From NCBI RefSeq assembly GCF_008727875.1, contig NZ_VTWS01000001.1:1550001-1614000 (forward strand): a stretch of 64,000 nt of DNA. Direction: 5' to 3'. Below the pieces are notes generated by a model. That model was not told the DNA's origin. It was given only the letters and a program-made list of their open reading frames with translations, and did not search any database. Position numbers and translations under genes: made by a program. Numbering within the stretch: position 1 is the first letter of the stretch; the number at the start of each line of letters is the position of its first letter. Positions 1 through 64,000 of the stretch are shown here, piece by piece. The DNA is from Larkinella humicola (lineage in GTDB: Bacteria > Bacteroidota > Bacteroidia > Cytophagales > Spirosomataceae).

Positions 1-773
1 TTGGAGATCGACCGGGCATAGAGCGAGATTCGCTTTGCCAGAAAACTGTTCAGATAGCGGTAGGCATTCCGTTCTCCACCCGGCTGAAACAGCGGGTGGG
101 GTTCCTGCCACGCCGGGGGAAGGTCGGGACCGCGCTGGGCCCGATACCACTCGTCGGGCAAATCAGCCGGTTTCCAGCGGCTGAGGTCAGGATGTTGCTG
201 GGGCGACCGCATGGTTTGTTGCCAGTCGTCCGCCCAGGTTTCCCGATTTTTGAGCCCCCGGATCACGCCATTGGACGGAAATTCCCGCCAGGAAATACCG
301 GCCTGACGACAGAACCGGGCCACGGCTTTATCGCGGTCGTAGGTCACTTTCAGCCCCGTTTCTTCATAAGAGAAAAGGGTGTCGATAGCGAAAATCTGAT
401 GAAGGGCGTTGAATACCTCCGGCACGCTCCGGTGAAAAATCCAGATGTGGGGTGGGCCTTCCGGTTCCAGTGACTTAACCGATTCGGACTCATCGTCGAA
501 CACAAAGGGAAGCCACTCGTGATTGAATTTAGGAGCCACCGGCCCGGTTTTTTCCAGTTCCGAAAGCTGCTGGTTCAGATCGGCCAGCGACTCGGTCACA
601 AACCGCCAGTGGCGCAGATCATAATTCGGATCGGCAATGACTTCGGGTTCGAAAACGTATACCAGCAGCAGCGGCCGGTTGCTCACGTTGAGGGCAGCCT
701 GCAAAGGCGCATGATCGCGCAGGCGTAAATCACGCTTAAACCAGAGAATGTTGACAGCCGGGCGATCGGTCAT
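1..773 (-). CDS. DNA photolyase/cryptochrome family flavoprotein (N-terminal part, cut by window edge)
   Basis: First 257 codons of a protein of the photolyase/cryptochrome family, whose members use FAD and light to repair pyrimidine dimers or to signal. The start is ATG at 773-771. Residues 8-18 read NILWFKRDLRL, the usual opening of the alpha/beta antenna-binding domain, followed by RDHAPLQAAL and LLLVYVFEP. Near residue 232 the stretch GGERNAYRYL is the entry motif of the helical FAD-binding domain. The C-terminal FAD domain lies beyond the left edge, so repair enzyme and cryptochrome cannot be told apart. The next gene upstream on the same strand is a desaturase, separated by 364 bp containing a long palindrome, so independent transcription is likely. 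Family assignment is firm; substrate is unknown. Confidence 0.88.
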   Translation of the reverse strand, partial: MTDRPAVNILWFKRDLRLRDHAPLQAALNVSNRPLLLVYVFEPEVIADPNYDLRHWRFVTESLADLNQQLSELEKTGPVAPKFNHEWLPFVFDDESESVKSLEPEGPPHIWIFHRSVPEVFNALHQIFAIDTLFSYEETGLKVTYDRDKAVARFCRQAGISWREFPSNGVIRGLKNRETWADDWQQTMRSPQQHPDLSRWKPADLPDEWYRAQRGPDLPPAWQEPHPLFQPGGERNAYRYLNSFLAKRISLYARSIS

Positions 774-1137
774 GAGCCAAAGTCGGGCTAAAAAAGCCTG
801 AAAAACAGTGGACAATACAAGATCGTGTTGAATCCAAATGTTTGCGTTCTGGAGCAATTTTCAAATACAAACGCCCTGAATCCGGAAAAACCGCCTGGTG
901 ATCAGGCATGTGTAAGACCTGCTTTAGAACGTTGAGTTTCCTGGCCGCCTAGCGAGTGGCCTTTTCGCTTAGAAGTTGTTCGGAATTGCAAAGAATAATA
1001 AATGTAAAATGATGAATGCTAAATGTAAAAGTGCTGGATTGAGAGCTGCTTTTACATTTGGCATTCATCATTTTACATTTATTATTCCCTTCATTTTTGC
1101 CCTATTTTAAATCCTAAACAGGTGCTTATATGAGTTA
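774..1137. other. Intergenic region with a long palindrome
   Basis: No credible gene on either strand. It separates the photolyase start from the desaturase stop, both on the minus strand. The only structure seen is the inverted repeat at 993-1087. The remainder (774-990) must hold the photolyase promoter, but I see no perfect TAnnTTTG element. Confidence 0.7.
993..1087. repeat. Long palindrome A: 39-bp arms, 17-nt loop
   Basis: Arms 993-1031 and 1049-1087 are inverted copies with one mismatch, separated by 17 nt. Each arm contains the word AAATGTAAAA twice, so the palindrome is itself internally repetitive. It begins 51 nt beyond the desaturase stop and could act as its transcription terminator, although it lacks a classical GC-rich stem. 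It belongs to the class of locus-specific palindromes seen again at 21681, 29255, 34587, 38816, 42203 and 53110. Confidence 0.95.
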
Positions 1138-2238
1138 TCAAGCCGCTTCGGCCAGTTCCTGCCGTCCCTGTCGTTTCAGGATGCGGTAGTGGGAATGCAG
1201 CGCGGAGAAAAACGTGGGATTTTCCAGGTAGGGCAACTCAAATTCTTCGGCGGTTTTTTTCACAATTTCCGTGATGGCCGGGTAGTGAATATGGCAGACT
1301 TTGGGAAACAGATGGTGTTCGATCTGGCGGTTTAGGCCACCGCAGAAGAAAGCGGCCGTCTTGCTCCGGGGGGCAAAATTAGCGGTCGTGCGCAACTGAT
1401 GAACCGCCCAGGCTTCCTGAATGCTCATGCCGTTGACCGGAACCGGAAATGACGTTCCCTCGACCAAATGCGCCATCTGAAAAACGATGGCGATCAAGGC
1501 CCCCTCCACCAGATGCATGACGACAAACCCCAGCGCAACCTGCCACCAGGCCAGATCCAGAACCAGGTAAGGAAGCACCAGAAAGCAGAAATAGTAGGCC
1601 GCTTTGGTAGCAAACAAGGTGATGTATTCATGCCGGGGATGGCGCGGATTGGCGTGCTGTCCGATTTTTTTCTGGAAAAATTTCACAAAATCTTTCCGAA
1701 AAACCCAGGAAAGCGACGTCAGCGAATACAGCGGCAGGGCATACAGATGCTGGTAGCGTTGCCACGGCCGGTAGCGTTCGCCGTCTTCCAGCCGAATCAG
1801 ACCCGGTGCCACGTCGATATCTTCGTCGTGTCCAAAAATATTGGTGTAGGTATGATGAACAATGTTATGGGAAATTTTCCAGACGTACGGATTGGCCCCG
1901 ATGAAGTAAAAACTACTGCTTAGTATTTTATTGAGCCAGTTTCGGGACGAAAACGCACCGTGCATCGCGTCGTGCGATACATTGAAGCCAATAAATGCGG
2001 CAAAAATGCCCAACAAAACGGCCAGCCCCAGCATGGTCCAGGCGCTGAACAGGTTGGAAATGATCAGGCCATACAGGAGTCCATAACCGCCTAAGAAAAA
2101 GATGGTTTTAAACCACATGGCGAAGTTGGCATTGGGCGAAATACCGTTTTCCTTAAAATAGGCATCAACTCGGCGACGAGCGGTGGCAAAGAACTGCGAC
2201 CGACCGGTATTGGTAAATTTTACGGGTGTTTGCATCAA
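1138..2238 (-). CDS. Membrane fatty acid desaturase (acyl-CoA/acyl-lipid type)
   Basis: A 366-residue membrane di-iron desaturase that would introduce a double bond into a fatty acyl chain. All three histidine boxes are present in order: HDAMH (89-93), HNIVHH (124-129) and QIEHH (305-309). The Q in the third box is typical of front-end (delta-5/6-like) and related acyl-lipid desaturases. Hydrophobic segments lie at about 45-85 and 210-255. There is no N-terminal cytochrome b5 domain, so the electron donor must be separate. The start could be either of the two adjacent Met codons at 2238 or 2235. The gene is monocistronic in appearance, with 366 bp upstream and a palindrome downstream. A role in membrane fluidity is inferred from the family; regioselectivity cannot be read from sequence. 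Confidence 0.92.
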   Translation of the reverse strand: MMQTPVKFTNTGRSQFFATARRRVDAYFKENGISPNANFAMWFKTIFFLGGYGLLYGLIISNLFSAWTMLGLAVLLGIFAAFIGFNVSHDAMHGAFSSRNWLNKILSSSFYFIGANPYVWKISHNIVHHTYTNIFGHDEDIDVAPGLIRLEDGERYRPWQRYQHLYALPLYSLTSLSWVFRKDFVKFFQKKIGQHANPRHPRHEYITLFATKAAYYFCFLVLPYLVLDLAWWQVALGFVVMHLVEGALIAIVFQMAHLVEGTSFPVPVNGMSIQEAWAVHQLRTTANFAPRSKTAAFFCGGLNRQIEHHLFPKVCHIHYPAITEIVKKTAEEFELPYLENPTFFSALHSHYRILKRQGRQELAEAA

Positions 2239-2604
2239 TTCAAATCAGTTGACAAGCCGACCGGGTTCCTCAAATTTTCTGCGAGCCAGACAAAGGCCGG
2301 TTCTTGGAAGTACGACCGCACCAGACTGCCTGACATCTGGCAGGCGGGATGGATCGGGAGTAACTAGGGGCTTCTATACTAACAAACAAATTGGATTAAT
2401 GATTGAAGATTTATTGAAGGGCGTAATCCCTGACCTGTTAAATTGTAAATTTTACGACGTGGAAAATTACTACCCAAATTTCTATTTTCCACTACGATCC
2501 GAATTTATTTACACAAACGGCTATCGCATCGGGTCACAAGCTGCACTAAAACAACAACTTGTTGCCTGAAACAAAAACCGCCAACACATGGCAGGCGTTG
2601 ACGT
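2239..2604. other. Intergenic region between GH1 and desaturase genes
   Basis: Holds the desaturase promoter region and the 3' end of the GH1 transcript. A hairpin with perfect 9-bp arms lies at 2459-2467 and 2484-2492 in an AT-rich part. Near 2575-2600 a weak stem followed by a T-run on the minus strand could end the GH1 transcript. Short ORFs crossing this stretch on the plus strand have no recognisable protein content. Confidence 0.55.
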
Positions 2605-3963
2605 TTATCGGGTCAAAAAATCCCGAAACCAGTGTCCCGATTGTTTCACAATTCGCTGCTGGGTGGGATAGTCGACGTAGACCAGTCCGAAGCGGGGGCG
2701 GTAACCTTCGGCCCATTCAAAATTGTCCATCAGCGACCACGCAAAATAACCGCCAACCTTGAAGCCCTCCTGTTTGGCGCGCAACACTTCCCGAAGGTAG
2801 GCCTGGTAGAACGCCAAACGCTGCGGATCGTTGACCACGCCGTTCTCCAACCGATCCGGAAATGCCGCCCCGTTCTCGGTGATGATGATTTCGTTGACTT
2901 TTTCGTAGGCCGAAAACTGCCGGATCACCTGATAAATTCCCTTCGGATACACCTCCCACGCCATGTCGGTGGTCTCCGTCACCTGCCGCCGGTGGGGTTT
3001 CACCTCCCGCGCCCAAAAATACGGCGTCAACCAGTCGTGGCGCACCACCAGCCGGAAGTAGTTTTGCAGGCCGATAAAATCGAAATCGAAAGTGGCCCGT
3101 TGCAGGTCGCCGAGGTTGGCATATTTGGTCATGATCTGTTTGAGCAAGGGCGCTTCCCGAACCGGATAGCCCAGCCCCAGACTCGGTTCGATGAACAGCC
3201 GGTTGCCCAGCGCGTCGATCCGGGCGGCTGCCCGAACATCCCGCACCTGCTGCGTGTGGGGTTCGACCGGGGCGCAGAAAAGCGTGGTGCCAATTCGGGC
3301 GTGGGGCACGTTCCGGCGGATGATCCGCCCGCCCTCGCCCTGACAGATCACGGCGTGGTGAACCGCCGGCAGAAAATTCCATAGCCCCCGCCGACCCGGC
3401 GCGTGAATACCGGCAAAATAACCGCCCGCCGTAAACACCAGCGGCTCGTTCAGCACCATCCAGTTTTTGACCTTATGGCCGAAGGCTTTGGTGCAGCAAT
3501 CGACAAATTCGGAAAACCAGCGAATGACCGCGCGGTTGGTCCAGCCGCCTTTGGCTTCGAGTGCGTGGGGCAAATCCCAGTGGTAGAGCGTAACCCAGGG
3601 TTCAATGCCCATCGCCAGACAGGTGTCGATCAGGCGGTTGTAAAAAGCCAGCCCCCGTTCGTTGACGCGGCCCGTTCCGTCGGGCATGATCCGCGACCAC
3701 GACAGGGAGAAGCGGAAAGCCTTGAAACCCAGACTTTTTAACAAAGCCAGATCGGTTTCGTAGCGGTGGTAAAACTCGCAGGCCACGTCGCCGTGGTCCC
3801 GCAACCGCCCCCAGCGTTTGTCGTGCGTGAACGTGTCCCAGATGGAAGGCCCGCGTCCGTCGGTCTGGTGAGCGCCTTCGATCTGATAGGCGGCTGTGGC
3901 CGCTCCCCAGACAAAGTCGGCCCCGAAATCCTGACGGGAAAAGGATGGTGATGAAGGATGCAA
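2605..3963 (-). CDS. Family 1 glycoside hydrolase (beta-glucosidase type)
   Basis: A 452-residue single-domain GH1 enzyme, full length for the family, predicted to hydrolyse beta-linked glucosides or galactosides by the retaining mechanism. The acid/base glutamate is in the LNEP motif (E173) and the nucleophile in ITENG (E363). Near the N terminus, FVWGAATAAYQIEGA is the classic GH1 signature with substrate-binding Gln, and W(T)LYHWDLP follows at about 123-132. No signal peptide is seen, so it is probably cytoplasmic. It is transcribed away from the glycosyltransferase at 4155. A tandem CTTAACA repeat on the same strand lies 67 nt upstream of the ATG, with TACCTTTC (7 of 8 to TAnnTTTG) between them at 3991-3998. 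Substrate preference is not decidable here. Confidence 0.95.
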   Translation of the reverse strand: MHPSSPSFSRQDFGADFVWGAATAAYQIEGAHQTDGRGPSIWDTFTHDKRWGRLRDHGDVACEFYHRYETDLALLKSLGFKAFRFSLSWSRIMPDGTGRVNERGLAFYNRLIDTCLAMGIEPWVTLYHWDLPHALEAKGGWTNRAVIRWFSEFVDCCTKAFGHKVKNWMVLNEPLVFTAGGYFAGIHAPGRRGLWNFLPAVHHAVICQGEGGRIIRRNVPHARIGTTLFCAPVEPHTQQVRDVRAAARIDALGNRLFIEPSLGLGYPVREAPLLKQIMTKYANLGDLQRATFDFDFIGLQNYFRLVVRHDWLTPYFWAREVKPHRRQVTETTDMAWEVYPKGIYQVIRQFSAYEKVNEIIITENGAAFPDRLENGVVNDPQRLAFYQAYLREVLRAKQEGFKVGGYFAWSLMDNFEWAEGYRPRFGLVYVDYPTQQRIVKQSGHWFRDFLTR

Positions 3964-4030
3964 CCGATGTAAAAGACTAAGTTGAACGCGGAAAGGTAAG
4001 GGGTTTCGGGCGGCATCGACCCCTCCGGCC

Positions 4031-4048
4031 TGTTAAGAAAGTGTTAAG
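4031..4048 (-). promoter_or_regulatory. Tandem CTTAACA repeat, 11-nt pitch (PhoB/PhoP-type site)
   Basis: On the minus strand two exact CTTAACA heptamers are separated by 4 nt. The same pair with the same spacing occurs at 6977 and 19429. In this orientation it points at the GH1 gene, which starts 67 nt downstream. Direct heptamers at 11-nt pitch are the usual geometry of OmpR/PhoB-family response regulator sites, and TTAACA resembles the Bacillus PhoP half-site. The regulator is not identified. Confidence 0.6.
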
Positions 4049-4154
4049 AAAACCGTAAAAAACCGCCGGATACGCACGCATTGATAACCGGACCGTAAAA
4101 TTCATGTAACCCTGTCAATGTAGCTTCGCTTCCGAAAACCGTACAATTACTTTC

Positions 4155-5321
4155 ATGCGATTATTGTTTCTGGTACAGGGCGAAGGTCGCGGCCACCTGA
4201 CGCAGGCTCTTTCGTTTGCTCAGTTGGTCGAAACCGCTGGTCATGAGGTAGTTGGTGCGCTGGTGGGTGTTACCCAAAACCGCCCGACCCCTTCCTTTTT
4301 CAGCGAGCAATTCCCGGCTCCGATCACACCCCTGCCAAGTCCGGGACTGGTCTACCACACCCGGACCAATGCCCTGCAACCTTCCAGAACGGCGCTAAAA
4401 GCGGTTTTAAACGCCCGAACCTACCGGCGCAGTATGCGTCAGATTCGGGATGCGATTGAAACCCTGAAACCGGATTTGGTCATTAATTTTTATGAACTGC
4501 TGGGCGGACTGACCTACGGTTTTTACCGTCCGACGGTTCCGATGCTTTGCGTGGCCCACCAGTATCTGGCTTTTCATCCCCGTTTTCCATTTCCGAAAGG
4601 TCAGCTTCTGGACCGGCTGCTGTTCAAACTCACCTCCCGGCTCACGGCCTGGGGTGCCCGGGAATTGCTGGCGTTATCTTTCGATCAGCAGCCCGACATA
4701 CCCGGTAGCCGGGTGCGCGTGGTTCCACCCCTGCTGCGTCGGGAAGCCACCGAACGCAATCCGACATCCGGCGATTTTTTGCTGGCCTACACCACCCATC
4801 CCGGTTTGGTGTCCCAACTGGTGAAGGCCCATCAGCAACACCCGGATCTGCCCATGCGTTGTTATCATGCGGGAACACAGGCGGCAGAAGAGCGGATCGA
4901 CGCAACCCTCACCTACCACGCCATCCACAGCCAACGGTTTCTGGAAGCCATGCAGGACTGCCGAGCCGTGGTGACTACGGCCGGTTTTGAGGCCGTTTGC
5001 GAAGCCTTTTACCTGGGAAAACCCGTCCTGATGATTCCCCAACCCAACCATTTCGAACAGGCCTGCAATGCGCTGGATGGTCAGCGGGCCGGGGTTGGCG
5101 TTGCTTCCAATTCCTTCGACCTAAGCCGTTTGCTTGCTTTTATACCCCACTACGATGCCGACGCCAGCCAACAGTTCCGGGCCTGGTATGGCCGTGGGTA
5201 CTATTTATTTCTGGCGGCTTTAAACCGGGCGGTCAACCCGGAAAGCTCCAACCGAAAGCCCAGACAGCGGTCGAAGACCCTGTCTGCGGCTGGGAATGGC
5301 AGCATTTTCACCACAAAATGA
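4155..5321 (+). CDS. Glycosyltransferase, GT-B fold (UDP-glycosyltransferase-like)
   Basis: A 388-residue GT-B glycosyltransferase resembling the Glyco_trans_1_3 family. The N terminus MRLLFLVQGEGRGHLTQAL carries the Gly-rich loop and GHLTQ motif typical of MurG/UGT-like enzymes. The C-terminal half has the donor-binding motif TTAGFEAVCEA (274-284) and PQPNHFEQ (295-302), the equivalent of the UGT signature with its HxxQ-like ending. No signal peptide or membrane segment is evident, so it probably works at the inner face of the membrane. It may decorate a lipid or a polyisoprenoid acceptor, but neither donor nor acceptor can be named. It precedes a secreted phosphoesterase by 35 nt, so the two may be co-transcribed. 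The last 30 residues are basic and low in complexity. Confidence 0.8.
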   Translation: MRLLFLVQGEGRGHLTQALSFAQLVETAGHEVVGALVGVTQNRPTPSFFSEQFPAPITPLPSPGLVYHTRTNALQPSRTALKAVLNARTYRRSMRQIRDAIETLKPDLVINFYELLGGLTYGFYRPTVPMLCVAHQYLAFHPRFPFPKGQLLDRLLFKLTSRLTAWGARELLALSFDQQPDIPGSRVRVVPPLLRREATERNPTSGDFLLAYTTHPGLVSQLVKAHQQHPDLPMRCYHAGTQAAEERIDATLTYHAIHSQRFLEAMQDCRAVVTTAGFEAVCEAFYLGKPVLMIPQPNHFEQACNALDGQRAGVGVASNSFDLSRLLAFIPHYDADASQQFRAWYGRGYYLFLAALNRAVNPESSNRKPRQRSKTLSAAGNGSIFTTK

Positions 5322-5356
5322 TTACATTGAATCACTAAATCACTCTACCTTCACAC

Positions 5357-6967
5357 ATGATATTTTCCATTCTATCACTTCGCGGGCTGCTGTCCGGCAC
5401 CTTGCTCACGCTTTCGGTGCTGGCTCAGGCCCAACATACTGCCCAGGGTTTTGTTTTTGAAGACCGCAACCAGAACGGCAAAAAAGACCGCACCGAAGCA
5501 GGGCTGGCGCAGGTTCCGGTTTCCAATGGCCGCGAGGTGGTGCTAACGGATGCCAAGGGTCAGTACCAACTGCCGGTCGGGCTGGATCATATTCTTTTTG
5601 TGATCAAGCCGACAGGCTACAAACTGCCCGTCAACGCGCAGAATTTACCCCAGTTCTTTTACCGGCACAAACCGAACGGATCCCCGCAACTGAAATTTCC
5701 GGGCGTTGCGCCCACCGGCCCGTTGCCCAAATCCGTCGATTTCGCGCTCACCAAACAGGACGAACCGGATCAATACCAGATTCTGGTTTTCGGCGATCCA
5801 CAAGCGTATACTCCCGAGCAGATTGCCCATTTCGACCGGGGGGTGGTTTCCGAACTGCAGGGAAAAACCGGCAATTTCCGCTTTGGCATCAGCCTGGGCG
5901 ATCTGGTGGGCGACAATCCGGCCTTGTTCGGTGCCTACAATACCGTCATTCGCAAACTCGATCTGCCGTGGTTTCAGGTCATGGGCAATCACGATATGAA
6001 CTACGATGTCAAATCGGATAGTCTGTCGGACGAAAGTTTCGAAGCCATGTACGGCCCCAATACCTACGCATTGACGCAGGGGAAAGTCCATTTCATCGTT
6101 CTGGATGACATTCTCTATCCCGATCCGCGCGATCAGAATGGCTACCAGGGCGGTTTGCGCCCCGATCAACTGGCATTTGTCGAAAACGACTTGAAACACG
6201 TACCGAAAGATCATCTGGTGGTTTTGTGCCATCACATTCCGCTGTCCAGCGAGGGCGCTGGAGAAACGTTTCGGAAAGCCGACCGCCAGCGTTTGTTCAA
6301 TGCGCTCAAAGACTTCCCGCATACGTTGTCGCTCTCGGCTCATACGCACATTCAGCAGCACTTCTTTTACGGCAAGGAGGCCGGGCTGGACCGGGTCAAT
6401 CCGCACCACGAATACAACGTTGGCACGACTTCCGGCGACTGGTATTCCGGCGAAAACAACGCGCAGGGCGTACCGGTTTCAACCATGCGCGACGGAACAC
6501 CCAAGGGTTATATGTTTCTGACTTTCAACGGCAATCAGTATTCGTTCGACTACCGGATTGCGGGACAGCCCGAAACCTACAAGATTGGTTTGTATGCACC
6601 GAAAGCGATTGCTAAGGGTCAGGTGGGCCGTAATGATCTGTATGCCAACTTCTTCCAGGGCAGCAAGCACGATTCGCTGGAATACCGAATCGGACAGGGT
6701 GCCTGGAAACCGATGATCCGCGTGGAGGAAGCCGATCCCGGATTGCTCGGCGTTCGGTACCGGTATGATTCTGCCGAACAGCCATTGGGCGGAACGAAAC
6801 CTTCTGCGCCCATTCTGTCGACGCATTTGTGGAAGGCTAAACTGGGCGGTGATCTGCCCGCTGGCGAACACACCATTGAAGTGCGTGCCAGAGATGCCTA
6901 CGGCCGGACGTTTACTGCCAACACGGTTTTTAAGGTGGTTGCAGTCACGGCGGTTTCTGAAAAATAG
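5357..6967 (+). CDS. Secreted metallophosphoesterase with N- and C-terminal beta domains
   Basis: A 536-residue calcineurin-like phosphoesterase. A signal peptide (about 1-26, ending AQAQ) implies export. Residues 27-130 form a prealbumin-like N domain with a DRNQNGKKDRTEAGL segment of the type seen in SdrD-like B repeats. The catalytic core shows the metal-binding blocks GDPQ (146-149), GDLVGD (181-186), GNHD (210-213), CHH (291-293) and SAHTH (327-331). A C-terminal domain (about 410-536) completes the MetallophosN-Metallophos-MetallophosC arrangement. Substrates of this family are mono- or diesters; none can be assigned. It follows the glycosyltransferase by 35 nt. The next gene downstream has a PhoB-like site in front of it, which together with PhoX at 8053 suggests a phosphate-linked neighbourhood. 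Confidence 0.9.
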   Translation: MIFSILSLRGLLSGTLLTLSVLAQAQHTAQGFVFEDRNQNGKKDRTEAGLAQVPVSNGREVVLTDAKGQYQLPVGLDHILFVIKPTGYKLPVNAQNLPQFFYRHKPNGSPQLKFPGVAPTGPLPKSVDFALTKQDEPDQYQILVFGDPQAYTPEQIAHFDRGVVSELQGKTGNFRFGISLGDLVGDNPALFGAYNTVIRKLDLPWFQVMGNHDMNYDVKSDSLSDESFEAMYGPNTYALTQGKVHFIVLDDILYPDPRDQNGYQGGLRPDQLAFVENDLKHVPKDHLVVLCHHIPLSSEGAGETFRKADRQRLFNALKDFPHTLSLSAHTHIQQHFFYGKEAGLDRVNPHHEYNVGTTSGDWYSGENNAQGVPVSTMRDGTPKGYMFLTFNGNQYSFDYRIAGQPETYKIGLYAPKAIAKGQVGRNDLYANFFQGSKHDSLEYRIGQGAWKPMIRVEEADPGLLGVRYRYDSAEQPLGGTKPSAPILSTHLWKAKLGGDLPAGEHTIEVRARDAYGRTFTANTVFKVVAVTAVSEK

Positions 6968-6976
6968 ACTTGAAAC

Positions 6977-7047
6977 CTTAACAGAAACTTAACATTGGGC
7001 TTTTGTTTCCGGCTATTTTTTTGTATTTGTTTGTAGATTTTTTTATT
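6977..7047 (+). promoter_or_regulatory. Conserved upstream module of the first Lys-rich protein gene
   Basis: Order on the plus strand: CTTAACA (6977), CTTAACA (6988), TTTTG (7001-7005), then TAGATTTTTTTATT (7034-7047). The ATG at 7078 follows after 30 nt. Each of these elements and every spacing between them is identical to the module at 19429-19499, while the spacer sequences differ. The tandem heptamers look like a response-regulator site. TAGATTTT is 7 of 8 to the Bacteroidota -7 element TAnnTTTG. Confidence 0.75.
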
Positions 7048-7077
7048 CCCAGGAATACCATCAAACCAACACGTTGT

Positions 7078-7296
7078 ATGAAGGCCCAAAAGAAGGCACT
7101 GGCTTCCGATATTTCAACTTCTGTCGAATCAAAACTGGCCGAAATTGGTGAACAATCGAAGAAGGTCAAAAAGATGATTCAGCAATCGGCGAAGAAGCTG
7201 GCCGCCAAACTGATCAAAGTGACAAAAAAAGAAGAGAAAAAGAAGCTCAAGGCCAAGAAAACGAAAAAAGCAAAACCCGCAGCAGCCATTCAGTAA
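7078..7296 (+). CDS. Small Lys/Ala-rich basic protein (histone H1-like), paralogue 1
   Basis: A 72-residue, very basic protein. The first 45 residues form a predicted amphipathic helix (LASDISTSVESKLAEIGEQ then SKKVKKMIQQ) and align with the protein at 19530 (LATEIASSIETKLTEVGEQ, SKKVKKAIEK). The tail is almost all Lys and Ala. The start at 7078 is chosen over an upstream ORF start at 7003 because it matches the paralogue exactly and the distance to the shared upstream module is then 30 nt in both. Composition suggests binding of DNA, RNA or another polyanion such as polyphosphate; this is inference. A strong terminator follows at 7299, so the gene is monocistronic. No named family is recognised. 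Confidence 0.8.
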   Translation: MKAQKKALASDISTSVESKLAEIGEQSKKVKKMIQQSAKKLAAKLIKVTKKEEKKKLKAKKTKKAKPAAAIQ

Positions 7297-7298
7297 TT

Positions 7299-7339
7299 AA
7301 AAAACAGTCCGGAAGCAACTTCTTCCGGACTGTTTTTTT
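7299..7339 (+). terminator. Intrinsic terminator after the small basic protein gene
   Basis: Perfect 17-bp stem (7299-7315 with 7322-7338) around a 6-nt loop, followed by T residues. The A-run on the left side allows it to work in both directions. Confidence 0.9.
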
Positions 7340-7429
7340 AGCTAAAAACTTCGCAAACCGGTCACATTTCCTTTACGCTGGGATCATCTTCGAGTTGCAT
7401 CTTTACGCAACCATTCCGAAACCCGCTGC

Positions 7430-7924
7430 GTGACTCAATCTCTGCGTGAACTGCTGCTCCGACGACTCAACCAGGCATTCTGGCTGTTCCTGCTCATGAG
7501 TCTGGCCGGATGGGGAGCCTGGCGTTTCTCCCGGTTGGCCACTCCGGCGAATGAACCCATGCCAACCAACCGAATCGATCAGGAGTTTCAACAGCTTCAT
7601 CTCCAATCCATTACCTCCCTCGACTCTTCAGTAAACCAGCTCCGGCTGGCGGTAATGAGCGGGGAATCGGAAACCGTATTGCTGGCGCTGACCGAACAAC
7701 TCCGGCAACAGGCCCAGGAAGTTGCCCTCCTGTCGTCGTCCCGCGAAACCGTGTTAGCCCCCCACTCGTCGGTGATCCAGCCCCTGCTGCTGGATCAATG
7801 CCAGCAATTCCGGCAGCTACTGCACCGAAAAGCATCGGTTCGTTTGCTTTCTCAACACCTGGCCGAATTTCAGTCGCAGGTCCGGCATCTTCAATACCGG
7901 GTTGCGGGGAATGATCACCCCTAG
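7430..7924 (+). CDS. Membrane-anchored protein of unknown function
   Basis: A 164-residue ORF with a GTG start at 7430. The only feature that can be read is a single N-terminal membrane segment (about 16-33, FWLFLLMSLAGWGAWRF) followed by a periplasmic, Gln/Leu-rich region that looks helical, with heptad-like spacing suggesting a coiled coil. The next in-frame Met (residue 23) would cut into the membrane segment, so the GTG is preferred. It lies between a terminator and the PhoX-like lipoprotein, 128 bp upstream of the latter. The family is not recognised. Codon use matches the neighbours, so I think it is real, but a homologue search would decide. Confidence 0.55.
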   Translation: MTQSLRELLLRRLNQAFWLFLLMSLAGWGAWRFSRLATPANEPMPTNRIDQEFQQLHLQSITSLDSSVNQLRLAVMSGESETVLLALTEQLRQQAQEVALLSSSRETVLAPHSSVIQPLLLDQCQQFRQLLHRKASVRLLSQHLAEFQSQVRHLQYRVAGNDHP

Positions 7925-8052
7925 AAGCGGTTGTCTTTGTGTTAATTCGACAGATCTTCATTTCTTCCAGTCATCATCTTTCCTTAAAACTGAGGTAAAA
8001 TGCGATTGGCTTCTTTGCAGGATCAATTTTACGTCACAATAGCTTCTTATCC

Positions 8053-9498
8053 ATGAGAATTTCTCCCCTTCTGTTCGCAACCGGTTTGGTTGTGACAAGC
8101 TGTACCCTGCAAGACCATCAAACCCCCGACACGTCGGCGGTTCAACTGAAAACCCGGTCCGTTAACCCTTCGCTGGTCAAAACACTTCCCGGTTTTGAAA
8201 GTCTTTCGGTTTTCCCGCTCATCAGCAGCGATGACAAACTGGACGAATCACCCAACTTTGTTTTCGGTGCCCAGCCCGACGGAGCCGGTTTATTGAAAAA
8301 CCCCAACGGCGAAGGTTTCATCCTGATCAACAATCACGAAATCCACCAGTCGGTTTCGCGGGTGTATCTCGACAAAACCTTCAAACCGGTCAAAGGCGAA
8401 TACATCGTCGATTATGAAGGGGGTCAGTGGCGGTTGTGTTCGGCCACGATGACCACGCCGGAAGAACACGGTTTCGGCCCGCTGTTTCTGACCGCCGGTG
8501 AAAGCGGAGCCGAGTCGATGGTCCATGCCATTGACCCGCTGGGTTCGCCCGACAAAAAGAATAAAAACCGGGTGTTGCCCGCGTTGGGAAAAGCCAGTAT
8601 GGAAAATGCCGTACCACTGCCGAAAGACGCTTTTCCCGGAAAAACCGTCATCATCATTGGCGAAGACGATTCAAACGGCCAGGTACTGGCTTATGTGTCC
8701 AATTCGGTGGGTGATTTGCAAAACGGCAAGCTCTATTTTCTGCGCCGACTGAACCAGAATCCGGTTGAAACGGACATGGTTCCGGGTACCGTTTATGACA
8801 TTGAATTTGTGGAGGTTGATAACGTGGCGGCCTCGACCGGGGCGCAGATTGCGGCCCAATCAGTGGAGAAAAAAGCCGTTCAGTTTGCCCGGGTTGAAGA
8901 CGTCGACTACCGCAAAGGGGGCGGTGGTGAGCGTGGACGGGAGTTTTATTTTACAGCAACGGGGGTCAGCCAGGCCGACAAGAAAACGCCGATAACGGAC
9001 AAAACCATGTGGGGCCGGGTCTACAAAGTAAACCTGAACGAAAATGATCCGCTGAAAGGCACCCTTCAGGTCATTGCCGACGGAAGCGTCGATCCGGGCA
9101 ACAACATCGTGAACCCGGATAACCTGTGCGTTACGGAGAACTACGTGTACATTCAGGAAGATGGCGATTCGTATTACGCCGACAACAAGCACGACGGGCG
9201 GGTGTGGCAATACTCGATGGCCACGAAGGAACTGAAAGCGGTTCTGGAAATGAACCATCGCCGGTCGGACCCAACATTCAACAGCAAATTCAACCCCGCG
9301 AACAACCAGCAGCTTAGCTCCTGGGAATACGGAGCGATGTATGACGTTTCGAAGTTAACCGGTGTTCCCAACACCTTCCTGCTCAACCTGCACCCGCACA
9401 CCTGGCAAAGCGACAGCTACGCCAATCCGGACGGTAGTGGACTGAGTACGAACAAAGAAGGCGGTCAGGTCGTGATTCTGCAAGGTTTACAGAAATAA
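8053..9498 (+). CDS. PhoX-like (DUF839) secreted lipoprotein phosphatase
   Basis: A 481-residue exported protein. The N terminus MRISPLLFATGLVVTSC ends in a lipobox-like VTSC, so the mature protein is probably a lipoprotein. The sequence then matches the PhoX/DUF839 type: GFILINNHEIHQS in the N half, GPLFLTAGESGAES and GEDDSNGQVLAY in the middle, and DPGNNIVNPDNLCVTENYVYIQEDGD in the C half, where PhoX proteins carry acidic metal ligands. Characterised PhoX enzymes are Ca/Fe alkaline phosphatases exported by Tat; here no twin arginine is seen. Activity is therefore plausible but not proven. The gene ends at a strong terminator. Its presence close to a Pho-box-like site and a second phosphoesterase supports a phosphate-acquisition role. 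Confidence 0.82.
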   Translation: MRISPLLFATGLVVTSCTLQDHQTPDTSAVQLKTRSVNPSLVKTLPGFESLSVFPLISSDDKLDESPNFVFGAQPDGAGLLKNPNGEGFILINNHEIHQSVSRVYLDKTFKPVKGEYIVDYEGGQWRLCSATMTTPEEHGFGPLFLTAGESGAESMVHAIDPLGSPDKKNKNRVLPALGKASMENAVPLPKDAFPGKTVIIIGEDDSNGQVLAYVSNSVGDLQNGKLYFLRRLNQNPVETDMVPGTVYDIEFVEVDNVAASTGAQIAAQSVEKKAVQFARVEDVDYRKGGGGERGREFYFTATGVSQADKKTPITDKTMWGRVYKVNLNENDPLKGTLQVIADGSVDPGNNIVNPDNLCVTENYVYIQEDGDSYYADNKHDGRVWQYSMATKELKAVLEMNHRRSDPTFNSKFNPANNQQLSSWEYGAMYDVSKLTGVPNTFLLNLHPHTWQSDSYANPDGSGLSTNKEGGQVVILQGLQK

Positions 9499-9510
9499 GG
9501 ATTCATTCAT

Positions 9511-9552
9511 CAACAACCCGCCTGCCATTCGACAGGCGGGTTGTTGTTTTTT
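9511..9552 (+). terminator. Intrinsic terminator after the PhoX-like gene
   Basis: Perfect 14-bp GC-rich stem (9511-9524 with 9533-9546) with an 8-nt loop, followed by a T-run. Confidence 0.93.
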
Positions 9553-9572
9553 CAATTTCTCCTTTTCCGGGT

Positions 9573-11402
9573 ATGAAAAAAACAGTCGGTTTATTTGCCG
9601 GAGCGGTTATGGTCAGTCTTCTTGTATTCGGCTGGATTGAAAAATCATCGCGGCCCGTCCAGTTGCCCACAGACCAGGTTCGCCAGCACTTTACGCAGGA
9701 TCTGGATACCCTGGAACGGCTTATCGCGGGTCGGCTGCTGCCGCTGGCGGAATCGTCGGCTCCGGTCGATAGCCTCCGTCAGACCTTCATCCATTGCCGA
9801 CAACGGTTTAAAAAGCTGGAGAATTTTACGGAATATTACCTGCCCGGAACCAGCCGTTTGATCAACGGAACCCCTCTGGATGAAGTGGAGGTGGAAGAAA
9901 CCAAAGCCTTCGAACCGGCCGGTTTTCAGGTGATTGAAGAATTGCTCTTTGCGGAAGATACCATCACCGAAAAGCCGGAGCTGGTTCGGCAAATTCGGAA
10001 TCTGCGGAATCAACTGGCCCGCATCCGAACGGTCTGGACCGCCACAGAACTCACTGACGCCCACGTTTTCGATGCGTTACGGCTGCAGGTTTTTCGGATC
10101 ATGACGCTGGGCATTGCCGGTTTCGACACACCCCTCTGCCGAACCGCCATGCCTGAAGCGGCATCATCACTGGTTAGTTTGCGGTCGTACCTGGCGTTTT
10201 ATCCCGCCACCGACTCCTCCGATGTACTGAAAAACCGCCTTCAGGCAGCAGCCACGTACCTGAACACGCATCCCGATTTTGATGCCTTCGATCGGGCGCA
10301 TTTCATCCTGACCTTTGCCAACCCGATTTCCCGGGAACTGCTCGCTTATCAGAAAAAAATTGGTATTCAACCGTTTACGGAAATTCGCGCCTTGCGGGCC
10401 GATGCCGCCACCTTGTTTGAACCGGGAGCGTTCAACGCCGATTTCTGGGCGCCCAACGCCGACATGCGCACCAACCATGCCAAGGTGCTGCTGGGCGAAA
10501 AACTGTTTTCTGACCCGATCTTGTCAGCCACCAACACCCGCTCCTGCGCCAGTTGTCACCAGCCCGACAAAGCCTTTACCGACGGTTTACCAAAAAACAC
10601 AACGCTGGCCGGCTCGGGTCTGGTGCTGCGAAATACGCCGACGATTATCAATGCGGCTTTGCAGAACAGCCAGTTTTACGACATGCGTTCCCAAACCCTT
10701 GAAAACCAGTCGCTCGACGTGGTTCATAATGTAACCGAAATGCACGGTTCGCTCGACTCTGCCGCCCGAAAATTGCAGGTTAGTTCCGATTACGTGAAGC
10801 GGTTTCGGCAGGCATTTCATCAATCCGATGGCCGAATCAGCCCGGTGCAGATTCAAAACGCACTGTCGGCCTACGAACGCTCGCTGGTACGGCTGAATGC
10901 CCGCTTTGACCGCTACATGCGGGGCGAAAAGGCCGCAATGAGTCTGGAAGAAATCAACGGATTCAATCTGTTTATGGGCAAAGCCCAATGCGGCATCTGC
11001 CATTTCATGCCGCTTTTCAACGGAACGATTCCACCCGGTTTCACAAAAACCGAATCCGAAGTGATCGGTGTGCCGATTCACCCCAAATCCCGGCAGATTG
11101 ATCCCGATTTAGGCCGTTATACCCTGACCAAATTGCCTTCGCTCAAGTACGCCTTCAAAACCCCGACCGTTCGCAACACTACGGCCACGATGCCGTATAT
11201 GCACAATGGGGCGTTCCGGAACCTGGACGAAGTAATTGATTTTTATGACGGCGGAGGTGGTCACGGACTCGGCATTGAACTCGAAAACCAAACCCTGCCT
11301 ACCGACCGGATTAACCTGAGTAAACCCGAAAAAAACGCGTTGCTGGCTTTCCTGAAAACCCTGACGGATTTACCCACTTCCCTGAAACACGAAGGGCTTT
11401 AG
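9573..11402 (+). CDS. Dihaem cytochrome c peroxidase with imelysin-like N-terminal domain
   Basis: A 609-residue periplasmic protein. An uncleaved or cleaved signal segment covers about 4-21. The C-terminal half is a MauG/CCP dihaem peroxidase with two CxxCH haem sites, CASCH (325-329) and CGICH (473-477), plus TPTIINAALQ and TPTVRNTTATMPYMHNGAF. It is expected to reduce hydrogen peroxide with electrons from a small cytochrome or to oxidise another substrate. The N-terminal half (about 30-260) is helical and has GFQVIEELLF (117-126), which resembles the imelysin GxHxxE block with Gln in place of His. I infer an imelysin-like domain. It starts 74 nt after the PhoX-like gene, beyond a terminator. 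No partner cytochrome is visible. Confidence 0.88.
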   Translation: MKKTVGLFAGAVMVSLLVFGWIEKSSRPVQLPTDQVRQHFTQDLDTLERLIAGRLLPLAESSAPVDSLRQTFIHCRQRFKKLENFTEYYLPGTSRLINGTPLDEVEVEETKAFEPAGFQVIEELLFAEDTITEKPELVRQIRNLRNQLARIRTVWTATELTDAHVFDALRLQVFRIMTLGIAGFDTPLCRTAMPEAASSLVSLRSYLAFYPATDSSDVLKNRLQAAATYLNTHPDFDAFDRAHFILTFANPISRELLAYQKKIGIQPFTEIRALRADAATLFEPGAFNADFWAPNADMRTNHAKVLLGEKLFSDPILSATNTRSCASCHQPDKAFTDGLPKNTTLAGSGLVLRNTPTIINAALQNSQFYDMRSQTLENQSLDVVHNVTEMHGSLDSAARKLQVSSDYVKRFRQAFHQSDGRISPVQIQNALSAYERSLVRLNARFDRYMRGEKAAMSLEEINGFNLFMGKAQCGICHFMPLFNGTIPPGFTKTESEVIGVPIHPKSRQIDPDLGRYTLTKLPSLKYAFKTPTVRNTTATMPYMHNGAFRNLDEVIDFYDGGGGHGLGIELENQTLPTDRINLSKPEKNALLAFLKTLTDLPTSLKHEGL

Positions 11403-11407
11403 AGCGC

Positions 11408-11454
11408 GTTGTATCTTTCACGAATTAGCCTAAATTTGGTGCAGTGAACACTGC
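11408..11454 (+). promoter_or_regulatory. Bacteroidota-type promoter followed by a 14-bp palindrome
   Basis: GTTG (11408-11411), 19 nt, then TAAATTTG (11431-11438) fits the TTTG / TAnnTTTG promoter with one mismatch in the -33 box. Immediately downstream GCAGTGAACACTGC (11441-11454) is a perfect inverted repeat with a 2-nt centre, ending 2 nt before the ATG at 11457. It could be an operator or a translational element. Confidence 0.65.
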
Positions 11455-11456
11455 GT

Positions 11457-12245
11457 ATGAACAAGCCTACCACGATCGATCGCTACATCGCCGACTTTCC
11501 CGCCGAAACGCGGGAACTCCTCGAGCAGATTCGGGAAACCATCCGGAAAGCCGCACCCGAGGCCGAAGAGACCATCAACTATGGCATGCCGACGTTTACG
11601 CTGAAGGGTAATCTGGTTCATTTTGCGGGCTACAAAAACCACATTGGCTTTTATCCGTCTCCATCCGGCATTGAAGCCTTTCAGGAACGCCTGGCAGTGT
11701 ATAAGGGAGCCAAAGGTTCGGTTCAGTTTCCGATCGACCAACCCCTGCCGCTGGATCTGATTGCTGATATTGTGAAATTCAGAGTGTCCGAAAACCGGCA
11801 GCTCGCCGAAGCAAAACCGAAAAAGAAACCAGCCCCCCGAACGCCGAAGCTTTCCGATTCGGAACAGGTAATGGAGCATATTCAAAAACTCGACCCGAAA
11901 CTGGGCCCACTTGTCGAGTCCATCCGGCAGCTCTTTTTGAGCACCGACCCCGACATTGGCGAACGGATCAAGTGGAACCACCCGAGTTTTTACTACACGG
12001 GCGACATGAAGCCGTTCGATCCGAAGGAATACAAACGGGAACTGGCGGTTTTTAATCTTCACAAAGGAAAGATCATGCTGGTTTTTCCCAGCGGAGCCAA
12101 AATTACAGACCCCTCCGGATTACTCGAAGGCACGTATAAAGACGGCCGACGGATCGTTTTTTTTACGACACAGGAAGATATTGACGCAAAAGCAGCTGCA
12201 TTGCAGGCCGCGATCAAAGAATGGCTGAGGCTGGTGGAAAAATGA
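11457..12245 (+). CDS. Tandem DUF1801 (YdhG-like) protein
   Basis: A 262-residue cytoplasmic protein made of two DUF1801 domains. Domain 1 (about 1-118) contains IDRYIADFPAETRELLEQIR, INYGMPTF and HIGFYPSPSGIEAF, the pattern of YdhG-type proteins, some of which are called iron chaperones without firm proof. A Lys/Pro-rich linker (about 119-132) joins it to domain 2 (about 133-262), which has KLGPLVESIRQLF, ERIKWNHPSFYY and KIMLVFPSGAKI. Most family members have one domain, so this is a duplication or fusion of diverged copies. The gene has its own promoter and a small palindrome in front of the start. Biochemical function is unknown for the family. Confidence 0.8.
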   Translation: MNKPTTIDRYIADFPAETRELLEQIRETIRKAAPEAEETINYGMPTFTLKGNLVHFAGYKNHIGFYPSPSGIEAFQERLAVYKGAKGSVQFPIDQPLPLDLIADIVKFRVSENRQLAEAKPKKKPAPRTPKLSDSEQVMEHIQKLDPKLGPLVESIRQLFLSTDPDIGERIKWNHPSFYYTGDMKPFDPKEYKRELAVFNLHKGKIMLVFPSGAKITDPSGLLEGTYKDGRRIVFFTTQEDIDAKAAALQAAIKEWLRLVEK

Positions 12246-12255
12246 CCAAAGGGTT

Positions 12256-12930
12256 CTACTTCAACGCAAACCGATAGACCCGGTCGTAGGGATTGTTCGG
12301 GTCCAAAACCGTTTTTTCGACGAATCGAAACCCATCCGAATCCACTAATTGCAGCAAGGCTTCTTCTGTGAATAACGGTCGACGGCATCCGGGGTGCTTC
12401 TGGCCTTTTCGACGGGCGATCAACTCCCCAATAAATAGATAACCGTCTTTCTTCAAATTACCCCGAATGCTGGTCAGCATTTCATTGGAACGGGTAAACT
12501 CATGGAGGCTGTTTTCAACGATGATTTTGTCGAAGAACCGGCTGGGCAACCCGGTTTCCTGCTCACTCCCCCGAACCGGAATAAAAAACGCCGAACAGGT
12601 TTGCCCCCTGATTTGGTACAACTGCCGGATGGTTAACGAAAGCGTTTCGGGCTGAAGGCAAACCGGGTCAATGTTCTGAAGATGAATGGTTAGACTATCG
12701 GCCATCATCGAATAAATGATTTCCCGAACGCCTGAACCCGCCCCAACACTGGCAATGGTTTCCGTCTTTTGAAAGTTTTAAATTCCGCGATAGCTTTTCA
12801 ACATCCAGTTGATCGTTTCCCTTTTCGCATAATGCTTGTCCAAACATTCGTTACCCTCAAACTGAGCTTGAGAGAAAGTGCTAATCAGGAGACATATGGA
12901 AACGAGATAGAATTGCTTTTTTAAATCCAT
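12256..12930 (-). pseudogene. Putative exported class I SAM methyltransferase, split by an in-frame TAA
   Basis: Reading from ATG at 12930, 50 codons give a signal-peptide-like start (MDLKKQFYLVSICLLISTFS, then QAQ), then a stretch ending MLKSYRGI, then TAA at 12780-12778. The same frame continues without another stop to 12256. The continuation begins with ETIASVGAGSGVREII, where VGAGSG is the SAM-binding motif I, and later has FDKIIVENSLHEF and LKKDGYLFIGE, typical of post-motif regions. No ATG, GTG or TTG lies between the TAA and motif I, so the downstream part cannot be made whole by a new start; the next Met (12708) would lose motif I. I therefore call one gene with a nonsense codon. A sequencing error or stop-codon readthrough would be alternatives. 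Confidence 0.72.
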
Positions 12931-13112
12931 GAGTGCGGCTTCATCATTATTTTCCTTTCCCAATTAGGAAATCCCTTCAATGCCCACAACCGGGCCTGCA
13001 TGTGGAAAAATTTCACATAGCGTTCCTCCGGAGTGTCTTTCAACCCATCGGCTAGCTGTTTTTCATAGGGATCGTTCAGATCATCGTAAAAGACAATTCG
13101 CTACTTTTCCAT
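12921..13112 (-). pseudogene. Small unknown ORF with an in-frame TAG at codon 4
   Basis: From ATG at 13112 the frame reads MEK, then TAG, then 59 codons (RIVFYDDLNDPYEKQLADGL onward to KGFPNWERKIMMKPHSWI) and TAA at 12921. The stop overlaps the start of the methyltransferase ORF by 10 nt. The amino acid content after the TAG looks protein-like (acidic and aromatic, with PEERYVKFFHMQARL), as in small Bacteroidota proteins of unknown role. The family is not recognised. A start inside the frame after the TAG is possible at CTG/TTG codons only. Because two neighbouring ORFs each carry one stop, decay of the locus is the simplest reading. Confidence 0.55.
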
Positions 13113-13144
13113 ACCTCAAACAACGTTAATTTCCACTAAAACAC

Positions 13145-13175
13145 AAAAAGGACACCGCTGGAGCGGCATCCTTTT
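13145..13175 (-). terminator. Terminator of the nucleoside permease gene
   Basis: Inverted repeat 13146-13159 with 13162-13175; in minus-strand RNA the two non-identical positions can form G-U pairs. A U-rich run follows on the minus strand. Confidence 0.75.
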
Positions 13176-13196
13176 GAAAATTTTAACACGGGAAGC

Positions 13197-14447
13197 TTAC
13201 AACGGGCCCGTTACCAGTTCATCCTCAGCCGGTACGGTTTTCTTCCGGTCGTTGAACATCAGAACGAACAACACCAGCACCACCGCAGCAATGCCCGCCG
13301 GAACCAGCCAGACGGAGGTCCAGTCTACTTTGCCATTGACCGTATATTGGTCGGCTACGATTCCTGCCAGTTTGGAACCAATGCCCATTCCGATTCCGTA
13401 GGTCGCCAGCGTAATCAGGCCCTGCGCTGAGGACTTGATGCGCTCTCCGGCTTTGTTGTCGGTGTATATCTGGCCGGTTACAAAGAAGAAATCGTAGCAG
13501 ACACCGTGCAAAACGAATGCAATGTAGAACATCCACTCGCCCGAACCAGCGTCGCCGTACCCAAACAATAGAAATCTAATAATCCAGGCCACCAAACCGA
13601 CCACCAACATGTATTTAACGCCCAGCCGAGTGAACGCCAGGGGAATCAGAAGCATGAAAAAAAACTCGGAAGCCTGCCCCAGCGACATGATATTCTCAAC
13701 ATTAAAACTTTTCGGATCGGCACCCGGGAAGGCAGCCTTGTAGGCATCGGTCACCGACGGATTGGCCATCGCGTAGTAAAACGACAGTGGAATACAGATC
13801 AGAACCGACGACAGAAAGAAAATGGCAAAAGACCGGTCTTTCAGCATTTTGAAAGCATCGACGCCCAGAATCTGGCCAATAGACGCGCTAGCAGTAGCTT
13901 TGGGGGGCGTATGCGGCAGTGTGAAGGAAAACAAGCCAAAAAACAGCGCAGTGTACATAGCGATCTGGAAAATGGCTACCTGATCGCCTATTCCCAGGAA
14001 TCCCACAATATTCGTAACGACGATCCAGGCCACGGTTCCCAACACCCGAATGCCCGGAAATTCCTTTTCCGGATTTTTCATGTGCTGCATGGCAATGGAG
14101 GTGGTCAGCGACATGGCCGGGGCAAACGTGATACAATAGGCTAGAATCTGCCAGAAAAACGAATCCGGATCTTTCTCCTGAATCAGAAAAAACAGAATGG
14201 CCGCACCGGCCAGATTTAAAACGCCCAACACTTTCTGGGCGGCAAAATACCGGTCGGCAATAAGGCCGACAAAAAACGGCGCCACCAGCATCGCCAGCGA
14301 AAAAGCCAGATACGCATTGCCGACCTGATCGCCGGTTGCGTTCAATTGGGTGAAAAGATACTTGCTCATCTGTCCGTACCAGGCTCCCCATACCGAAAAC
14401 AGGAGAAACATCATTACAGAGAGTTGAATGCGGGTTTTGAGATTCAT
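13197..14447 (-). CDS. MFS nucleoside:proton symporter (NupG/XapB-like)
   Basis: A 416-residue polytopic inner-membrane protein of the major facilitator superfamily with 12 predicted helices. The start MNLKTRIQLSVMMFLLFSVW and GAWYGQMSKYLF, the loop GLIADRYFAAQKVLGVLNL, and the segment PEKEFPGIRVLGTVAWI are characteristic of the NupG/XapB nucleoside permease family that is abundant in Bacteroidota, often beside sugar or nucleoside catabolic genes. Here no catabolic gene is adjacent, so the solute remains open (nucleoside or another polar compound). The gene has its own terminator and is divergent from the secreted unknown at 14646, sharing a 198-bp promoter region. Length is normal for the family. 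Confidence 0.88.
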   Translation of the reverse strand: MNLKTRIQLSVMMFLLFSVWGAWYGQMSKYLFTQLNATGDQVGNAYLAFSLAMLVAPFFVGLIADRYFAAQKVLGVLNLAGAAILFFLIQEKDPDSFFWQILAYCITFAPAMSLTTSIAMQHMKNPEKEFPGIRVLGTVAWIVVTNIVGFLGIGDQVAIFQIAMYTALFFGLFSFTLPHTPPKATASASIGQILGVDAFKMLKDRSFAIFFLSSVLICIPLSFYYAMANPSVTDAYKAAFPGADPKSFNVENIMSLGQASEFFFMLLIPLAFTRLGVKYMLVVGLVAWIIRFLLFGYGDAGSGEWMFYIAFVLHGVCYDFFFVTGQIYTDNKAGERIKSSAQGLITLATYGIGMGIGSKLAGIVADQYTVNGKVDWTSVWLVPAGIAAVVLVLFVLMFNDRKKTVPAEDELVTGPL

Positions 14448-14633
14448 TGGGTTACGTCAGGATTTGATGAATGCGTTCAAATTGGGCTACTCTTGCGGGT
14501 TTGAAGTTAATTGAAATGCATTTAGCGTCAAATGTTGGTTGCATAAGTTTCAATCCAATCCGTTTTTTTATCATTTCAGCCCTACTCTTGTACGTTTGAT
14601 AAATACTTCACAAGTTTCAGTTTTTGCAACCCT

Positions 14634-14641
14634 TACCTTTG
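14634..14641 (+). promoter_or_regulatory. -7 element TACCTTTG four nt before the start codon
   Basis: Perfect match to TAnnTTTG, with only 4 nt between its last base and the ATG at 14646. If used, transcription would begin at or next to the A of ATG, making a leaderless message. No well-spaced TTTG -33 box is seen. Confidence 0.5.
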
Positions 14642-14645
14642 GAAC

Positions 14646-15770
14646 ATGAAACCGCTTTACTCGCTCTTAGCCCTGCTTTTTGTCACAGCCGTTCCACAGG
14701 TTCAGGCCCAAAAGGTTGACCTCGACCGCTTCTATTTCGACGCCGGTTATCTGATTCTCCCGAAAGAACACACCCCCGCCGATAACCGCACGTTTGGCGT
14801 TCGGGTCCTGAGTTCGCCTTCGGTCGCTTCGGCCTATCCGGAATCGGCGATCTACGAAAAAATCAATTTATCCGGGTTTCAACGGGTTGAGAACAACCCG
14901 GCGGTCGGCATTACGGTGGAATTCGGGAACGTGCGGTTTGAGAAAAGCGAAACGAAAACCCGCATCGAGGAAAAGAAAGACAAAGACGGGAAGGTTACCG
15001 ACCGAATCACGTATTACAGCATGATCGTTCGGTATAGTTTCAGCGGCAATTACAAGGTTCTCGGCGCGCGCACCGACGAAAAATCGCTGAGCCGGAAGGA
15101 AAAAGAGAAAGCAAAGGAGTTGCAAAGCAACCGGTTTTTGCAAACAGCCTCTCAAGCCGGGCCGGAAAAAAGCGTCACGACCAGCGGTTATTTTCCGTCT
15201 GAATTGTCATTTACCACCGTCGAATACAAAAACCTGGCCGATGCGCGCCGGTATATCGAGCAAAACCAGCAAACGATTCGGACGGATCTGATTACGAAAT
15301 ACGTGACCGATGCACTTGTTCGGGTGAATGAGGATGCTAATCGCTGGTACGGCTATGTGCCGACCCAAACACGGGAATTTCTCTGGATTCTGGACTCCAA
15401 AAGCCACCCCGAATACCCGATTCAGCAGGAAGCCATCAAAGCGGTGAAGGAATTGTCGAAACGGATGACCGCCACCCAACCGATCGACCAGCTCGCCCGC
15501 GACCTGCAACCGGTGCTGGATTATTTTCAGGAGCTGAAAACCAAATACCCCGGCTCGGACAAACGCAACCAGAAAATGCGGTATTCGGCTTTTTATAACC
15601 TGATGGTTTTGAACTATTTCCTCGACCGGCCCGATCAGGCGATGGAAGAAGCCGACGGCCTGATCAACAATGGTTACGATACGAAAGACGGCGAAAAATA
15701 CCTGGGCTGGTCGGAGGAACTGAAAAAGATGCTGGCGAAACACCAAATGGCGTCGCGGCATGTGCAGTAA
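14646..15770 (+). CDS. Secreted protein of unknown function
   Basis: A 374-residue protein with a clear signal peptide (about 1-21, MKPLYSLLALLFVTAVPQVQ then AQ), so periplasmic or outer-membrane associated. No named domain is recognised. The region 40-150 appears beta-rich (FGVRVLSSPSVASAYP, VGITVEFGNVRFEKSE, ITYYSMIVRYSFSGNYKVLG). The region from about 230 is helical, with a segment (DLQPVLDYFQELKTKYPGSD then NQKMRYSAFYNLMVLNYFLD) that could be a TPR-like pair of helices. A perfect TAnnTTTG element lies right in front of the ATG. Codon use matches the neighbours and the length is long for a chance ORF, so it is certainly a gene. Function cannot be stated. Confidence 0.75.
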   Translation: MKPLYSLLALLFVTAVPQVQAQKVDLDRFYFDAGYLILPKEHTPADNRTFGVRVLSSPSVASAYPESAIYEKINLSGFQRVENNPAVGITVEFGNVRFEKSETKTRIEEKKDKDGKVTDRITYYSMIVRYSFSGNYKVLGARTDEKSLSRKEKEKAKELQSNRFLQTASQAGPEKSVTTSGYFPSELSFTTVEYKNLADARRYIEQNQQTIRTDLITKYVTDALVRVNEDANRWYGYVPTQTREFLWILDSKSHPEYPIQQEAIKAVKELSKRMTATQPIDQLARDLQPVLDYFQELKTKYPGSDKRNQKMRYSAFYNLMVLNYFLDRPDQAMEEADGLINNGYDTKDGEKYLGWSEELKKMLAKHQMASRHVQ

Positions 15771-15830
15771 ATTAGAGACAACTTTTAGTAGTGTAGGTTT
15801 AGATTTTATCAAATGATAATGAACCAATTA

Positions 15831-15981
15831 AGTGCCAGAGGCACGAAATGTTTGTAGCAACGACACTAGGCCAACTCTTCTCTCGTGCCTTTAGGTACGT
15901 AACGATCAGGATTGGTACCTAAGGCACACTTAAAACACAAGGTGACTATTCTAACTACAAACATGTCGTGCCGCTGACACT
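15831..15981. repeat. 151-bp element with 27-bp terminal inverted repeats (MITE/REP-like)
   Basis: The ends 15831-15857 and 15955-15981 are inverted copies with 24 of 27 positions identical. Just outside them ACCAA and TTGGT are also inverted. Inside, a second inverted pair lies at 15885-15898 and 15915-15927 (GTGCC...GGTAC type). The tip contains the small palindrome GTGCCAGAGGCAC. There is no ORF inside and no transposase nearby. It separates the secreted unknown from mutS (convergent). This looks like a non-autonomous mobile or REP-type element. Confidence 0.8.
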
Positions 15982-15990
15982 TGGTCGGTT

Positions 15991-18678
15991 TTATTCAATC
16001 ATCTTCAACAACTCGTTCAGTTTCAGCAGGGCCTCGATCGGCGTCAGTGTATTGATATCCAGCTTACGCAGTTTTTCCTTGATGGCTTCGGCTTTGGGAT
16101 CACCGGCTTCGAAAATCTTGAGCGTGATGTCACTCGCCCGGGGCAAGTCCCGCAACGCTTCGCGTTTGGTATCGCCCGAACCTTCCCGCTGGCTTTCCAA
16201 TTGTTGCAGAATTTCACCGGCCCGGCTGACAATGCCCGTCGGCATCCCGGCCATCTGCGCCACGTGAATCCCGAAGCTGTGCTCGCTCCCGCCCTCCTTC
16301 AGCTTCCGCAGGAAAATGACTTTATTGCCCATTTCCTTGACGGCCACGTTGAAGTTTTTGATGCGGGGTAAATCCGTCGCCAGTTCGTTCAGTTCGTGGT
16401 AGTGGGTGGCAAACAACGTTTTCGCGCGGTAGGTCGGGTGGTTGTGCAGGTATTCGGCAATCGACCAGGCAATGGAAACACCGTCGTAGGTGCTGGTTCC
16501 CCGCCCGATTTCGTCCATGATCACCAGACTCCGTTCGCTGAGGTTGTTCAGGATGCTGGCGGTTTCGGTCATCTCAACCATAAACGTCGATTCGCCCCGC
16601 GACAGGTTGTCGGAAGCCCCGACTCGCGTAAAAATCTTGTCGACAATGCCAATTTCCGCTTCCGATGCCGGTACGAAACTGCCCGTCTGCGCCATCAGCA
16701 CAATCAGAGCGGTTTGGCGCAGGAGCGCCGATTTCCCGGCCATGTTGGGACCAGTGATGATGATGATCTGCTGGGTTTCGTCGTCTAGATAGAGGTCATT
16801 CGGCACATACGGTTCGCCGGGCGGTAGTTGCTGTTCGATCACCGGATGTCGTCCGTCTTTGATCTGCAAAACCTTCGAATTGGTGATCGTCGGTTTGGTA
16901 TAACGGTTTTTCTCGGCAATGCGGGCAAACGACGCCAGCACATCCAGCACCGAAATCACCCGGGCGTTCTGCTGAATGTGATTCACATATTCGCCTGCCG
17001 CCAGTACCAGATCATTGAACATCCGCTGTTCGATGCTGAAAATCTGGTCTTCGGCGTTCAGAATTTTGTCTTCGTATTCTTTCAGTTCCGGGGTAATGTA
17101 GCGTTCGGCATTCACCAGCGTCTGCTTCCGAATCCACTCCGCCGGAACCCGGGATTTGTGGGCGTTCGACACTTCCAGATAATACCCAAACACCTTATTA
17201 TAAGCCACTTTAAGCGACGAAATACCGGTGCGCTGCACCTCCCGGTTTTGCAACTGCACGAGGTAATCTTTCCCGGAAAAGGCAATGGCGTGCAAACCGT
17301 CCAAGTCGGCATTGACGCCACTTTTGATCATACCGCCCTGGTTGCTCAGCACCGGCGCTTCATCGCGCAATTCCGCTTCAATTTTGTCGACCAGAAACGT
17401 ACAGGCATTGAGTTGATCGGCGTATTTTTTTATCGATGACGTCATCGGCTGTTGCGCCAGCGCCGTGATCAACAATTCTTTAATGGGCAGAATGTGCGAC
17501 AAGGACCGTTTCAGTTGCACCATTTCGCGGGGAGAAATCCGCCGAACGGCCACTTTGGAAATCAATCGTTCCAGATCGCCGATCTGCTTCAGGTGGAGTT
17601 CCAGCGACTCCCGCAGGCTCGGCCCATCGGCGCCCTGTGCGGCATCGCCGTGGCCGGTTTTGAGGAGTTCGACGGTATTGAGCCGTTCTTCAATCAGCGG
17701 TTTGTCTTTCAACGGCAACAACAGCCACTTCCGCAGCAGCCGGGCACCCATCGGCGTAACGGTCTGATCCAGAATCTGAATCAGCGGAATTCCACCATCC
17801 TGTTGCGACGCTACCAGCTCCAGGTTCCGAATCGTAAACCGGTCAAGCCAAACGTATTTATCCTCTTCCAGCCGCGTCAGCCGGGCAATGTGGTCGATAT
17901 CTTTGTGCTCGGTTTCATTCAGGTAATGCAAAATGACGCCAGCGGCCACAATGCCGTCGGTCAGCCCTTCGACGCCGAAGCCTTTCAGGGAAGACGTCTG
18001 GAAATGCTGGGTCAGCAAGGGATAGGCAAAGTCGTAGGTAAACGCCCAATCGTCCAGTGTATACGTATTGAATTTATCGCCAAACTGTTCGACAAAATCC
18101 TTGCGGTATTTTTTACAGAACAGGATTTCGGACGGATTAAAACTTTGCAGGAGTTTATCGGCATAAGCCGCATTGCCCTGCGAGGTTAGAAATTCCCCGG
18201 TCGAAATGTCCAGAAACGCCACGCCAAACTGGGCATCGGCGCCCGAGCCTTTGGCAAAGTGAACCGCAGCCAGGTAGTTGTTCCGGCGCGTATCCAGCAC
18301 GTTGTCGTTGAAGGAAACGCCGGGCGTCACCAGTTCCGTCACCCCGCGTTTGACGATTCCTTTCGCCATGGCCGGGTCTTCGAGCTGGTCGCAGATCGCC
18401 ACGCGCTCACCCGCCCGAACCAGTTTGGGCAGGTAGGTATCGAGCGAATGGTGCGGAAAACCGGCCAGGTCTTCGTTGGCTCCGCCGTTGTTCCGTTTGG
18501 TCAGCGTAATGCCCAGAATCCGGCTGGCTTTGATGGCGTCTTCGCCGAAAGTTTCGTAAAAATCCCCCACGCGAAAAAGCAGGATGGCACCGGGGTATTT
18601 GACTTTAATCTGGTTGTATTGCCGGTTAAGGGGGGTTTCGGTCGGTTTCTTGACAAGCTTCGTGCTGGTACTTTTCAC
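15991..18678 (-). CDS. mutS: DNA mismatch repair protein MutS
   Basis: An 895-residue MutS, slightly longer than the roughly 850 usual. The mismatch-recognition motif is present near the N terminus ([16 protein letters not shown], with the Phe-x-Glu wedge in FYE). The ATPase domain has Walker A GPNMAGKS at about residue 640, [17 protein letters not shown] shortly after, the Walker B-like [16 protein letters not shown], and FATHYHEL. It binds mispairs and, with MutL, starts strand-specific repair in the cytoplasm. The gene stands alone, convergent with the gene at 14646 across a 151-bp repeat element and divergent from the methyltransferase at 18907. Nothing is truncated. Confidence 0.98.
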
Positions 18679-18906
18679 AAATTCCGGATGCTTAATTTAA
18701 ACAAAAATACGAAATTTTAGGGAGAGGGCGGTCTTCTCATCCGGCTTGTTCTCGATAAAGACTCATTTGTTTGTCCTTTCCGGAAAAGAACATAAATTTC
18801 GGTCCCTCATCCACCCATGCCATGAACACCCGATTTCTTCATCCTCTATCACCAGCCTTTTGGTCGTCAACTGCCTGGTAACAACCTCGATTTTAAACTC
18901 ACTCAG

Positions 18907-19452
18907 ATGCCCAGAAAAGTCAGTCTCGACGAACTCAATCGCCTAACCGTCGAAGACTTTAAAACCGCCGACAAATACCCGTACGTTTTAATTTTAGATA
19001 GTGTCCGGAGCCTCAACAACGTCGGGTCGGTGTTCCGCACGGCCGATGCCTTCCGGGCAGAGAAAATCTACCTTTGCGGCATCACCGGTACACCACCCCA
19101 CCGCGACATCACCAAGACGGCCCTCGGCGCCACCGAATCGGTCGATTGGGAGCATGTTCAGGATGTAGTTGGGTTAATCGACGGGTTGAAACAGGAAGGC
19201 TGGATCATCGCAGCCATCGAGCAGGCCGAGGGCAGCGTCGGTTTGCAGGATTTCGAGCCGCTGGCTAACAAAAAGTTTGCATTTGTGTTTGGTAATGAGG
19301 TTGCCGGTGTCAATTCGAGTATTATTGAGCAAGCCGACCTGGTGCTGGAAATCCCCCAATATGGCACCAAACACTCGCTCAACATCGCCGTCAGTGCGGG
19401 CATCGTTTGCTGGGATTTTCTAACAAAACTTAACAAAAACTTAACACACTGA
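18907..19452 (+). CDS. SpoU/TrmH-family RNA methyltransferase
   Basis: A 181-residue SPOUT-class methyltransferase expected to add a 2'-O-methyl group to tRNA or rRNA. The three family motifs are clear: NNVGSVFRTADAF (motif 1), FVFGNEVAGVN (motif 2) and IPQYGTKHSLNIAVSAGI (motif 3), the last two forming the knotted SAM site. There is no N-terminal L30-like domain, so it is the short form, similar to TrmL-size proteins, but the target nucleotide is not decidable. The start at 18907 gives MPRKVSLDELNRLTVEDF. Its last codons (LTKLNKNLTH) overlap the tandem CTTAACA site that belongs to the next gene, so regulatory DNA is embedded in the coding end. Confidence 0.9.
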   Translation: MPRKVSLDELNRLTVEDFKTADKYPYVLILDSVRSLNNVGSVFRTADAFRAEKIYLCGITGTPPHRDITKTALGATESVDWEHVQDVVGLIDGLKQEGWIIAAIEQAEGSVGLQDFEPLANKKFAFVFGNEVAGVNSSIIEQADLVLEIPQYGTKHSLNIAVSAGIVCWDFLTKLNKNLTH

Positions 19453-19499
19453 TTTTGTTTTTCCTGTTTCTTTCGTTGTTGTTTGTAGATTTTTTTATT
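19429..19499 (+). promoter_or_regulatory. Conserved upstream module of the second Lys-rich protein gene
   Basis: CTTAACA (19429), CTTAACA (19440), TTTTG (19453-19457), TAGATTTTTTTATT (19486-19499), then 30 nt to the ATG at 19530. All elements and distances equal those at 6977-7047. The first 24 nt lie inside the methyltransferase gene (stop TGA at 19450-19452). Confidence 0.75.
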
Positions 19500-19529
19500 T
19501 ACCGCAGTATACCTTAACAACATTCCCAT

Positions 19530-19979
19530 ATGAAGACCAAAAAAAAATCGCTGGCAACTGAAATTGCAAGTTCGATTGAAACCAAATTGACTGAGGTGGG
19601 CGAACAGTCGAAAAAAGTAAAGAAAGCCATCGAAAAAGCCGCCGAAAAATTAGCCGACCGGGTCAGCAAGCTCTTTAAGAAAGAAGAAGAAAAGAAGAAA
19701 AAGCAACTGGCAAAGGCGAAGAAAAAAGCCGATCAGAAAGGCAAAAAAGTCGCTAAAAAGCTCAAAAAAAACACCGTAAAGGCGACTGACAACGGTCACG
19801 AGAAGGTTTCTGCACCCGAAAAAGAAACGCCGGCACCCAAAGCTGCAGCCACTCCCAAAGCACCCGCCAAGCCCAAACCGGCACCGGCTACCAAACCGAC
19901 GGCAACCCGTACGACACCAGCAACCCGAAAAGCACCTGCCCCAAAACCGGCACCCGAAACCAGCCCATCCGAATCCTGA
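19530..19979 (+). CDS. Lys/Ala/Pro-rich basic protein (histone H1-like), paralogue 2
   Basis: A 149-residue, highly basic protein. Residues 1-45 align with the 72-residue protein at 7078 (SLATEIASSIETKLTEVGEQ, then SKKVKKAIEK AAEKLADRV). Residues 46-90 are nearly all Lys, Glu and Ala, and residues 91-149 form a Pro/Ala/Lys repeat tail (APKAAATPKAPAKPKPAPAT type), like the C tails of histone H1, HctB or AlgP. Such tails bind polyanions and are often length-variable. The shared N-terminal helix and shared upstream layout indicate gene duplication and common control. A strong terminator follows. No sequence-specific function can be claimed. Confidence 0.82.
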   Translation: MKTKKKSLATEIASSIETKLTEVGEQSKKVKKAIEKAAEKLADRVSKLFKKEEEKKKKQLAKAKKKADQKGKKVAKKLKKNTVKATDNGHEKVSAPEKETPAPKAAATPKAPAKPKPAPATKPTATRTTPATRKAPAPKPAPETSPSES

Positions 19980-20011
19980 AAATAAGGATCCTTCCCCTAT
20001 TCTTGTAAACT

Positions 20012-20047
20012 TTTTTTTGCGTAGAGCGGTTGCTCTACGCTTTTTTT
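20012..20047. terminator. Bidirectional intrinsic terminator
   Basis: Perfect 9-bp stem GCGTAGAGC/GCTCTACGC (20019-20027 with 20032-20040), loop GGTT, with an 8-T run before and a 7-T run after. Confidence 0.9.
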
Positions 20048-20414
20048 GTTTTTTCTCTAAACCTCTTTCAATCTGATACTTACAAAAAAATATTGAATGA
20101 GTATCGCCATGGAATCACGTTTAAACATACGTTAATTAGAACTTTTTCTTGTTATAAATTTGAATTATTGCTTATTGTTCAATTAATTAGCATAATAAGT
20201 ACCTTATATCTAACGTCTGATAAATACCTATTATTGTTTCTCTCTATCCTACTACGTTAACCTCCATTAACAGAGCATCACCTGCTCAAACGCCAGACCA
20301 GACTCTTAACACGTGTAAGTTTTTCGTAAAAAAATCCTTGAATAGCTGACTTTCAAAAGATTCGTTCGTCTAAACGGAGTATAGTCTATCAAGCCACCTA
20401 ACTTGACATAACAC
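20048..20414. other. AT-rich gene-free stretch upstream of the sensor kinase
   Basis: Markedly AT-rich between about 20050 and 20250 compared with both sides. A 76-codon ORF crosses it but begins inside the terminator stem, uses a non-ATG start and shows no protein-like pattern, so I leave it out. The right part (20250-20414) should contain the kinase promoter; no perfect -7 element is seen. TTAAC words at 20256, 20266 and 20308 are not at the 11-nt pitch. Confidence 0.5.
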
Positions 20415-21701
20415 ATGTCACGACTGACTACCCGTATTCTGATTGCACTCTCCATCCTGTCGATTGTTGGCATTGTGTCGACGCAGGTTTATTGGGTCAG
20501 GAAGGCGTATGAATTGCGCGAACGGCAGTTTCTGCAAACCGTTACCAAAGCTTTGAGCGAAGTGGCCCGGCGTGTAGCCCGCCCTGAAACCGGCGTGCCC
20601 GTTGGGGTTCAGGTCGTTACTTTATCTCCGTCATATTATCTGGTTAATCTGGATGCGCCGATCGATCCCCAAAAACTGGACTTTTTTCTGGGGGCTGAAC
20701 TGGAAATTCACCAGATCCTGACCACGTTCGAGTATGGTGTCTATGATAACAATGCCGGACAGATTATCTATGAAAACTCCTCCCGGCAACCCGATCAACC
20801 GGCCCTATCCGCCGGCAAGAATAAGCCCTCTGCGTCATCGCCCTATTATTTTGTCGTCCGTTTCCCCAATCAGGTTCAATACCTGACCCAGCAACTGGAC
20901 AACTGGATTCTGGCCTCTCTGATCGTGTTGCTGCTCACCTGCTTCTTCATGTACCTGTTTTACCGCATGCTCACGCAGAAAAACCAGACGGATGACCAGC
21001 GGGAATTCATCAACAACATGACACACGAGCTTCAGACGCCCATTACGTCAATCAAAATTGCCGCCGACGTGTTGTCGTCTCCCAAAATCATTGAACAGCC
21101 CGAGCGAATGCTGAAATACGTACGGATGGTGCAGGAAGAAACCCTGCGGCTCCAGCAGCAGGTCGAGACGGTTTTGACGGTAGCCCGTTCCGACAATAAG
21201 GGTGCCTTCAAACTGAATCAGGTTCCCATCGACATGCACGAACTGTTGTTCCACCTGGCGGAACGGCATGGTGATTACCTGCATCTGGAGCTGGAAGCAC
21301 ACTACCCGATCGTTCAGGCTGACCGTTTGCACCTGACCAATGTACTGGGGAATTTAGTCGATAACGCGGTTAAATATACCCCTGCCAATCCGTTCATTCA
21401 GTTGATCACCCGCAATGAGAATGGCCAGTTCGTTCTTTTTGTTCAGGACAACGGCATTGGGATTGCGCCCGAACACCAGCCCCACATTTTCAACGCGTAT
21501 TACCGTGCACCGGGTACCAACACCCACAGTGTCAAAGGGTTCGGACTTGGACTAAGCTACGTACAGAAGATCGTAAAAGCCCACCGCTGGAAATTAAGCG
21601 TCAGCAGCGCCCCCGGTCAGGGAAGCACCTTCAGCATCCGGATTCCACAACCAACCGTTCAGCCCATCCGCAGCCAGAAAGAGTTAAGAGTTAAAAATTA
21701 A
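20415..21701 (+). CDS. Sensor histidine kinase (RprX-like, no adjacent response regulator)
   Basis: A 428-residue inner-membrane histidine kinase. Membrane segments at about 7-27 and 164-184 enclose a periplasmic sensor region (28-163). The H-box is EFINNMTHELQTPI with His204, followed by the N-box (LGNLVDNAVKYTP), the G1 box DNGIGIAPEHQ and the G2 box KGFGLGLSYVQKIV. NNMTHE-type H-boxes are common in Bacteroidota RprX-like kinases, which are usually paired with an OmpR-type regulator; here the next gene is convergent and unrelated. The last six codons and the stop lie in the left arm of a 43-bp perfect palindrome, so the C-terminal tail (ELRVKN) derives from the repeat. The signal sensed is unknown. 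Confidence 0.92.
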   Translation: MSRLTTRILIALSILSIVGIVSTQVYWVRKAYELRERQFLQTVTKALSEVARRVARPETGVPVGVQVVTLSPSYYLVNLDAPIDPQKLDFFLGAELEIHQILTTFEYGVYDNNAGQIIYENSSRQPDQPALSAGKNKPSASSPYYFVVRFPNQVQYLTQQLDNWILASLIVLLLTCFFMYLFYRMLTQKNQTDDQREFINNMTHELQTPITSIKIAADVLSSPKIIEQPERMLKYVRMVQEETLRLQQQVETVLTVARSDNKGAFKLNQVPIDMHELLFHLAERHGDYLHLELEAHYPIVQADRLHLTNVLGNLVDNAVKYTPANPFIQLITRNENGQFVLFVQDNGIGIAPEHQPHIFNAYYRAPGTNTHSVKGFGLGLSYVQKIVKAHRWKLSVSSAPGQGSTFSIRIPQPTVQPIRSQKELRVKN

Positions 21702-21773
21702 GAGTTAAAAGTTGGCTGACGCAAGAACAATGCGTCAGCCAACTTTTAACTCTTAATTTTTAACTCTTAACTC
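21681..21773. repeat. Long palindrome B: perfect 43-bp arms, 7-nt loop
   Basis: Arms 21681-21723 and 21731-21773 are exact inverted copies. The arm is made of GAGTTAA/GAGTTAAAA words plus a unique GTTGGCTGACGCA tip. It fills the gap between two convergent genes and contains the kinase stop codon. It ends 3 nt before the stop of the gene at 21777 and probably terminates both transcripts. Confidence 0.97.
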
Positions 21774-21776
21774 CCT

Positions 21777-24700
21777 TTATTTAGCCGCTTTCTCAGCCGG
21801 AGCGGTTTTTACCCGCATGATTCCGTTCATGATCCGCCAGTGGCCGGGGAAAGTACACACGAATGGATAATCGCCGGGTTGGGCCGGAGCCGTGAACTTC
21901 AACCGGTAAGTTTGCTCAGGATTGACCAGGGGCGACGATGCCACCACCTGCGGGATAGACGGTACATAATTCCGTTCTGCACCATCTTTCGCCGTAATCA
22001 GCTTATCGGCAGCCGCGCCAATGATCTCCAACGACTTTGGTTTACCGACCACAATGTTATGCTGCATGGCGTCGGTGTTCTCGAAAATGATTTCGACCTG
22101 TTTGCCGGCCGTTACCGTAAATTCTTTTTTGTCAAACTGCAACGCTTCCTTGATCGGCTTGATGCGAACGGTTTCGACATTCGGATCGGCCGCAGGTTCG
22201 GCCGATACACCCCAGGCCTGCAACACCCGATTCATCCGCTCCCGGTTCTCACTGGGAATCGTAGAGACCAGGCTGGCGACAAACGATTTGTCAGCCTCAT
22301 TCAGTGTTGCCTTCCGCCGGAATCCCCAGCCATCGGAAATTCCTTTCACAATGGCAGTGCTACCCGTAGCGTCAAGCTGTTGTGACAGCCGGAGCAACCC
22401 AACAACCGCGTCCGCCGGTGCTGCCGAGGTATAATTCCGAATCGCCCGTTCCAACACAAACGCACTCATGCTTTGCGGAGGACGATAGGTCAGTTTATGC
22501 GTAAATCCATTGTTATTTTCATTTCCTTCGGCCAGAACGTTGTTCCCATCCACGGTAGCCACCACCGAATAGTCTCCGGCCGTCTCAAACGAAACCGTAA
22601 AGTTGGTATTCCAGGGACCGTTGTTTCCTTCCTGAATGACCACGGTTTCGCCGGGTTTGATTCCCGTCGTGTGCTTCTGGCTAACATACTCCATTTTCCG
22701 GCCCTGCCCTTCAATCCGAATCGCCAGCGGAATCGGGGTTCCTTCCGGAATGGCGACACCGCCCCGGTTGGTTACTTCGACAAAAATGCGGGTCGATTCA
22801 CGAACATACGGAGAAGCCGGTTCAGTGCGCACTTTTGTGATCACCAGATCCGGTTTATCACTCGAAGAAGCCATTGTCGGAGCAGGCTGCGCGGTGGCTT
22901 GAGCCGTCATGGCCGCGTGGTCGTGGTGGCCGCTCATCATCGATTCCGGTGCTTTCGAACCCGTCTTGCTGTTCTGCACCATTTGTTTCAGAAACGTCTG
23001 CATCAGCTTCCCGTCGTGGCTCGTCAACGCACAGGCAAAAGCATCCGGCAACCAGCGGTCGTTCACTTCTTTGGCGTCGTTCAGGCGCGTCAGAACGGCG
23101 GTTTCTACCGCAGGCGTCAACGGCATTTCCGACAAGGCCAGCAATGTATTCAAAACCACCAGTGGTTCTTTGTCATTCAGTGCATTGGCTTGCAGCAACG
23201 CACTGGCTGATGCTTCGTTCCGGGGCAATACCTGAACGGCGGTTTTACGAACCCCGGCACAGGCGTGTTTCAAAGCTGCCGTGGCGGTTTGCAATGCGTT
23301 GGCATCCGAACCGTCCAGCGCCCCCAACCCCTGCAACGTCCACAGGGCGTGGATGGCCGACGGGTTAATCCCGATTTCATCCAGCGTCTGGTCTTTCACC
23401 AGATCCAGCAGTTGCGGCACGACATCTTTCTGCCCACGCTCTACCAGCAACCGCTGTGCTGTCTGACGCCAGAACATGTTGTTGTTTTTTAAAGCCGCTA
23501 CCAATTCCGCCGGACGATCCTTGCTCAGCGACAAAGGCGTATAGGCCGGGGCTTTTTTGTAGGCAACCCGGTAAATCCGACCGTGGGTAAAATCGCGTAA
23601 ATCCGTCTGGTACGCATTTCCCGGTCCATTCTGTGCCCCTTTCGGCGTGGGGTTGTGTTGAATAATGTAGCTGTACCAATCGACGACCCAAACCGCTCCG
23701 TCGGGACCTACCTCGGCAAAAACCGGGGCGACCCACTCATCGGCACCGGCCAGCAGGTTGAAACCCAGCCCTTCGCTGTCGTCAAAATCGGTCCCTTTTT
23801 TCACCATGATGTTCTGGTGCAGAATGTGACCGGTTGGCTCCGATACGAAAGCCACTTTATTCCAGTAACTTTTCGGAAAGGCCCGGGCCGTGTAGAAATT
23901 ATGCCCGGCTGCCGCCGTAAAGCCTCCAAACACATCGACCTGCCGCACTTTTTCCGTAATCGGTTTCATGTCCTTGTGCGTATCGGTACCCCGACTGCCA
24001 CTACCCAGACCGCCGGGAAAATACCGGTGCGGAATGGCCATATACCAGCCGTGGGAGTTGTTGGCCGTTGAGCCGAATACGTCGCCGGTTTCGTTGAACG
24101 CCATTCCCCAGGTGTTGTTGGAGGTGCTCGTCACGAATTCAAGCTTTGAGCCATCGGGTTTGAAGCGAAAAAATCCTTGTGAAAATTTGAGACTATCGGC
24201 GCCCACTTTTCCCACAAAACCGGAATAACCGATGCAACCCCAGACCCAGTTGTCGAAACCGACGTGCAGGTTGGAAGGCCCGGCGTGGGTATCACCCGTT
24301 CCGAAACCGGTAAACACAATCCTTTTCTCGTCGGCCTTGTCATCGCCGTTGGTATCTTTCAAAAACAGCATGTGCGGTGCCTGTGACACCATGATTCCAC
24401 CGTTGACAAACGCCAAACCGGTCGGAATACTCAGGCCATCGGCGAACTTGGTAAACTTATCCGCCTTGCCGTCTTTGTTGGTATCTTCACAAATGAGGAT
24501 GTAGTCGGTTCCTCCCGTGTCTTTCCGTTCGTTCGGATAATCCTTGGTAATCAACACAAAAAGCCGTCCGCGCTCATCCCACGCCATCGCAATCGGGTGC
24601 ATCACATCGGGTTCGTGGGCAAACTGTTCCAACGTAAAATCGACCGGCACCTGAATGTGTTTCATCGACTCTTCGGGCGATAACGGCAACTGACGCATTT

Positions 24701-25565
24701 GCGGTCCCGAGCGTTTTTCGTAGTTTGGCAAATTAGCCTCAACATACTGGAAGGTTTGCGGTTTCAGATCGTCGTGCAACTTTTTCACCTTGTCGCCCAC
24801 CGCCCAGAGAATGCCCTGTTCGATCAAATCCTGAAAACCGGGGACATTCCACGTCCGTTGGTCGTGGCCGTAGGCCGTGTAAAAAACCCGGCCTTTGCCA
24901 TAATTGCGCGTCCAGGTATACGGTTCGGTTTTCTGACCCGGTTTATCTTTTTCCTGATCGGCCTTGATGTCACGCACCGCCAGCACGTTGTTGTCGGCCT
25001 GGAGTTTTTCGTGCAGGTACGTTTCGTCGTAGGCTTTAAACGGTTTCAGGCCCATAATGGCCGGGTGGCCGGGCTGAACGGTTAAGGTTTGAATGGTATC
25101 CATCTGGTGTCGCCAGAATTGCCCCCCCACCATTTTGACGTATTCCGGCGAATTCCGGAAACAGTACGAAGCGCAGTGAACCGGAATCAGGCCTTTGCCA
25201 CCGGCCACGAAATCGATCAGCGCCTTTTCCTGGGGCTGCGGAATGCTGTCCCAGTTGGCGTAAATCAGCAAACCGTCGTATTTTGCCAGGTTTTCGGCAT
25301 TGATGTCTTCCAGCCGATCGGTGTAGGTCAGGTTAATGCCTTTATCCCCCAACGCAGCCATCAGTTCCGGCACGCGTTCCGACGGGCGGTGGTGGCCGTT
25401 ATCGCCCAGAAACAGAATTTCCGTCCGGCGGGGCTGGTCAGGATTCGTGGTCGAAACGCCGGGGCGTCCGCCCATGTCGCGTGGACTGCTGGCCGGTTGC
25501 CGACGGGCGCAATCGGTTAGCAGAATCACCAGACCCAGGGTCAGGAATACATTAAAGTTTTTCAT
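21777..25565 (-). CDS. Multidomain lipoprotein: ThuA-like, PVC-type dehydrogenase-like, HEAT, CARDB, cupredoxin
   Basis: A 1262-residue exported lipoprotein (lipobox LTDC, Cys19). Domains in order: ThuA-like (about 45-265; RTEILFLGDNGHHRPSERVP, VYTAYGHDQRTWN); membrane-bound dehydrogenase-like beta-propeller of the PVC type (about 305-665; PIAMAWDERGRLFVLITKDY, PTGLAFVNGGIMV, DGAVWVVDWYSYI); HEAT-like helices (about 680-850); a CARDB-type beta domain (about 905-1020; VEVTNRGGVAIPEGTP); and a C-terminal blue-copper domain (about 1145-1255) with copper ligands in MQHN and CTFPGHWRIM. No CxxCH haem site is seen, unlike many relatives. ThuA relates to disaccharide oxidation in rhizobia, so a sugar-oxidation complex passing electrons to copper is inferred. 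It follows the Gfo/Idh/MocA gene by 24 nt in the same direction. Confidence 0.85.
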   Translation of the reverse strand: MKNFNVFLTLGLVILLTDCARRQPASSPRDMGGRPGVSTTNPDQPRRTEILFLGDNGHHRPSERVPELMAALGDKGINLTYTDRLEDINAENLAKYDGLLIYANWDSIPQPQEKALIDFVAGGKGLIPVHCASYCFRNSPEYVKMVGGQFWRHQMDTIQTLTVQPGHPAIMGLKPFKAYDETYLHEKLQADNNVLAVRDIKADQEKDKPGQKTEPYTWTRNYGKGRVFYTAYGHDQRTWNVPGFQDLIEQGILWAVGDKVKKLHDDLKPQTFQYVEANLPNYEKRSGPQMRQLPLSPEESMKHIQVPVDFTLEQFAHEPDVMHPIAMAWDERGRLFVLITKDYPNERKDTGGTDYILICEDTNKDGKADKFTKFADGLSIPTGLAFVNGGIMVSQAPHMLFLKDTNGDDKADEKRIVFTGFGTGDTHAGPSNLHVGFDNWVWGCIGYSGFVGKVGADSLKFSQGFFRFKPDGSKLEFVTSTSNNTWGMAFNETGDVFGSTANNSHGWYMAIPHRYFPGGLGSGSRGTDTHKDMKPITEKVRQVDVFGGFTAAAGHNFYTARAFPKSYWNKVAFVSEPTGHILHQNIMVKKGTDFDDSEGLGFNLLAGADEWVAPVFAEVGPDGAVWVVDWYSYIIQHNPTPKGAQNGPGNAYQTDLRDFTHGRIYRVAYKKAPAYTPLSLSKDRPAELVAALKNNNMFWRQTAQRLLVERGQKDVVPQLLDLVKDQTLDEIGINPSAIHALWTLQGLGALDGSDANALQTATAALKHACAGVRKTAVQVLPRNEASASALLQANALNDKEPLVVLNTLLALSEMPLTPAVETAVLTRLNDAKEVNDRWLPDAFACALTSHDGKLMQTFLKQMVQNSKTGSKAPESMMSGHHDHAAMTAQATAQPAPTMASSSDKPDLVITKVRTEPASPYVRESTRIFVEVTNRGGVAIPEGTPIPLAIRIEGQGRKMEYVSQKHTTGIKPGETVVIQEGNNGPWNTNFTVSFETAGDYSVVATVDGNNVLAEGNENNNGFTHKLTYRPPQSMSAFVLERAIRNYTSAAPADAVVGLLRLSQQLDATGSTAIVKGISDGWGFRRKATLNEADKSFVASLVSTIPSENRERMNRVLQAWGVSAEPAADPNVETVRIKPIKEALQFDKKEFTVTAGKQVEIIFENTDAMQHNIVVGKPKSLEIIGAAADKLITAKDGAERNYVPSIPQVVASSPLVNPEQTYRLKFTAPAQPGDYPFVCTFPGHWRIMNGIMRVKTAPAEKAAK

Positions 25566-25589
25566 AGTGGGTTGTTTTAACGCGTGGTT

Positions 25590-26708
25590 TTATAAACTCC
25601 CATAATCCGGCAGATTCTTCAGCTTGCCGCCTTCCATCGCCGAGTCGTGTGCCAGAATGCCGACGCTCGTCCAGTTGGCCGATTGCACGGCATTGGGGAA
25701 CGGGTCGCGGTCTTCGACAATGGCCGACACAAATTCGTGCACCATGTGCGGGTGTGAACCGCCGTGACCACTACCCTGAATGAAGGACAAGTGGGCGTTA
25801 TCTTCCTCGTTGTAAACCCCCTGGGTCGTGAACGACTGAATTTCAGCGGGCAGATAGTGCGCAAAATCCGGCACTTTTACCCGTTCCGGAATTTCGGGTT
25901 CGGGCTTTTTGGCCGTATGAATAACCGGGTCTTCGCCTTCGATCAGTGGCCATTCAAAGGACTTCAGCGAGCCGTAGACTTCAAAACTTTCGCGGTATTG
26001 ACGGGCGGTATCGAACAGCGACCGGTAGACATAAGCCGATAAGTCGCTGTCTTTGAACTTAATGTGGGCCGATTCAACCGCAAACGGGGAGTTGTAATGC
26101 GGAATCAGTTCTTCCCGGATCGTTCCTGAACCGAAGCACGACACATATTCGGCCTCCAGTTGCAGCAAACCGGCCACCGGGCCAACGCAATGGGTAGCGT
26201 AGTGCATGGGTGGCAAACCGGGCCAGTAGCCGGGCCAGCCGTCCATGTCCTGCTGGTGGCTGGCTTTCAGAAACTGGATTTTCCCCAGCTCTCCTTTTTC
26301 ATATAATTCCTTGACAAACAGAAACTCACGGCTATACACCACGGTTTCCATCATCATGTATTTTTTGCCGGTTTCGTTGCAGGTTTTTACAATTTCCATG
26401 CATTCTTCCACTGAAGTTGCCATCGGAACCGTGCAGGCCACGTGTTTCCCGGCGCGCAGGGCTTTCAGGGTCTGTTCAGCGTGGTTGTGAATCGGCGAAT
26501 TGATGTGAACGGCATCGACGTTGGGATCGGCCAGCAGGTCGTCGATGTTACTGTAGCGTTTTTCGATGCCGAACGCATCACCAATTTCATTGAGTTTTTC
26601 CGTATTGCGCTGGCAAATGGCATACATGTTCGTATGCGGGTGACGCTGGTAAATGGGGATGAACTCGGCTCCGAAGCCCAGTCCGACGATGGCAATATTG
26701 ATTTTCAT
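25590..26708 (-). CDS. Gfo/Idh/MocA-family oxidoreductase
   Basis: A 372-residue NAD(P)-dependent oxidoreductase of the glucose-fructose oxidoreductase/inositol dehydrogenase family. The N-terminal Rossmann fold has GLGFGAEF (9-16) and the block VDAVHINSPIHNHAEQTLKALRAGKHVACTVPMATS; the usual EKP is replaced by TVP. The C-terminal domain carries PMHYATHCVGPVAGLL, where the second His matches the family's catalytic His region, and GSGHGGSHPHMVHEF. No signal peptide, so cytoplasmic. It is the first gene of a two-gene unit with the multidomain lipoprotein and diverges from an AraC regulator, an arrangement that suggests inducible use of a sugar or polyol. The substrate is not known. Confidence 0.9.
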   Translation of the reverse strand: MKINIAIVGLGFGAEFIPIYQRHPHTNMYAICQRNTEKLNEIGDAFGIEKRYSNIDDLLADPNVDAVHINSPIHNHAEQTLKALRAGKHVACTVPMATSVEECMEIVKTCNETGKKYMMMETVVYSREFLFVKELYEKGELGKIQFLKASHQQDMDGWPGYWPGLPPMHYATHCVGPVAGLLQLEAEYVSCFGSGTIREELIPHYNSPFAVESAHIKFKDSDLSAYVYRSLFDTARQYRESFEVYGSLKSFEWPLIEGEDPVIHTAKKPEPEIPERVKVPDFAHYLPAEIQSFTTQGVYNEEDNAHLSFIQGSGHGGSHPHMVHEFVSAIVEDRDPFPNAVQSANWTSVGILAHDSAMEGGKLKNLPDYGSL

Positions 26709-27007
26709 ACCGGTAGAACGGATTTTCCGACCCGTCTCTCTTTGGATTTAGAACCGGTCTGCAACCAAACTTTAACGAGTTGCAGCCGTGAAGTGATGAA
26801 ATTAATAAATAATTTGGGTTGCTGATTGCAAAAATTCGGGATGAACAAACCCGTTGATTCCGGCTTATTCCTATTTATTCTCAATCAATTACTACAAAAG
26901 TAAGGAACATTTTACGATTCTTCTCGGCTTTTCTTGTCAAATACCGATTGTATTTTAACTAAAAAAGTTTGATAAATTTGTGAAAGACAGCAAAAGAGAG
27001 CAAACTT
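26709..27007. other. Divergent promoter region between the oxidoreductase and AraC genes
   Basis: A 7-bp perfect inverted repeat CTGCAAC/GTTGCAG (26759-26765, 26779-26785) lies 51 nt before the oxidoreductase start and may be an operator. TAAATTTG at 26973-26980 is a perfect -7 element facing the AraC gene, 27 nt before its ATG. Confidence 0.5.
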
Positions 27008-27880
27008 ATGCGAATTGCCCTACGAAAAGACCTGGAACCGGTTGCTTCTTCATTCATCGTGAAAGAGCTTGTTGAACCACACTTCGACCCCAACTGGCAT
27101 TTTCACCCGCACTACCAGTTGTTTCTGGTAGTGGAAGGAACCGGCACCCGGTTTATAGGCGACTCAATCAAACCGTTTTCGGAGGGTGATCTGGTTTTTC
27201 TCGGTCCGAATTTACCGCATCTCTGGCGGAGCGATCACGCGTTTTTTCAGCGCGATTCCGGTCTGATAACCCGGGGCATTGTCGTCTATTTCCCGGAGGA
27301 TTTTCTGGGTGACCACTTCTTCGACAAACCGGAAATGAGCCTGATCCAGCAGTTGCTCGAACACGCCCGCCGGGGCCTGGAATGGACCGGACCGAGCCAG
27401 AAAATGGTGCAGGAGACCTTGCAGCAGCTAGCCAGCCAACCGGTTAATTTCAACCGCGTCATGACCTTGCTCAGCTTGCTCGACGAACTCTCCCACGCCG
27501 TCGACTACCGGTTTATTACCAGCCTGGGGTATACCAACACGGTGAAACCGTCGGAGACCGACCGGATGCAACAGGTGCATAATTACGTGCTGGGGCATTT
27601 TCACGACGACATCAGTCTGGATTCCGTGGCCGATCTGGCGGGGATGACCCCCCCCGCTTTTTGTCGTTATTTTAAAGCCCGAGCCAACAAGACGTTTTCT
27701 GAATTTGTATCCGAAATCCGGATCGGCCATTCCTGTAAACTTCTGATGGAAGGCAAGTTGAGTGTCACGCAGGTCAGCTACGAAAGCGGCTATCGCACAC
27801 TCTCCAACTTCAATCGGCAGTTCAAGGGCATTACCGGCCAGACCCCGTCGGAATATGTCCGCACCGTTCGGGCGGTCTAA
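27008..27880 (+). CDS. AraC-family transcriptional regulator
   Basis: A 290-residue regulator. The N-terminal half (about 10-110) is a cupin sensor domain with WHFHPHYQLFLVVEGTGTRFIGD and GDLVFLGPNLPHLW. The C-terminal half (about 190-290) holds the two helix-turn-helix motifs of AraC proteins: DDISLDSVADLAGMTPPAFCRYFK and the signature SVTQVSYESGYRTLSNFNRQFKGITG with TPSEY. It should bind DNA near its own promoter and the divergent oxidoreductase/lipoprotein unit, probably responding to a sugar-like ligand; that is inference from position and family. It ends 37 nt before the sigma-54 regulator gene, which has its own -7 element. Confidence 0.93.
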   Translation: MRIALRKDLEPVASSFIVKELVEPHFDPNWHFHPHYQLFLVVEGTGTRFIGDSIKPFSEGDLVFLGPNLPHLWRSDHAFFQRDSGLITRGIVVYFPEDFLGDHFFDKPEMSLIQQLLEHARRGLEWTGPSQKMVQETLQQLASQPVNFNRVMTLLSLLDELSHAVDYRFITSLGYTNTVKPSETDRMQQVHNYVLGHFHDDISLDSVADLAGMTPPAFCRYFKARANKTFSEFVSEIRIGHSCKLLMEGKLSVTQVSYESGYRTLSNFNRQFKGITGQTPSEYVRTVRAV

Positions 27881-27904
27881 CAACGTCCAACTGCCTTGTT
27901 TTGC

Positions 27905-27912
27905 TATCTTTG
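27905..27912 (+). promoter_or_regulatory. -7 element TATCTTTG five nt before the start codon
   Basis: Perfect TAnnTTTG with 5 nt to the ATG at 27918. Its position predicts a very short or absent 5' leader. It supports 27918 as the real start of the response regulator rather than the upstream in-frame codon at 27762. Confidence 0.5.
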
Positions 27913-27917
27913 CGCCC

Positions 27918-29258
27918 ATGCAAGGCACTATTCTCATTATCGACGACGAAGACCGGCTTCGCCAACTCCTGGCCCGACTCCTCAGCCTTGAAGGGTATCA
28001 TGTTCTGGAAGCTAACAACGCCCGCAACGGTCTTCGGGTGCTGGAACAGGAAGACATTCACCTGGTGATCAGTGATGTAAAATTGCCCGACAAAAACGGC
28101 ATCGACCTCACAGCCCAGATCAGGCAACAGTATCCCGCCACCGAAATCATTGTCCTGACCGCATTCGGTACCATTGCCGACGGTGTTACCGCCATTAAAA
28201 ACGGTGCGTTCGATTACATTACGAAAGGGGATGACAACGATCGAATCATTCCGCTCGTCAGCCGGGCCATCGAAAAAGCCCAGTTGCAGTTTCGGATTCG
28301 TCAACTGGAAGAAAAAGTCAGCAAACGGTACGGTTTCGAAAGCATTATCGGCGAATCGAAACCCATCAAACAAGCTATTGACCTGGCCCGAAAAGTGGCA
28401 GTGACCGATACGACCGTGTTGCTGACCGGCGAAACCGGAACGGGAAAAGAAGTGTTTGCACAGGCGATTCATCAGGCCAGTCCCCGGCGGTCGGGTGCGT
28501 TCGTAGCGGTCAATTGCAGTGCACTGGGAAAAGAAATTCTGGAAAGTGAACTCTTTGGCCACCGCGCCGGAGCGTTTACCGGGGCCGTCCGTGACAAAAA
28601 AGGATTGTTCGAGGAGGCCAACAAGGGGACTATTTTTCTGGACGAAATCGGCGAAATGGCCCTCGACCTGCAGGCCAAACTACTCCGGGTGCTGGAAATG
28701 CACGAGTTTATCCGGGTTGGCGATACCAAACCGACAAAAGTGGATGTGCGCGTTATAGCCGCCACCAACCGTGATCTGGAGCGCGAAGCTACCGCCGGAC
28801 AATTTCGACTGGATCTGTACTACCGGCTGTCGGTATTCCGGATCGAGTTGCCTTCGCTTCGCGACCGACGCGACGACATTCCGGCTTTGGCAAAGCAATT
28901 CGCCCGGCAGAGTGCCCTAAAAATTGGAAAGCGTGATGTGCTGCTCCGGCCGGATTTTCAGCAAAAACTGGGGCAGCATGATTGGAAAGGAAATATTCGG
29001 GAGCTAAAAAATGTGATCGAGCGGGCGGTCATCCTCGCTGATGGACCGGAATTAACTCCGGAACTGCTGCCCTACGATTTGCTCTACGCCGGGAAATTTA
29101 CGCCCACCGGACCGGTTTTTGATCTGGCTCAGGTCGAAGAAAACCACATCCGGCATGTTCTCCACCATACGAGTGGTAACAAAACCGAAGCCGCCCGGCT
29201 TCTCAACATCGGCCTGACCACGTTGTACCGAAAAATAGCTGAATACCAGATCAATTAA
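27918..29258 (+). CDS. Sigma-54-dependent response regulator (NtrC family)
   Basis: A 446-residue protein with a receiver domain (acidic pair DDED at 9-12, phospho-acceptor Asp53 in ISDVKLPD), an AAA+ domain with Walker A GETGTGKE (171-178), the sigma-54 contact loop GAFTGA (218-223), and a Fis-type HTH at the C terminus (NKTEAARLLNIGLTTLYRKI). When phosphorylated it should activate promoters read by RpoN. The start at 27918 is chosen because it opens directly with the receiver (MQGTILIIDD) and has a promoter element in front; an earlier in-frame start at 27762 would add 52 residues that merely overlap the AraC gene. No kinase lies beside it. The stop is within palindrome C. Confidence 0.93.
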   Translation: MQGTILIIDDEDRLRQLLARLLSLEGYHVLEANNARNGLRVLEQEDIHLVISDVKLPDKNGIDLTAQIRQQYPATEIIVLTAFGTIADGVTAIKNGAFDYITKGDDNDRIIPLVSRAIEKAQLQFRIRQLEEKVSKRYGFESIIGESKPIKQAIDLARKVAVTDTTVLLTGETGTGKEVFAQAIHQASPRRSGAFVAVNCSALGKEILESELFGHRAGAFTGAVRDKKGLFEEANKGTIFLDEIGEMALDLQAKLLRVLEMHEFIRVGDTKPTKVDVRVIAATNRDLEREATAGQFRLDLYYRLSVFRIELPSLRDRRDDIPALAKQFARQSALKIGKRDVLLRPDFQQKLGQHDWKGNIRELKNVIERAVILADGPELTPELLPYDLLYAGKFTPTGPVFDLAQVEENHIRHVLHHTSGNKTEAARLLNIGLTTLYRKIAEYQIN

Positions 29259-29313
29259 GAGTTATGAGTGAAGAGTGAAACGCGTCAGTCAACTCTTCAC
29301 TCATAACTCTTAA
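29255..29313. repeat. Long palindrome C: perfect 22-bp arms, 15-nt loop
   Basis: Arms 29255-29276 and 29292-29313 are exact inverted copies, built from GAGTTA/GAGTGA words. It fills the 62-bp gap between two convergent genes and contains the stop codon of the response regulator. A further copy of the word continues to 29321, where the hydrolase gene ends. Confidence 0.95.
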
Positions 29314-29320
29314 CTCTTCA

Positions 29321-30184
29321 CTAATACGTTGTTTCTGTCACTGTGGTAGTTGACGTAATGAACGAAAGGAGGTCTTCATTCAATTCGTCTTTTTGCGTAA
29401 AATACAAACCGTGTGGTTCTCCTTCATACACCAGCAATTGCGATTGTGGAATCAGTTCGTGCGTTTTCTGACCGGAAGATTCGAAGGGTACGGTTTGATC
29501 CGCATCACCGTGAATAATGAGCGTTGGAACCGTAACGGCTGCCAGATCTGATCGGAAATCCGTACTCGAAAACGCCTTTGCGCATTCAATCGTCGCCCGG
29601 GGTGACCCCAGCAAGGCCAGGGTTTGGTCCCACTTCAGATGCGAATCACTCACGGGGTGGTTCAGCATGTTGACGCCGTAAAACTGTTTGCCAAACGAGG
29701 CTAAAAAGTCGGCCCGATCAGCCTGCATTTTCTCCAGCATTTCGTCAAACACCGACTGATCGACACCATCCGGATTGTCTTCCGTTTTCAGCATGTAGGG
29801 CGTTACCGCACTTACCAGCACAATTTTTGAAACCCGATCCGAGCCATACCGGCTCAGATACCGGACGACTTCGCCCCCGCCCATTGAAAAGCCAACCAGG
29901 GTCACATTCGTCAAATCCAGTTCGTCCAGAACCGCTTTCAAATCAGCAGCTAACGTGTCATAATCATATCCATCCCAGGGTTTCGACGACTTTCCAAACC
30001 CCCGGCGGTCGTAGGCGATGCAGCGCAACCCGTGTTTGGGCAATTCGGTTAATTGATACTCCCACATCTCGTGGCTCAACGGCCAGCCGTGAATCAACAC
30101 GACGGGATTTCCCGTACCCCAGTCCTGATAGAACAGATTGACCGGCTCGCCATTGCGACCGGTTCCAGCTTGAATGTAACTCAT
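29321..30184 (-). CDS. Alpha/beta hydrolase (non-haem chloroperoxidase-like)
   Basis: A 287-residue alpha/beta hydrolase. The nucleophile elbow is GFSMGG with Ser100, the acid is in HGDADQTVPF (Asp227 or Asp229) and the His in GEPHGLY (His258). The N-terminal oxyanion block is VVLIHGWPLSHEMW. The sequence pattern, including YDRRGFGKSSKPWDGYDYDT, is that of the cofactor-free haloperoxidase/esterase group; in most such proteins the natural reaction is ester hydrolysis. No signal peptide. It is convergent with the response regulator and followed upstream by its own promoter region. Substrate unknown. Confidence 0.92.
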   Translation of the reverse strand: MSYIQAGTGRNGEPVNLFYQDWGTGNPVVLIHGWPLSHEMWEYQLTELPKHGLRCIAYDRRGFGKSSKPWDGYDYDTLAADLKAVLDELDLTNVTLVGFSMGGGEVVRYLSRYGSDRVSKIVLVSAVTPYMLKTEDNPDGVDQSVFDEMLEKMQADRADFLASFGKQFYGVNMLNHPVSDSHLKWDQTLALLGSPRATIECAKAFSSTDFRSDLAAVTVPTLIIHGDADQTVPFESSGQKTHELIPQSQLLVYEGEPHGLYFTQKDELNEDLLSFITSTTTVTETTY

Positions 30185-30283
30185 AACGTTGATTAATTAA
30201 AAAGTTTTGCCATACTAACGTAAGCTTCCGGCAGACGGTTTTTTATTTTGCAAAAACTGACGGAAAGTTGGCGCAAAATCGCT

Positions 30284-31345
30284 TTAACTGAACAGATTAA
30301 GCTGTCTCTTCCGCAGGAAACGGGTTGTATCCAGTTTTGGGAAAGCCTGGTTGGGCATGTATTTCTGGAGGGCAATCTCGTGGAACTGCCGGATCTGTTC
30401 AGCAAACTTGCCCTCGCCCGACATCCGCGTCCCAAACCGCGAATCGTTCAACTGTCCGCCGTGACACTCGCGGATCTGGTTCAGCACTTTGTCAGCCCGA
30501 TCCGGGTAATTTTTGCGAATCCAATCTTCAAACAACGGCCCAATGGCGCCATTCAGACGCACAATGGTGTATCCCGCACACGATGCCCCGTGTCGGGCAG
30601 CCGCTTCGATCAGCTTTGGAATTTCCTGATCCGTCAGCCCGGGAATAATCGGCGCCGTCATTACGCCCACCGGAATACCGGCTTTCGTGAGTTCAGCCAC
30701 AACCTGCAACCGCCGTTTGGCCGTCACCGTCCGGGGTTCCATCGCCTGACGTAGTTTATCATCCAGGGTTGTGATGGTGATCAGAACCATCACAAGATTT
30801 TGAGCTGCCAACTGCTGCAACAGGTCTATATCCCGCAAGATGAGCGCATTTTTCGTAATGATGCTAACCGGATTTCGGTACATCAGGCACAGTTCCAGAA
30901 TCCGGCGGGTCAATTGAAACCGGCGCTCGGCGGGCTGGTAGCAATCGGTATTTCCAGAGAGGTGAATGATTTCCGGTTCGTAATTTTTCGAGAGGAACTC
31001 CTTCTCCAGCAAAACCGGTGCATTTTTTTTGACCATGATCTTGCTCTCGAAATCAAGCCCCGCCGAAAAGCCCCAAAACTCGTGCGAGTTCCGGGCATAG
31101 CAGTAAATACAGCCGTGTTCACAACCCATATACGGATTCACTGATGCGATAAAGCCGATGTCCGGGCTATTGGGGCGGCTAATAATCTGTTTGGGAGTTT
31201 CTTCAAAAAACTGCGTTCGAACGGTCGGTTCCGGGAAATCGTCGTCGGGAACATTTTGTTCCTCGTCGGGTTCTATCCGCAAGGCCTGAAAGCGGTTTGG
31301 GGCATTGAACTGGGCTCCACGCCCTTTTAAGTAGTCGTTTTTCAT
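30284..31345 (-). CDS. Radical SAM protein (PA0069/SplB-like family)
   Basis: A 353-residue radical SAM enzyme. The 4Fe-4S site is CEHGCIYC (Cys75, Cys79, Cys82), in the context NPYMGCEHGCIYCYARNSHE that is typical of the PA0069 family, relatives of spore photoproduct lyase. The conserved VTAKRRLQVVAELTKAGIPV and TAPIIPGLTD segments follow. The reaction is not established for this family; DNA-related chemistry has been proposed from the SplB resemblance. It is full length and stands alone, divergent from the secreted protein at 31521. Confidence 0.9.
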   Translation of the reverse strand: MKNDYLKGRGAQFNAPNRFQALRIEPDEEQNVPDDDFPEPTVRTQFFEETPKQIISRPNSPDIGFIASVNPYMGCEHGCIYCYARNSHEFWGFSAGLDFESKIMVKKNAPVLLEKEFLSKNYEPEIIHLSGNTDCYQPAERRFQLTRRILELCLMYRNPVSIITKNALILRDIDLLQQLAAQNLVMVLITITTLDDKLRQAMEPRTVTAKRRLQVVAELTKAGIPVGVMTAPIIPGLTDQEIPKLIEAAARHGASCAGYTIVRLNGAIGPLFEDWIRKNYPDRADKVLNQIRECHGGQLNDSRFGTRMSGEGKFAEQIRQFHEIALQKYMPNQAFPKLDTTRFLRKRQLNLFS

Positions 31346-31520
31346 AACCTTGAGTCGTCAGCGGCTCCGCGTGTAATAATATAAGTAAAACATGTATCAC
31401 ACAACTAAAATACAAATTATTGTCTTTGTGAAGAAATTGTACGCAGCCGCCTGTTAATTTTTCTTAAATAACCCTCTTACTTTGCCTACCTTTTTGATAA
31501 TATCGAACTTGCCGTCGATT

Positions 31521-32219
31521 ATGAGACTTTTATTCTTCTTCCTTTTTATATCAGTTGCATCGCTGGCCCAAACGCCGAAGTACATTATTGGCAAAGTACT
31601 GGACCAGGAAACCGGTCGGGGCGTGACCAACGCCAGCGTCATCAACAAACGTTCGCTGGCCGTCGGACGCACCAATCAGATTGGCAATTATTACCTCCAG
31701 GTAAAACCGGGAGATTCGGTGATTATTACCAGCCCTACCCACGGACGGATGGCTTTTCTGTGGGACGGAACCACGCAACAACCTGTGATGCGAATCAAGC
31801 GACAACTGGCCGATAACGTCATCGAACTGGCGGAAGTGACCGTACGGGGCAAGCAGGAAGCCGAACTCAAGCGGGAACTCGAAATCCTGCTTGCGGAACC
31901 GGAAGCCAAACGTGGGGTATCGGGAGAACAGGTGCTGGACCGGGTGGCCTCCGGCTCCGTAATTACGCTCCTCTACGAAGCCTTCAGCAAACGCGCCAAA
32001 TCCGATCGCAAAGCACTGGTGTTGATGCAGGAAGACCGTCGGCACAAACTGGCATCGTACCGTTTCGATCTGGTGGCTGGCCGGGCTACCGATCTGTCGG
32101 GGGATGAGCTCACCAAATTTAAGGATTTTTGCCGCTTCGACGACATGTTCGTCCTGCAATCCAGCGAATACGAATTGACCTTCGCCATTTTACAGCGATT
32201 AAAAGAATTCAAGCGGTGA
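31521..32219 (+). CDS. Secreted protein with carboxypeptidase-regulatory-like domain
   Basis: A 232-residue exported protein. The start at 31521 is chosen because it begins a good signal peptide (MRLLFFFLFISVASLAQ); the in-frame ORF extends upstream to 31482 but that part has no protein character. Residues about 20-100 form a CarboxypepD_reg-like beta domain (IIGKVLDQETGRGVTNASV, NYYLQVKPGDSVIITSPT), as found in the N-terminal extensions of SusC proteins and in free-standing Bacteroidota surface proteins. The C-terminal half is helical and basic, and has no recognised domain. It is followed by a terminator. Confidence 0.8.
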   Translation: MRLLFFFLFISVASLAQTPKYIIGKVLDQETGRGVTNASVINKRSLAVGRTNQIGNYYLQVKPGDSVIITSPTHGRMAFLWDGTTQQPVMRIKRQLADNVIELAEVTVRGKQEAELKRELEILLAEPEAKRGVSGEQVLDRVASGSVITLLYEAFSKRAKSDRKALVLMQEDRRHKLASYRFDLVAGRATDLSGDELTKFKDFCRFDDMFVLQSSEYELTFAILQRLKEFKR

Positions 32220-32519
32220 CTCCCGTGGCCGGGCACCGAAATGGCCAGAAAAATGCAATTCTGTGGTGGTGAGTAAAATCACTTACCGGAAACAAAAAAG
32301 CCATGCGGGATTTCCCTCATGGCTTTCTGATTTACTCAACGTTATGAAAAACTTTTCTTTTCGATGCAAATATATACTATTAGTTATAATATAAAATCCA
32401 AAAAGGTTAAAAAAATTTTACATGATCAATTTATCCCTCGTTACACCCTCACTATCAACCCATTAAACTACCTGCAAAAACCGATAACTAGCCTTCAAAA
32501 TAAGTACTAATACTCATTT
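32220..32519. other. Intergenic region with terminator, AT-rich on its right
   Basis: Contains the terminator at 32294-32329. The part from 32360 to 32500 is AT-rich, separates two convergent genes, and I see no ORF, promoter or repeat in it. Confidence 0.6.
32294..32329 (+). terminator. Intrinsic terminator after the secreted protein gene
   Basis: 13-bp stem with one mismatch (AAAGCCATGCGGG with CCCTCATGGCTTT) around a 4-nt loop, ending in T residues. The A-run on the left allows function in both directions. Confidence 0.8.
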
Positions 32520-33185
32520 TTATTCATCCACTATGGAGCCGTCGCGAATTGTAAGCCTTCGGTCGGCCATATTGGCCAGCAAATCGTTGTGCGTTACAAT
32601 CACGAATGTCTGTCCCAACTCATCCCGCAGCCGAAAAAAGAGCTTGTGCAGTTCCTCGGCATTGTGCGAATCGAGGTTTCCACTGGGTTCGTCGGCAAAA
32701 ATAATGGCCGGGGTGTTGATCAGCGCCCGGGCCACTGCCGTCCGTTGTTGCTCCCCTCCTGATAATTGAGACGGCAAATGGTGCCTGCGGTCACTTACTC
32801 CCAAAATATTTAATAATTCTTCGGCTCGCTCCCGCACCTTTTTGTCCTCATGCCCAGCAATATAACCGGGTAAACAAACATTTTCCAGAGCCGTAAATTC
32901 GGCCAGGAGGTTGTGAAACTGGAACACAAACCCGATCCGTTCGTTCCGAAACCGGGCCATTTCTTTTTCATTCAGGCTAAACACATTCTTTTCGGCTAGC
33001 GTAACCTGACCGGAATCAGGCCGGTCGAGCGTCCCCAGAATGTGGAGAAGCGTACTTTTCCCGGCTCCGGAAGCGCCGACAATCGAGACAATCTCGCCGG
33101 CCTGAATATTTAAATTAATGCCTTTCAAAACGGGCAAATCGCCGTGGGAACGAGTCAGGTTAACAGCTTTCAGAAGCGGGTCCAT
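32520..33185 (-). CDS. ABC transporter ATP-binding protein (LolD/MacB type)
   Basis: A 221-residue ATPase subunit of the LolD/MacB class, which drives lipoprotein release from the inner membrane or related export. Walker A GASGAGKS (37-44), Q-loop in FVFQF (87-91), signature LSGGEQQR (141-148), Walker B IIFADEP and H-loop VTHN are all present. The start at 33185 ([20 protein letters not shown]) is preferred to an upstream in-frame codon at 33230, since homologues begin just before this. No permease gene is adjacent, so the partner (LolC/E or FtsX-like) lies elsewhere. Divergent from sucC. Confidence 0.9.
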
Positions 33186-33350
33186 AAGAGAATGATTGAT
33201 GTCAGATTTACCGTTTCTGGTGTAGCGCAACGAAGTTCATATCACATGTAAATTGAAACTCACGACCCGAAACTCAGAACTATAACAGATTAATTTGTTA
33301 AGTTTACCGCGAAAATAGCTTTTTTTTCACCATTCCTTGTTTCGCTCAAT

Positions 33351-34574
33351 ATGAACATTCACGAGTACCAGGGTAAAGAGATATTAAAAAACTACGGTGT
33401 CCGTGTTCAGGAAGGAATCGTAGCCGAATCACCCGAAAAAGCCGTTGAAGCCGCCAAGCTGATTATGGCGCAAACCGGTTCCAAGTTTGTTGTAATCAAA
33501 TCCCAGATTCATGCCGGCGGTCGCGGGAAAGGCAAAATCCGGGGTTCGGAGCAACGTGGGGTTCAGTTGGCCAAATCCGTCGACGATGTTCGGGATATTT
33601 CCAAAAATCTGATCGGTAACGTCCTGATTACGCACCAGACCGGCCCTGAAGGAAAAAAAGTAAACAAAGTGCTGGTTGCACAGGATGTTTACTACCCGGG
33701 CGCTTCTGAACCGAAAGAATATTACATCGGTATTCTGCTGGACCGGGCAAAGGCCTGCAACGTCATCATGGCCAGCACCGAAGGCGGGATGGACATTGAG
33801 GAAGTTGCGGAACACACGCCCGAAAAAATCTTCAAGGAATGGGTTGATCCGGCCATCGGTTTGCAACCTTTCCAGATCCGGAACATTGCTTTCGCGCTGG
33901 GTTTGCAGGGTGAAGCCTTCAAGGAAATGGTGAAATTCATCGGGTCGCTCTACAAAGCGTATACGGAAACGGATTCGTCCATGTTTGAAATCAACCCGGT
34001 TTTGAAAACGTCGGACAACAAAATTCTGGCCGTCGATGCGAAAGTCAATCTGGACGACAATGCGCTGTATCGCCACCCCGATCTGATCCACCTCCGCGAC
34101 ATTACGGAAGAAGATCCCCTGGAGGTCGAGGCAACGGCCAATGACCTGAACTATGTCAAACTGGACGGTAACGTGGGCTGTATGGTCAATGGAGCCGGTC
34201 TGGCGATGGCCACAATGGATATCATCAAACTGTCGGGTGGCGAACCGGCCAACTTCCTCGATGTGGGGGGAGGAGCCAATGCCAAGACGGTGGAAGCCGG
34301 TTTCCGGATCATCCTGAAAGACCCGAACGTCAAAGCAATTCTGATCAATATTTTCGGTGGTATCGTTCGTTGCGACCGGGTGGCGACGGGTGTTGTGGAA
34401 GCCTACAAAGCCATCGGCGACATTAAAGTGCCGATCATCGTTCGTCTGCAAGGTACAAATGCGGAAGAGGGCGCGCGAATCATCGACGAATCCGGCCTGA
34501 AAGTGTTCTCAGCCGTTCAGTTAAAAGATGCAGCGGCACGGGTGAAGCAGGTGCTGGAAGATATGGGTGAGTAA
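33351..34574 (+). CDS. sucC: Succinyl-CoA synthetase beta subunit
   Basis: A 407-residue SucC. The N terminus MNIHEYQGKEILKNYGV opens the ATP-grasp domain; GGRGKGKIRG is the nucleotide loop, and the C-terminal ligase domain has GGGANAKTVEAGFRIIL and NIFGGIVRCDRVATG. With SucD it couples succinyl-CoA cleavage to ADP or GDP phosphorylation in the TCA cycle. The sucD gene is not next to it, which is unlike the sucCD operon of many bacteria. The gene ends just before palindrome D. A few residues longer than the usual 386-400, with no domain missing. Confidence 0.97.
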   Translation: MNIHEYQGKEILKNYGVRVQEGIVAESPEKAVEAAKLIMAQTGSKFVVIKSQIHAGGRGKGKIRGSEQRGVQLAKSVDDVRDISKNLIGNVLITHQTGPEGKKVNKVLVAQDVYYPGASEPKEYYIGILLDRAKACNVIMASTEGGMDIEEVAEHTPEKIFKEWVDPAIGLQPFQIRNIAFALGLQGEAFKEMVKFIGSLYKAYTETDSSMFEINPVLKTSDNKILAVDAKVNLDDNALYRHPDLIHLRDITEEDPLEVEATANDLNYVKLDGNVGCMVNGAGLAMATMDIIKLSGGEPANFLDVGGGANAKTVEAGFRIILKDPNVKAILINIFGGIVRCDRVATGVVEAYKAIGDIKVPIIVRLQGTNAEEGARIIDESGLKVFSAVQLKDAAARVKQVLEDMGE

Positions 34575-34586
34575 AAAGTAAAAAGC

Positions 34587-34685
34587 GTTCTTTCGCGGAG
34601 TTTAGCGGAGAAAAAAAGGAGTTAAGCAGAGAAATTTGTTCTTCGCTTAACTCCTTTTTTTCTCCGCTAAACTCCGCGAAAGAAC
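34587..34685. repeat. Long palindrome D: perfect 41-bp arms, 17-nt loop
   Basis: Arms 34587-34627 and 34645-34685 are exact inverted copies. The arm is built of GCGGAGTTTA/GCGGAGAAA/GGAGTTAAG words. It lies between convergent genes, 12 nt after the sucC stop and 7 nt before the M48 peptidase stop, and probably terminates both. Confidence 0.97.
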
Positions 34686-34692
34686 TTACTCT

Positions 34693-35511
34693 TTATCTTT
34701 TGTAATACTTCATCGCGTCGGGCATTTGTTTTTCCAGGTCACGAATCCGGCGCTCATCAGACGGGTGGGTAGACAAGAATTCAGGCGGTTTTTGACCCGA
34801 CCCGGCTTTGGCCATCCGGCCCCAGAAACTGACGGCTTCCTGCGGATTGTAGCCCGCCATTGCCATAAAAATCAGCCCCAGTTTGTCGGCTTCGGATTCC
34901 TGTGCCCGGCTGTGGGGCAGCGCACGGCCTACCTGATACGCAATCGGAAGACCAGCTCCAACGGCTTGCAACAACAGCGCATTGGTTTGGCTCCGCTGGT
35001 TCTGTGATAGCGACCCCAGCACCAACTGCCCGCCCTGCATCAGACCATTTGCCAGCAAGCCTTCACTCATGCGCTCATTCCCGTGTTCGGCAATGGCGTG
35101 TGATACTTCATGGCCCATAACGGCAGCAACACCGGCTTCATTTTGGGTGTACTTCAGAATACCGGTGTAGAAAGCTACTTTTCCGCCCGGCATACACCAG
35201 GCGTTCACCTGGGGACTTTCAATCAGATTGAACTCCCACTGAAAGCCTTGAAGACGGTCGCTAAGGTTATTGGCAGCCATATACGATTCAACGGCTTTTT
35301 GAATCCGGTTACCCACCCGTTTGATCATATCTTCCTGTCCGCCGGAACGAACCACTTTACTGGTGTCCAGTACTTCTTTATAGTTGGTAAAACTCAGCGG
35401 TAACATCTGCGCATTCGGAATTAGTACCAGTTGATTCCGGCCCGTAAGCGGGACTTTCTGACAGGCAATGACAAGGCCAAGCAGTAGCATGGCCATAATC
35501 GCTCTTTTCAT
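34693..35511 (-). CDS. M48-family metalloprotease lipoprotein (LoiP/BepA-like)
   Basis: A 272-residue zinc protease. The N terminus MKRAIMAMLLLGLVIAC is a lipoprotein signal with Cys17. The zinc site HEVSH (134-138) is followed by AEH and by the third-ligand Glu region QESEADKLGL. SPQVNAWCMPGGKVAFYTGIL and FLSTHPSDERRI are hallmarks of the periplasmic M48B/C group that degrades or helps assemble outer-membrane proteins. The start at 35511 is preferred over an in-frame codon at 35547 because it begins the signal peptide. It is alone on its strand and convergent with sucC. Confidence 0.92.
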   Translation of the reverse strand: MKRAIMAMLLLGLVIACQKVPLTGRNQLVLIPNAQMLPLSFTNYKEVLDTSKVVRSGGQEDMIKRVGNRIQKAVESYMAANNLSDRLQGFQWEFNLIESPQVNAWCMPGGKVAFYTGILKYTQNEAGVAAVMGHEVSHAIAEHGNERMSEGLLANGLMQGGQLVLGSLSQNQRSQTNALLLQAVGAGLPIAYQVGRALPHSRAQESEADKLGLIFMAMAGYNPQEAVSFWGRMAKAGSGQKPPEFLSTHPSDERRIRDLEKQMPDAMKYYKR

Positions 35512-35660
35512 GGTTAGAATATGATAGTGTTTATATTGAGACGTCAAAACTACCTATTAGAGACTGTTCAGGGCCCCACTTTGTTCATTTTTTTTGAGAA
35601 GCTTGCGGTTGAGCCGTCTTTCCTGTTTAGATTTGTGCCAGCAGAAAAAGTTTAAAGCGC

Positions 35661-36272
35661 ATGAAAATCATTGCCGTCGGGCGGAATTACGCCGAACACA
35701 TTAAGGAGCTTAACAACGAACAACCCGAAGATCCGGTGATTTTCACCAAACCGGAGACGGCAATTCTGCGCCCCGGTGATCCGTTTTTCTACCCCGATTT
35801 TTCTACCGATGTCCACTACGAAGTTGAAATTCTGGTTCGAATCAGCCGGACGGGAAAAAACATCGAGCAAAAATTTGCGCATCGGTATTACGATGAAATC
35901 GGCATCGGTGTCGACTTCACGGCCCGCGATTTGCAGTCGAAACTGAAAGCCAAAGGGCTGCCCTGGGATCTGGCCAAAGGCTTTAACGGTTCGGCTCCCA
36001 TGTCGACGTTTATTCCCAAAACGGATTTCCCGGATTTGCACAACCTGAATTTTCGACTCGACGTCAACGGCGAAACCCGTCAGGCGGGCAATACGTCGAT
36101 GATGTTGTTTCAGATCGATTACCTGATTTCTTTCGTTTCAACCTATTTCATGTTACTTCAGGGCGATATTCTTTTCACCGGAACTCCGAAAGGCGTTGGA
36201 CCCGTCCACATTGGCGACAAACTGACGGCGTATATCGAAGACCGGAAAATGTTAGAATTTGATGTAAAATAG
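35661..36272 (+). CDS. Fumarylacetoacetate hydrolase family protein
   Basis: A 203-residue single-domain FAH-family protein (the YcgM-size class). It has MKIIAVGRNYAEH at the N terminus, DVHYEVEILVRI with metal-binding Glu residues, GVDFTARDLQ with the Asp ligand, KGFNGSAPMS, and LLQGDILFTGTPKGVGPV near the end. Members hydrolyse or decarboxylate acylpyruvates and oxaloacetate; the substrate here is not known. The stop is 23 nt before the M23 peptidase start, so the two are probably co-transcribed. Confidence 0.92.
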   Translation: MKIIAVGRNYAEHIKELNNEQPEDPVIFTKPETAILRPGDPFFYPDFSTDVHYEVEILVRISRTGKNIEQKFAHRYYDEIGIGVDFTARDLQSKLKAKGLPWDLAKGFNGSAPMSTFIPKTDFPDLHNLNFRLDVNGETRQAGNTSMMLFQIDYLISFVSTYFMLLQGDILFTGTPKGVGPVHIGDKLTAYIEDRKMLEFDVK

Positions 36273-36295
36273 TGAATCGCCAAGGCTGAGGGATT

Positions 36296-38287
36296 ATGGT
36301 AGAAATAGTGAGATGTAAGCTGGTGCAGTGGTTCCTTTCCGGCATTTTCCTGTTTGTTTACGCAGCCGGTTGGGGGCAAATTCGCGACAAACACATTTTA
36401 AAGGCCGTCCAACCCGGTTATTTTCTGTTTCCCATCATGCCGGGCGAAGCCAATTCGCTGTCGGGCGGTTTGGGCGATCTTCGTCCGAATCACTTTCACG
36501 CCGGTATCGACATCCGGACGGCTCAGCGCGAAGGGCTGGAGGTCTACGCAGCCGCCGACGGTTACGTTTCACGGATTGCGGTTTTTACCGGTGGATACGG
36601 CAACGTCATCTTCATCAAACATCCCAACGGCCTGACCACAGTTTACGGTCACTTGAAAACCCTGAACGATACACTGGCTCAATTTCTACGGGCCGGGCAA
36701 TACAAAAAGCAGTCGTTTGAGATCGATCTACGCCCGGAACCCAACCAGTTTCCGGTTAAAAAAGGCGAAATCATTGCCCTGTCGGGCAATACCGGTGGAT
36801 CGGGGGGGCCACACCTGCACTTCGAAATCCGCGACGACAAAAACAACCTGCTCAATCCCTTGTTATTTGGTTTTCAGGAAATTGAAGACGAACTGCCGCC
36901 TTTTTTCGAACAGATTGCCCTCCAGCCTTTAACCCCTTCGTCCCGCGTGAATGGGCAGGCGGGTCGACTGCCCCTCACTCCTATTCGCCGACCCAATGGC
37001 GATTGGGTGCTGACGCAACCGATTTCGGCTTCGGGTTTGCTGGGCCTGGAAGTGCTGGCGCACGACCGCACCTCGGGCTCACCTTTCAAAAACGGATTGA
37101 CCTGCATCGAAATTCAGTTGGATAACCGGGAAGTGTTCGCCTACAACATGAACAACTTCCCGAACGAGGAAACCCGGCTGATCAACCTGCACATGAACTA
37201 CGGCGTCGAGCAGTTGACGGGCCAGCGTTTTCACCGGTGTTACATCGCAGATGGCAACACGCTGGATTTGTACCGGTATAATCAGACACGCGGTAAACTT
37301 CCGCTGTTCGACGGTCAATCCCACGAGGTGACCATTACGTTATACGATTGCTCTCAACACACGACCACGTTGCGGTTTACGGTTAATCCTGAGGCAGAGA
37401 ATTCGCCCATCGCAAAATTAACCCCGAGTAAATTACCCACCGCGCTGTTCAGTTCGGTGGAGGAAAACACCCTGATCATCCGGGCGCGGAATTTGCCAAC
37501 GGCAACCGCCCCTACGGCTCAGGTGTACCTGAGTGGTGCCACACTGGATGCACCGGTACAGTATATTCGTGCCAATGAAGCGTACTACGTTGTTGATTTA
37601 CAGAAACATCTGCCTGATTCGGTTCAGATTGGCAGAACCGTCCTGCCCCTGAATTTTAAGAAGCGGATTCTTCCGGGACAATCCGCTGCCTACAAAGATT
37701 CATCGATTACCGTTACCTTTCCATCCGAGAGTTTGTACGACACCCTCCATCTGGCGGTTTCGCATGGCGGAAACCGGGTATCGATCAATCAGGGAACCAT
37801 ACCGCTGAATGATTTTTTTGAGGTCAATTTTTTACCCACAGAACCGCTGGAAAATTCCGGAAAAACCCAGGTGTATCTCGTAAGCGGAAACCGAAAGTCA
37901 TATGTTGGCGGTTTCTGGAAAGAGAACCGGTTTATTTTCAAGGCCCGCCAGTTTGGTACGTTCCAGTTGTTGACGGACTTAAAACCGCCGGTGGTGAAGA
38001 TTTTAAGGAAAGATTACACGGCCATTGTCGCCACCGTTAAGGACGATTTATCAGGGCTGGATACCATCCGGGCACTGGTCAACGGCGAGTGGATTCTGAT
38101 GCAATACGACTATAAACGAGCGTTGATCTGGTCTGATAAACTCGACCCGACCAAACCATTTGAAGGCACGCTGGTGCTGGAAGTGAAAGATCGGGCGGGT
38201 AATTTGACGACCGTAACGGCCCAGCTTCCACCCGCTCCCCGGCCAGTGGCGGTGGATTCAGCGGCTGTGTCGGATAAGGAAAATTAG
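36296..38287 (+). CDS. M23-family metallopeptidase, secreted
   Basis: A 663-residue exported protein. After a signal-anchor-like segment (about 10-27), the LytM/M23 domain covers about 45-200: HFHAGIDI (His68 and Asp72 of HxxxD), YGNVIFIKH, TTVYGHL and GGPHLHFEIRD (His173, His175). All zinc and catalytic residues are present, so cleavage of peptidoglycan cross-bridges or of another glycyl peptide is possible. The 450-residue C-terminal part is beta-rich and appears to be several Ig-like domains (LGLEVLAHDRTSGSPFKNGL, VTITLYDCSQHTTTLRFTV), probably for binding or positioning. No coiled coil as in EnvC is seen. Downstream of an FAH gene in the same direction. Confidence 0.9.
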   Translation: MVEIVRCKLVQWFLSGIFLFVYAAGWGQIRDKHILKAVQPGYFLFPIMPGEANSLSGGLGDLRPNHFHAGIDIRTAQREGLEVYAAADGYVSRIAVFTGGYGNVIFIKHPNGLTTVYGHLKTLNDTLAQFLRAGQYKKQSFEIDLRPEPNQFPVKKGEIIALSGNTGGSGGPHLHFEIRDDKNNLLNPLLFGFQEIEDELPPFFEQIALQPLTPSSRVNGQAGRLPLTPIRRPNGDWVLTQPISASGLLGLEVLAHDRTSGSPFKNGLTCIEIQLDNREVFAYNMNNFPNEETRLINLHMNYGVEQLTGQRFHRCYIADGNTLDLYRYNQTRGKLPLFDGQSHEVTITLYDCSQHTTTLRFTVNPEAENSPIAKLTPSKLPTALFSSVEENTLIIRARNLPTATAPTAQVYLSGATLDAPVQYIRANEAYYVVDLQKHLPDSVQIGRTVLPLNFKKRILPGQSAAYKDSSITVTFPSESLYDTLHLAVSHGGNRVSINQGTIPLNDFFEVNFLPTEPLENSGKTQVYLVSGNRKSYVGGFWKENRFIFKARQFGTFQLLTDLKPPVVKILRKDYTAIVATVKDDLSGLDTIRALVNGEWILMQYDYKRALIWSDKLDPTKPFEGTLVLEVKDRAGNLTTVTAQLPPAPRPVAVDSAAVSDKEN

Positions 38288-38353
38288 GCTTTCGCAGACA
38301 ATGTGCATTTTTTGCCGTTACTTGCCAGCCCGAAGACTGTAAACCTAAAAACT

Positions 38354-38803
38354 ATGGCTCTCCAAATCGGCGACGCGGCTCCCGACTTCGAAACCCGCGA
38401 TCAGAATGGCAACCCCGTCCGTCTGTCGGATTTCCGGGGCAAGAAAGTCGTTCTGTATTTTTATCCAAAAGATGACACGCCCGGTTGTACGGCCGAAGCC
38501 TGCAACCTCCGCGACAACTACCAGTATCTGTTGAAAGCGGGGTATGAAGTGCTTGGCGTGAGCGTCGATGATGAAAAGTCGCACCAGAAATTTATTAAAA
38601 AACACAACCTGCCGTTTGCGCTCCTGGCCGATACCGATCAAAAACTGGTGACGGCCTATGACGTCTGGCACGAAAAATCGATGTATGGCCGCAAATTCAT
38701 GGGCATCGTCCGAACCACCTTCGTAATCGATGAAAATGGCGTTATTGCAGACATCATTACCAAAGTCGATAACGAGAATCACACCGAACAAATCTTAAAA
38801 TAG
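38354..38803 (+). CDS. bcp: Thioredoxin-dependent thiol peroxidase (BCP-type peroxiredoxin)
   Basis: A 149-residue peroxiredoxin of the Bcp/PrxQ group. The active site PKDDTPGCTAEAC carries peroxidatic Cys45 and resolving Cys50, five residues apart as in PrxQ. It reduces peroxides in the cytoplasm using thioredoxin. The start at 38354 (MALQIGDAAPDFETRDQNG) is chosen over 38303 because homologues begin here. It is 66 nt after the M23 peptidase and 73 nt before the transketolase gene, with palindrome E in that gap. Confidence 0.94.
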   Translation: MALQIGDAAPDFETRDQNGNPVRLSDFRGKKVVLYFYPKDDTPGCTAEACNLRDNYQYLLKAGYEVLGVSVDDEKSHQKFIKKHNLPFALLADTDQKLVTAYDVWHEKSMYGRKFMGIVRTTFVIDENGVIADIITKVDNENHTEQILK

Positions 38804-38815
38804 AAGTGAAATTAT

Positions 38816-38858
38816 AGACAAGAGAGTAAAGACTTCCATTGTCTTTATTCTCTTGTCT
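38816..38858. repeat. Palindrome E: 18-bp arms, 7-nt loop
   Basis: Arms 38816-38833 and 38841-38858 with one mismatch, built of AGACAAGAGAGTAAAGAC-like words; a partial third copy continues to about 38872. It lies between two co-directional genes, 18 nt before the transketolase N-subunit ATG. Confidence 0.88.
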
Positions 38859-38876
38859 CAACTCTTTTGTCTGAAT

Positions 38877-39734
38877 ATGGAAATCCAACAATTACAACAC
38901 GTTGCTACGCAGGTCCGGCGCGATATCGTCCGGATGGTACACGCCGTCAATTCCGGTCACCCGGGTGGTTCGCTGGGCTGCACCGATCTATTAGTCGCCC
39001 TGTATTTCGACGTCATGCGACTGAAACGCGACGAACAGGGTGCGGCTATTTTTGACATGAATGCCACCGACGAAGATGTTTTCTTCCTATCGAATGGCCA
39101 CATTTCCCCGGTTTTTTACAGCGTTCTGGCGCGTTCGGGCTACTTCCCGATTGCCGAGCTGGCGACGTTCCGGAAACTCGACAGCCGCTTGCAGGGGCAC
39201 CCGGCCACGGCAGAGCACCTGCCCGGTATCCGGATTGCTTCCGGTTCACTGGGTCAGGGTTTGTCGGTAGCCTGCGGGGCAGCTTTTGCCAAACGGCTGA
39301 ACGGCGACGACAAACACGTTTACGTGCTGATGGGCGACGGTGAGCAGCAGGAAGGACAAGTTTGGGAAGCCGCTACGTTTGCGCCCCACCACAAACTTGG
39401 TAACCTGACGGCCATCATCGACTTCAACGGGCAGCAGATCGACGGGCCGACGAATCTGGTCATGAACAACCGGGATCTGGGTGCCAAATACCGCGCTTTC
39501 GGCTGGAACGTCACCGAAATGCAGGGCAATGACATGAATGACATCGTTAAGACGCTGCACGACTCGAAAACCGATGCGGAAGTGCCGACCCTGATTCTGA
39601 TGCATACGGAAATGGGCTTTGGCGTCGATTTCATGATGGGAAGCCACAAATGGCACGGCGTTGCTCCGAATGACGAACAACTAGCGACCGCCCTAAACCA
39701 GTTGCCAATCACGGCCGGAATGGGAGATTATTAA
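38877..39734 (+). CDS. Transketolase, N-terminal subunit
   Basis: A 285-residue protein equal to the thiamine-diphosphate-binding N-terminal third of transketolase. Motifs: VNSGHPGGSLG, GHISPVFYSVLA, GSLGQGLSVACGAA and the TPP/Mg block GDGEQQEGQVWEAA...NLTAIIDFNGQQIDG. With the C subunit it moves two-carbon ketol units in the non-oxidative pentose phosphate pathway. The split form is a known arrangement. The start at 38877 follows palindrome E; an ORF start at 38853 lies inside that repeat. Normally the two subunit genes are adjacent; here two other genes (39736-41252) separate them. The spacing to the next gene is 1 nt. Confidence 0.95.
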   Translation: MEIQQLQHVATQVRRDIVRMVHAVNSGHPGGSLGCTDLLVALYFDVMRLKRDEQGAAIFDMNATDEDVFFLSNGHISPVFYSVLARSGYFPIAELATFRKLDSRLQGHPATAEHLPGIRIASGSLGQGLSVACGAAFAKRLNGDDKHVYVLMGDGEQQEGQVWEAATFAPHHKLGNLTAIIDFNGQQIDGPTNLVMNNRDLGAKYRAFGWNVTEMQGNDMNDIVKTLHDSKTDAEVPTLILMHTEMGFGVDFMMGSHKWHGVAPNDEQLATALNQLPITAGMGDY

Positions 39735-39735
39735 G

Positions 39736-40692
39736 ATGAAGATCAAACGCCTGGTCATCGAAAATTTCAAATCCATCGAACGGATTGAGCTCATCGAGCC
39801 CAATCCGTTCACGGTATTCGTCGGCCCCAACGGGTCGGGGAAATCGAATATTTTCGAGGCTTTGGAGTTTGTGAATCTTCGAGATAAGCTTGATTCGGTT
39901 CTTAGTTTATTTGGAGGCCCTCAAAATCTTTTGAGACGCCAAAATCGATCTGCCGATTTTGGCTTTAATTGCACGTTCAATGAACTAGAATCGCGAATTG
40001 GTTTTAGCTATGCAGCACATTATCCTACTAATAATGACCATAGGCAACATAAGCCAACAGCTGACTATCTAGAGTATAAGCAATTTTTCAACACTTTTAC
40101 ACGGCTATTTGTCAGAAATAAAAGGCTAGAAAAGTTGAATTTGAATGACAATCAGCGCTTATCGCTTTCAGCCGATAATCTCGAAAAGGTGTTGAAAAGA
40201 GTGCTTTCAGATAATATATTAAAAAACGAAATCTTCGAGTGGTTAGAATTGTTCATACCAGAATTCAAAGCTGTTGAAATAGACGAACGCGATGAACTTC
40301 ATTGGTTTGAGGAATTTGCTCCAAACTACTTCATAAAAGAACTGATATCTGACGGTACCTATAATATTCTGGCAATGCTTACGGCAGTTTACCAAAGCGA
40401 CGATAAACCTCAGTTTCTTTGCATCGAAGAGCCTGAAAACGGCCTGCACCCACAAGTTGCGGGTGAATTAGTTGATTTCTTTCGCATTATGTGCGAAGAG
40501 CGTGGGCATCATATTTGGCTGAATACCCATTCGCAGTCCATGATTGCCCGACTCCGTCCAGAAGAAATGGTGATCGTTGATAAAAAGAAAGGAGCAACCC
40601 GGATTAAACAGATTTCAAAAGAAGATTTTAAAAATTGGCGCATGGATGAAGCCCTGCTGACAAATGCTTTTGGAGGTGGGCTACCATGGTGA
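39736..40692 (+). CDS. AAA family ATPase (AAA_21/OLD-like), candidate defence component
   Basis: A 318-residue ABC/SMC-type ATPase. Walker A GPNGSGKS (30-37), a signature-like SDGT (205-208), Walker B FLCIEEPENGLHP (227-239), and H-loop NTHS (263-266) are all present, so it is probably active. The helical insert (about 50-200) is short compared with RecF or SMC proteins. The C terminus WRMDEALLTNAFGGGLPW is typical of AAA_21 proteins paired with TOPRIM or nuclease partners. The gene lies between the two transketolase subunits and overlaps the TOPRIM-like gene by 7 nt. Hand counts of GC are 38/60 at 39781-39840 and 18/60 at 40081-40140, so the Walker A end is host-like and the middle is not. 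A role in phage defence is inferred, not shown. Confidence 0.88.
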   Translation: MKIKRLVIENFKSIERIELIEPNPFTVFVGPNGSGKSNIFEALEFVNLRDKLDSVLSLFGGPQNLLRRQNRSADFGFNCTFNELESRIGFSYAAHYPTNNDHRQHKPTADYLEYKQFFNTFTRLFVRNKRLEKLNLNDNQRLSLSADNLEKVLKRVLSDNILKNEIFEWLELFIPEFKAVEIDERDELHWFEEFAPNYFIKELISDGTYNILAMLTAVYQSDDKPQFLCIEEPENGLHPQVAGELVDFFRIMCEERGHHIWLNTHSQSMIARLRPEEMVIVDKKKGATRIKQISKEDFKNWRMDEALLTNAFGGGLPW

Positions 40693-41252
40693 AAGTAGGG
40701 TTTATTTGTGAGGGAAAAACCGAAAAAGAAATTATTGAATCAACTAGTTTTCAAGAATGGCTAAATCAAAATAACCTTCATTGCATTGACCCGGTTTTTG
40801 ATGTTGCAGGAAGTGGTAATTTGCTACCCCATCGCTTAAATGACGTGCGAGATGTGTTGCTCAGGAATGGAGCTGAAGTTCTTTGTGTTTTGACCGATCT
40901 AGATCAAGATCGATGCATTACAATGACTCGTCAACGCATAACCGAGCAGTCAAAACAACACATATTTGTATCAGTACGACAGATCGAGTCTTGGTTTTTG
41001 AGCGATTCGATTACGCTTCGCAAATTATTTTCTGATAATACATTTGAATTTGAAAGTCCGGAAGCCGAACCCAATCCCTTCTTTACCCTGAAGCGTTTGT
41101 TTGAAACCAAAACTCAACGCGGTGTTGGCACCAAACCCATGCTGGCTCGACGGATGATCAAATATGGCTTCTCCATCGAAAATGCCGCCAGCCACCCCCA
41201 TTGCCCCAGTGCGAATTACTTTTTAACTAAATTGCAATCGCTTAGACCATGA
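40686..41252 (+). CDS. TOPRIM-like (DUF4276/RloB-type) protein, candidate nuclease partner of the ATPase
   Basis: A 188-residue protein. The N terminus MVKVGFICEGKTEKEI provides the first TOPRIM glutamate (Glu9) and LCVLTDLDQDRC the DxD pair (Asp71, Asp73). SVRQIESWFLSD (97-107) matches the E-x-W/x-L-x-D block seen in DUF4276 and RloB-like proteins found next to AAA ATPases. I infer a metal-dependent nuclease or effector acting with the ATPase, as in AbiL, OLD or PARIS-like modules; which group it belongs to is not settled. It overlaps the ATPase gene by 7 nt and the transketolase C gene by 4 nt (ATGA). GC by hand is 21/60 at 40981-41040 but 31/60 at 41101-41160, again a shift within one gene. 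Confidence 0.8.
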   Translation: MVKVGFICEGKTEKEIIESTSFQEWLNQNNLHCIDPVFDVAGSGNLLPHRLNDVRDVLLRNGAEVLCVLTDLDQDRCITMTRQRITEQSKQHIFVSVRQIESWFLSDSITLRKLFSDNTFEFESPEAEPNPFFTLKRLFETKTQRGVGTKPMLARRMIKYGFSIENAASHPHCPSANYFLTKLQSLRP

Positions 41253-42208
41253 AAAAATACACGTATACCGAAAAAAAAGACACCCGCTCCGGTTTTGGTG
41301 CGGGCATTCTTGAACTGGGCCGCACCAATCCCAACGTCGTTGCCCTGACCGCCGATTTGGCCGGATCACTCAAACTGGAAGGTTTTATTAAGGAATTTCC
41401 GGACCGCTACGTGCAGTGCGGGATTTCGGAAGCCAACATGATTGGCGTCTCGGCCGGGCTGACCATCGGCGGAAAAATTCCGTTTGCCACCACCTTCGCC
41501 AACTTTGCTACCGGTCGGGTCTACGACCAGATCCGGCAATCGGTTTGTTATTCGAACAAGAACGTCAAAATCTGTGCTTCCCACGCCGGTTTAACGCTGG
41601 GTGAAGACGGGGCCACGCACCAGATTCTGGAAGACCTTGGCATGATGAAAATGCTGCCGAACATGACTGTCATCAATCCCTGCGACTTCAACCAGACCAA
41701 AGCCGCCACCATCGCCATCGCCGATTACGAAGGCCCGGTTTACCTGCGGTTTGGCCGCCCGGTGGTGCCGATCTTCACGCCCGCCGACCAGAAATTTGAA
41801 ATCGGGAAAGCCATTGTGCTGAATGAAGGACCGGATGTCTCCATTTTTGCGACGGGCCACCTGGTTTGGGAAGCCATCAAAGCCGGTGAAATCCTGGCCG
41901 AAGAAGGGATCGAAGCCGATATTATCAATATTCACACCATCAAACCGTTTGATGAAGAGGCCGTTCTCGCTTCCGTTCGCAAAACCCGGTGTGCGGTATC
42001 GGCCGAAGAACATCAGTTGAACGGCGGTTTGGGCGACAGCATAGCCCAGGCGTTGGCCCGCAACTATCCCGTCCCGCTCGAAATGATTGGCGTACACGAC
42101 AGTTTTGGAGAAAGCGGAACACCCGATCAATTGATGCAGAAATACGGCCTGACCGCCGGGAAAATTGTTGAAGCGGCCAAACGAGCCATTGAAAGAAGAG
42201 TCGTTTAA
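41249..42208 (+). CDS. Transketolase, C-terminal subunit
   Basis: A 319-residue protein equal to the pyrimidine-binding and C-terminal domains of transketolase. Motifs: TRSGFGAGILELGRTNPNVVALTADL, QCGISEANMIGVSAGL, the TPP-pyrimidine region TTFANFATGRVYDQIRQSV, and SHAGLTLGEDGATHQ. It pairs with the N subunit at 38877. Its ATG overlaps the TGA of the TOPRIM-like gene, so translation is probably coupled to the inserted pair. The stop codon lies at the left edge of palindrome F. Confidence 0.95.
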   Translation: MKKYTYTEKKDTRSGFGAGILELGRTNPNVVALTADLAGSLKLEGFIKEFPDRYVQCGISEANMIGVSAGLTIGGKIPFATTFANFATGRVYDQIRQSVCYSNKNVKICASHAGLTLGEDGATHQILEDLGMMKMLPNMTVINPCDFNQTKAATIAIADYEGPVYLRFGRPVVPIFTPADQKFEIGKAIVLNEGPDVSIFATGHLVWEAIKAGEILAEEGIEADIINIHTIKPFDEEAVLASVRKTRCAVSAEEHQLNGGLGDSIAQALARNYPVPLEMIGVHDSFGESGTPDQLMQKYGLTAGKIVEAAKRAIERRVV

Positions 42209-42297
42209 AGTTTAAAGGGTTAAGGTTAAAGATGAACCGGAAAGCGATTCCGATAGACACTTTAAACCTGAAACCTTTAAATCTTAAACTTTAAACC
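42203..42297. repeat. Palindrome F: imperfect inverted repeat of TTTAAA-rich words
   Basis: Outer arms (GTTTAAAGTTTAA, with its inverse ending at 42296) pair over 13 bp; inner parts (GGTTAAGGTTAAAG and CTTTAAACCTGAAACC) pair loosely. The words GTTTAAAG and GGTTAAAG recur. It contains the stop codon of the transketolase C gene and ends 6 nt before the sigma factor ATG. Confidence 0.75.
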
Positions 42298-42302
42298 AGC
42301 GT

Positions 42303-42863
42303 ATGACTGACGAGGAGCTCCTGCAAAAATACCGCGATCCGCAAAGCCGGAATTATGCCTTTAATCTGATGGTGCGCCAGTACCAGCAGAAAATTTACTG
42401 GCATATCCGGAAGATGGTCATCGACCACGATGATGCGGATGATCTGGTGCAGGAGACGTTTATCAAAGTCTGGAATTCACTGGAAAACTTCCGGGGCGAT
42501 TCGCAGTTGTATACCTGGATTTACCGGATTGCTACGAATGAATGTTTGAATTTTCTGAATAAAAAACGCCGTCGGTTTTTCCTGCCCATTGGCGATGTGG
42601 AAGGCGAATTGATGGAAAAGCTGGAAAGCAATTCCGACTATGTGACCTCCGGAAATGACCCCTCGGGCGAAGAAATTCAGATGAAACTGCAAAAGGCGCT
42701 CTTAAAATTACCTGATAAACAACGCCTTGTCTTCAACATGAAGTATTTCGATGATATGAAATATGAAGAAATTTCCGAAATTACGGGAACGTCGGTGGGT
42801 GCCCTGAAAGCATCGTATCACCTGGCGGTTAAAAAAATTGAAGATTATCTGAATACGAATTAA
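42303..42863 (+). CDS. RNA polymerase ECF-type sigma factor
   Basis: A 186-residue sigma-70-family factor with regions 2 and 4 only. Region 2: YQQKIYWHIRKMVIDHDDADDLVQETFIKVWNSLENFRGDSQLYTW, with the usual DDAxDLVQETF helix. Region 4: LPDKQRLVFNMKYFDDMKYEEISEITGTSVGALKASYHLAVKKIEDYL, a clear HTH. It starts directly after palindrome F. It is followed in the same direction, 44 nt later, by a single-pass membrane protein that may be its anti-sigma factor, and then by a Spy-like periplasmic protein. A cell-envelope stress role is inferred from that order. Confidence 0.95.
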   Translation: MTDEELLQKYRDPQSRNYAFNLMVRQYQQKIYWHIRKMVIDHDDADDLVQETFIKVWNSLENFRGDSQLYTWIYRIATNECLNFLNKKRRRFFLPIGDVEGELMEKLESNSDYVTSGNDPSGEEIQMKLQKALLKLPDKQRLVFNMKYFDDMKYEEISEITGTSVGALKASYHLAVKKIEDYLNTN

Positions 42864-42907
42864 ACCAGATACAGGCTTGCTTGTCAAACCGTTGTGCCTT
42901 TAAGACA

Positions 42908-43351
42908 ATGGAACCGAAAAAACCAATACGACTTGACGAATTAGACCGGCAACATCCGCTGCGGCAACTGCCGTTTACGACGCCGGACGGCTACTTCGAT
43001 ACGCTCCCGACCCGGCTACAGACCGAAACCGCCCGCCGGTCACACCGTTTCACGATCAGTTGGTCGTGGCAACGCTCCGTGTCTACCCTGGCCGGGGCCG
43101 GTTTTGTGGCGGCTTTGATCTGGTTTACGTACCCGGAAAAACAGGAGTCGCTGGAACCCGAGTTGCTGAGCAAAGTGAGCACCGAATCTGTACTGGAATA
43201 CCTCCAGGATCAGGACATCTATCTGGAAGATTATTCAGACCTGATCAAAACCCATGATATGCCCAATGATTCGACGCTGATTCATGAATTGCACGTTTCG
43301 CCGGAATCCATCCAACAATTGATTGAAGAAGACGGAACCGCAGCCATTTAA
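42908..43351 (+). CDS. Single-pass membrane protein, possible anti-sigma factor
   Basis: A 147-residue protein with one membrane segment at about 59-75 (STLAGAGFVAALIWFTYP). The cytoplasmic N part contains LPFTTPDGYFDTLPTRLQ, a motif common in Bacteroidota proteins encoded after ECF sigma genes, and the acidic C part is periplasmic (EPELLSKVSTESVLEYLQDQ). The start at 42908 (MEPKKPIRLDELDRQ) is preferred to 42881. No zinc-binding anti-sigma domain (HxxxCxxC) is present, so the anti-sigma role is only inferred from position and topology. The next gene follows 32 nt later. Confidence 0.7.
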   Translation: MEPKKPIRLDELDRQHPLRQLPFTTPDGYFDTLPTRLQTETARRSHRFTISWSWQRSVSTLAGAGFVAALIWFTYPEKQESLEPELLSKVSTESVLEYLQDQDIYLEDYSDLIKTHDMPNDSTLIHELHVSPESIQQLIEEDGTAAI

Positions 43352-43383
43352 TTATGATCGATCGTTTATTTTTAACCATTCCT

Positions 43384-43797
43384 ATGAAATCGTTCACCCG
43401 CTTACTGGTTTTGTTCTTTGGTTTGTTGCTGACTCTGCCAGCAGCAGCGCAGAATCAGGATCGTCAGAAAATAGAAAGTGCTAAAATCGGGCTCATTACC
43501 AACCGCTTGAATTTAACCACTGAACAGGCTCCGCAATTCTGGCCCGTTTACAACGAATACAGCGACCGGCGGAGGGATATTTCCCGGCAATTGCGCAAAT
43601 CGAGCAAGCCCGGTGGCAACGAAGCGATCAGCGAGTTGAACGAATCCGTCGAACTCAAACAAAAGCTGGTTGATTTGGAAAAGGAATACAACGCCAAATT
43701 TTTACGCGTAATTACGCCCCAGCAGCTTCAGGAGCTTCACAACACCGAGCGGATGTTCAATAAAATGCTGATCGACCGGCTAAATCCCCAAAACTAA
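43384..43797 (+). CDS. Spy/CpxP-like periplasmic protein
   Basis: A 137-residue exported protein with a signal peptide (about 1-22, LLVLFFGLLLTLPAAAQ). The mature part is helical and charged: KIGLITNRLNLTTEQAPQFWPVYNEYSDRR is the repeated LTxxQ helix-type region seen in Spy and CpxP relatives, including periplasmic metal or stress sensors. It may buffer unfolded envelope proteins or feed back on the sigma factor two genes upstream. The start at 43384 is preferred over 43354 because it begins the signal peptide. A hairpin with 7-bp perfect arms (43803-43819) follows 5 nt after the stop. Confidence 0.75.
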   Translation: MKSFTRLLVLFFGLLLTLPAAAQNQDRQKIESAKIGLITNRLNLTTEQAPQFWPVYNEYSDRRRDISRQLRKSSKPGGNEAISELNESVELKQKLVDLEKEYNAKFLRVITPQQLQELHNTERMFNKMLIDRLNPQN

Positions 43798-43845
43798 CAT
43801 GAGTCGTGCGTTGCACGACAACCTCTTTGCTATACTACAACTACG

Positions 43846-43881
43846 ACAAGCCCGACCAGATTGGCCGGGCGTTGTGTTTTT
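43846..43881. terminator. Bidirectional terminator between the sigma operon and the cyclase gene
   Basis: Stem GCCCGACCA with TGGCCGGGC (one G-U pair), extended by ACAA and TTGT on the outside, then a T-run to the right. Convergent genes end on both sides. Confidence 0.7.
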
Positions 43882-45126
43882 CTAGTCAACAAAATACATA
43901 TCGATCTTTCCCTTGTTTTTCGCATCAATTTTGCCCCGGTGCCGGCATTGAAAATGATCTTTGATGTGTTCGTAGGTCGTCCCCGACACATTTACTTTCC
44001 CCACTTCGCCGTGTTGTTCCATGCGGGCAGCCGTGTTGACGGTATCTCCCCAAATGTCGTAGGCGAATTTTTTAAGCCCCACAATCCCGGCCACCACGGA
44101 GCCGGAATGAATCCCGATCCGAAAATCAAAGTAATGCAGATTGGTTGCCGCCCGCTCGGTCCGAGTCTGTTCCATGAAAGCGCGAATTTCCAGGGCGGCT
44201 TTCACCACTTCCCGGGCATTATCGGCGTACGGTACCGGCAAACCGCCCGCACACAGGTACGCATCGCCAATGGTTTTGATTTTCTCGATGCGGTATTTAC
44301 TGATGATGTTGTCGAACGAGCGAAAGTAAAAGTCGATCTGATTCACCAGGGCTTCAGGCGTCATATCTTCACCATGCGCCGTAAAATTCTGAATATCAAT
44401 GAATAAAACCGTCACCAAATCAAAAAAATGAGGAGTCGATTTGCCATTTTGCATAATCTCCTCGGCAATTTCGGACGGAAGGATATTCAGCAGCAACTCG
44501 TCGGATCGTTTCTTTTCCGCTTCAATCTGCTGGTTTTTCGCCTGAAGCTGGTTTAATGCGGTATTCTTGCCATTCTCGAAAACCAGCACGATGATGAAGC
44601 AAATGATGATCAGCCCAATCAAACTACTGGCACTAAAACTCAACTCCCAGGATGTATCATAATACATTTCCACAACGTTCCCGTTGGCGGCCAGTAACCA
44701 TAAGGTGAGCGAAAACAGGCAGTTGTAAATGAGACAAATAACCGCGTTTCGCTGGCCGGCAACCAATAGAATCACCATGGGGGAAGAAATAAGCCATGGA
44801 TGCGCCGGTGAATACGCTCCTCCACTGAAAAGAATGATGCTGTGCACGGTGATAGCCCCAACGATGCTGTAACCGTTGGCTACCCACTGAAAAGGCCGGG
44901 TACGCAGTTGGTACAGCAAAACGAAATACAAAATGCCGAACACAAACATGCCGATGACGCCCGGTATAAACGAAAACCGGATGGAATCCAGGGAGTAATA
45001 AAAGGAAAAGACTCCGGTAATAAAACAGGTGTATGCCAGCAGTTTATACCGGCGTAAGGTGATTTCGTCGGAAAAAGCTTCGGGGGGAATAAAACCGTAA
45101 ATGTACTCCTGGAGTCGCTTCATCAT
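43882..45126 (-). CDS. Class III adenylate/guanylate cyclase, membrane-bound
   Basis: A 414-residue protein with six predicted N-terminal membrane helices (about 28-185), a short coiled-coil-like linker (NALNQLQAKNQQIEAEKKRS) and a C-terminal class III cyclase domain (about 225-414). The metal-binding Asp pair is in VTVLFIDIQNFTAHG and IKTIGDAYLCAGG; FRIGIHSGSVVAGIVG and KFAYDIWGDTVNTAARM follow. IWGDTVN with Asp favours adenine binding, so cAMP is the likely product. It is the last gene of a three-gene unit with the membrane protein at 45130 (3 nt apart) and the FAD dehydrogenase at 45807. A protein with a cyclic-nucleotide-binding domain is encoded at 48330. Confidence 0.92.
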   Translation of the reverse strand: MMKRLQEYIYGFIPPEAFSDEITLRRYKLLAYTCFITGVFSFYYSLDSIRFSFIPGVIGMFVFGILYFVLLYQLRTRPFQWVANGYSIVGAITVHSIILFSGGAYSPAHPWLISSPMVILLVAGQRNAVICLIYNCLFSLTLWLLAANGNVVEMYYDTSWELSFSASSLIGLIIICFIIVLVFENGKNTALNQLQAKNQQIEAEKKRSDELLLNILPSEIAEEIMQNGKSTPHFFDLVTVLFIDIQNFTAHGEDMTPEALVNQIDFYFRSFDNIISKYRIEKIKTIGDAYLCAGGLPVPYADNAREVVKAALEIRAFMEQTRTERAATNLHYFDFRIGIHSGSVVAGIVGLKKFAYDIWGDTVNTAARMEQHGEVGKVNVSGTTYEHIKDHFQCRHRGKIDAKNKGKIDMYFVD

Positions 45127-45129
45127 GGT

Positions 45130-45810
45130 TTACCGAAACAAGTAATAACAAATTACGTAGGCCAGCCAGATCCAGGCACCCTGAGCAAGCCCCAAGCCGG
45201 TGGCATCAGACCAGCCCGACTGGTTATTGATTCGCCGGAAAAAAACCGGCAACAACGTACAGATGACTCCTTCTCCCACGATGATGTATAACGGCGCACT
45301 TCCAATCATCTGACAATGAACGTAATACCACCATCCTGCGTCTTTGGCCCAGTGTTCCATGAGCGGAATGATCGACAAACCCAGCAAGGCTGCGGCCAAA
45401 ACCGCCACCCACAGCGGCTTCCAGGTACTGACCAACCAGCCCAAATAACCGATCTGAACCAGAATCACGGCCCAGGCAAACGGCATGTACAGCGGTGATC
45501 GGATGAGCATGGGTTCATCATTCGGATAAATCAATGTTCCCGTTGCATCGACCAGCCACCAATCCGCCAGTAACTCACCGACTCCACCAATCAGCCCGAA
45601 GAGTAGTAGTTTTTTCAGAAATACATCGTGATACAGCCAGGCAAACGCAACCAGAACCGTGTACGTACCGTAGGCCAGCCAGGCCGCCGACTGCCAACCC
45701 AGTCGATAGCGGTCGCTGACAATGCCGATGCCCAGTACCAGGCCCAGCGTTAGCAGAATGAAGTAGGTTCGGATGCGTTGGTGATGTCGGGTAACCGGTA
45801 GCGAAATCAT
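45130..45810 (-). CDS. Polytopic membrane protein of unknown function
   Basis: A 226-residue integral membrane protein with about seven helices. Motifs that stand out are LLADWWLVDATGTLIYP and PMLIRSPLYMPFAWAVI, rich in charged residues near membrane borders, and HWAKDAGWWYYVHCQMIG. I do not recognise a named family with confidence; similar proteins sit near carotenoid-type dehydrogenases, which is also the case here. It overlaps the FAD dehydrogenase gene by 4 nt and lies 3 nt before the cyclase gene, so all three are very probably one transcript. Confidence 0.7.
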   Translation of the reverse strand: MISLPVTRHHQRIRTYFILLTLGLVLGIGIVSDRYRLGWQSAAWLAYGTYTVLVAFAWLYHDVFLKKLLLFGLIGGVGELLADWWLVDATGTLIYPNDEPMLIRSPLYMPFAWAVILVQIGYLGWLVSTWKPLWVAVLAAALLGLSIIPLMEHWAKDAGWWYYVHCQMIGSAPLYIIVGEGVICTLLPVFFRRINNQSGWSDATGLGLAQGAWIWLAYVICYYLFR

Positions 45811-47543
45811 AGAAAAGGTCGTTTGACCACGACTTTCATTTTTTGAAAAAAAGCGTTTGCCGAAGCCACCGTCTGCACGGTTTTGGGCACATCGGAATGC
45901 CAGTTCAATCCTTTCCGATACCGGATTTTATCGAACCACCGGAAGGGTAACAACAGGAAGGGTTCGTGCAAATCCCAGAGTGTACACAGCGGTGCATTTG
46001 AACCGGAGCGCTTGATGATGTTGTTGACGGCCCGGCGGGCGGCTTCGTTGGCGCCTTCCATCGAAGCCAGATCTGTAAACGTCTTTACATAATCGGAGGC
46101 CAGAAACAGATTGGGAATTTCGGTGTACGAATTGGGGCGTAAATCCCAGGTGTTGGTTAAATTCACCAACAGTTTTTCTGTATTCTGGAAGGTAACGCCA
46201 TTTTTTTCAACAATATCGGAATCAATGTAATACGTCACTAAACTCTCATCATGCAGGAGAATCTTCCCCTCGACGTTGAAACTTCGCTTCAACTGGGCCC
46301 ACACTTCGTCTTTAATTTCGGAGAAAGTGCATTGCTGAGCGGATTTGCCGTACAAAATCCCCGGGGTTTCCCAGTCCGAAACATCGACCGACAAAACGGT
46401 TTTAACCGTACCATCACCATATCCGCTGACCTCGAAATCACCCCAGAACTGGAGCTGGGAAATCGCAGTCAGCGCCCAGGGCGTATCGACGCAGATAATA
46501 TGGCCGTCAATGATGTCTACCTGATCGGACAAGTAAAACTGAATCCCGTTCATCCAGTCTACATTATTGGCCAACGTACTGATATTTTCCAGACAGGCAT
46601 CTTTGTACAACATGTTCTCGTTGATGAGCGGAGCCATCGCTTCGACTGGCATCGCCGAAATGTAGTAATCGCCCTGAACGGTTTTCCGGTTGCCATCCGC
46701 ATCCTCGACAACGACGCCCGTAATGGTCTTTTTGTCGCAGAGAAATTCAACGGTTTCCTGCCCTTTTTCGTAGTATACCCCTCTTTTCACGAGGTAATCA
46801 TACCACGGATTGAGCCAGACGTCATTGGTCGGGCCGTTGAGTACGCGGTCGACCTGAATTTCCGGATTCAGCAAATCGAACACGAGTTGAATCAGAATAT
46901 CGCCCCCGGTTTTCGTACTGGCTTTTCGGGCTTTCGCAGCCACCAGCGTTCGGGTCAAGCCATTCACAAACAGGGCTTTGTAGGCATCACTGTGGTCGTC
47001 GGCTTCCGTAAACTCCCACCAGCCGATGCTTTCATAATCGTCAAGCCGGCGGGTCTTGCAACTCGTCATGAGTTGCCAGAGCTTGTGCGCCATCAACTTC
47101 GACTCACCCGGTTTCAGCCCCGTGTGGGTTTTGAAAATGTCATCATAGATCACTTCCAGATCGGCGAGCGAGGTTGGAAATTTGCTCAAGGCGATGATGG
47201 GCGCCTGATCGAACCGGGCCATCATCATTTTATTGCTCTGCACCAGGTTATCAAACACCCCCCGCTTGTTGGCTTTCCCGGTTTTCGGATTTAAAAAGGG
47301 AATCCGCTTCATGGTGTCGGTGATGTGCCGGTAGAATCCGGGGAAAAACCGGAAACCATGTTCGCCGGGGAGCGGCAGACGCCCCCCGCTGGCACTGCCG
47401 GGAACATTCACGCTGCGGGCCTTACCGCCTACGTAATCGGGTTTCTTTTCATATACTTCAACGGCAAATCCCCGTTCAATCAATTCATGGGCCGCACTCA
47501 TACCGGCTACTCCTCCGCCGAGAATAACTACCTTTGGACTCAT
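45807..47543 (-). CDS. FAD-dependent dehydrogenase of the carotenoid desaturase/amine oxidase superfamily
   Basis: A 578-residue flavoprotein. The dinucleotide motif VVILGGGVAGMSAAHELIERG is at the N terminus, followed by VEVYEKKPDYVGGKARSV and the block LPGEHGFRFFPGFYRHI, typical of phytoene/zeta-carotene desaturase-like and hydroxysqualene dehydroxylase-like proteins. Near the C terminus PNLFLASDYVKTFTDLASMEGANEAARRAVN is the FAD-closing motif. The start at 47543 (MSPKVVIL) is preferred to 47630 because the extra residues precede the nucleotide-binding strand. No other carotenoid gene is visible in the window, so the substrate remains open. Confidence 0.85.
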   Translation of the reverse strand: MSPKVVILGGGVAGMSAAHELIERGFAVEVYEKKPDYVGGKARSVNVPGSASGGRLPLPGEHGFRFFPGFYRHITDTMKRIPFLNPKTGKANKRGVFDNLVQSNKMMMARFDQAPIIALSKFPTSLADLEVIYDDIFKTHTGLKPGESKLMAHKLWQLMTSCKTRRLDDYESIGWWEFTEADDHSDAYKALFVNGLTRTLVAAKARKASTKTGGDILIQLVFDLLNPEIQVDRVLNGPTNDVWLNPWYDYLVKRGVYYEKGQETVEFLCDKKTITGVVVEDADGNRKTVQGDYYISAMPVEAMAPLINENMLYKDACLENISTLANNVDWMNGIQFYLSDQVDIIDGHIICVDTPWALTAISQLQFWGDFEVSGYGDGTVKTVLSVDVSDWETPGILYGKSAQQCTFSEIKDEVWAQLKRSFNVEGKILLHDESLVTYYIDSDIVEKNGVTFQNTEKLLVNLTNTWDLRPNSYTEIPNLFLASDYVKTFTDLASMEGANEAARRAVNNIIKRSGSNAPLCTLWDLHEPFLLLPFRWFDKIRYRKGLNWHSDVPKTVQTVASANAFFQKMKVVVKRPFL

Positions 47544-47755
47544 AGCTTTGCAATAATTTGGGTTTAGGGAAACCGGGTAGTATATAAATTGGAAAAAAAC
47601 CAATTTATACTTAAAATAGGTCCTCCGCAATAAGATAATTAAAATATTACCGTTTGCCTACTAATAGTCACTTGTAATGAATATTCAGACAGATGTTGAC
47701 AACCGTAACTATTTGTAGTACGTTTGATTAATCACCCGTTATTAGCCTGTATTCG

Positions 47756-48349
47756 ATGAATCTGCGGAAAGCTGAGGAGTTTATCCTTGCTAAATTAAAG
47801 CGCGATCTTTCGCCCACTCTCTATTACCACGGCCTACACCATACCCTGGATGTGGTTGATGCGGTTTCCAAACTGGCACAGGCAGAGGATGTTACCGACA
47901 CTGAATCGCTGACGCTGTTGCGAACAGCCGCGCTCTACCATGACTGCGGTTTTATCACCACCTACCAGGGCCACGAGGCTGAAGGGTGCCGCTATGCCCG
48001 CGAAACGCTGCCTCAGTTTGGGTATCCTGCCGAGCAAATCGAGCAGATTTGCGGAATGATCATGGCAACCAAAATACCGCAAACTCCTCAAAATCTGTTC
48101 GAAGAGATCCTGTGTGATGCCGATCTGGATTACCTGGGTCGGGCGGACTTTGACCCGATTGCCAGCTCGCTTTTTGAAGAATTGAAAGAGCGGAATTTTA
48201 TTCGCGACGAAGCCGCCTGGAACCGAATTCAGGTCAGTTTTCTGGAAAGCCACCACTACTGGACCAAAACCGCAACAGCTTTACGACAGCTCAACAAGCA
48301 GGAACGGCTGAACAGTCTGAAAGAAATTGTCAGCCATTATTCGGTATGA
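47756..48349 (+). CDS. HD-domain metal-dependent phosphohydrolase
   Basis: A 197-residue HD-superfamily protein. Metal-binding residues are visible as HGLHHTLDVVDAV (first His), ALYHDCGFI (HD pair), GHEAEG (His) and LCDADLDYLG (Asp). Such proteins hydrolyse nucleotides or cyclic nucleotides; a link to the cyclase nearby is possible but not shown. Its last 20 nt overlap the 3' end of the convergent transporter gene at 48330, so both C termini are encoded on opposite strands of the same DNA. Confidence 0.85.
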   Translation: MNLRKAEEFILAKLKRDLSPTLYYHGLHHTLDVVDAVSKLAQAEDVTDTESLTLLRTAALYHDCGFITTYQGHEAEGCRYARETLPQFGYPAEQIEQICGMIMATKIPQTPQNLFEEILCDADLDYLGRADFDPIASSLFEELKERNFIRDEAAWNRIQVSFLESHHYWTKTATALRQLNKQERLNSLKEIVSHYSV

Positions 48350-51300
48350 CCGACATGGTTTGGATTTTCTCGTTTTGCAACCGGATTCGTTGACACAGAA
48401 TTCGCATCATGTTCCGCAGTACTTCCTCCCGTTCTTCCATCAGGTCGTAAAAATCTTCGTGGTCGATGCGGAACAGCAGCACATCGGAGGCCACAATGGC
48501 CGAGGCTGATCGCGGTTCAGTGTCGAGCAGGGCCAGTTCGCCGAACACATCGCCCCTTCCGAATTGTGCCAACCGCTGCTGGCGGTCAAAAATATCGACC
48601 GTTCCCGAATAAATCACGAACATACAATTCCCGATTTCGCCCTTCTGAAAAATGGTCTGACCATCCTGGTACGTGACTTCTTTCATGATCGGAGCAATCG
48701 TGCTCAGGATATTTTCGGGCGTATCAGCAAATAGTCGGGTATTCTTCAAAACAATAACCCGCTCAAAATCAGAAATGTGGGCTTCCGTTGATTTCATGTG
48801 TTGACTAGCTATCGTAGGATGATCGGCCAGCAATCGCTGGTACCATTCGGGATGATGTTCCTTCACTACCTGCAAAACGCCATCGGCGCTTTCACTCAGA
48901 AGCTGAATGGGATGGTGTAAATACTGGCCTAACAAACGGGTGTTTGCCAACGAGCGGGAAGTCCACCGGCGCAGGGCCACACTGATCGTCCAGGCCGAAA
49001 ACATCGTTTCGCCCTGATGCAGAATGTACGTTAATAAAGGCTCCTGCGCATGAAAAGGCTCCAGTTGGGCATCGACCAGGCGGACTTTTTCGGCCACCGG
49101 TACATCGTCGAGCAAAGCCTGTAAACACTGGTACACCACCCGGGGAATCAGGTTGTCGAGCATCTCCAGCGCATTCGCGCGACGTTCACGCGAGGCATGG
49201 TCGATTCCCGTCCGAACGCTGGCAATTACGTCACGGTCATACAGTTGCATGAGCAGAAAGAAAACCCGCTGCAAGAGTAATCCGATTTCATAATCGAGAC
49301 AAGCCAGCAGTTCTTTGTCATTTTTATGGAGACTGCCGTGGAGCAACCGTTGCGCCAGTTTCAATTCTTCCTGCAAAACCGGGTAGTAAATTTCCGATTT
49401 GGTAGCGACGCTTTCTAAATGACTCAACGCCCGCAGAGCCGCCATCCGAACCGTCAAGTCGGGTTTGCCGACGAGGGTAGTCAACACGTGATGGCTTTCA
49501 GGAACTTTGATTTTTGCACAAACCGACGCAATCCGGCGAATCAGCAACGTATCGGATGACGCCAGAACAGCTTCTTCCAGAAACGGAACAGCCGCCGTTT
49601 GCATGTCGCTCAGGCTCCGGGCCGCGGTTCGCCAGTAGAGTTTATCGGATAACAAGTTGACAAGTTGGCGGGTCAAAGTGGCATTTTGCATGACCCCCGC
49701 CGTTCGGATGGCTGCATTCACGACGGCAGAATCGCTACTTTTTAGGGAGGTTGTAACCAGGTCGCTGCGTTGTTGTAGTTGAAGCTCCCGGATGACCTCC
49801 AGAACCGCCATTCGGTCGGATGGATCGTTCGATGTACTCAACTGATCCAAACTTTCGGTAGCTGACTTGGTATGCGGGCGGTTTTTCCAACTCCCCAGAA
49901 TGGCGCCTTTGCGGGTCGTTAGTTCCGGGTGGTGCAGCAAATCCGCTACCGCTTTCGCATCGGCTTTTGGCAATCCTGTGTATAACCGACTGGCCAACGC
50001 CCGGATCGCCGGTTCGGGATCCTGAATGGCCAGACGGGAAACGAGCGGAGCGTCTACGGGAAATTTCAAATCGATAAACGATTCCAGCGCAAACCGGCGA
50101 ACCGGCAATTCGGCATGCGTAAGCAGTGTGGCCGATGCGTCCGACAGTTTTTCCGGATGGTGCGTTTTGAGCCAGTTTATGGCGTTGATAACCTCCTCAA
50201 CCCGCGCGCTTTCCAGGTTCGTCAACACCAGATTCAACACTTCTTCGGGCGCGGCCAGTTCGTTCGTTTCCAGAAACCGCCGACTCAAAGCCGACTTTAA
50301 TTCATTCAGGTAGTTTTGATACGTTCGACGGAGCAGCAGGAAAGCCACCAGCGTTCCGATGCCCATCCAGACAAACAGCACCCACTCGTTCAGCTCCGGA
50401 TACGCATGAAACGCGTAAATCATGACCCCGGCCAGGGCCATCCCGAGCGGTTCGTAATACCCTTTGACGAGCGTATGACCATGGAGCCGTTGCTGGGTCG
50501 TCAGGGGCTGGAAAAGCACCAGAAAAACCGGATCGAACAGCGAACGGCGCATAACCTCGAACGTCAGATAGAGCGCACAGTAGTACAACAGCCAGGTCGG
50601 CTCGCTGACCTCCAGCACCCAGACAATCCAGAAAACGATCACGCCAATCAAGGCCGTGATCGGGAGCAACTGCAGCGAACGCCGGATCCCCAGTCGGTCG
50701 AGTGCCTGTCCTGAGATGATCACCTTCACGACCATGGCGATCAAGTAGGTCAGCGCCAGGACTTTACTCAAGTACTGAAGCAGCGAGGTGGTTGAATGGA
50801 TTTTGTATTTGACGTTGATGAAAAATGCGTATTCCACGCTGGCGGCAACCGTCGCCACCGCCACCAGACTCAGACACATGGAGGTGATCAGACGGCTGTT
50901 GCCAAACAAATGCTCGACTATGAGCGACTGGTTGGGTTGCCGAACGCGCGAAGAACCGTGCGTTGCGTGAATATCGTGGGAATAATAGGTAAGCCGCAGG
51001 ATGTAGATGGCCGCCAGAAAGGAACCGAAAGCCACAATCAGCAGGAAAAACATGTCGGTGTGCGCGTGAACCAGGGCAGCCAGAATGGCCCCCATCGCCT
51101 TGGCGGGCATATCACCCGAACTGATGACGCTGAACAACCGCTTGCTTTGCCGGACATCGAACACCACCGCCGAAACACCCCAGAACTCCAGATTCGTGAG
51201 GAGATAGATCATCCGGAAACCAACCATGATGGCAATGGACGACCACACGGAATGCCCCGCCAGAACCAGCACATCGATGATGAACGTCAGGATAATAACC

Positions 51301-51575
51301 GCCCACAAAACCCGGACGGCCAGCGTTCGAAGGGCCAGAAGATGCTCGTAATGTGCGTACAATTTCCCCACGATCATCATCGCAATCGCGGAACCGATGT
51401 AGGCGATGGGCAGACTGGTTTCGGGGTGGTTTTCGAGCAAAATGACGTTAGCCGAAACGTAGACCAGGATCGTCCCAATGCCGAGAAAGAAGTTATGTAA
51501 GAAAAATAACCAGACTGTTCGAACTTCATGATGGCGTACACCAATCGAACGGTAGAACTTTTGTGCTGGCGACAT
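48330..51575 (-). CDS. ATP/ADP-translocase-like membrane protein fused to HEAT repeats and a cyclic-nucleotide-binding domain
   Basis: A 1081-residue protein. Residues about 15-430 form a 12-helix domain resembling the NTP/ADP carrier (Npt/TlcA) and related MFS proteins (VRTVWLFFLHNFFLGIGTIL, SGDMPAKAMGAILAALVHAH). Residues about 440-900 are helical repeats of HEAT type. Residues about 945-1065 form a cyclic-nucleotide-binding domain with the phosphate cassette FGELALLDTEPRSASA, including the Arg that binds cyclic phosphate. Binding of cAMP or cGMP probably tunes transport or docking of partners. The class III cyclase encoded 3.2 kb away is a natural source of signal. The gene stands alone with its 3' end overlapping the HD gene. 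Confidence 0.82.
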   Translation of the reverse strand: MSPAQKFYRSIGVRHHEVRTVWLFFLHNFFLGIGTILVYVSANVILLENHPETSLPIAYIGSAIAMMIVGKLYAHYEHLLALRTLAVRVLWAVIILTFIIDVLVLAGHSVWSSIAIMVGFRMIYLLTNLEFWGVSAVVFDVRQSKRLFSVISSGDMPAKAMGAILAALVHAHTDMFFLLIVAFGSFLAAIYILRLTYYSHDIHATHGSSRVRQPNQSLIVEHLFGNSRLITSMCLSLVAVATVAASVEYAFFINVKYKIHSTTSLLQYLSKVLALTYLIAMVVKVIISGQALDRLGIRRSLQLLPITALIGVIVFWIVWVLEVSEPTWLLYYCALYLTFEVMRRSLFDPVFLVLFQPLTTQQRLHGHTLVKGYYEPLGMALAGVMIYAFHAYPELNEWVLFVWMGIGTLVAFLLLRRTYQNYLNELKSALSRRFLETNELAAPEEVLNLVLTNLESARVEEVINAINWLKTHHPEKLSDASATLLTHAELPVRRFALESFIDLKFPVDAPLVSRLAIQDPEPAIRALASRLYTGLPKADAKAVADLLHHPELTTRKGAILGSWKNRPHTKSATESLDQLSTSNDPSDRMAVLEVIRELQLQQRSDLVTTSLKSSDSAVVNAAIRTAGVMQNATLTRQLVNLLSDKLYWRTAARSLSDMQTAAVPFLEEAVLASSDTLLIRRIASVCAKIKVPESHHVLTTLVGKPDLTVRMAALRALSHLESVATKSEIYYPVLQEELKLAQRLLHGSLHKNDKELLACLDYEIGLLLQRVFFLLMQLYDRDVIASVRTGIDHASRERRANALEMLDNLIPRVVYQCLQALLDDVPVAEKVRLVDAQLEPFHAQEPLLTYILHQGETMFSAWTISVALRRWTSRSLANTRLLGQYLHHPIQLLSESADGVLQVVKEHHPEWYQRLLADHPTIASQHMKSTEAHISDFERVIVLKNTRLFADTPENILSTIAPIMKEVTYQDGQTIFQKGEIGNCMFVIYSGTVDIFDRQQRLAQFGRGDVFGELALLDTEPRSASAIVASDVLLFRIDHEDFYDLMEEREEVLRNMMRILCQRIRLQNEKIQTMSVIPNNG

Positions 51576-51656
51576 GCCGGTTTTTAAACTTGCTAATGAT
51601 AATCAATAATACTGCTTTTCCGCCATTCTGCCTACTTTTACACGACAATTTGCAAT

Positions 51657-54600
51657 TTGATCATGGTATCACAACAAACCAATAAACCATACCAGCCCCG
51701 GCACCCCATTCGCATCGTTACGGCAGCTTCTTTGTTCGACGGCCACGATGCTGCCATCAATATCATGCGCCGGATCATGCAGGCATCCGGTGCCGAAGTG
51801 ATTCACCTGGGCCACAACCGGTCGGTGGCTGAGATTGTCGACTGCGCCATTCAGGAGGATGTGCAGGGCATTGCTGTTACGTCGTACCAGGGTGGACATG
51901 TCGAATTCTTTAAGTATATGATTGATTTACTTCGGGAACGAAAAGCGGCTCATATCAAGGTATTTGGCGGTGGCGGTGGCACGATTTTACCCGCCGAAAT
52001 AGACGAGCTGCACCAGTATGGCGTAACCCGGCTTTATTCGCCGGATGATGGGCGTACGATGGGGTTGCAGGGCATGATCAACGACTTGCTGGAACACTGT
52101 GACCACCCGACCGGAACAGCCGATCACCTGGCGAAACTGAACGGACAACTGGCTTCGCTCGCCCAGACCAAAGATGTGAATCTGATCGGAGAATTGATTT
52201 CGGTGGCGGAAAATGAACCGGAGTCGTACGAAAAAATCGACCAGTCGTTTCAACAAACCGACCGCGGTTCTATCCCGGTTTTGGGGATCACCGGAACCGG
52301 TGGCGCGGGCAAATCGTCCCTGGTCGATGAACTCGTTCGGCGTTTTTTACTGACGAATCCCGACAAAACCATCGCCATTATTTCCGTCGATCCTTCGAAA
52401 CGCAAAACCGGGGGTGCCTTGCTGGGCGACCGCATCCGCATGAATGCCATCCACCCCGACCTGGCAGCCGGTCGGGTGTATATGCGCTCTCTGGCGACCC
52501 GTCAGGCCAATCTGGCGCTCAGTAAACACGTTCGGGATGCGATCGAGATCTGCCAACAGGCCCGCTTCGACCTGATCATCATTGAAACCTCCGGCATCGG
52601 GCAGTCAGATACCGAAATCACCGAGCATTCGGACGTCAGTTTATACGTCATGACGGCAGAATACGGTGCCGCCACGCAACTGGAAAAAATCGACATGCTT
52701 GATTTTGCCGACGTCATCGCCATCAATAAGTTCGACAAACGGGGGTCGTTGGACGCGATGCGGGATGTTCGCAAACAATACCGCCGAAATCACGCAGTCA
52801 CCAATCCCGGGATCTGGGAACTCCCGGACGATGAACTTCCCATATTCGGAACGATTGCATCCCAGTTTAACGACGCAGGCATGAACGCGCTGTTCTCGAA
52901 ACTGATGCAACTGGTTCAGCAAAAAACCGGGACTCATTTTCTGAATCAGGTGCTTCTTACTCAATCCTCGGCGACAGCCTCGGCCATCATTCCGGCAGAA
53001 CGGGTTCGCTACCTGGCCGAAATTGTCGAAACCAGTGACCAGTATGATGCCTTTGTGAAGGAGCAGGTGGTTATTGCCCGGAAGATGTATCAAATCGACG
53101 GGGTCTTGAAAACCCTGTCAGCGGTCGAAGACCCTGACAGCGGTTTGGGTGATACAAATTCAATTCAACCGCTGTCAGGGTCTTCGACCGCTGACAGGGT
53201 TTCAGACGACAGGGTTACGCCAGACCTCCAAGCCCTTTATGCCGACTTAGAAAACCGCCTTCACCACGATTGCCGGCGACTTCTGGAAGACTGGCCGGCC
53301 CTGAAGCAGAAATACCGGGCGGATACCTACCAGTATCAGGTTCGGGACAAAACGATTCACCAGAGCCTGTTTTCAACTTCCCTGTCCGGTTTACGAATTC
53401 CGAAAATCAGTTTGCCGACCTACGAAGACTGGGGTGATATTCTGCATTGGCTGCTGACCGAAAATGTGCCGGGCGAGTTTCCCTATGCCGCCGGGGTGTT
53501 TCCCCTGAAGCGCGAAGGCGAAGATCCCGCGCGGATGTTTGCAGGCGAGGGCGGCCCGGAGCGCACCAACCGACGGTTTCATTACGTCTCGAAAGGCATG
53601 CCCGCCAAACGGCTTTCCACCGCGTTTGATTCGGTCACTCTTTACGGCGAAGACCCGGATTACCGCCCTGACATTTATGGCAAAATCGGCAACTCCGGCG
53701 TCAACATCTGCACCCTGGACGACGCCAAAAAGCTCTACAGCGGTTTTAACCTCTGCGACCCGGCCACCTCGGTTTCGATGACCATCAACGGCCCGGCCCC
53801 CATGCTGCTCGGTTTTTTTCTGAATGCCGCCATTGACCAGCAGTGCGAGTTGTATTTGCGCCAAACCGGCCCCCAGCCCCCTGATGAGGGAATGGAAACC
53901 GTCGAAGCAAACTCCCCCTTCAGTGGTCTGGGGAGTAAAGTTGCTTATCAGGGCGAATTACCAAACGGTAATACGGGGTTGGGATTGATGCTGCTGGGCA
54001 CCACCGGCGATCAGGTTCTGCCAAAAGAGGTGTATGAAAAGATTAAGGCGGATACGCTGCGGCAGGTACGGGGAACCGTTCAGGCGGACATTCTGAAAGA
54101 AGATCAGGCGCAGAATACCTGCATTTTTTCGACGGAATTTGCCCTGCGGATGATGGGCGACATCCAGCAGTATTTCACCGACCGGCAGGTTCGCAACTTT
54201 TATTCCGTCTCCATCTCGGGCTACCATATTGCCGAAGCGGGTGCCAATCCGATCTCGCAGTTGGCCTTTACGCTTTCCAACGGGTTTACGTTTGTGGAAT
54301 ATTACCTCGCCCGGGGCATGAAAATCGACGATTTTGCCCCCAACCTCTCGTTCTTTTTTTCCAACGGGATGGACCCGGAATACTCCGTGCTGGGTCGCGT
54401 GGCCCGGCGAATCTGGGCGAAAGCGATGAAATACAAATACAAAGGCAATGAACGTTCGCAAAAGCTGAAATACCACATCCAGACCTCCGGCCGGAGTTTG
54501 CACGCACAGGAAATCGCGTTCAACGACATCCGCACTACCTTGCAGGCCCTGAGCGCGTTGTCGGACAACTGCAATTCCCTGCACACCAACGCCTATGACG

Positions 54601-55169
54601 AAGCCATTACGACGCCCACCGAGGAAAGTGTTCGGCGGGCGATGGCCATTCAGTTGATCATCAACAAGGAGTTCGGCCTTTCCCGACACGAAAACCCCTT
54701 GCAGGGCTCCTTCGGAATGGAAGAACTTACGGATTTGGTCGAACAGGCGGTTTTGAATGAATTCCGTAGTCTGAACGAGCGCGGTGGCGTTTTGGGTGCG
54801 ATGGAACGCATGTACCAGCGCAGTAAAATTCAGGACGAGTCGATGGTCTATGAAATGCAGAAACACAGCGGCAAACTCCCCATCATTGGCGTCAACACAT
54901 TTCTGGACCCCAACGGGTCGCCCACCAGCATTCCGCAGGAGGTCATCCGCTCGACCGACGATGAAAAACGCTACGCCATCGAATCCCGGAAAGCCTTTCA
55001 GGAACGGAATCGCGAAGCGGCTAATGCGGTTTTGAAACAAATACAACAAACCGCATTAACCAACGGCAATATCTTTGAAGCCCTGATGGAAGCCACGAAA
55101 GTTTGCTCACTGGGACAACTGTCACGAGCCTTGTATGAAGTGGGTGGCCAATACCGCCGGAATATGTAG
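51657..55169 (+). CDS. icmF: Fused isobutyryl-CoA mutase (IcmF)
   Basis: A 1170-residue B12 enzyme combining, in order, the cobalamin-binding domain (His30 in the DGHDAA motif, about 15-150), a MeaB-like G-domain chaperone (Walker [10 protein letters not shown], 213-221; about 205-455) and the acyl-CoA mutase barrel (about 545-1165). This order is that of IcmF, not of methylmalonyl-CoA mutase. It interconverts isobutyryl-CoA and n-butyryl-CoA (and related branched acyl-CoAs), with GTP-dependent repair of cofactor loading. It is longer than the usual 1090-1120 residues: residues 485-516 are encoded by a perfect palindrome and residues about 739-759 by a second inverted repeat, both in linker-like regions. 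No other B12 gene is nearby. Confidence 0.93.
53110..53202. repeat. Long palindrome G inside icmF: perfect 36-bp arms, 21-nt loop
   Basis: Arms 53110-53145 and 53167-53202 are exact inverted copies, built from the words CCTGTCAGCGG and CCTGACAGCGG. The whole element is 93 nt (a multiple of 3) and reads through in frame, contributing about 31 residues to the IcmF linker between the G domain and the mutase domain. Confidence 0.97.
53871..53933. repeat. Second intragenic inverted repeat in icmF, REP-like
   Basis: Arms 53871-53890 and 53914-53933 match at 16 of 20 positions (CCCCAGCCCCCTGATGAGGG and its inverse). The element is read in frame as [20 protein letters not shown], in a loop that varies among IcmF proteins. 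Confidence 0.7.
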
Positions 55170-55294
55170 AAAACGCAACAGTATGATCATGAAAGGGACT
55201 TGTTTTTATAATCCAAGATAGTATCGGGCGGCTTTGTTAAAGTTGGGGAGAATGTTGAAATTATGTCAAAATCTAACCTCTTTCTCCCACCTGT

Positions 55295-58200
55295 ATGAAA
55301 AAGATCGATACGGTCCGTTATCATTGTTTCGGGCTCATTCTGGCAATGCTGTGGTTATCAGACATTGCTTTTGCGCAAAACCAACGCTACACGCTAAGTG
55401 GTCGCGTTACCGATGCCACGGGGCAAGGTCTGCCCGGCGTTACCGTCGTACTTACCGGAACCACACTCGGTTCTGCGTCCGACGAAAATGGGAATTACAC
55501 GTTTGGCGTTTCGCTGCCTGCCGGGACGTATTCGCTCAATTTCAGTTTCATCGGGTATACGCCTGTGAAACAAACCATTTCACTGGGTAGCCAACCCACC
55601 ATCACGACCAATGCGTCACTGAAGGAAGACGCCATGAACCTGGACGAAGTGGTGGCCACCGGCTCGACCACCGAGACCTCCCGGCGCGAACTGGGAAATG
55701 CCATCAGCACCATCCGGGCCGAAAGTCTGTCGCAAACCGGTTCCGGCGGGCTGCTCAACAGTTTACAGGGGAAAGTTCCCGGTGCGCAGATTACGCAAAA
55801 CTCCGGCGATCCGGCGGGTGGAATGTCCGTCCGCTTGCGCGGCATCAAGTCCCTGACCGGCTCCTCCGATCCGCTTTATGTAGTCGACGGCGTGATTGTC
55901 AGCAATGCCAGCACAAATGTGTCACAATTGGCCGTGGGCAATCAGATTGGTCAGTCGAACCCCAGCCAGAACCGCCTGGCAGATATCAATCCGGCCGACA
56001 TTGCCACGGTGAACGTTCTGAACGGAGCAGCCGCAGCGGCTCAGTACGGGTCACGGGCCGCCAACGGGGTGGTGCTCATTACGACCAAACGCGGGCAAAC
56101 GGGCGCCCCGCGCGTGAGCTTTTCCACCAGTTACAGCGTGAATGAACTGCGGAAAAAAGTGTACATCACGACCTATCCCAAGCAGTTCGGTTTTGCCGAT
56201 TTACGGCTCCACACCATTGGTGTCCCATCGGCGGCTCAACTGGCAGCTAATCCCGGCGTCACGACCACCCCGATCGTGCGGGATGGCGTCGCGGCCAATC
56301 TGGCAACGAACCTGGTAGACGTCACGCGCTACGACTATTTCGATGAACTATTCCGTACCGGTACGGGAACCGACAATTCCATTTCCGTATCCGGTGGCCG
56401 TGAAAACACGCAGTATTACGTTTCCTTTGGGTATCTGTACAACCAGGGCATTCTCAAAAATACCGACTTCCAACGCTACAACCTTCGCGCCCGGCTTGAC
56501 CAGCGGCTGACCAACTGGGCCAAAATGACCGCCGGTTTGAGTTACAGCAACAGTTTTTCGAACGAAAAGGCCAACGGTAATGTGTTTTACAGCCCGATCA
56601 ACTCGGTGAACATTACGAACAACATTTGGGACATCACCAAACGCGATGCCGCCGGCAATTTGCTGGCCGTGGAACCGTCGCGCGTTAACCCGCTGTCGAC
56701 CATCGAAGACATGCGTTCGACCCAGAGCACCAACCGCACCATCGGCGATTTTCAGTTGAACCTCACACCCTTAAAAGGACTAAGCGTCGACTGGATTCTC
56801 GGTGTCGATTCGTATTCGCAAGTGGGCCAGAACTACATCCGGCCTTACCCTTACCAAGCGACGGCCGGTTTGCCGCTGGAGCGGTATCCGAATGGGTATG
56901 CGGCCACGGCCAACAACCAGGTGCTTTTGCTCAACTCCGACTTCAACGTATCGTACGAACGGCAGTTCAACGAGAATTTCAAGCTGAACGCGATTGCCGG
57001 TTTCAACTACCAATACAACCAGGCCGACTACACAGTGGCCGCTGGTCAAAACCTGGCTCCGTTCATCGAAACCGTCAGTGGCGCGGCCAGTACGACCGTC
57101 GGAGCGATTTACAACCTCGACCGGTATAATTTGAGCGGCTATTTCGGACAGGTAACACTGGGTTTCAAGAATCTGGCTTTTCTGACGGCGGCCGTCCGGC
57201 GCGACCGTTCCTCAAAATTTTCGCCCACTGAAACCAACCAGATTTATCCCAAATTCAGCGGTTCGTTCGTGGTTTCGGACCTGAATTTCTGGAAAAATGT
57301 ATCCTTCAACAACGTCTGGAATGGCCTGAAACTGAGAGCTTCGTACGGCGAATCGGGCAATTTGTCGGGGTTGGCTTCCTACAGCCGGTTCTGGCAATTC
57401 TCACCAACGCCTTTTCTCGGAAAAAATACCATCATTCCGGGCGGTATTCTCGCCAATCCGCGCGTGCGTCCTGAACGCATGTCCGAGGTGGAAGGTGGTG
57501 CCGATTTATCGTTCCTCAACAACCGGCTCAATCTGACGGCTACGGTCTATTACCAGGACATCACAGACCTGGTTGTAAACCGCGTTTTGGCTCCCTCCTA
57601 CGGCGGTACCAACATTGTGAACAACGTCGGACAGATGGAAAACCGGGGGGTTGAACTGTCGCTGGACATGACGCCGATCAAAACCAAAGACTGGTCTTGG
57701 GATTTCACGTTTATTTACAACCGCAACCGCAACAAAGTGCTCGAACTGGGCAGCCCGGTCATTAGCATCGGAACGGCCGCTGGCTCAATCTATTTGTTGA
57801 AAGGCCAGCCCGCCGGTGTTTTTTACGGAACCACGTACGCAACCAATCCTGACGGTTCGTATCTGCTGACGCCCCAAGGCTTTACGCAGGTTGAACGCGG
57901 CACTCAAACCCAGGGGTCGGTCAATTACACGGTCGATCATACCGGCCCGGATGGTCAGCCGAAAGGCACCCCTGTGAGTGCCGTCATCGGGAATCCGAAT
58001 CCGAAATGGACGGGTTCATTTTCCAGCAGTCTGGCGTATAAAAAACTGTCGCTGCGGATTTTACTCGATGCTGTGCAGGGTTTTGACGTTTACAACTCGG
58101 ACAAACGGACCCGCCAGGGCGTCGGAATCGGCGAATACGCGGAGAAGGAGTTGAAAGGTGAATTGCCGCGCGGGTACATCTATTCGATCTATAACACCGA

Positions 58201-58456
58201 AGCCTGGCGGATTGAAGACGGGTCGTTTGTTAAACTCCGCGAGCTGGCACTGAGCTACAAACTGCCGTCACTGGTCAAAAACATGAGCAATTTCAGCATT
58301 TCGCTGGTGGGTCGTAACCTCTATTCGTGGGACAACTACACCGGTTTTGACCCCGAAACCAACGCGGGCGGCACGTCCGATCTGGTGCGCGGTCTGGATT
58401 TCGGCAACGTCCCCATTCCCCGTACCTACCAGGTTCAGCTTTCGGCGACGTTTTAA
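55295..58456 (+). CDS. SusC/RagA-type TonB-dependent outer membrane transporter
   Basis: A 1053-residue outer-membrane receptor. After a signal peptide (about 1-28, ending FAQN), a carboxypeptidase-like beta domain covers about 30-115 (LSGRVTDATGQGLPGVTVVL), then the SusC signature LDEVVATG, the plug (about 130-250; VRLRGIKSLTGSSDPLYVVDG, NGAAAAAQYGSRAANGVVLI) and a long beta-barrel ending in YQVQLSATF with the terminal aromatic residue. It imports an oligomeric nutrient, glycan or peptide, captured by the SusD partner at 58508. The pair is close (51 nt). No sensor regulator is adjacent. Confidence 0.95.
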   Translation: MKKIDTVRYHCFGLILAMLWLSDIAFAQNQRYTLSGRVTDATGQGLPGVTVVLTGTTLGSASDENGNYTFGVSLPAGTYSLNFSFIGYTPVKQTISLGSQPTITTNASLKEDAMNLDEVVATGSTTETSRRELGNAISTIRAESLSQTGSGGLLNSLQGKVPGAQITQNSGDPAGGMSVRLRGIKSLTGSSDPLYVVDGVIVSNASTNVSQLAVGNQIGQSNPSQNRLADINPADIATVNVLNGAAAAAQYGSRAANGVVLITTKRGQTGAPRVSFSTSYSVNELRKKVYITTYPKQFGFADLRLHTIGVPSAAQLAANPGVTTTPIVRDGVAANLATNLVDVTRYDYFDELFRTGTGTDNSISVSGGRENTQYYVSFGYLYNQGILKNTDFQRYNLRARLDQRLTNWAKMTAGLSYSNSFSNEKANGNVFYSPINSVNITNNIWDITKRDAAGNLLAVEPSRVNPLSTIEDMRSTQSTNRTIGDFQLNLTPLKGLSVDWILGVDSYSQVGQNYIRPYPYQATAGLPLERYPNGYAATANNQVLLLNSDFNVSYERQFNENFKLNAIAGFNYQYNQADYTVAAGQNLAPFIETVSGAASTTVGAIYNLDRYNLSGYFGQVTLGFKNLAFLTAAVRRDRSSKFSPTETNQIYPKFSGSFVVSDLNFWKNVSFNNVWNGLKLRASYGESGNLSGLASYSRFWQFSPTPFLGKNTIIPGGILANPRVRPERMSEVEGGADLSFLNNRLNLTATVYYQDITDLVVNRVLAPSYGGTNIVNNVGQMENRGVELSLDMTPIKTKDWSWDFTFIYNRNRNKVLELGSPVISIGTAAGSIYLLKGQPAGVFYGTTYATNPDGSYLLTPQGFTQVERGTQTQGSVNYTVDHTGPDGQPKGTPVSAVIGNPNPKWTGSFSSSLAYKKLSLRILLDAVQGFDVYNSDKRTRQGVGIGEYAEKELKGELPRGYIYSIYNTEAWRIEDGSFVKLRELALSYKLPSLVKNMSNFSISLVGRNLYSWDNYTGFDPETNAGGTSDLVRGLDFGNVPIPRTYQVQLSATF

Positions 58457-58507
58457 TCCATTAGAAAAATGCGGAATCACCCTTCATCGTTTTAACTTTT
58501 TACGATC

Positions 58508-59833
58508 ATGATCCTGAAAAAATATACAAGTGTATGCTGCCTGCTGATTATCCTGATCAGCCAGAATGCCTGCCGCGAAGAGTACCTGAACCCCAGTGCC
58601 GCCAGTGAACAACAGGTGATCAACTCCCCTGACGGCCTGCTGGCGCTGGCCAACGGCCTGCAGTCCCGGTATACCGCCGGTCGGTTGGGCGCGATTTACA
58701 ATGCCGTTGCCGCCGGGGGACTAACCACCCGGGAATTTCGGGTACTGAATGCAGGGAACGTCGATGAAATTGGGCTCGAAGCGGGTTTGGCCAACGTGAC
58801 CAATCAGAATTCGGTGGTACGCCAGCTCTGGACCAGTTGCCTGATTGTCAATTCCAATGCCGACATCATTCTGGCCAATACCGATAAAATTGCCGAAGCC
58901 GGAACCAAAAGCGGTATTGTGGCCTACGCAGCCATTTTCAAGGCGCTCTCGCTGGGAACCCTCGCGCAGTTTTTCGAGCAGGCTCCCATCAAGGCGGGCG
59001 AAAATGCCCCTTTTGTTCCCCGCGCCCAGTTGCTGGCCGAAGCCATTGCTCAACTGGAAGCTGCCGCCACGCTGGTGGGTTCAACCCCGTTGTCTGACAA
59101 ATTCAAACTCGGCATTGTTCCGGGCATCGACATTCCCAACACCCTTCAGGCGCTCATCGCGCGGTATAGTTTGTTTGCCGGTGATTATACCAAAGCCCTG
59201 GCAGCCGCCGGAAAGGTTGATCTGACGAAACGCTCTTTTTTCTCGTTCGACGACAACACCCGGAATCCTATTTTTGAAACCGCCTTCAGCAACCGGAACG
59301 TCATTGAACCGACCAATGCAACACTGGGTTTACCGACGGTTTTAATGCCTGATCCGGCTGACAAACGGATTGCGCTTTACATTCGGACAACGCCCAGCGC
59401 AACGCAGAACCTGGGTACCGGTTTTGCCACGGCCAACAACGCTCCGCTTCCGGTTTATCTGCCGGGCGAAATGCTGCTCATCCGGGCCGAAGCCTTGATT
59501 CGCTCCATTGGTTCCGGCGGTTCGCCAACCAATGTGACTCTGGCCATTGCCGAGCTAAACAAGGTGTTGACGAAAACGGCAGCCACCGATGCCTGGGGCC
59601 TTGGTGCCGCACTACCAGCCTATTTGGGTCCGGTTCAGGCGGCTGATGTCCTGACCGAAATTTACCGCAACCGGGCCATCGAGTTGGCCTACAGCGGTTT
59701 CCGGCTGGAAGACAGCCGTCGCTTTGGCCGTTCAGGACCGAGTGTGACCGGCGAACGCAACCGCAACTTTATGCCGTATCCCCGAACCGAGCGGGATAAC
59801 AACACCAGTACGCCAGCCAAAGACCCCGACTGA
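58508..59833 (+). CDS. SusD/RagB-type nutrient-binding lipoprotein
   Basis: A 441-residue surface lipoprotein; the signal ends LIILISQNAC (lipobox Cys). The helical SusD/RagB fold is indicated by EYLNPSAASEQQVINSPDGL, AEALIRSIGSGG, and the C-terminal RNRAIELAYSGFRLEDSRRFGR block. It forms a lid on the SusC channel at 55295 and binds the ligand outside the cell. Shorter than the 500-600 residues of many glycan-type SusD proteins, so a smaller or non-glycan substrate is possible. A hairpin follows at 59857. Confidence 0.92.
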   Translation: MILKKYTSVCCLLIILISQNACREEYLNPSAASEQQVINSPDGLLALANGLQSRYTAGRLGAIYNAVAAGGLTTREFRVLNAGNVDEIGLEAGLANVTNQNSVVRQLWTSCLIVNSNADIILANTDKIAEAGTKSGIVAYAAIFKALSLGTLAQFFEQAPIKAGENAPFVPRAQLLAEAIAQLEAAATLVGSTPLSDKFKLGIVPGIDIPNTLQALIARYSLFAGDYTKALAAAGKVDLTKRSFFSFDDNTRNPIFETAFSNRNVIEPTNATLGLPTVLMPDPADKRIALYIRTTPSATQNLGTGFATANNAPLPVYLPGEMLLIRAEALIRSIGSGGSPTNVTLAIAELNKVLTKTAATDAWGLGAALPAYLGPVQAADVLTEIYRNRAIELAYSGFRLEDSRRFGRSGPSVTGERNRNFMPYPRTERDNNTSTPAKDPD

Positions 59834-60209
59834 CACCCCAATCATCCAAACTTTTTGAGCGGGCGGTAGCTGATGATATCGCCCGCTCGCTTTATACCCA
59901 TTGAAACCGAAAAAGAACATTTACCAGATTGGGTTGAGGTTGGCGCGAAAAATGCAAAGACTCGGTAGATGTATCAAAAATCCGCACCGTCTTTTGTCTG
60001 GCAATCCGCTCTTTCTCTAGCTTGCAATTAATAAAACATCACCTGTTGATGCGTTTTTTTTGGAGAAAGGGTTAAAAAATAATGGTCTACCAATGACACC
60101 ATTATTGAATGAGAATACTAATTTAAGGCGATCAATGACTTCATGGCAGTGTCATCGTTGACCTGATTTACCTGGAAATTTGCCGCAACACTGTACTTGA
60201 AGCTTCACA
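59834..60209. other. Intergenic region after susD
   Basis: Contains the hairpin at 59857-59888. From 59890 to 60209 I see no ORF, repeat or perfect -7 element; it must contain the promoter of the glucosidase gene. Confidence 0.6.
59857..59893 (+). terminator. Hairpin after susD
   Basis: Perfect 9-bp GC-rich stem (GAGCGGGCG with CGCCCGCTC), 14-nt loop, then a short T-containing stretch. Weak as a terminator because the T-run is short. Confidence 0.6.
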
Positions 60210-62903
60210 ATGGGATACAACCTCAAGATGGAAAACAGCATCGAACGCGAACGCATTTATACCCGCGCCGATAACAAAGGGTGGAAGAAATGGGGTCCTT
60301 ATCTGTCAGAACGCTCCTGGGGCACGGTTCGCGAGGATTACAGCGTCCACGGCAATGCCTGGGGATTTATTACGCACGACATGGCTCGCTCCCGCGCGTA
60401 TCGCTGGGGTGAAGACGGGATTGGTGGGCTTTCCGACAACAAAGGCCACGTTTGTTTTGCCCTGGCGTTCTGGAATCATACGGACAGCATCATCAAGGAA
60501 CGGCTTTTTGGTCTGACCGGACCGGAAGGAAACCACGGCGAGGATGTGAAGGAGATGTACTACTACCTGGATAGTACGCCCACCCACTCCTACATGAAAA
60601 TGCTGTACAAGTACCCTCAGCAGGCATTTCCGTATTCCCGGCTGGTGGATGAAGCGCGTCGGCGAAACCGCCTGGAACCCGAATTCGAACTGGTCGATAC
60701 CGGTATTTTTGACACCAACCAATACTTCGACATTTTCATTGAATACGCCAAAAACGACGAAAATGACATACTGATCAAAATTACCGCCCACAATCGGTAT
60801 ACTAAAGCCGCTAACCTCACAATGTTGCCCACGCTCTGGTTCCGCAATACGTGGTCCTGGGGCTATGAGCAGTATGCATACAAGCCCATTCTGAACGGCA
60901 TTGCCACCACCCAGATTGCGGTCGATCACAAGCTTCTGGGGAAATATAAACTGTATTGCGAAGACGCCGACGAACTGTTGTTCTGTGAAAACGAAACCAA
61001 CACGGAACGGCTCTACGGTATTCCCAATGAGTCGCTGTTTTGCAAGGACGGCGTCAACGATTACATTATTTCGGGCGATAAAAAATACGTCAATCCGAAT
61101 CAGATTGGCTCGAAAGCTTCGGCCCGGTATGTCCGAACGGTTCCGCCCGGCGAGTCCGTTACCATTCGGCTGCGGTTTAGTCAGGATACCCACAAAAGCC
61201 AGCCTTTTGCTGATTATGACGCCATTTTTGACCAACGGGTTCAGGAAGCGGACGATTTTTACGATCAACTGCAAGCCAATGTAACCGACCCGGAATTGCG
61301 AATTATCCAACGGCAGGCCTACGCGGGCATGTTGTGGAACAAACAGTTCTATTATTACAACGTGAACGAGTGGCTGAAAGGCGACCCCAAAATGCCCACC
61401 CCGTTTCATGGACGGGCCTACCAGCGCAACTCCGGCTGGCGGCACATGTATACTGCCAACATCCTGTCGATGCCGGACAAATGGGAATATCCGTGGTTTG
61501 CCGCCTGGGATCTGGCCTTTCACACGTTGACACTGGCGCGACTCGATCCGCATTTTGCCAAACGCCAACTAGCGGTTATCCTGCGGGAGTATTACATGCA
61601 CCCCAACGGGCAAATTCCGGCGTATGAGTGGAATTTCGGTGATGTAAACCCGCCCGTTCATGCCTGGGCGACGTGGAAAGTCTACGAGATCGACCGCGAC
61701 ATGAACGGCAAGGGCGACATCAACTTTCTGGAACGCGTGTTTCACAAACTGCTGCTCAACTTTACGTGGTGGGTAAACCGGAAAGACGTCAGCGGCAACA
61801 GCGTGTTCGGGGGCGGCTTCCTTGGCCTCGACAACATTGGGGTGTTCGACCGCAGCCAGCCTTTGCCGATGGGTGGCCACATCGAACAGGCCGACGGAAC
61901 GGGCTGGATGGCCATGTATACGCTGAACATGCTGCGGATTGCCTGCGAAATTGCGCTGACCCGGCCGACGTACCAGGACATGGCGTCCAAGTTTTTCGAG
62001 CACTTCCTGCACATTGCGGCTGCCATGAAAAACCTGGGCGGACAGGGCATCAGCCTGTGGGACGAAGACGATCAGTTCTACTATGATGTGCTGCACACGC
62101 CCGATAACGCCAGTATGCTGTTGAAAATCCGCTCGATGGTGGGCCTGATTCCGCTCTTTGCCGTCGAAATTCTGGATGATGACTTGCTGGAAAAACTGCC
62201 GGATTTCAAACGACGGGTCGAGTGGGTTCTAACCAACCGCCCGGATCTGGCATCGATGATTTCGCGCTGGCACGAACCGGGCAAGGGCGCTACCCACCTG
62301 CTTTCGCTGCTTCGGGGTCACCGAATGAAAATGCTGCTCAAACGGATGTTCGATGAAACCGAGTTCTTGTCTGATTATGGCATCCGGGCGTTGTCGAAAT
62401 ACCACGGAGAAAAACCGTATGAGTTCAACCTGAACGGCGAGATTTTCTCCGTAAAATACGTTCCGAACGAATCGGAAACGAGCCTGTTCGGCGGTAATTC
62501 CAACTGGCGGGGCCCGATCTGGTTCCCGGTCAATTACCTGCTGATCGACTCCCTGCTGAAGTTCTACAACTACTACGGCGACGATTTCGAGATCGAGTAC
62601 CCGACCAATTCCGGTCAGGTCATGAGCATCAAGGAAGCGACGGTGCTGGTGGCCGAACGTCTGGTCAACATTTTCCGGCGCGACGAAACCGGCAAAATAC
62701 CGGCTTACAATGGCTACAAAAAATACCAGGATGATCCGTATTTCAAGGACATGCACCTGTTTTTTGAATATTTTCACGGCGACAACGGCAGCGGCCTCGG
62801 CGCCAACCACCAAACCGGCTGGACCGGGCTCGTGGCAGATCTGATCGAATTTCTGTATCAACACCGGCTTCAGAAAGAACCGGTTCATGCCAAAGTGTTG
62901 TAG
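60210..62903 (+). CDS. GH63-type glucosidase (MGH1-like domain)
   Basis: An 897-residue cytoplasmic protein without a signal peptide. The N-terminal part (WKKWGPYLSERSWGTVREDYS, RSRAYRWGEDGIGGLSD, LFGLTGPEGNHGEDVKEMYYYLD) and the (alpha/alpha)6-barrel part (WDLAFHTLTLARLDPHFAKRQL, AYEWNFGDVNPPVHAWATW, NWRGPIWFPVNYLLIDSLL) match the GH63-like family annotated as glucosidase, with acidic residues in GDVNPP and near the C terminus. It should act on alpha-glucosides or mannosylglycerate-like compounds. An alternative ATG at 60228 (MENSIERERIY) is possible; the first cannot be excluded. It lies 376 bp after the susCD pair and may belong to the same utilisation locus, but it has its own promoter region. 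Confidence 0.88.
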   Translation: MGYNLKMENSIERERIYTRADNKGWKKWGPYLSERSWGTVREDYSVHGNAWGFITHDMARSRAYRWGEDGIGGLSDNKGHVCFALAFWNHTDSIIKERLFGLTGPEGNHGEDVKEMYYYLDSTPTHSYMKMLYKYPQQAFPYSRLVDEARRRNRLEPEFELVDTGIFDTNQYFDIFIEYAKNDENDILIKITAHNRYTKAANLTMLPTLWFRNTWSWGYEQYAYKPILNGIATTQIAVDHKLLGKYKLYCEDADELLFCENETNTERLYGIPNESLFCKDGVNDYIISGDKKYVNPNQIGSKASARYVRTVPPGESVTIRLRFSQDTHKSQPFADYDAIFDQRVQEADDFYDQLQANVTDPELRIIQRQAYAGMLWNKQFYYYNVNEWLKGDPKMPTPFHGRAYQRNSGWRHMYTANILSMPDKWEYPWFAAWDLAFHTLTLARLDPHFAKRQLAVILREYYMHPNGQIPAYEWNFGDVNPPVHAWATWKVYEIDRDMNGKGDINFLERVFHKLLLNFTWWVNRKDVSGNSVFGGGFLGLDNIGVFDRSQPLPMGGHIEQADGTGWMAMYTLNMLRIACEIALTRPTYQDMASKFFEHFLHIAAAMKNLGGQGISLWDEDDQFYYDVLHTPDNASMLLKIRSMVGLIPLFAVEILDDDLLEKLPDFKRRVEWVLTNRPDLASMISRWHEPGKGATHLLSLLRGHRMKMLLKRMFDETEFLSDYGIRALSKYHGEKPYEFNLNGEIFSVKYVPNESETSLFGGNSNWRGPIWFPVNYLLIDSLLKFYNYYGDDFEIEYPTNSGQVMSIKEATVLVAERLVNIFRRDETGKIPAYNGYKKYQDDPYFKDMHLFFEYFHGDNGSGLGANHQTGWTGLVADLIEFLYQHRLQKEPVHAKVL

Positions 62904-63201
62904 CAAACGAATAAGCCGGCATTGAACCGGCTTTTTCGTTTAATAGCGGATGGTATATCTGCCGGTCTTTCCTTTTTGATTACAATTTAATACGTACATA
63001 TAAACACAATTTCAATTTGTATTAATTGGGGTTACTGGCTTCAAACTGCCCCGAAATTCAGCTAATTGATTAGTTTACTTAAACGTCTTCCAACCCAGTT
63101 TATTCGCCCATATACTCACAAAAGCAGACCGGCAACTCACTTTCTTTGGCTCCTTTAACCAAAAACTGTATCTTCACCAGCCCGTCCTAACTATTTCTCT
63201 G
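62904..63201. other. Intergenic region between glucosidase and TPR genes
   Basis: Holds the terminator at 62910-62940. The remainder, AT-rich between 62980 and 63060, shows no ORF or repeat; the TPR gene promoter should lie within it. Confidence 0.6.
62910..62940 (+). terminator. Intrinsic terminator after the glucosidase gene
   Basis: 7-bp stem AAGCCGG/CCGGCTT around a 7-nt loop, followed by T residues. Confidence 0.75.
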
Positions 63202-64000
63202 ATGCCGCGGTTGTTGTACCCTGTGATTCTGTTGTTGTGTTTTGTCGTTTTTCAACCGATAACCGGGTATGCGTTAAGAATACCGTCTGACTTAAAATCA
63301 GACAACGATTCCGTTCCCCGGCTCAACAATACTGCCATCAAACTGGCCCGAAACAAGAATTACAGCGGAGCGCTCCAGCTTCTGCAACGCGCTTCGGCGG
63401 GTCGCCCTTCCGACACCCTGCTCTACAACCAGGCGATCATCCTGAGCCGCCTGAAACGGTATGAAGAAGCCAGCAGCCTGTTGCAGCAGATCCCCAACTT
63501 TGCGCACGCCCAGGCCAATCAGGGCGTCTTTTTCTGCATGAGTGGTGATGTAAAAGTGGGCCTGGCCCTGCTTGAAAGCACCCCCGGCGGAAAGGGAGCC
63601 GACAAAGTAGCCTTCAATCGGGCCGTTGCCCACCTCCACGCCGGTCAGTTCGAGGAAGCCAGCCGGGCCGCTTCGGATGCGGTTCGGATGCGACCCGGAG
63701 AGCCCATGTATCGCATGGTGAAAGGCGATGCCCTGTTGGGTCTGGGAAAATTCCGCGAAGCCCTGCATGCCTATGAATCGGTGGAGAAAGCGCCGGAACT
63801 CTCCATGATGTTGCCGGTTCGGCTGGGCAATGCGCTCCTGGGCCTGAAAGAATACGAAGAAGCTGCCGAAAAATTCAACGACTATCTGCTCACCAACGAC
63901 CGGACCTACCAGGCACCGGCCCGCTTCGGTCTGGCGAATGCCTTGTATGGTCAGAAAGAATTTGCGAAAGCCGTGGCCGAATACCGCCGGGCGGTTCAGT
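63202..64000 (+). CDS. TPR-repeat secreted protein (N-terminal part, cut by window edge)
   Basis: First 266 codons of an exported tetratricopeptide-repeat protein. ATG at 63202 begins a signal peptide (PRLLYPVILLLCFVVFQPIT). From about residue 48 onward, 34-residue TPR units follow one another, seen as AIKLARNKNYSGALQLLQRA, AVAHLHAGQFEEASRAASDA, MVKGDALLGLGKFREALHAY and LANALYGQKEFAKAVAEYRR. Such proteins act as scaffolds in envelope or gliding complexes; no partner can be named. The C terminus lies beyond the right edge, so additional domains are unknown. Confidence 0.85.
   Translation, partial: MPRLLYPVILLLCFVVFQPITGYALRIPSDLKSDNDSVPRLNNTAIKLARNKNYSGALQLLQRASAGRPSDTLLYNQAIILSRLKRYEEASSLLQQIPNFAHAQANQGVFFCMSGDVKVGLALLESTPGGKGADKVAFNRAVAHLHAGQFEEASRAASDAVRMRPGEPMYRMVKGDALLGLGKFREALHAYESVEKAPELSMMLPVRLGNALLGLKEYEEAAEKFNDYLLTNDRTYQAPARFGLANALYGQKEFAKAVAEYRRAVQ

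Follow-up and report, generated by a model that had tools for sequence, protein, structure and literature searches.

Two genes stand between the two subunits of transketolase in Larkinella humicola, and the question that this locus raises is what such a pair does in a core metabolic operon and how long it has been there. An earlier note on the window (the whole stretch of 64,000 nucleotides that was analysed, whose positions are used below) had taken the pair for an ATPase/TOPRIM defence module, possibly of an undescribed subtype. Judged from the comparisons below, the pair does look like a virus defence, and its presumed sensor part is exchanged as a unit, even among closely related genomes.

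The locus and its genes

The genes, signals and segments, all on the forward strand, are as follows; the two genes of the pair are called hecA and hecB.

38816..38858, +: 18-bp hairpin 5′ of tktN, possible terminator or leader structure
38877..39734, +: tktN, transketolase N subunit (Pfam Transketolase_N, 1.5e-50)
39736..40692, +: hecA, SMC/OLD-type ABC ATPase, HEC-01A, 318 aa
40686..41252, +: hecB, DUF4276-like TOPRIM protein, HEC-01B, putative nuclease effector, 188 aa (PDLC04191, 1.5e-64)
41249..42208, +: tktC, transketolase C subunit (Pfam Transket_pyr, 1.5e-40; Transketolase_C, 3.5e-29)
39736..39870, +: anchor 1, HecA 1-45 with Walker A; tracks host lineage (rho with tktN 0.77)
39871..40230, +: V1, HecA 46-165, hypervariable exchangeable module, putative trigger sensor
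40231..40515, +: HecA 166-260, the middle part; holds SDGT and Walker B and is better conserved
40516..41159, +: V2, HecA 261-318 and HecB 1-158; largely host-independent history (rho with tktN 0.19-0.22)
41160..41252, +: anchor 3, last 30 codons of hecB; tracks host lineage (rho with tktN 0.60)

The open reading frame of tktN ends at 39734 and starts with ATG at 38877 or, alternatively, with TTG at 38853. It is separated from hecA by 1 nt, hecA and hecB overlap by 7 nt, and hecB and tktC share the 4 nt ATGA. The region 38800-38876, which holds the hairpin, folds with an MFE of -28.1 kcal/mol (z -5.2), and an inverted repeat 3′ of tktC (42205-42302; MFE -24.2 kcal/mol, z -3.6) is possibly the operon terminator. 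Since the genes overlap and stable hairpins lie before tktN and after tktC, hecA-hecB probably shares the tkt transcript. Among named relatives the nearest tkt genes are those of Larkinella (L. knui, L. punicea and Larkinella sp. C7; 94-97% identical), in the family Spirosomataceae. A DNA search of the own genome found no second or silent hecAB copy.

Protein family, motifs and predicted structure

The window HecA matches the PADLOC profile HEC-01A (PDLC04176) at E 5.3e-86 and HecB the profile HEC-01B (PDLC04191) at E 1.5e-64, and the HEC-01 profiles are matched by 62/62 aligned HecA and 66/66 aligned HecB proteins. Because both proteins match, the family is one already catalogued, as the candidate defence system HEC-01. 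HecA carries Walker A (GPNGSGKS, 30-37), SDGT (205-208), Walker B (FLCIEE, 227-232) and H265, and HecB carries E9, D71xD73 and E101. Across the family alignment G30, K36, S37 and E232 of HecA are present in 71/71 sequences and H265 in 70/71, as are E9, D71 and E101 of HecB in 69/69. The features of an OLD-type ABC ATPase paired with a TOPRIM protein were thus found on both sides: an ABC head with Walker A, signature, Walker B and H-loop, and a TOPRIM fold with a Glu and a DxD. The AlphaFold model of HecB (pLDDT 94.7) has OLD, GajA and PARIS structures as its best matches and predicts a TOPRIM-like fold, while the HecB sequence searched against solved structures gave a best E of only 0.44. From the model, HecB is a putative nuclease effector.

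These results uphold much of what the earlier note had said. Open reading frames, junctions and motifs are those of two complete-motif genes between the transketolase subunits, with the flanks confirmed by Pfam, and the profile search that it had proposed places both proteins in the defence-family profiles HEC-01A and HEC-01B, which together with the TOPRIM-like fold bears out its reading of the pair as ATPase plus TOPRIM from a family of candidate defence systems. As to its suggestion of a DUF4276/RloB-like partner, HecB is closer to DUF4276 than to RloB: HecB of the window scores 24.5 bits against DUF4276 (Pfam PF14103), below the gathering cut-off of 30.2, and orthologues score 33.2 (L006) and 29.7 bits (L022); against Pfam RloB the score is 11.8 bits for a cut-off of 31.5 (E 0.27), which does not place HecB in RloB. 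An undescribed subtype is not supported, as HEC-01 models are present in PADLOC-DB 2.0.0 of 2023.

HEC stands for Hma-embedded candidate, and several HECs including HEC-06 were active, according to the portions of PMC12988326 consulted, in which HEC-01 is not named; it is named in the consulted portion of PMC12724379.

One fixed site across Spirosomataceae

Carriers make up 71 of the 222 genomes of the family (HecA match at E<=1e-25), with 72 hec loci. Both tktN and tktC flank the pair at 65 of these loci, and the remaining seven have tkt next to them on one side, the contig breaking off on the other; 71 loci show hecB, and the single locus without it lies at a contig end. The 7-nt hecA/hecB overlap is identical in all 71 loci that hold both genes, and the GC content of hecA is below that of tktN in 68/68 compared loci (means 0.38 and 0.51), so that the arrangement is not due to chance. 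The 25 strong matches in named genomes, which are partly the same genomes, occupy this site as well, one of them with tktN only because of a contig end. In both genes of the pair GC3 follows the GC3 of the host tktN (rho 0.76 for hecA, 0.82 for hecB), which suggests a long residence of the pair in its hosts.

Empty and occupied sites were tallied among 126 listed tktN-tktC pairs, the tallies covering the 135 listed tktN rows and the matching tktC rows only. Carrier loci gave 46 gaps of 1517-2497 nt, and all 12 second tkt loci placed in carriers were empty. The 68 non-carrier loci comprised 65 gaps of 12-190 nt, two with a Uma2-like gene only and one (G012) with a decayed hecA start. In a tree of 103 tkt rows, of which 61 have the pair and 42 lack it (40 chosen empty sites and the two Uma2-only loci), presence changes at least 22 times, against a mean of 32.8 and a minimum of 27 in 200 label shuffles; presence is therefore partly inherited, and the pair has often been lost or gained.

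The earlier note had pictured a one-off cassette and had proposed looking for relatives with and without it. Both kinds exist (71/222 carry the pair, and some gaps hold a Uma2-like gene instead), the position is common across the family and the GC3 of the pair follows the host, which does not support a one-off cassette. A recent insertion into this genome was rejected on like grounds, because other family members have the pair in the same place with the same overlap and with a GC3 close to that of their own tktN. The opposite extreme, a pair present in essentially all relatives, was rejected by the 71/222 count; hecA is AT-rich, and the phylogeny of the interior is not a housekeeping one.

Three assemblies deserve a remark. 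G082 has two hecAB copies (L049, L050), both at contig ends, the first joined to tktN and the second to tktC; either the pair is duplicated in tandem or the assembly mixes two strains. A contig labelled Flavobacterium sp. SUN052 (L132) has tktN and tktC 81% and 90% identical to those of the window with the pair between them, and its label is doubtful. The tktC of G228 (a match to the Spirosoma telluris record; L039, L139) is split over two frames, by sequencing error or as a broken gene.

Loss remnants and other cassettes

Several empty gaps retain pieces of the pair. The hecB end is kept in G205 and G216, the hecA start is joined to the hecB end in G149 and G150, and the hecA start is kept in G011; that of G012 is decayed (84 residues with stops). 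The 35 of 40 empty gaps long enough for both ends were compared with 60 shuffles each, giving 70 tests. The hecB-tail scores of G205, G216, G149 and G150 and the hecA-head scores of G149 and G011 were reached by 0/60 shuffles, and the head of G150 and the tail of G011 by one shuffle each; G024 (head) and G129 (tail), one point above the shuffles, were not counted given the 70 tests. The 14-15-nt empty gaps of Larkinella gave no loss scars above the shuffles. These remnants show that hecA-hecB has been lost in several lineages.

The gap between tktN and tktC evidently accepts other cassettes too, as read from its contents. A Uma2-like gene lies between tktN and hecA at 13 loci (L053, L048, L052, L059, L061, L064, L066, L068, L069, L075, L076, L079 and L085) and alone between tktN and tktC at two (L083 and L084, in G126 and G132), the assignment being by profile for L053 (Pfam PF05685, 5e-33) and by eye for the others. 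By eye also, an alpha/beta hydrolase-like gene stands between hecB and tktC in G185 (L070, 1511-2582), and a 103-aa ORF like a RelE-type toxin between tktN and hecA in G186 (L065), the same locus in which hecB appears frameshifted. Short palindromes of the TGTAGAGACGCAA...TTGCGTCTCTACA kind occur in gaps beside hecAB at L024, L028, L032 and L041, on both sides of the pair at L028 and L032, and may help cassettes move.

Mosaic inheritance of ends and interior

Distances along the pair were compared with those of tktN by Spearman correlation over the 59 or 65 loci kept after leaving out the frameshifted hecB of G009 and G186 and loci cut by contig ends. The two ends gave the highest values over 65 loci (HecA 1-45, 0.77; last 30 codons of hecB, 0.60), and the lowest were those of HecA 46-122 (0.27), HecA 261-318 (0.22) and HecB 1-158 (0.19-0.21), with HecA 123-165 (0.39), 166-210 (0.52) and 211-260 (0.33) in between. 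Both ends exceeded each of six interior segments, a set that excludes HecA 123-165 and 166-210, in 300/300 bootstraps over the 65 loci. They were still highest (0.65 and 0.45, against 0.16-0.37) after removal of genus g5, which we take as Spirosoma because the place of the pair in G202 coincides with that in Spirosoma endophyticum. The low values are more than an effect of saturation, since the divergence of HecA 201-260 does not exceed that of tktN (mean p 0.30 against 0.31) and its rho is nonetheless only 0.36 (59 loci).

The window itself gives the same picture. Larkinella is the nearest relative for the opening 120 nt of its hecA and the closing 60-90 nt of its hecB, with the bin 39777-39836 being 92-100% identical to the four other carriers in the genus, whereas most bins of 40257-41097 are closer to two genomes of genus g5, G204 and G218, two bins within that range being nearer to Larkinella G002. 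The five Larkinella rows form a clade in tkt and in HecA codons 1-48 (support 94), and in the hecB tail with a support of only 25. An AU test rejects a single Larkinella clade for HecA 136-318 (p 4e-4) and HecB 1-158 (p 2e-45); with the window row removed, p is 0.055 and 3e-4, respectively. Taken together, the trees and distances show that both ends are inherited with the chromosome and that most of the interior is exchanged between lineages.

V1 and its separate exchange

V1 has very low conservation and many indels, a left edge that is sharp at residue 46 and a gradual right edge, and its core (HecA 46-122) measures 67-111 residues in 69/71 sequences; only 213 of 2485 pairs of cores are recognisably similar (E<1e-3). 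HecA 49-135 has a dN of 0.88-1.48 in all nine genome pairs with a tktN dS<0.3, which represent seven independent groups, some genomes occurring in more than one pair. For four of them (G080/G082a, G217/G197, G153/G151 and G189/G188) HecA 46-122 is only 9-24% identical and everything outside V1 is 95-100% identical, with the exceptions of the HecB tail in G080/G082a (81%) and HecA 166-260 in G153/G151 (78%); thus HecA of G217/G197 goes from 24% identity at 46-122 to 100% from 166 onward. More of the interior differs besides V1 in the other five pairs, and nearly all of it in G180/G183 at a tktN dS of 0.03. The reverse occurs in G080/G082b, where V1 is 100% identical over 130 residues and HecB 1-158 only 32-46%. 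Given the differences confined to V1 in close pairs and an identical V1 with differing HecB in G080/G082b, V1 and the effector segment can be exchanged separately. The 361-base V1 piece of G217, sought in ten genomes, matched itself and, weakly, 50 bases of G153 (E 3e-4), and nothing in the other eight. Outside the family, a single case is similar: in HecA of G507/G515a identity is 94% for aligned columns 1-48 and 17% in the module. Two E. coli alleles, however, differ little anywhere.

Homologues elsewhere

The E. coli homologues are 30% (HecA) and 39% (HecB) identical to the window proteins, and the two plasmid loci that were read have the order pglX-hecA-hecB-pglZ of a BREX-1 system, and hecA and hecB again overlap by 7 nt. 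Of 5426 E. coli genomes, 26 contain DNA closely related to the plasmid HEC-01B, and the 25 places listed of these 26 all also touch the BREX-1 pglZ. Across the phylum, PDLC04191 matches occur in 6/395 genomes, three of them outside the family (four loci), and no tkt lies within the 10-16 kb read around these four. Two pairs outside the family (L175 and L178, in two genomes) stand, by eye, downstream of a methylmalonyl-CoA mutase-like gene, again near a metabolic gene. Searches for mobile carriers gave one partial HecB match among viral contigs, one partial match among phages, and 11 E. coli plasmid records, 10 listed of which are at 39-40%; with matches so weak or partial, no near mobile carrier was found.

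In the literature, TOPRIM-linked OLD ATPases in BREX loci and the mechanism of PARIS are described (PMC12839542), tRNA targets are recorded for AriB (PMC12409363), and a PARIS inside a Salmonella BREX had no PARIS activity with the phages tested (PMC11341690).

What the pair may be

We consider it probable that hecA-hecB is a PARIS-like defence pair of the HEC-01 type, made up of sensor and effector and confined to one site, with segments exchanged by recombination; an anti-phage activity is presumed by analogy. The ATP-bound HecA assembly would, as in PARIS, keep the TOPRIM protein HecB inactive until a product of a phage, or of another invader, is sensed via V1, upon which HecA would release or activate HecB, and HecB would cut nucleic acid (tRNA or DNA) and stop growth, an abortive outcome. 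The roles of V1 as trigger sensor and of HecB as a nuclease released by HecA, like the abortive outcome, are putative and follow that analogy. An arms race over recognition would drive the exchange of V1, V2 would carry the effector with its docking surface, and the conserved ends together with the transketolase flanks would supply the homology through which, as we infer, incoming alleles recombine. A more far-reaching version, for which the chances seem to us a little short of even, makes the tkt gap the immune specificity locus of the family, where an abortive-infection pair draws V1 and the effector segment independently from a shared recombining pool with the conserved ends as anchors.

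Other explanations account for part of the observations. A selfish toxin-antitoxin or inter-strain conflict element, with HecB as toxin, HecA as antidote and polymorphism for self/non-self typing instead of phage recognition, would be helped to persist by a spot beside a core gene, and would explain, if HecB is costly, why hecB looks frameshifted with hecA open in G009 and G186 (possibly a sequencing error, since tktC of G228 is split too). However, the remnants show whole or nearly whole pairs lost in several lineages, so that loss is tolerated, the DNA search found no second copy in the own genome, the E. coli relatives lie within BREX operons, and V1 and the effector shuffle separately where toxin and antidote should stay matched; we therefore regard this explanation as unlikely. 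Doubt of a stronger kind attaches to the idea that V1 is unconstrained filler, fast-evolving or hypermutated, and no exchanged functional module. Its very low conservation, its indels, its gradual right edge and the low confidence of model residues 91-110 would suit such filler, but the left boundary is sharp, core length is confined, two loci whose HecBs differ have the same V1, residue for residue along 130 positions, and the other parts of V1 are predicted to be folded with good confidence.

Least probable of all, and by a judgement close to dismissal, is a housekeeping role of the pair, tied to transketolase, in regulation or repair within the pentose phosphate pathway. The fixed, same-strand place between tktN and tktC with overlapping genes would fit it, whereas 151/222 family genomes lack a match at E 1e-25, carriers have nothing in their 12 placed second tkt loci (among the listed pairs), most of the interior diverges regardless of host relatedness, and homologues elsewhere sit in BREX or beside other genes. 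Under the sensor/effector defence reading, natural alleles nearly identical but for one module would allow recognition to be assigned to that module; to our knowledge, the phage-recognising part of ABC-ATPase/TOPRIM systems is known in few cases. The locus also shows a defence-like pair long resident in a core metabolic operon, where defence searches based on neighbours would miss it.

Comparison with known systems

The HEC-01 family is known; what is apparently new, within the literature searched, is the site-locked exchange of two modules and the residence in a core operon, neither of which was found in a search made without the HEC-defining preprint, reportedly that of Payne et al. in 2024. 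Searches for transketolase with antiphage, operon or Spirosoma gave nothing relevant, and a search on DUF4276 found no papers. The pair resembles HEC-01 in its best profile matches and in the gene order and 7-nt overlap of two E. coli plasmids; it differs in the length of HecA (318 aa in the window, 373 aa in E. coli), in identities of only 30% (HecA) and 39% (HecB), and in standing in a transketolase operon where the E. coli pair stands within another defence system. As regards PARIS (AriA/AriB), HecB gave no AriB-named PADLOC match, and the HEC-01 models score far better. With OLD and GajA, both among the best structural matches of HecB, it shares an ABC ATPase coupled to TOPRIM, although OLD and GajA are one chain and hecA-hecB are two genes; RloA-RloB and AbiL share that coupling too, but HecB is weak against RloB (E 0.27) and AbiLii (only 0.0017 in PADLOC). 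A possible parallel in the way of evolving is HsdS, the specificity subunit of type I restriction, in which conserved parts surround an exchangeable recognition segment. The proteins are unrelated, the variable part of hecA-hecB lies in the ATPase, and the effector is exchanged too. If the reading of the tkt gap as an immune locus is true, hecA-hecB would be an innate system whose specificity can be exchanged in the manner of HsdS, yet one that belongs neither to restriction-modification nor to defence islands.
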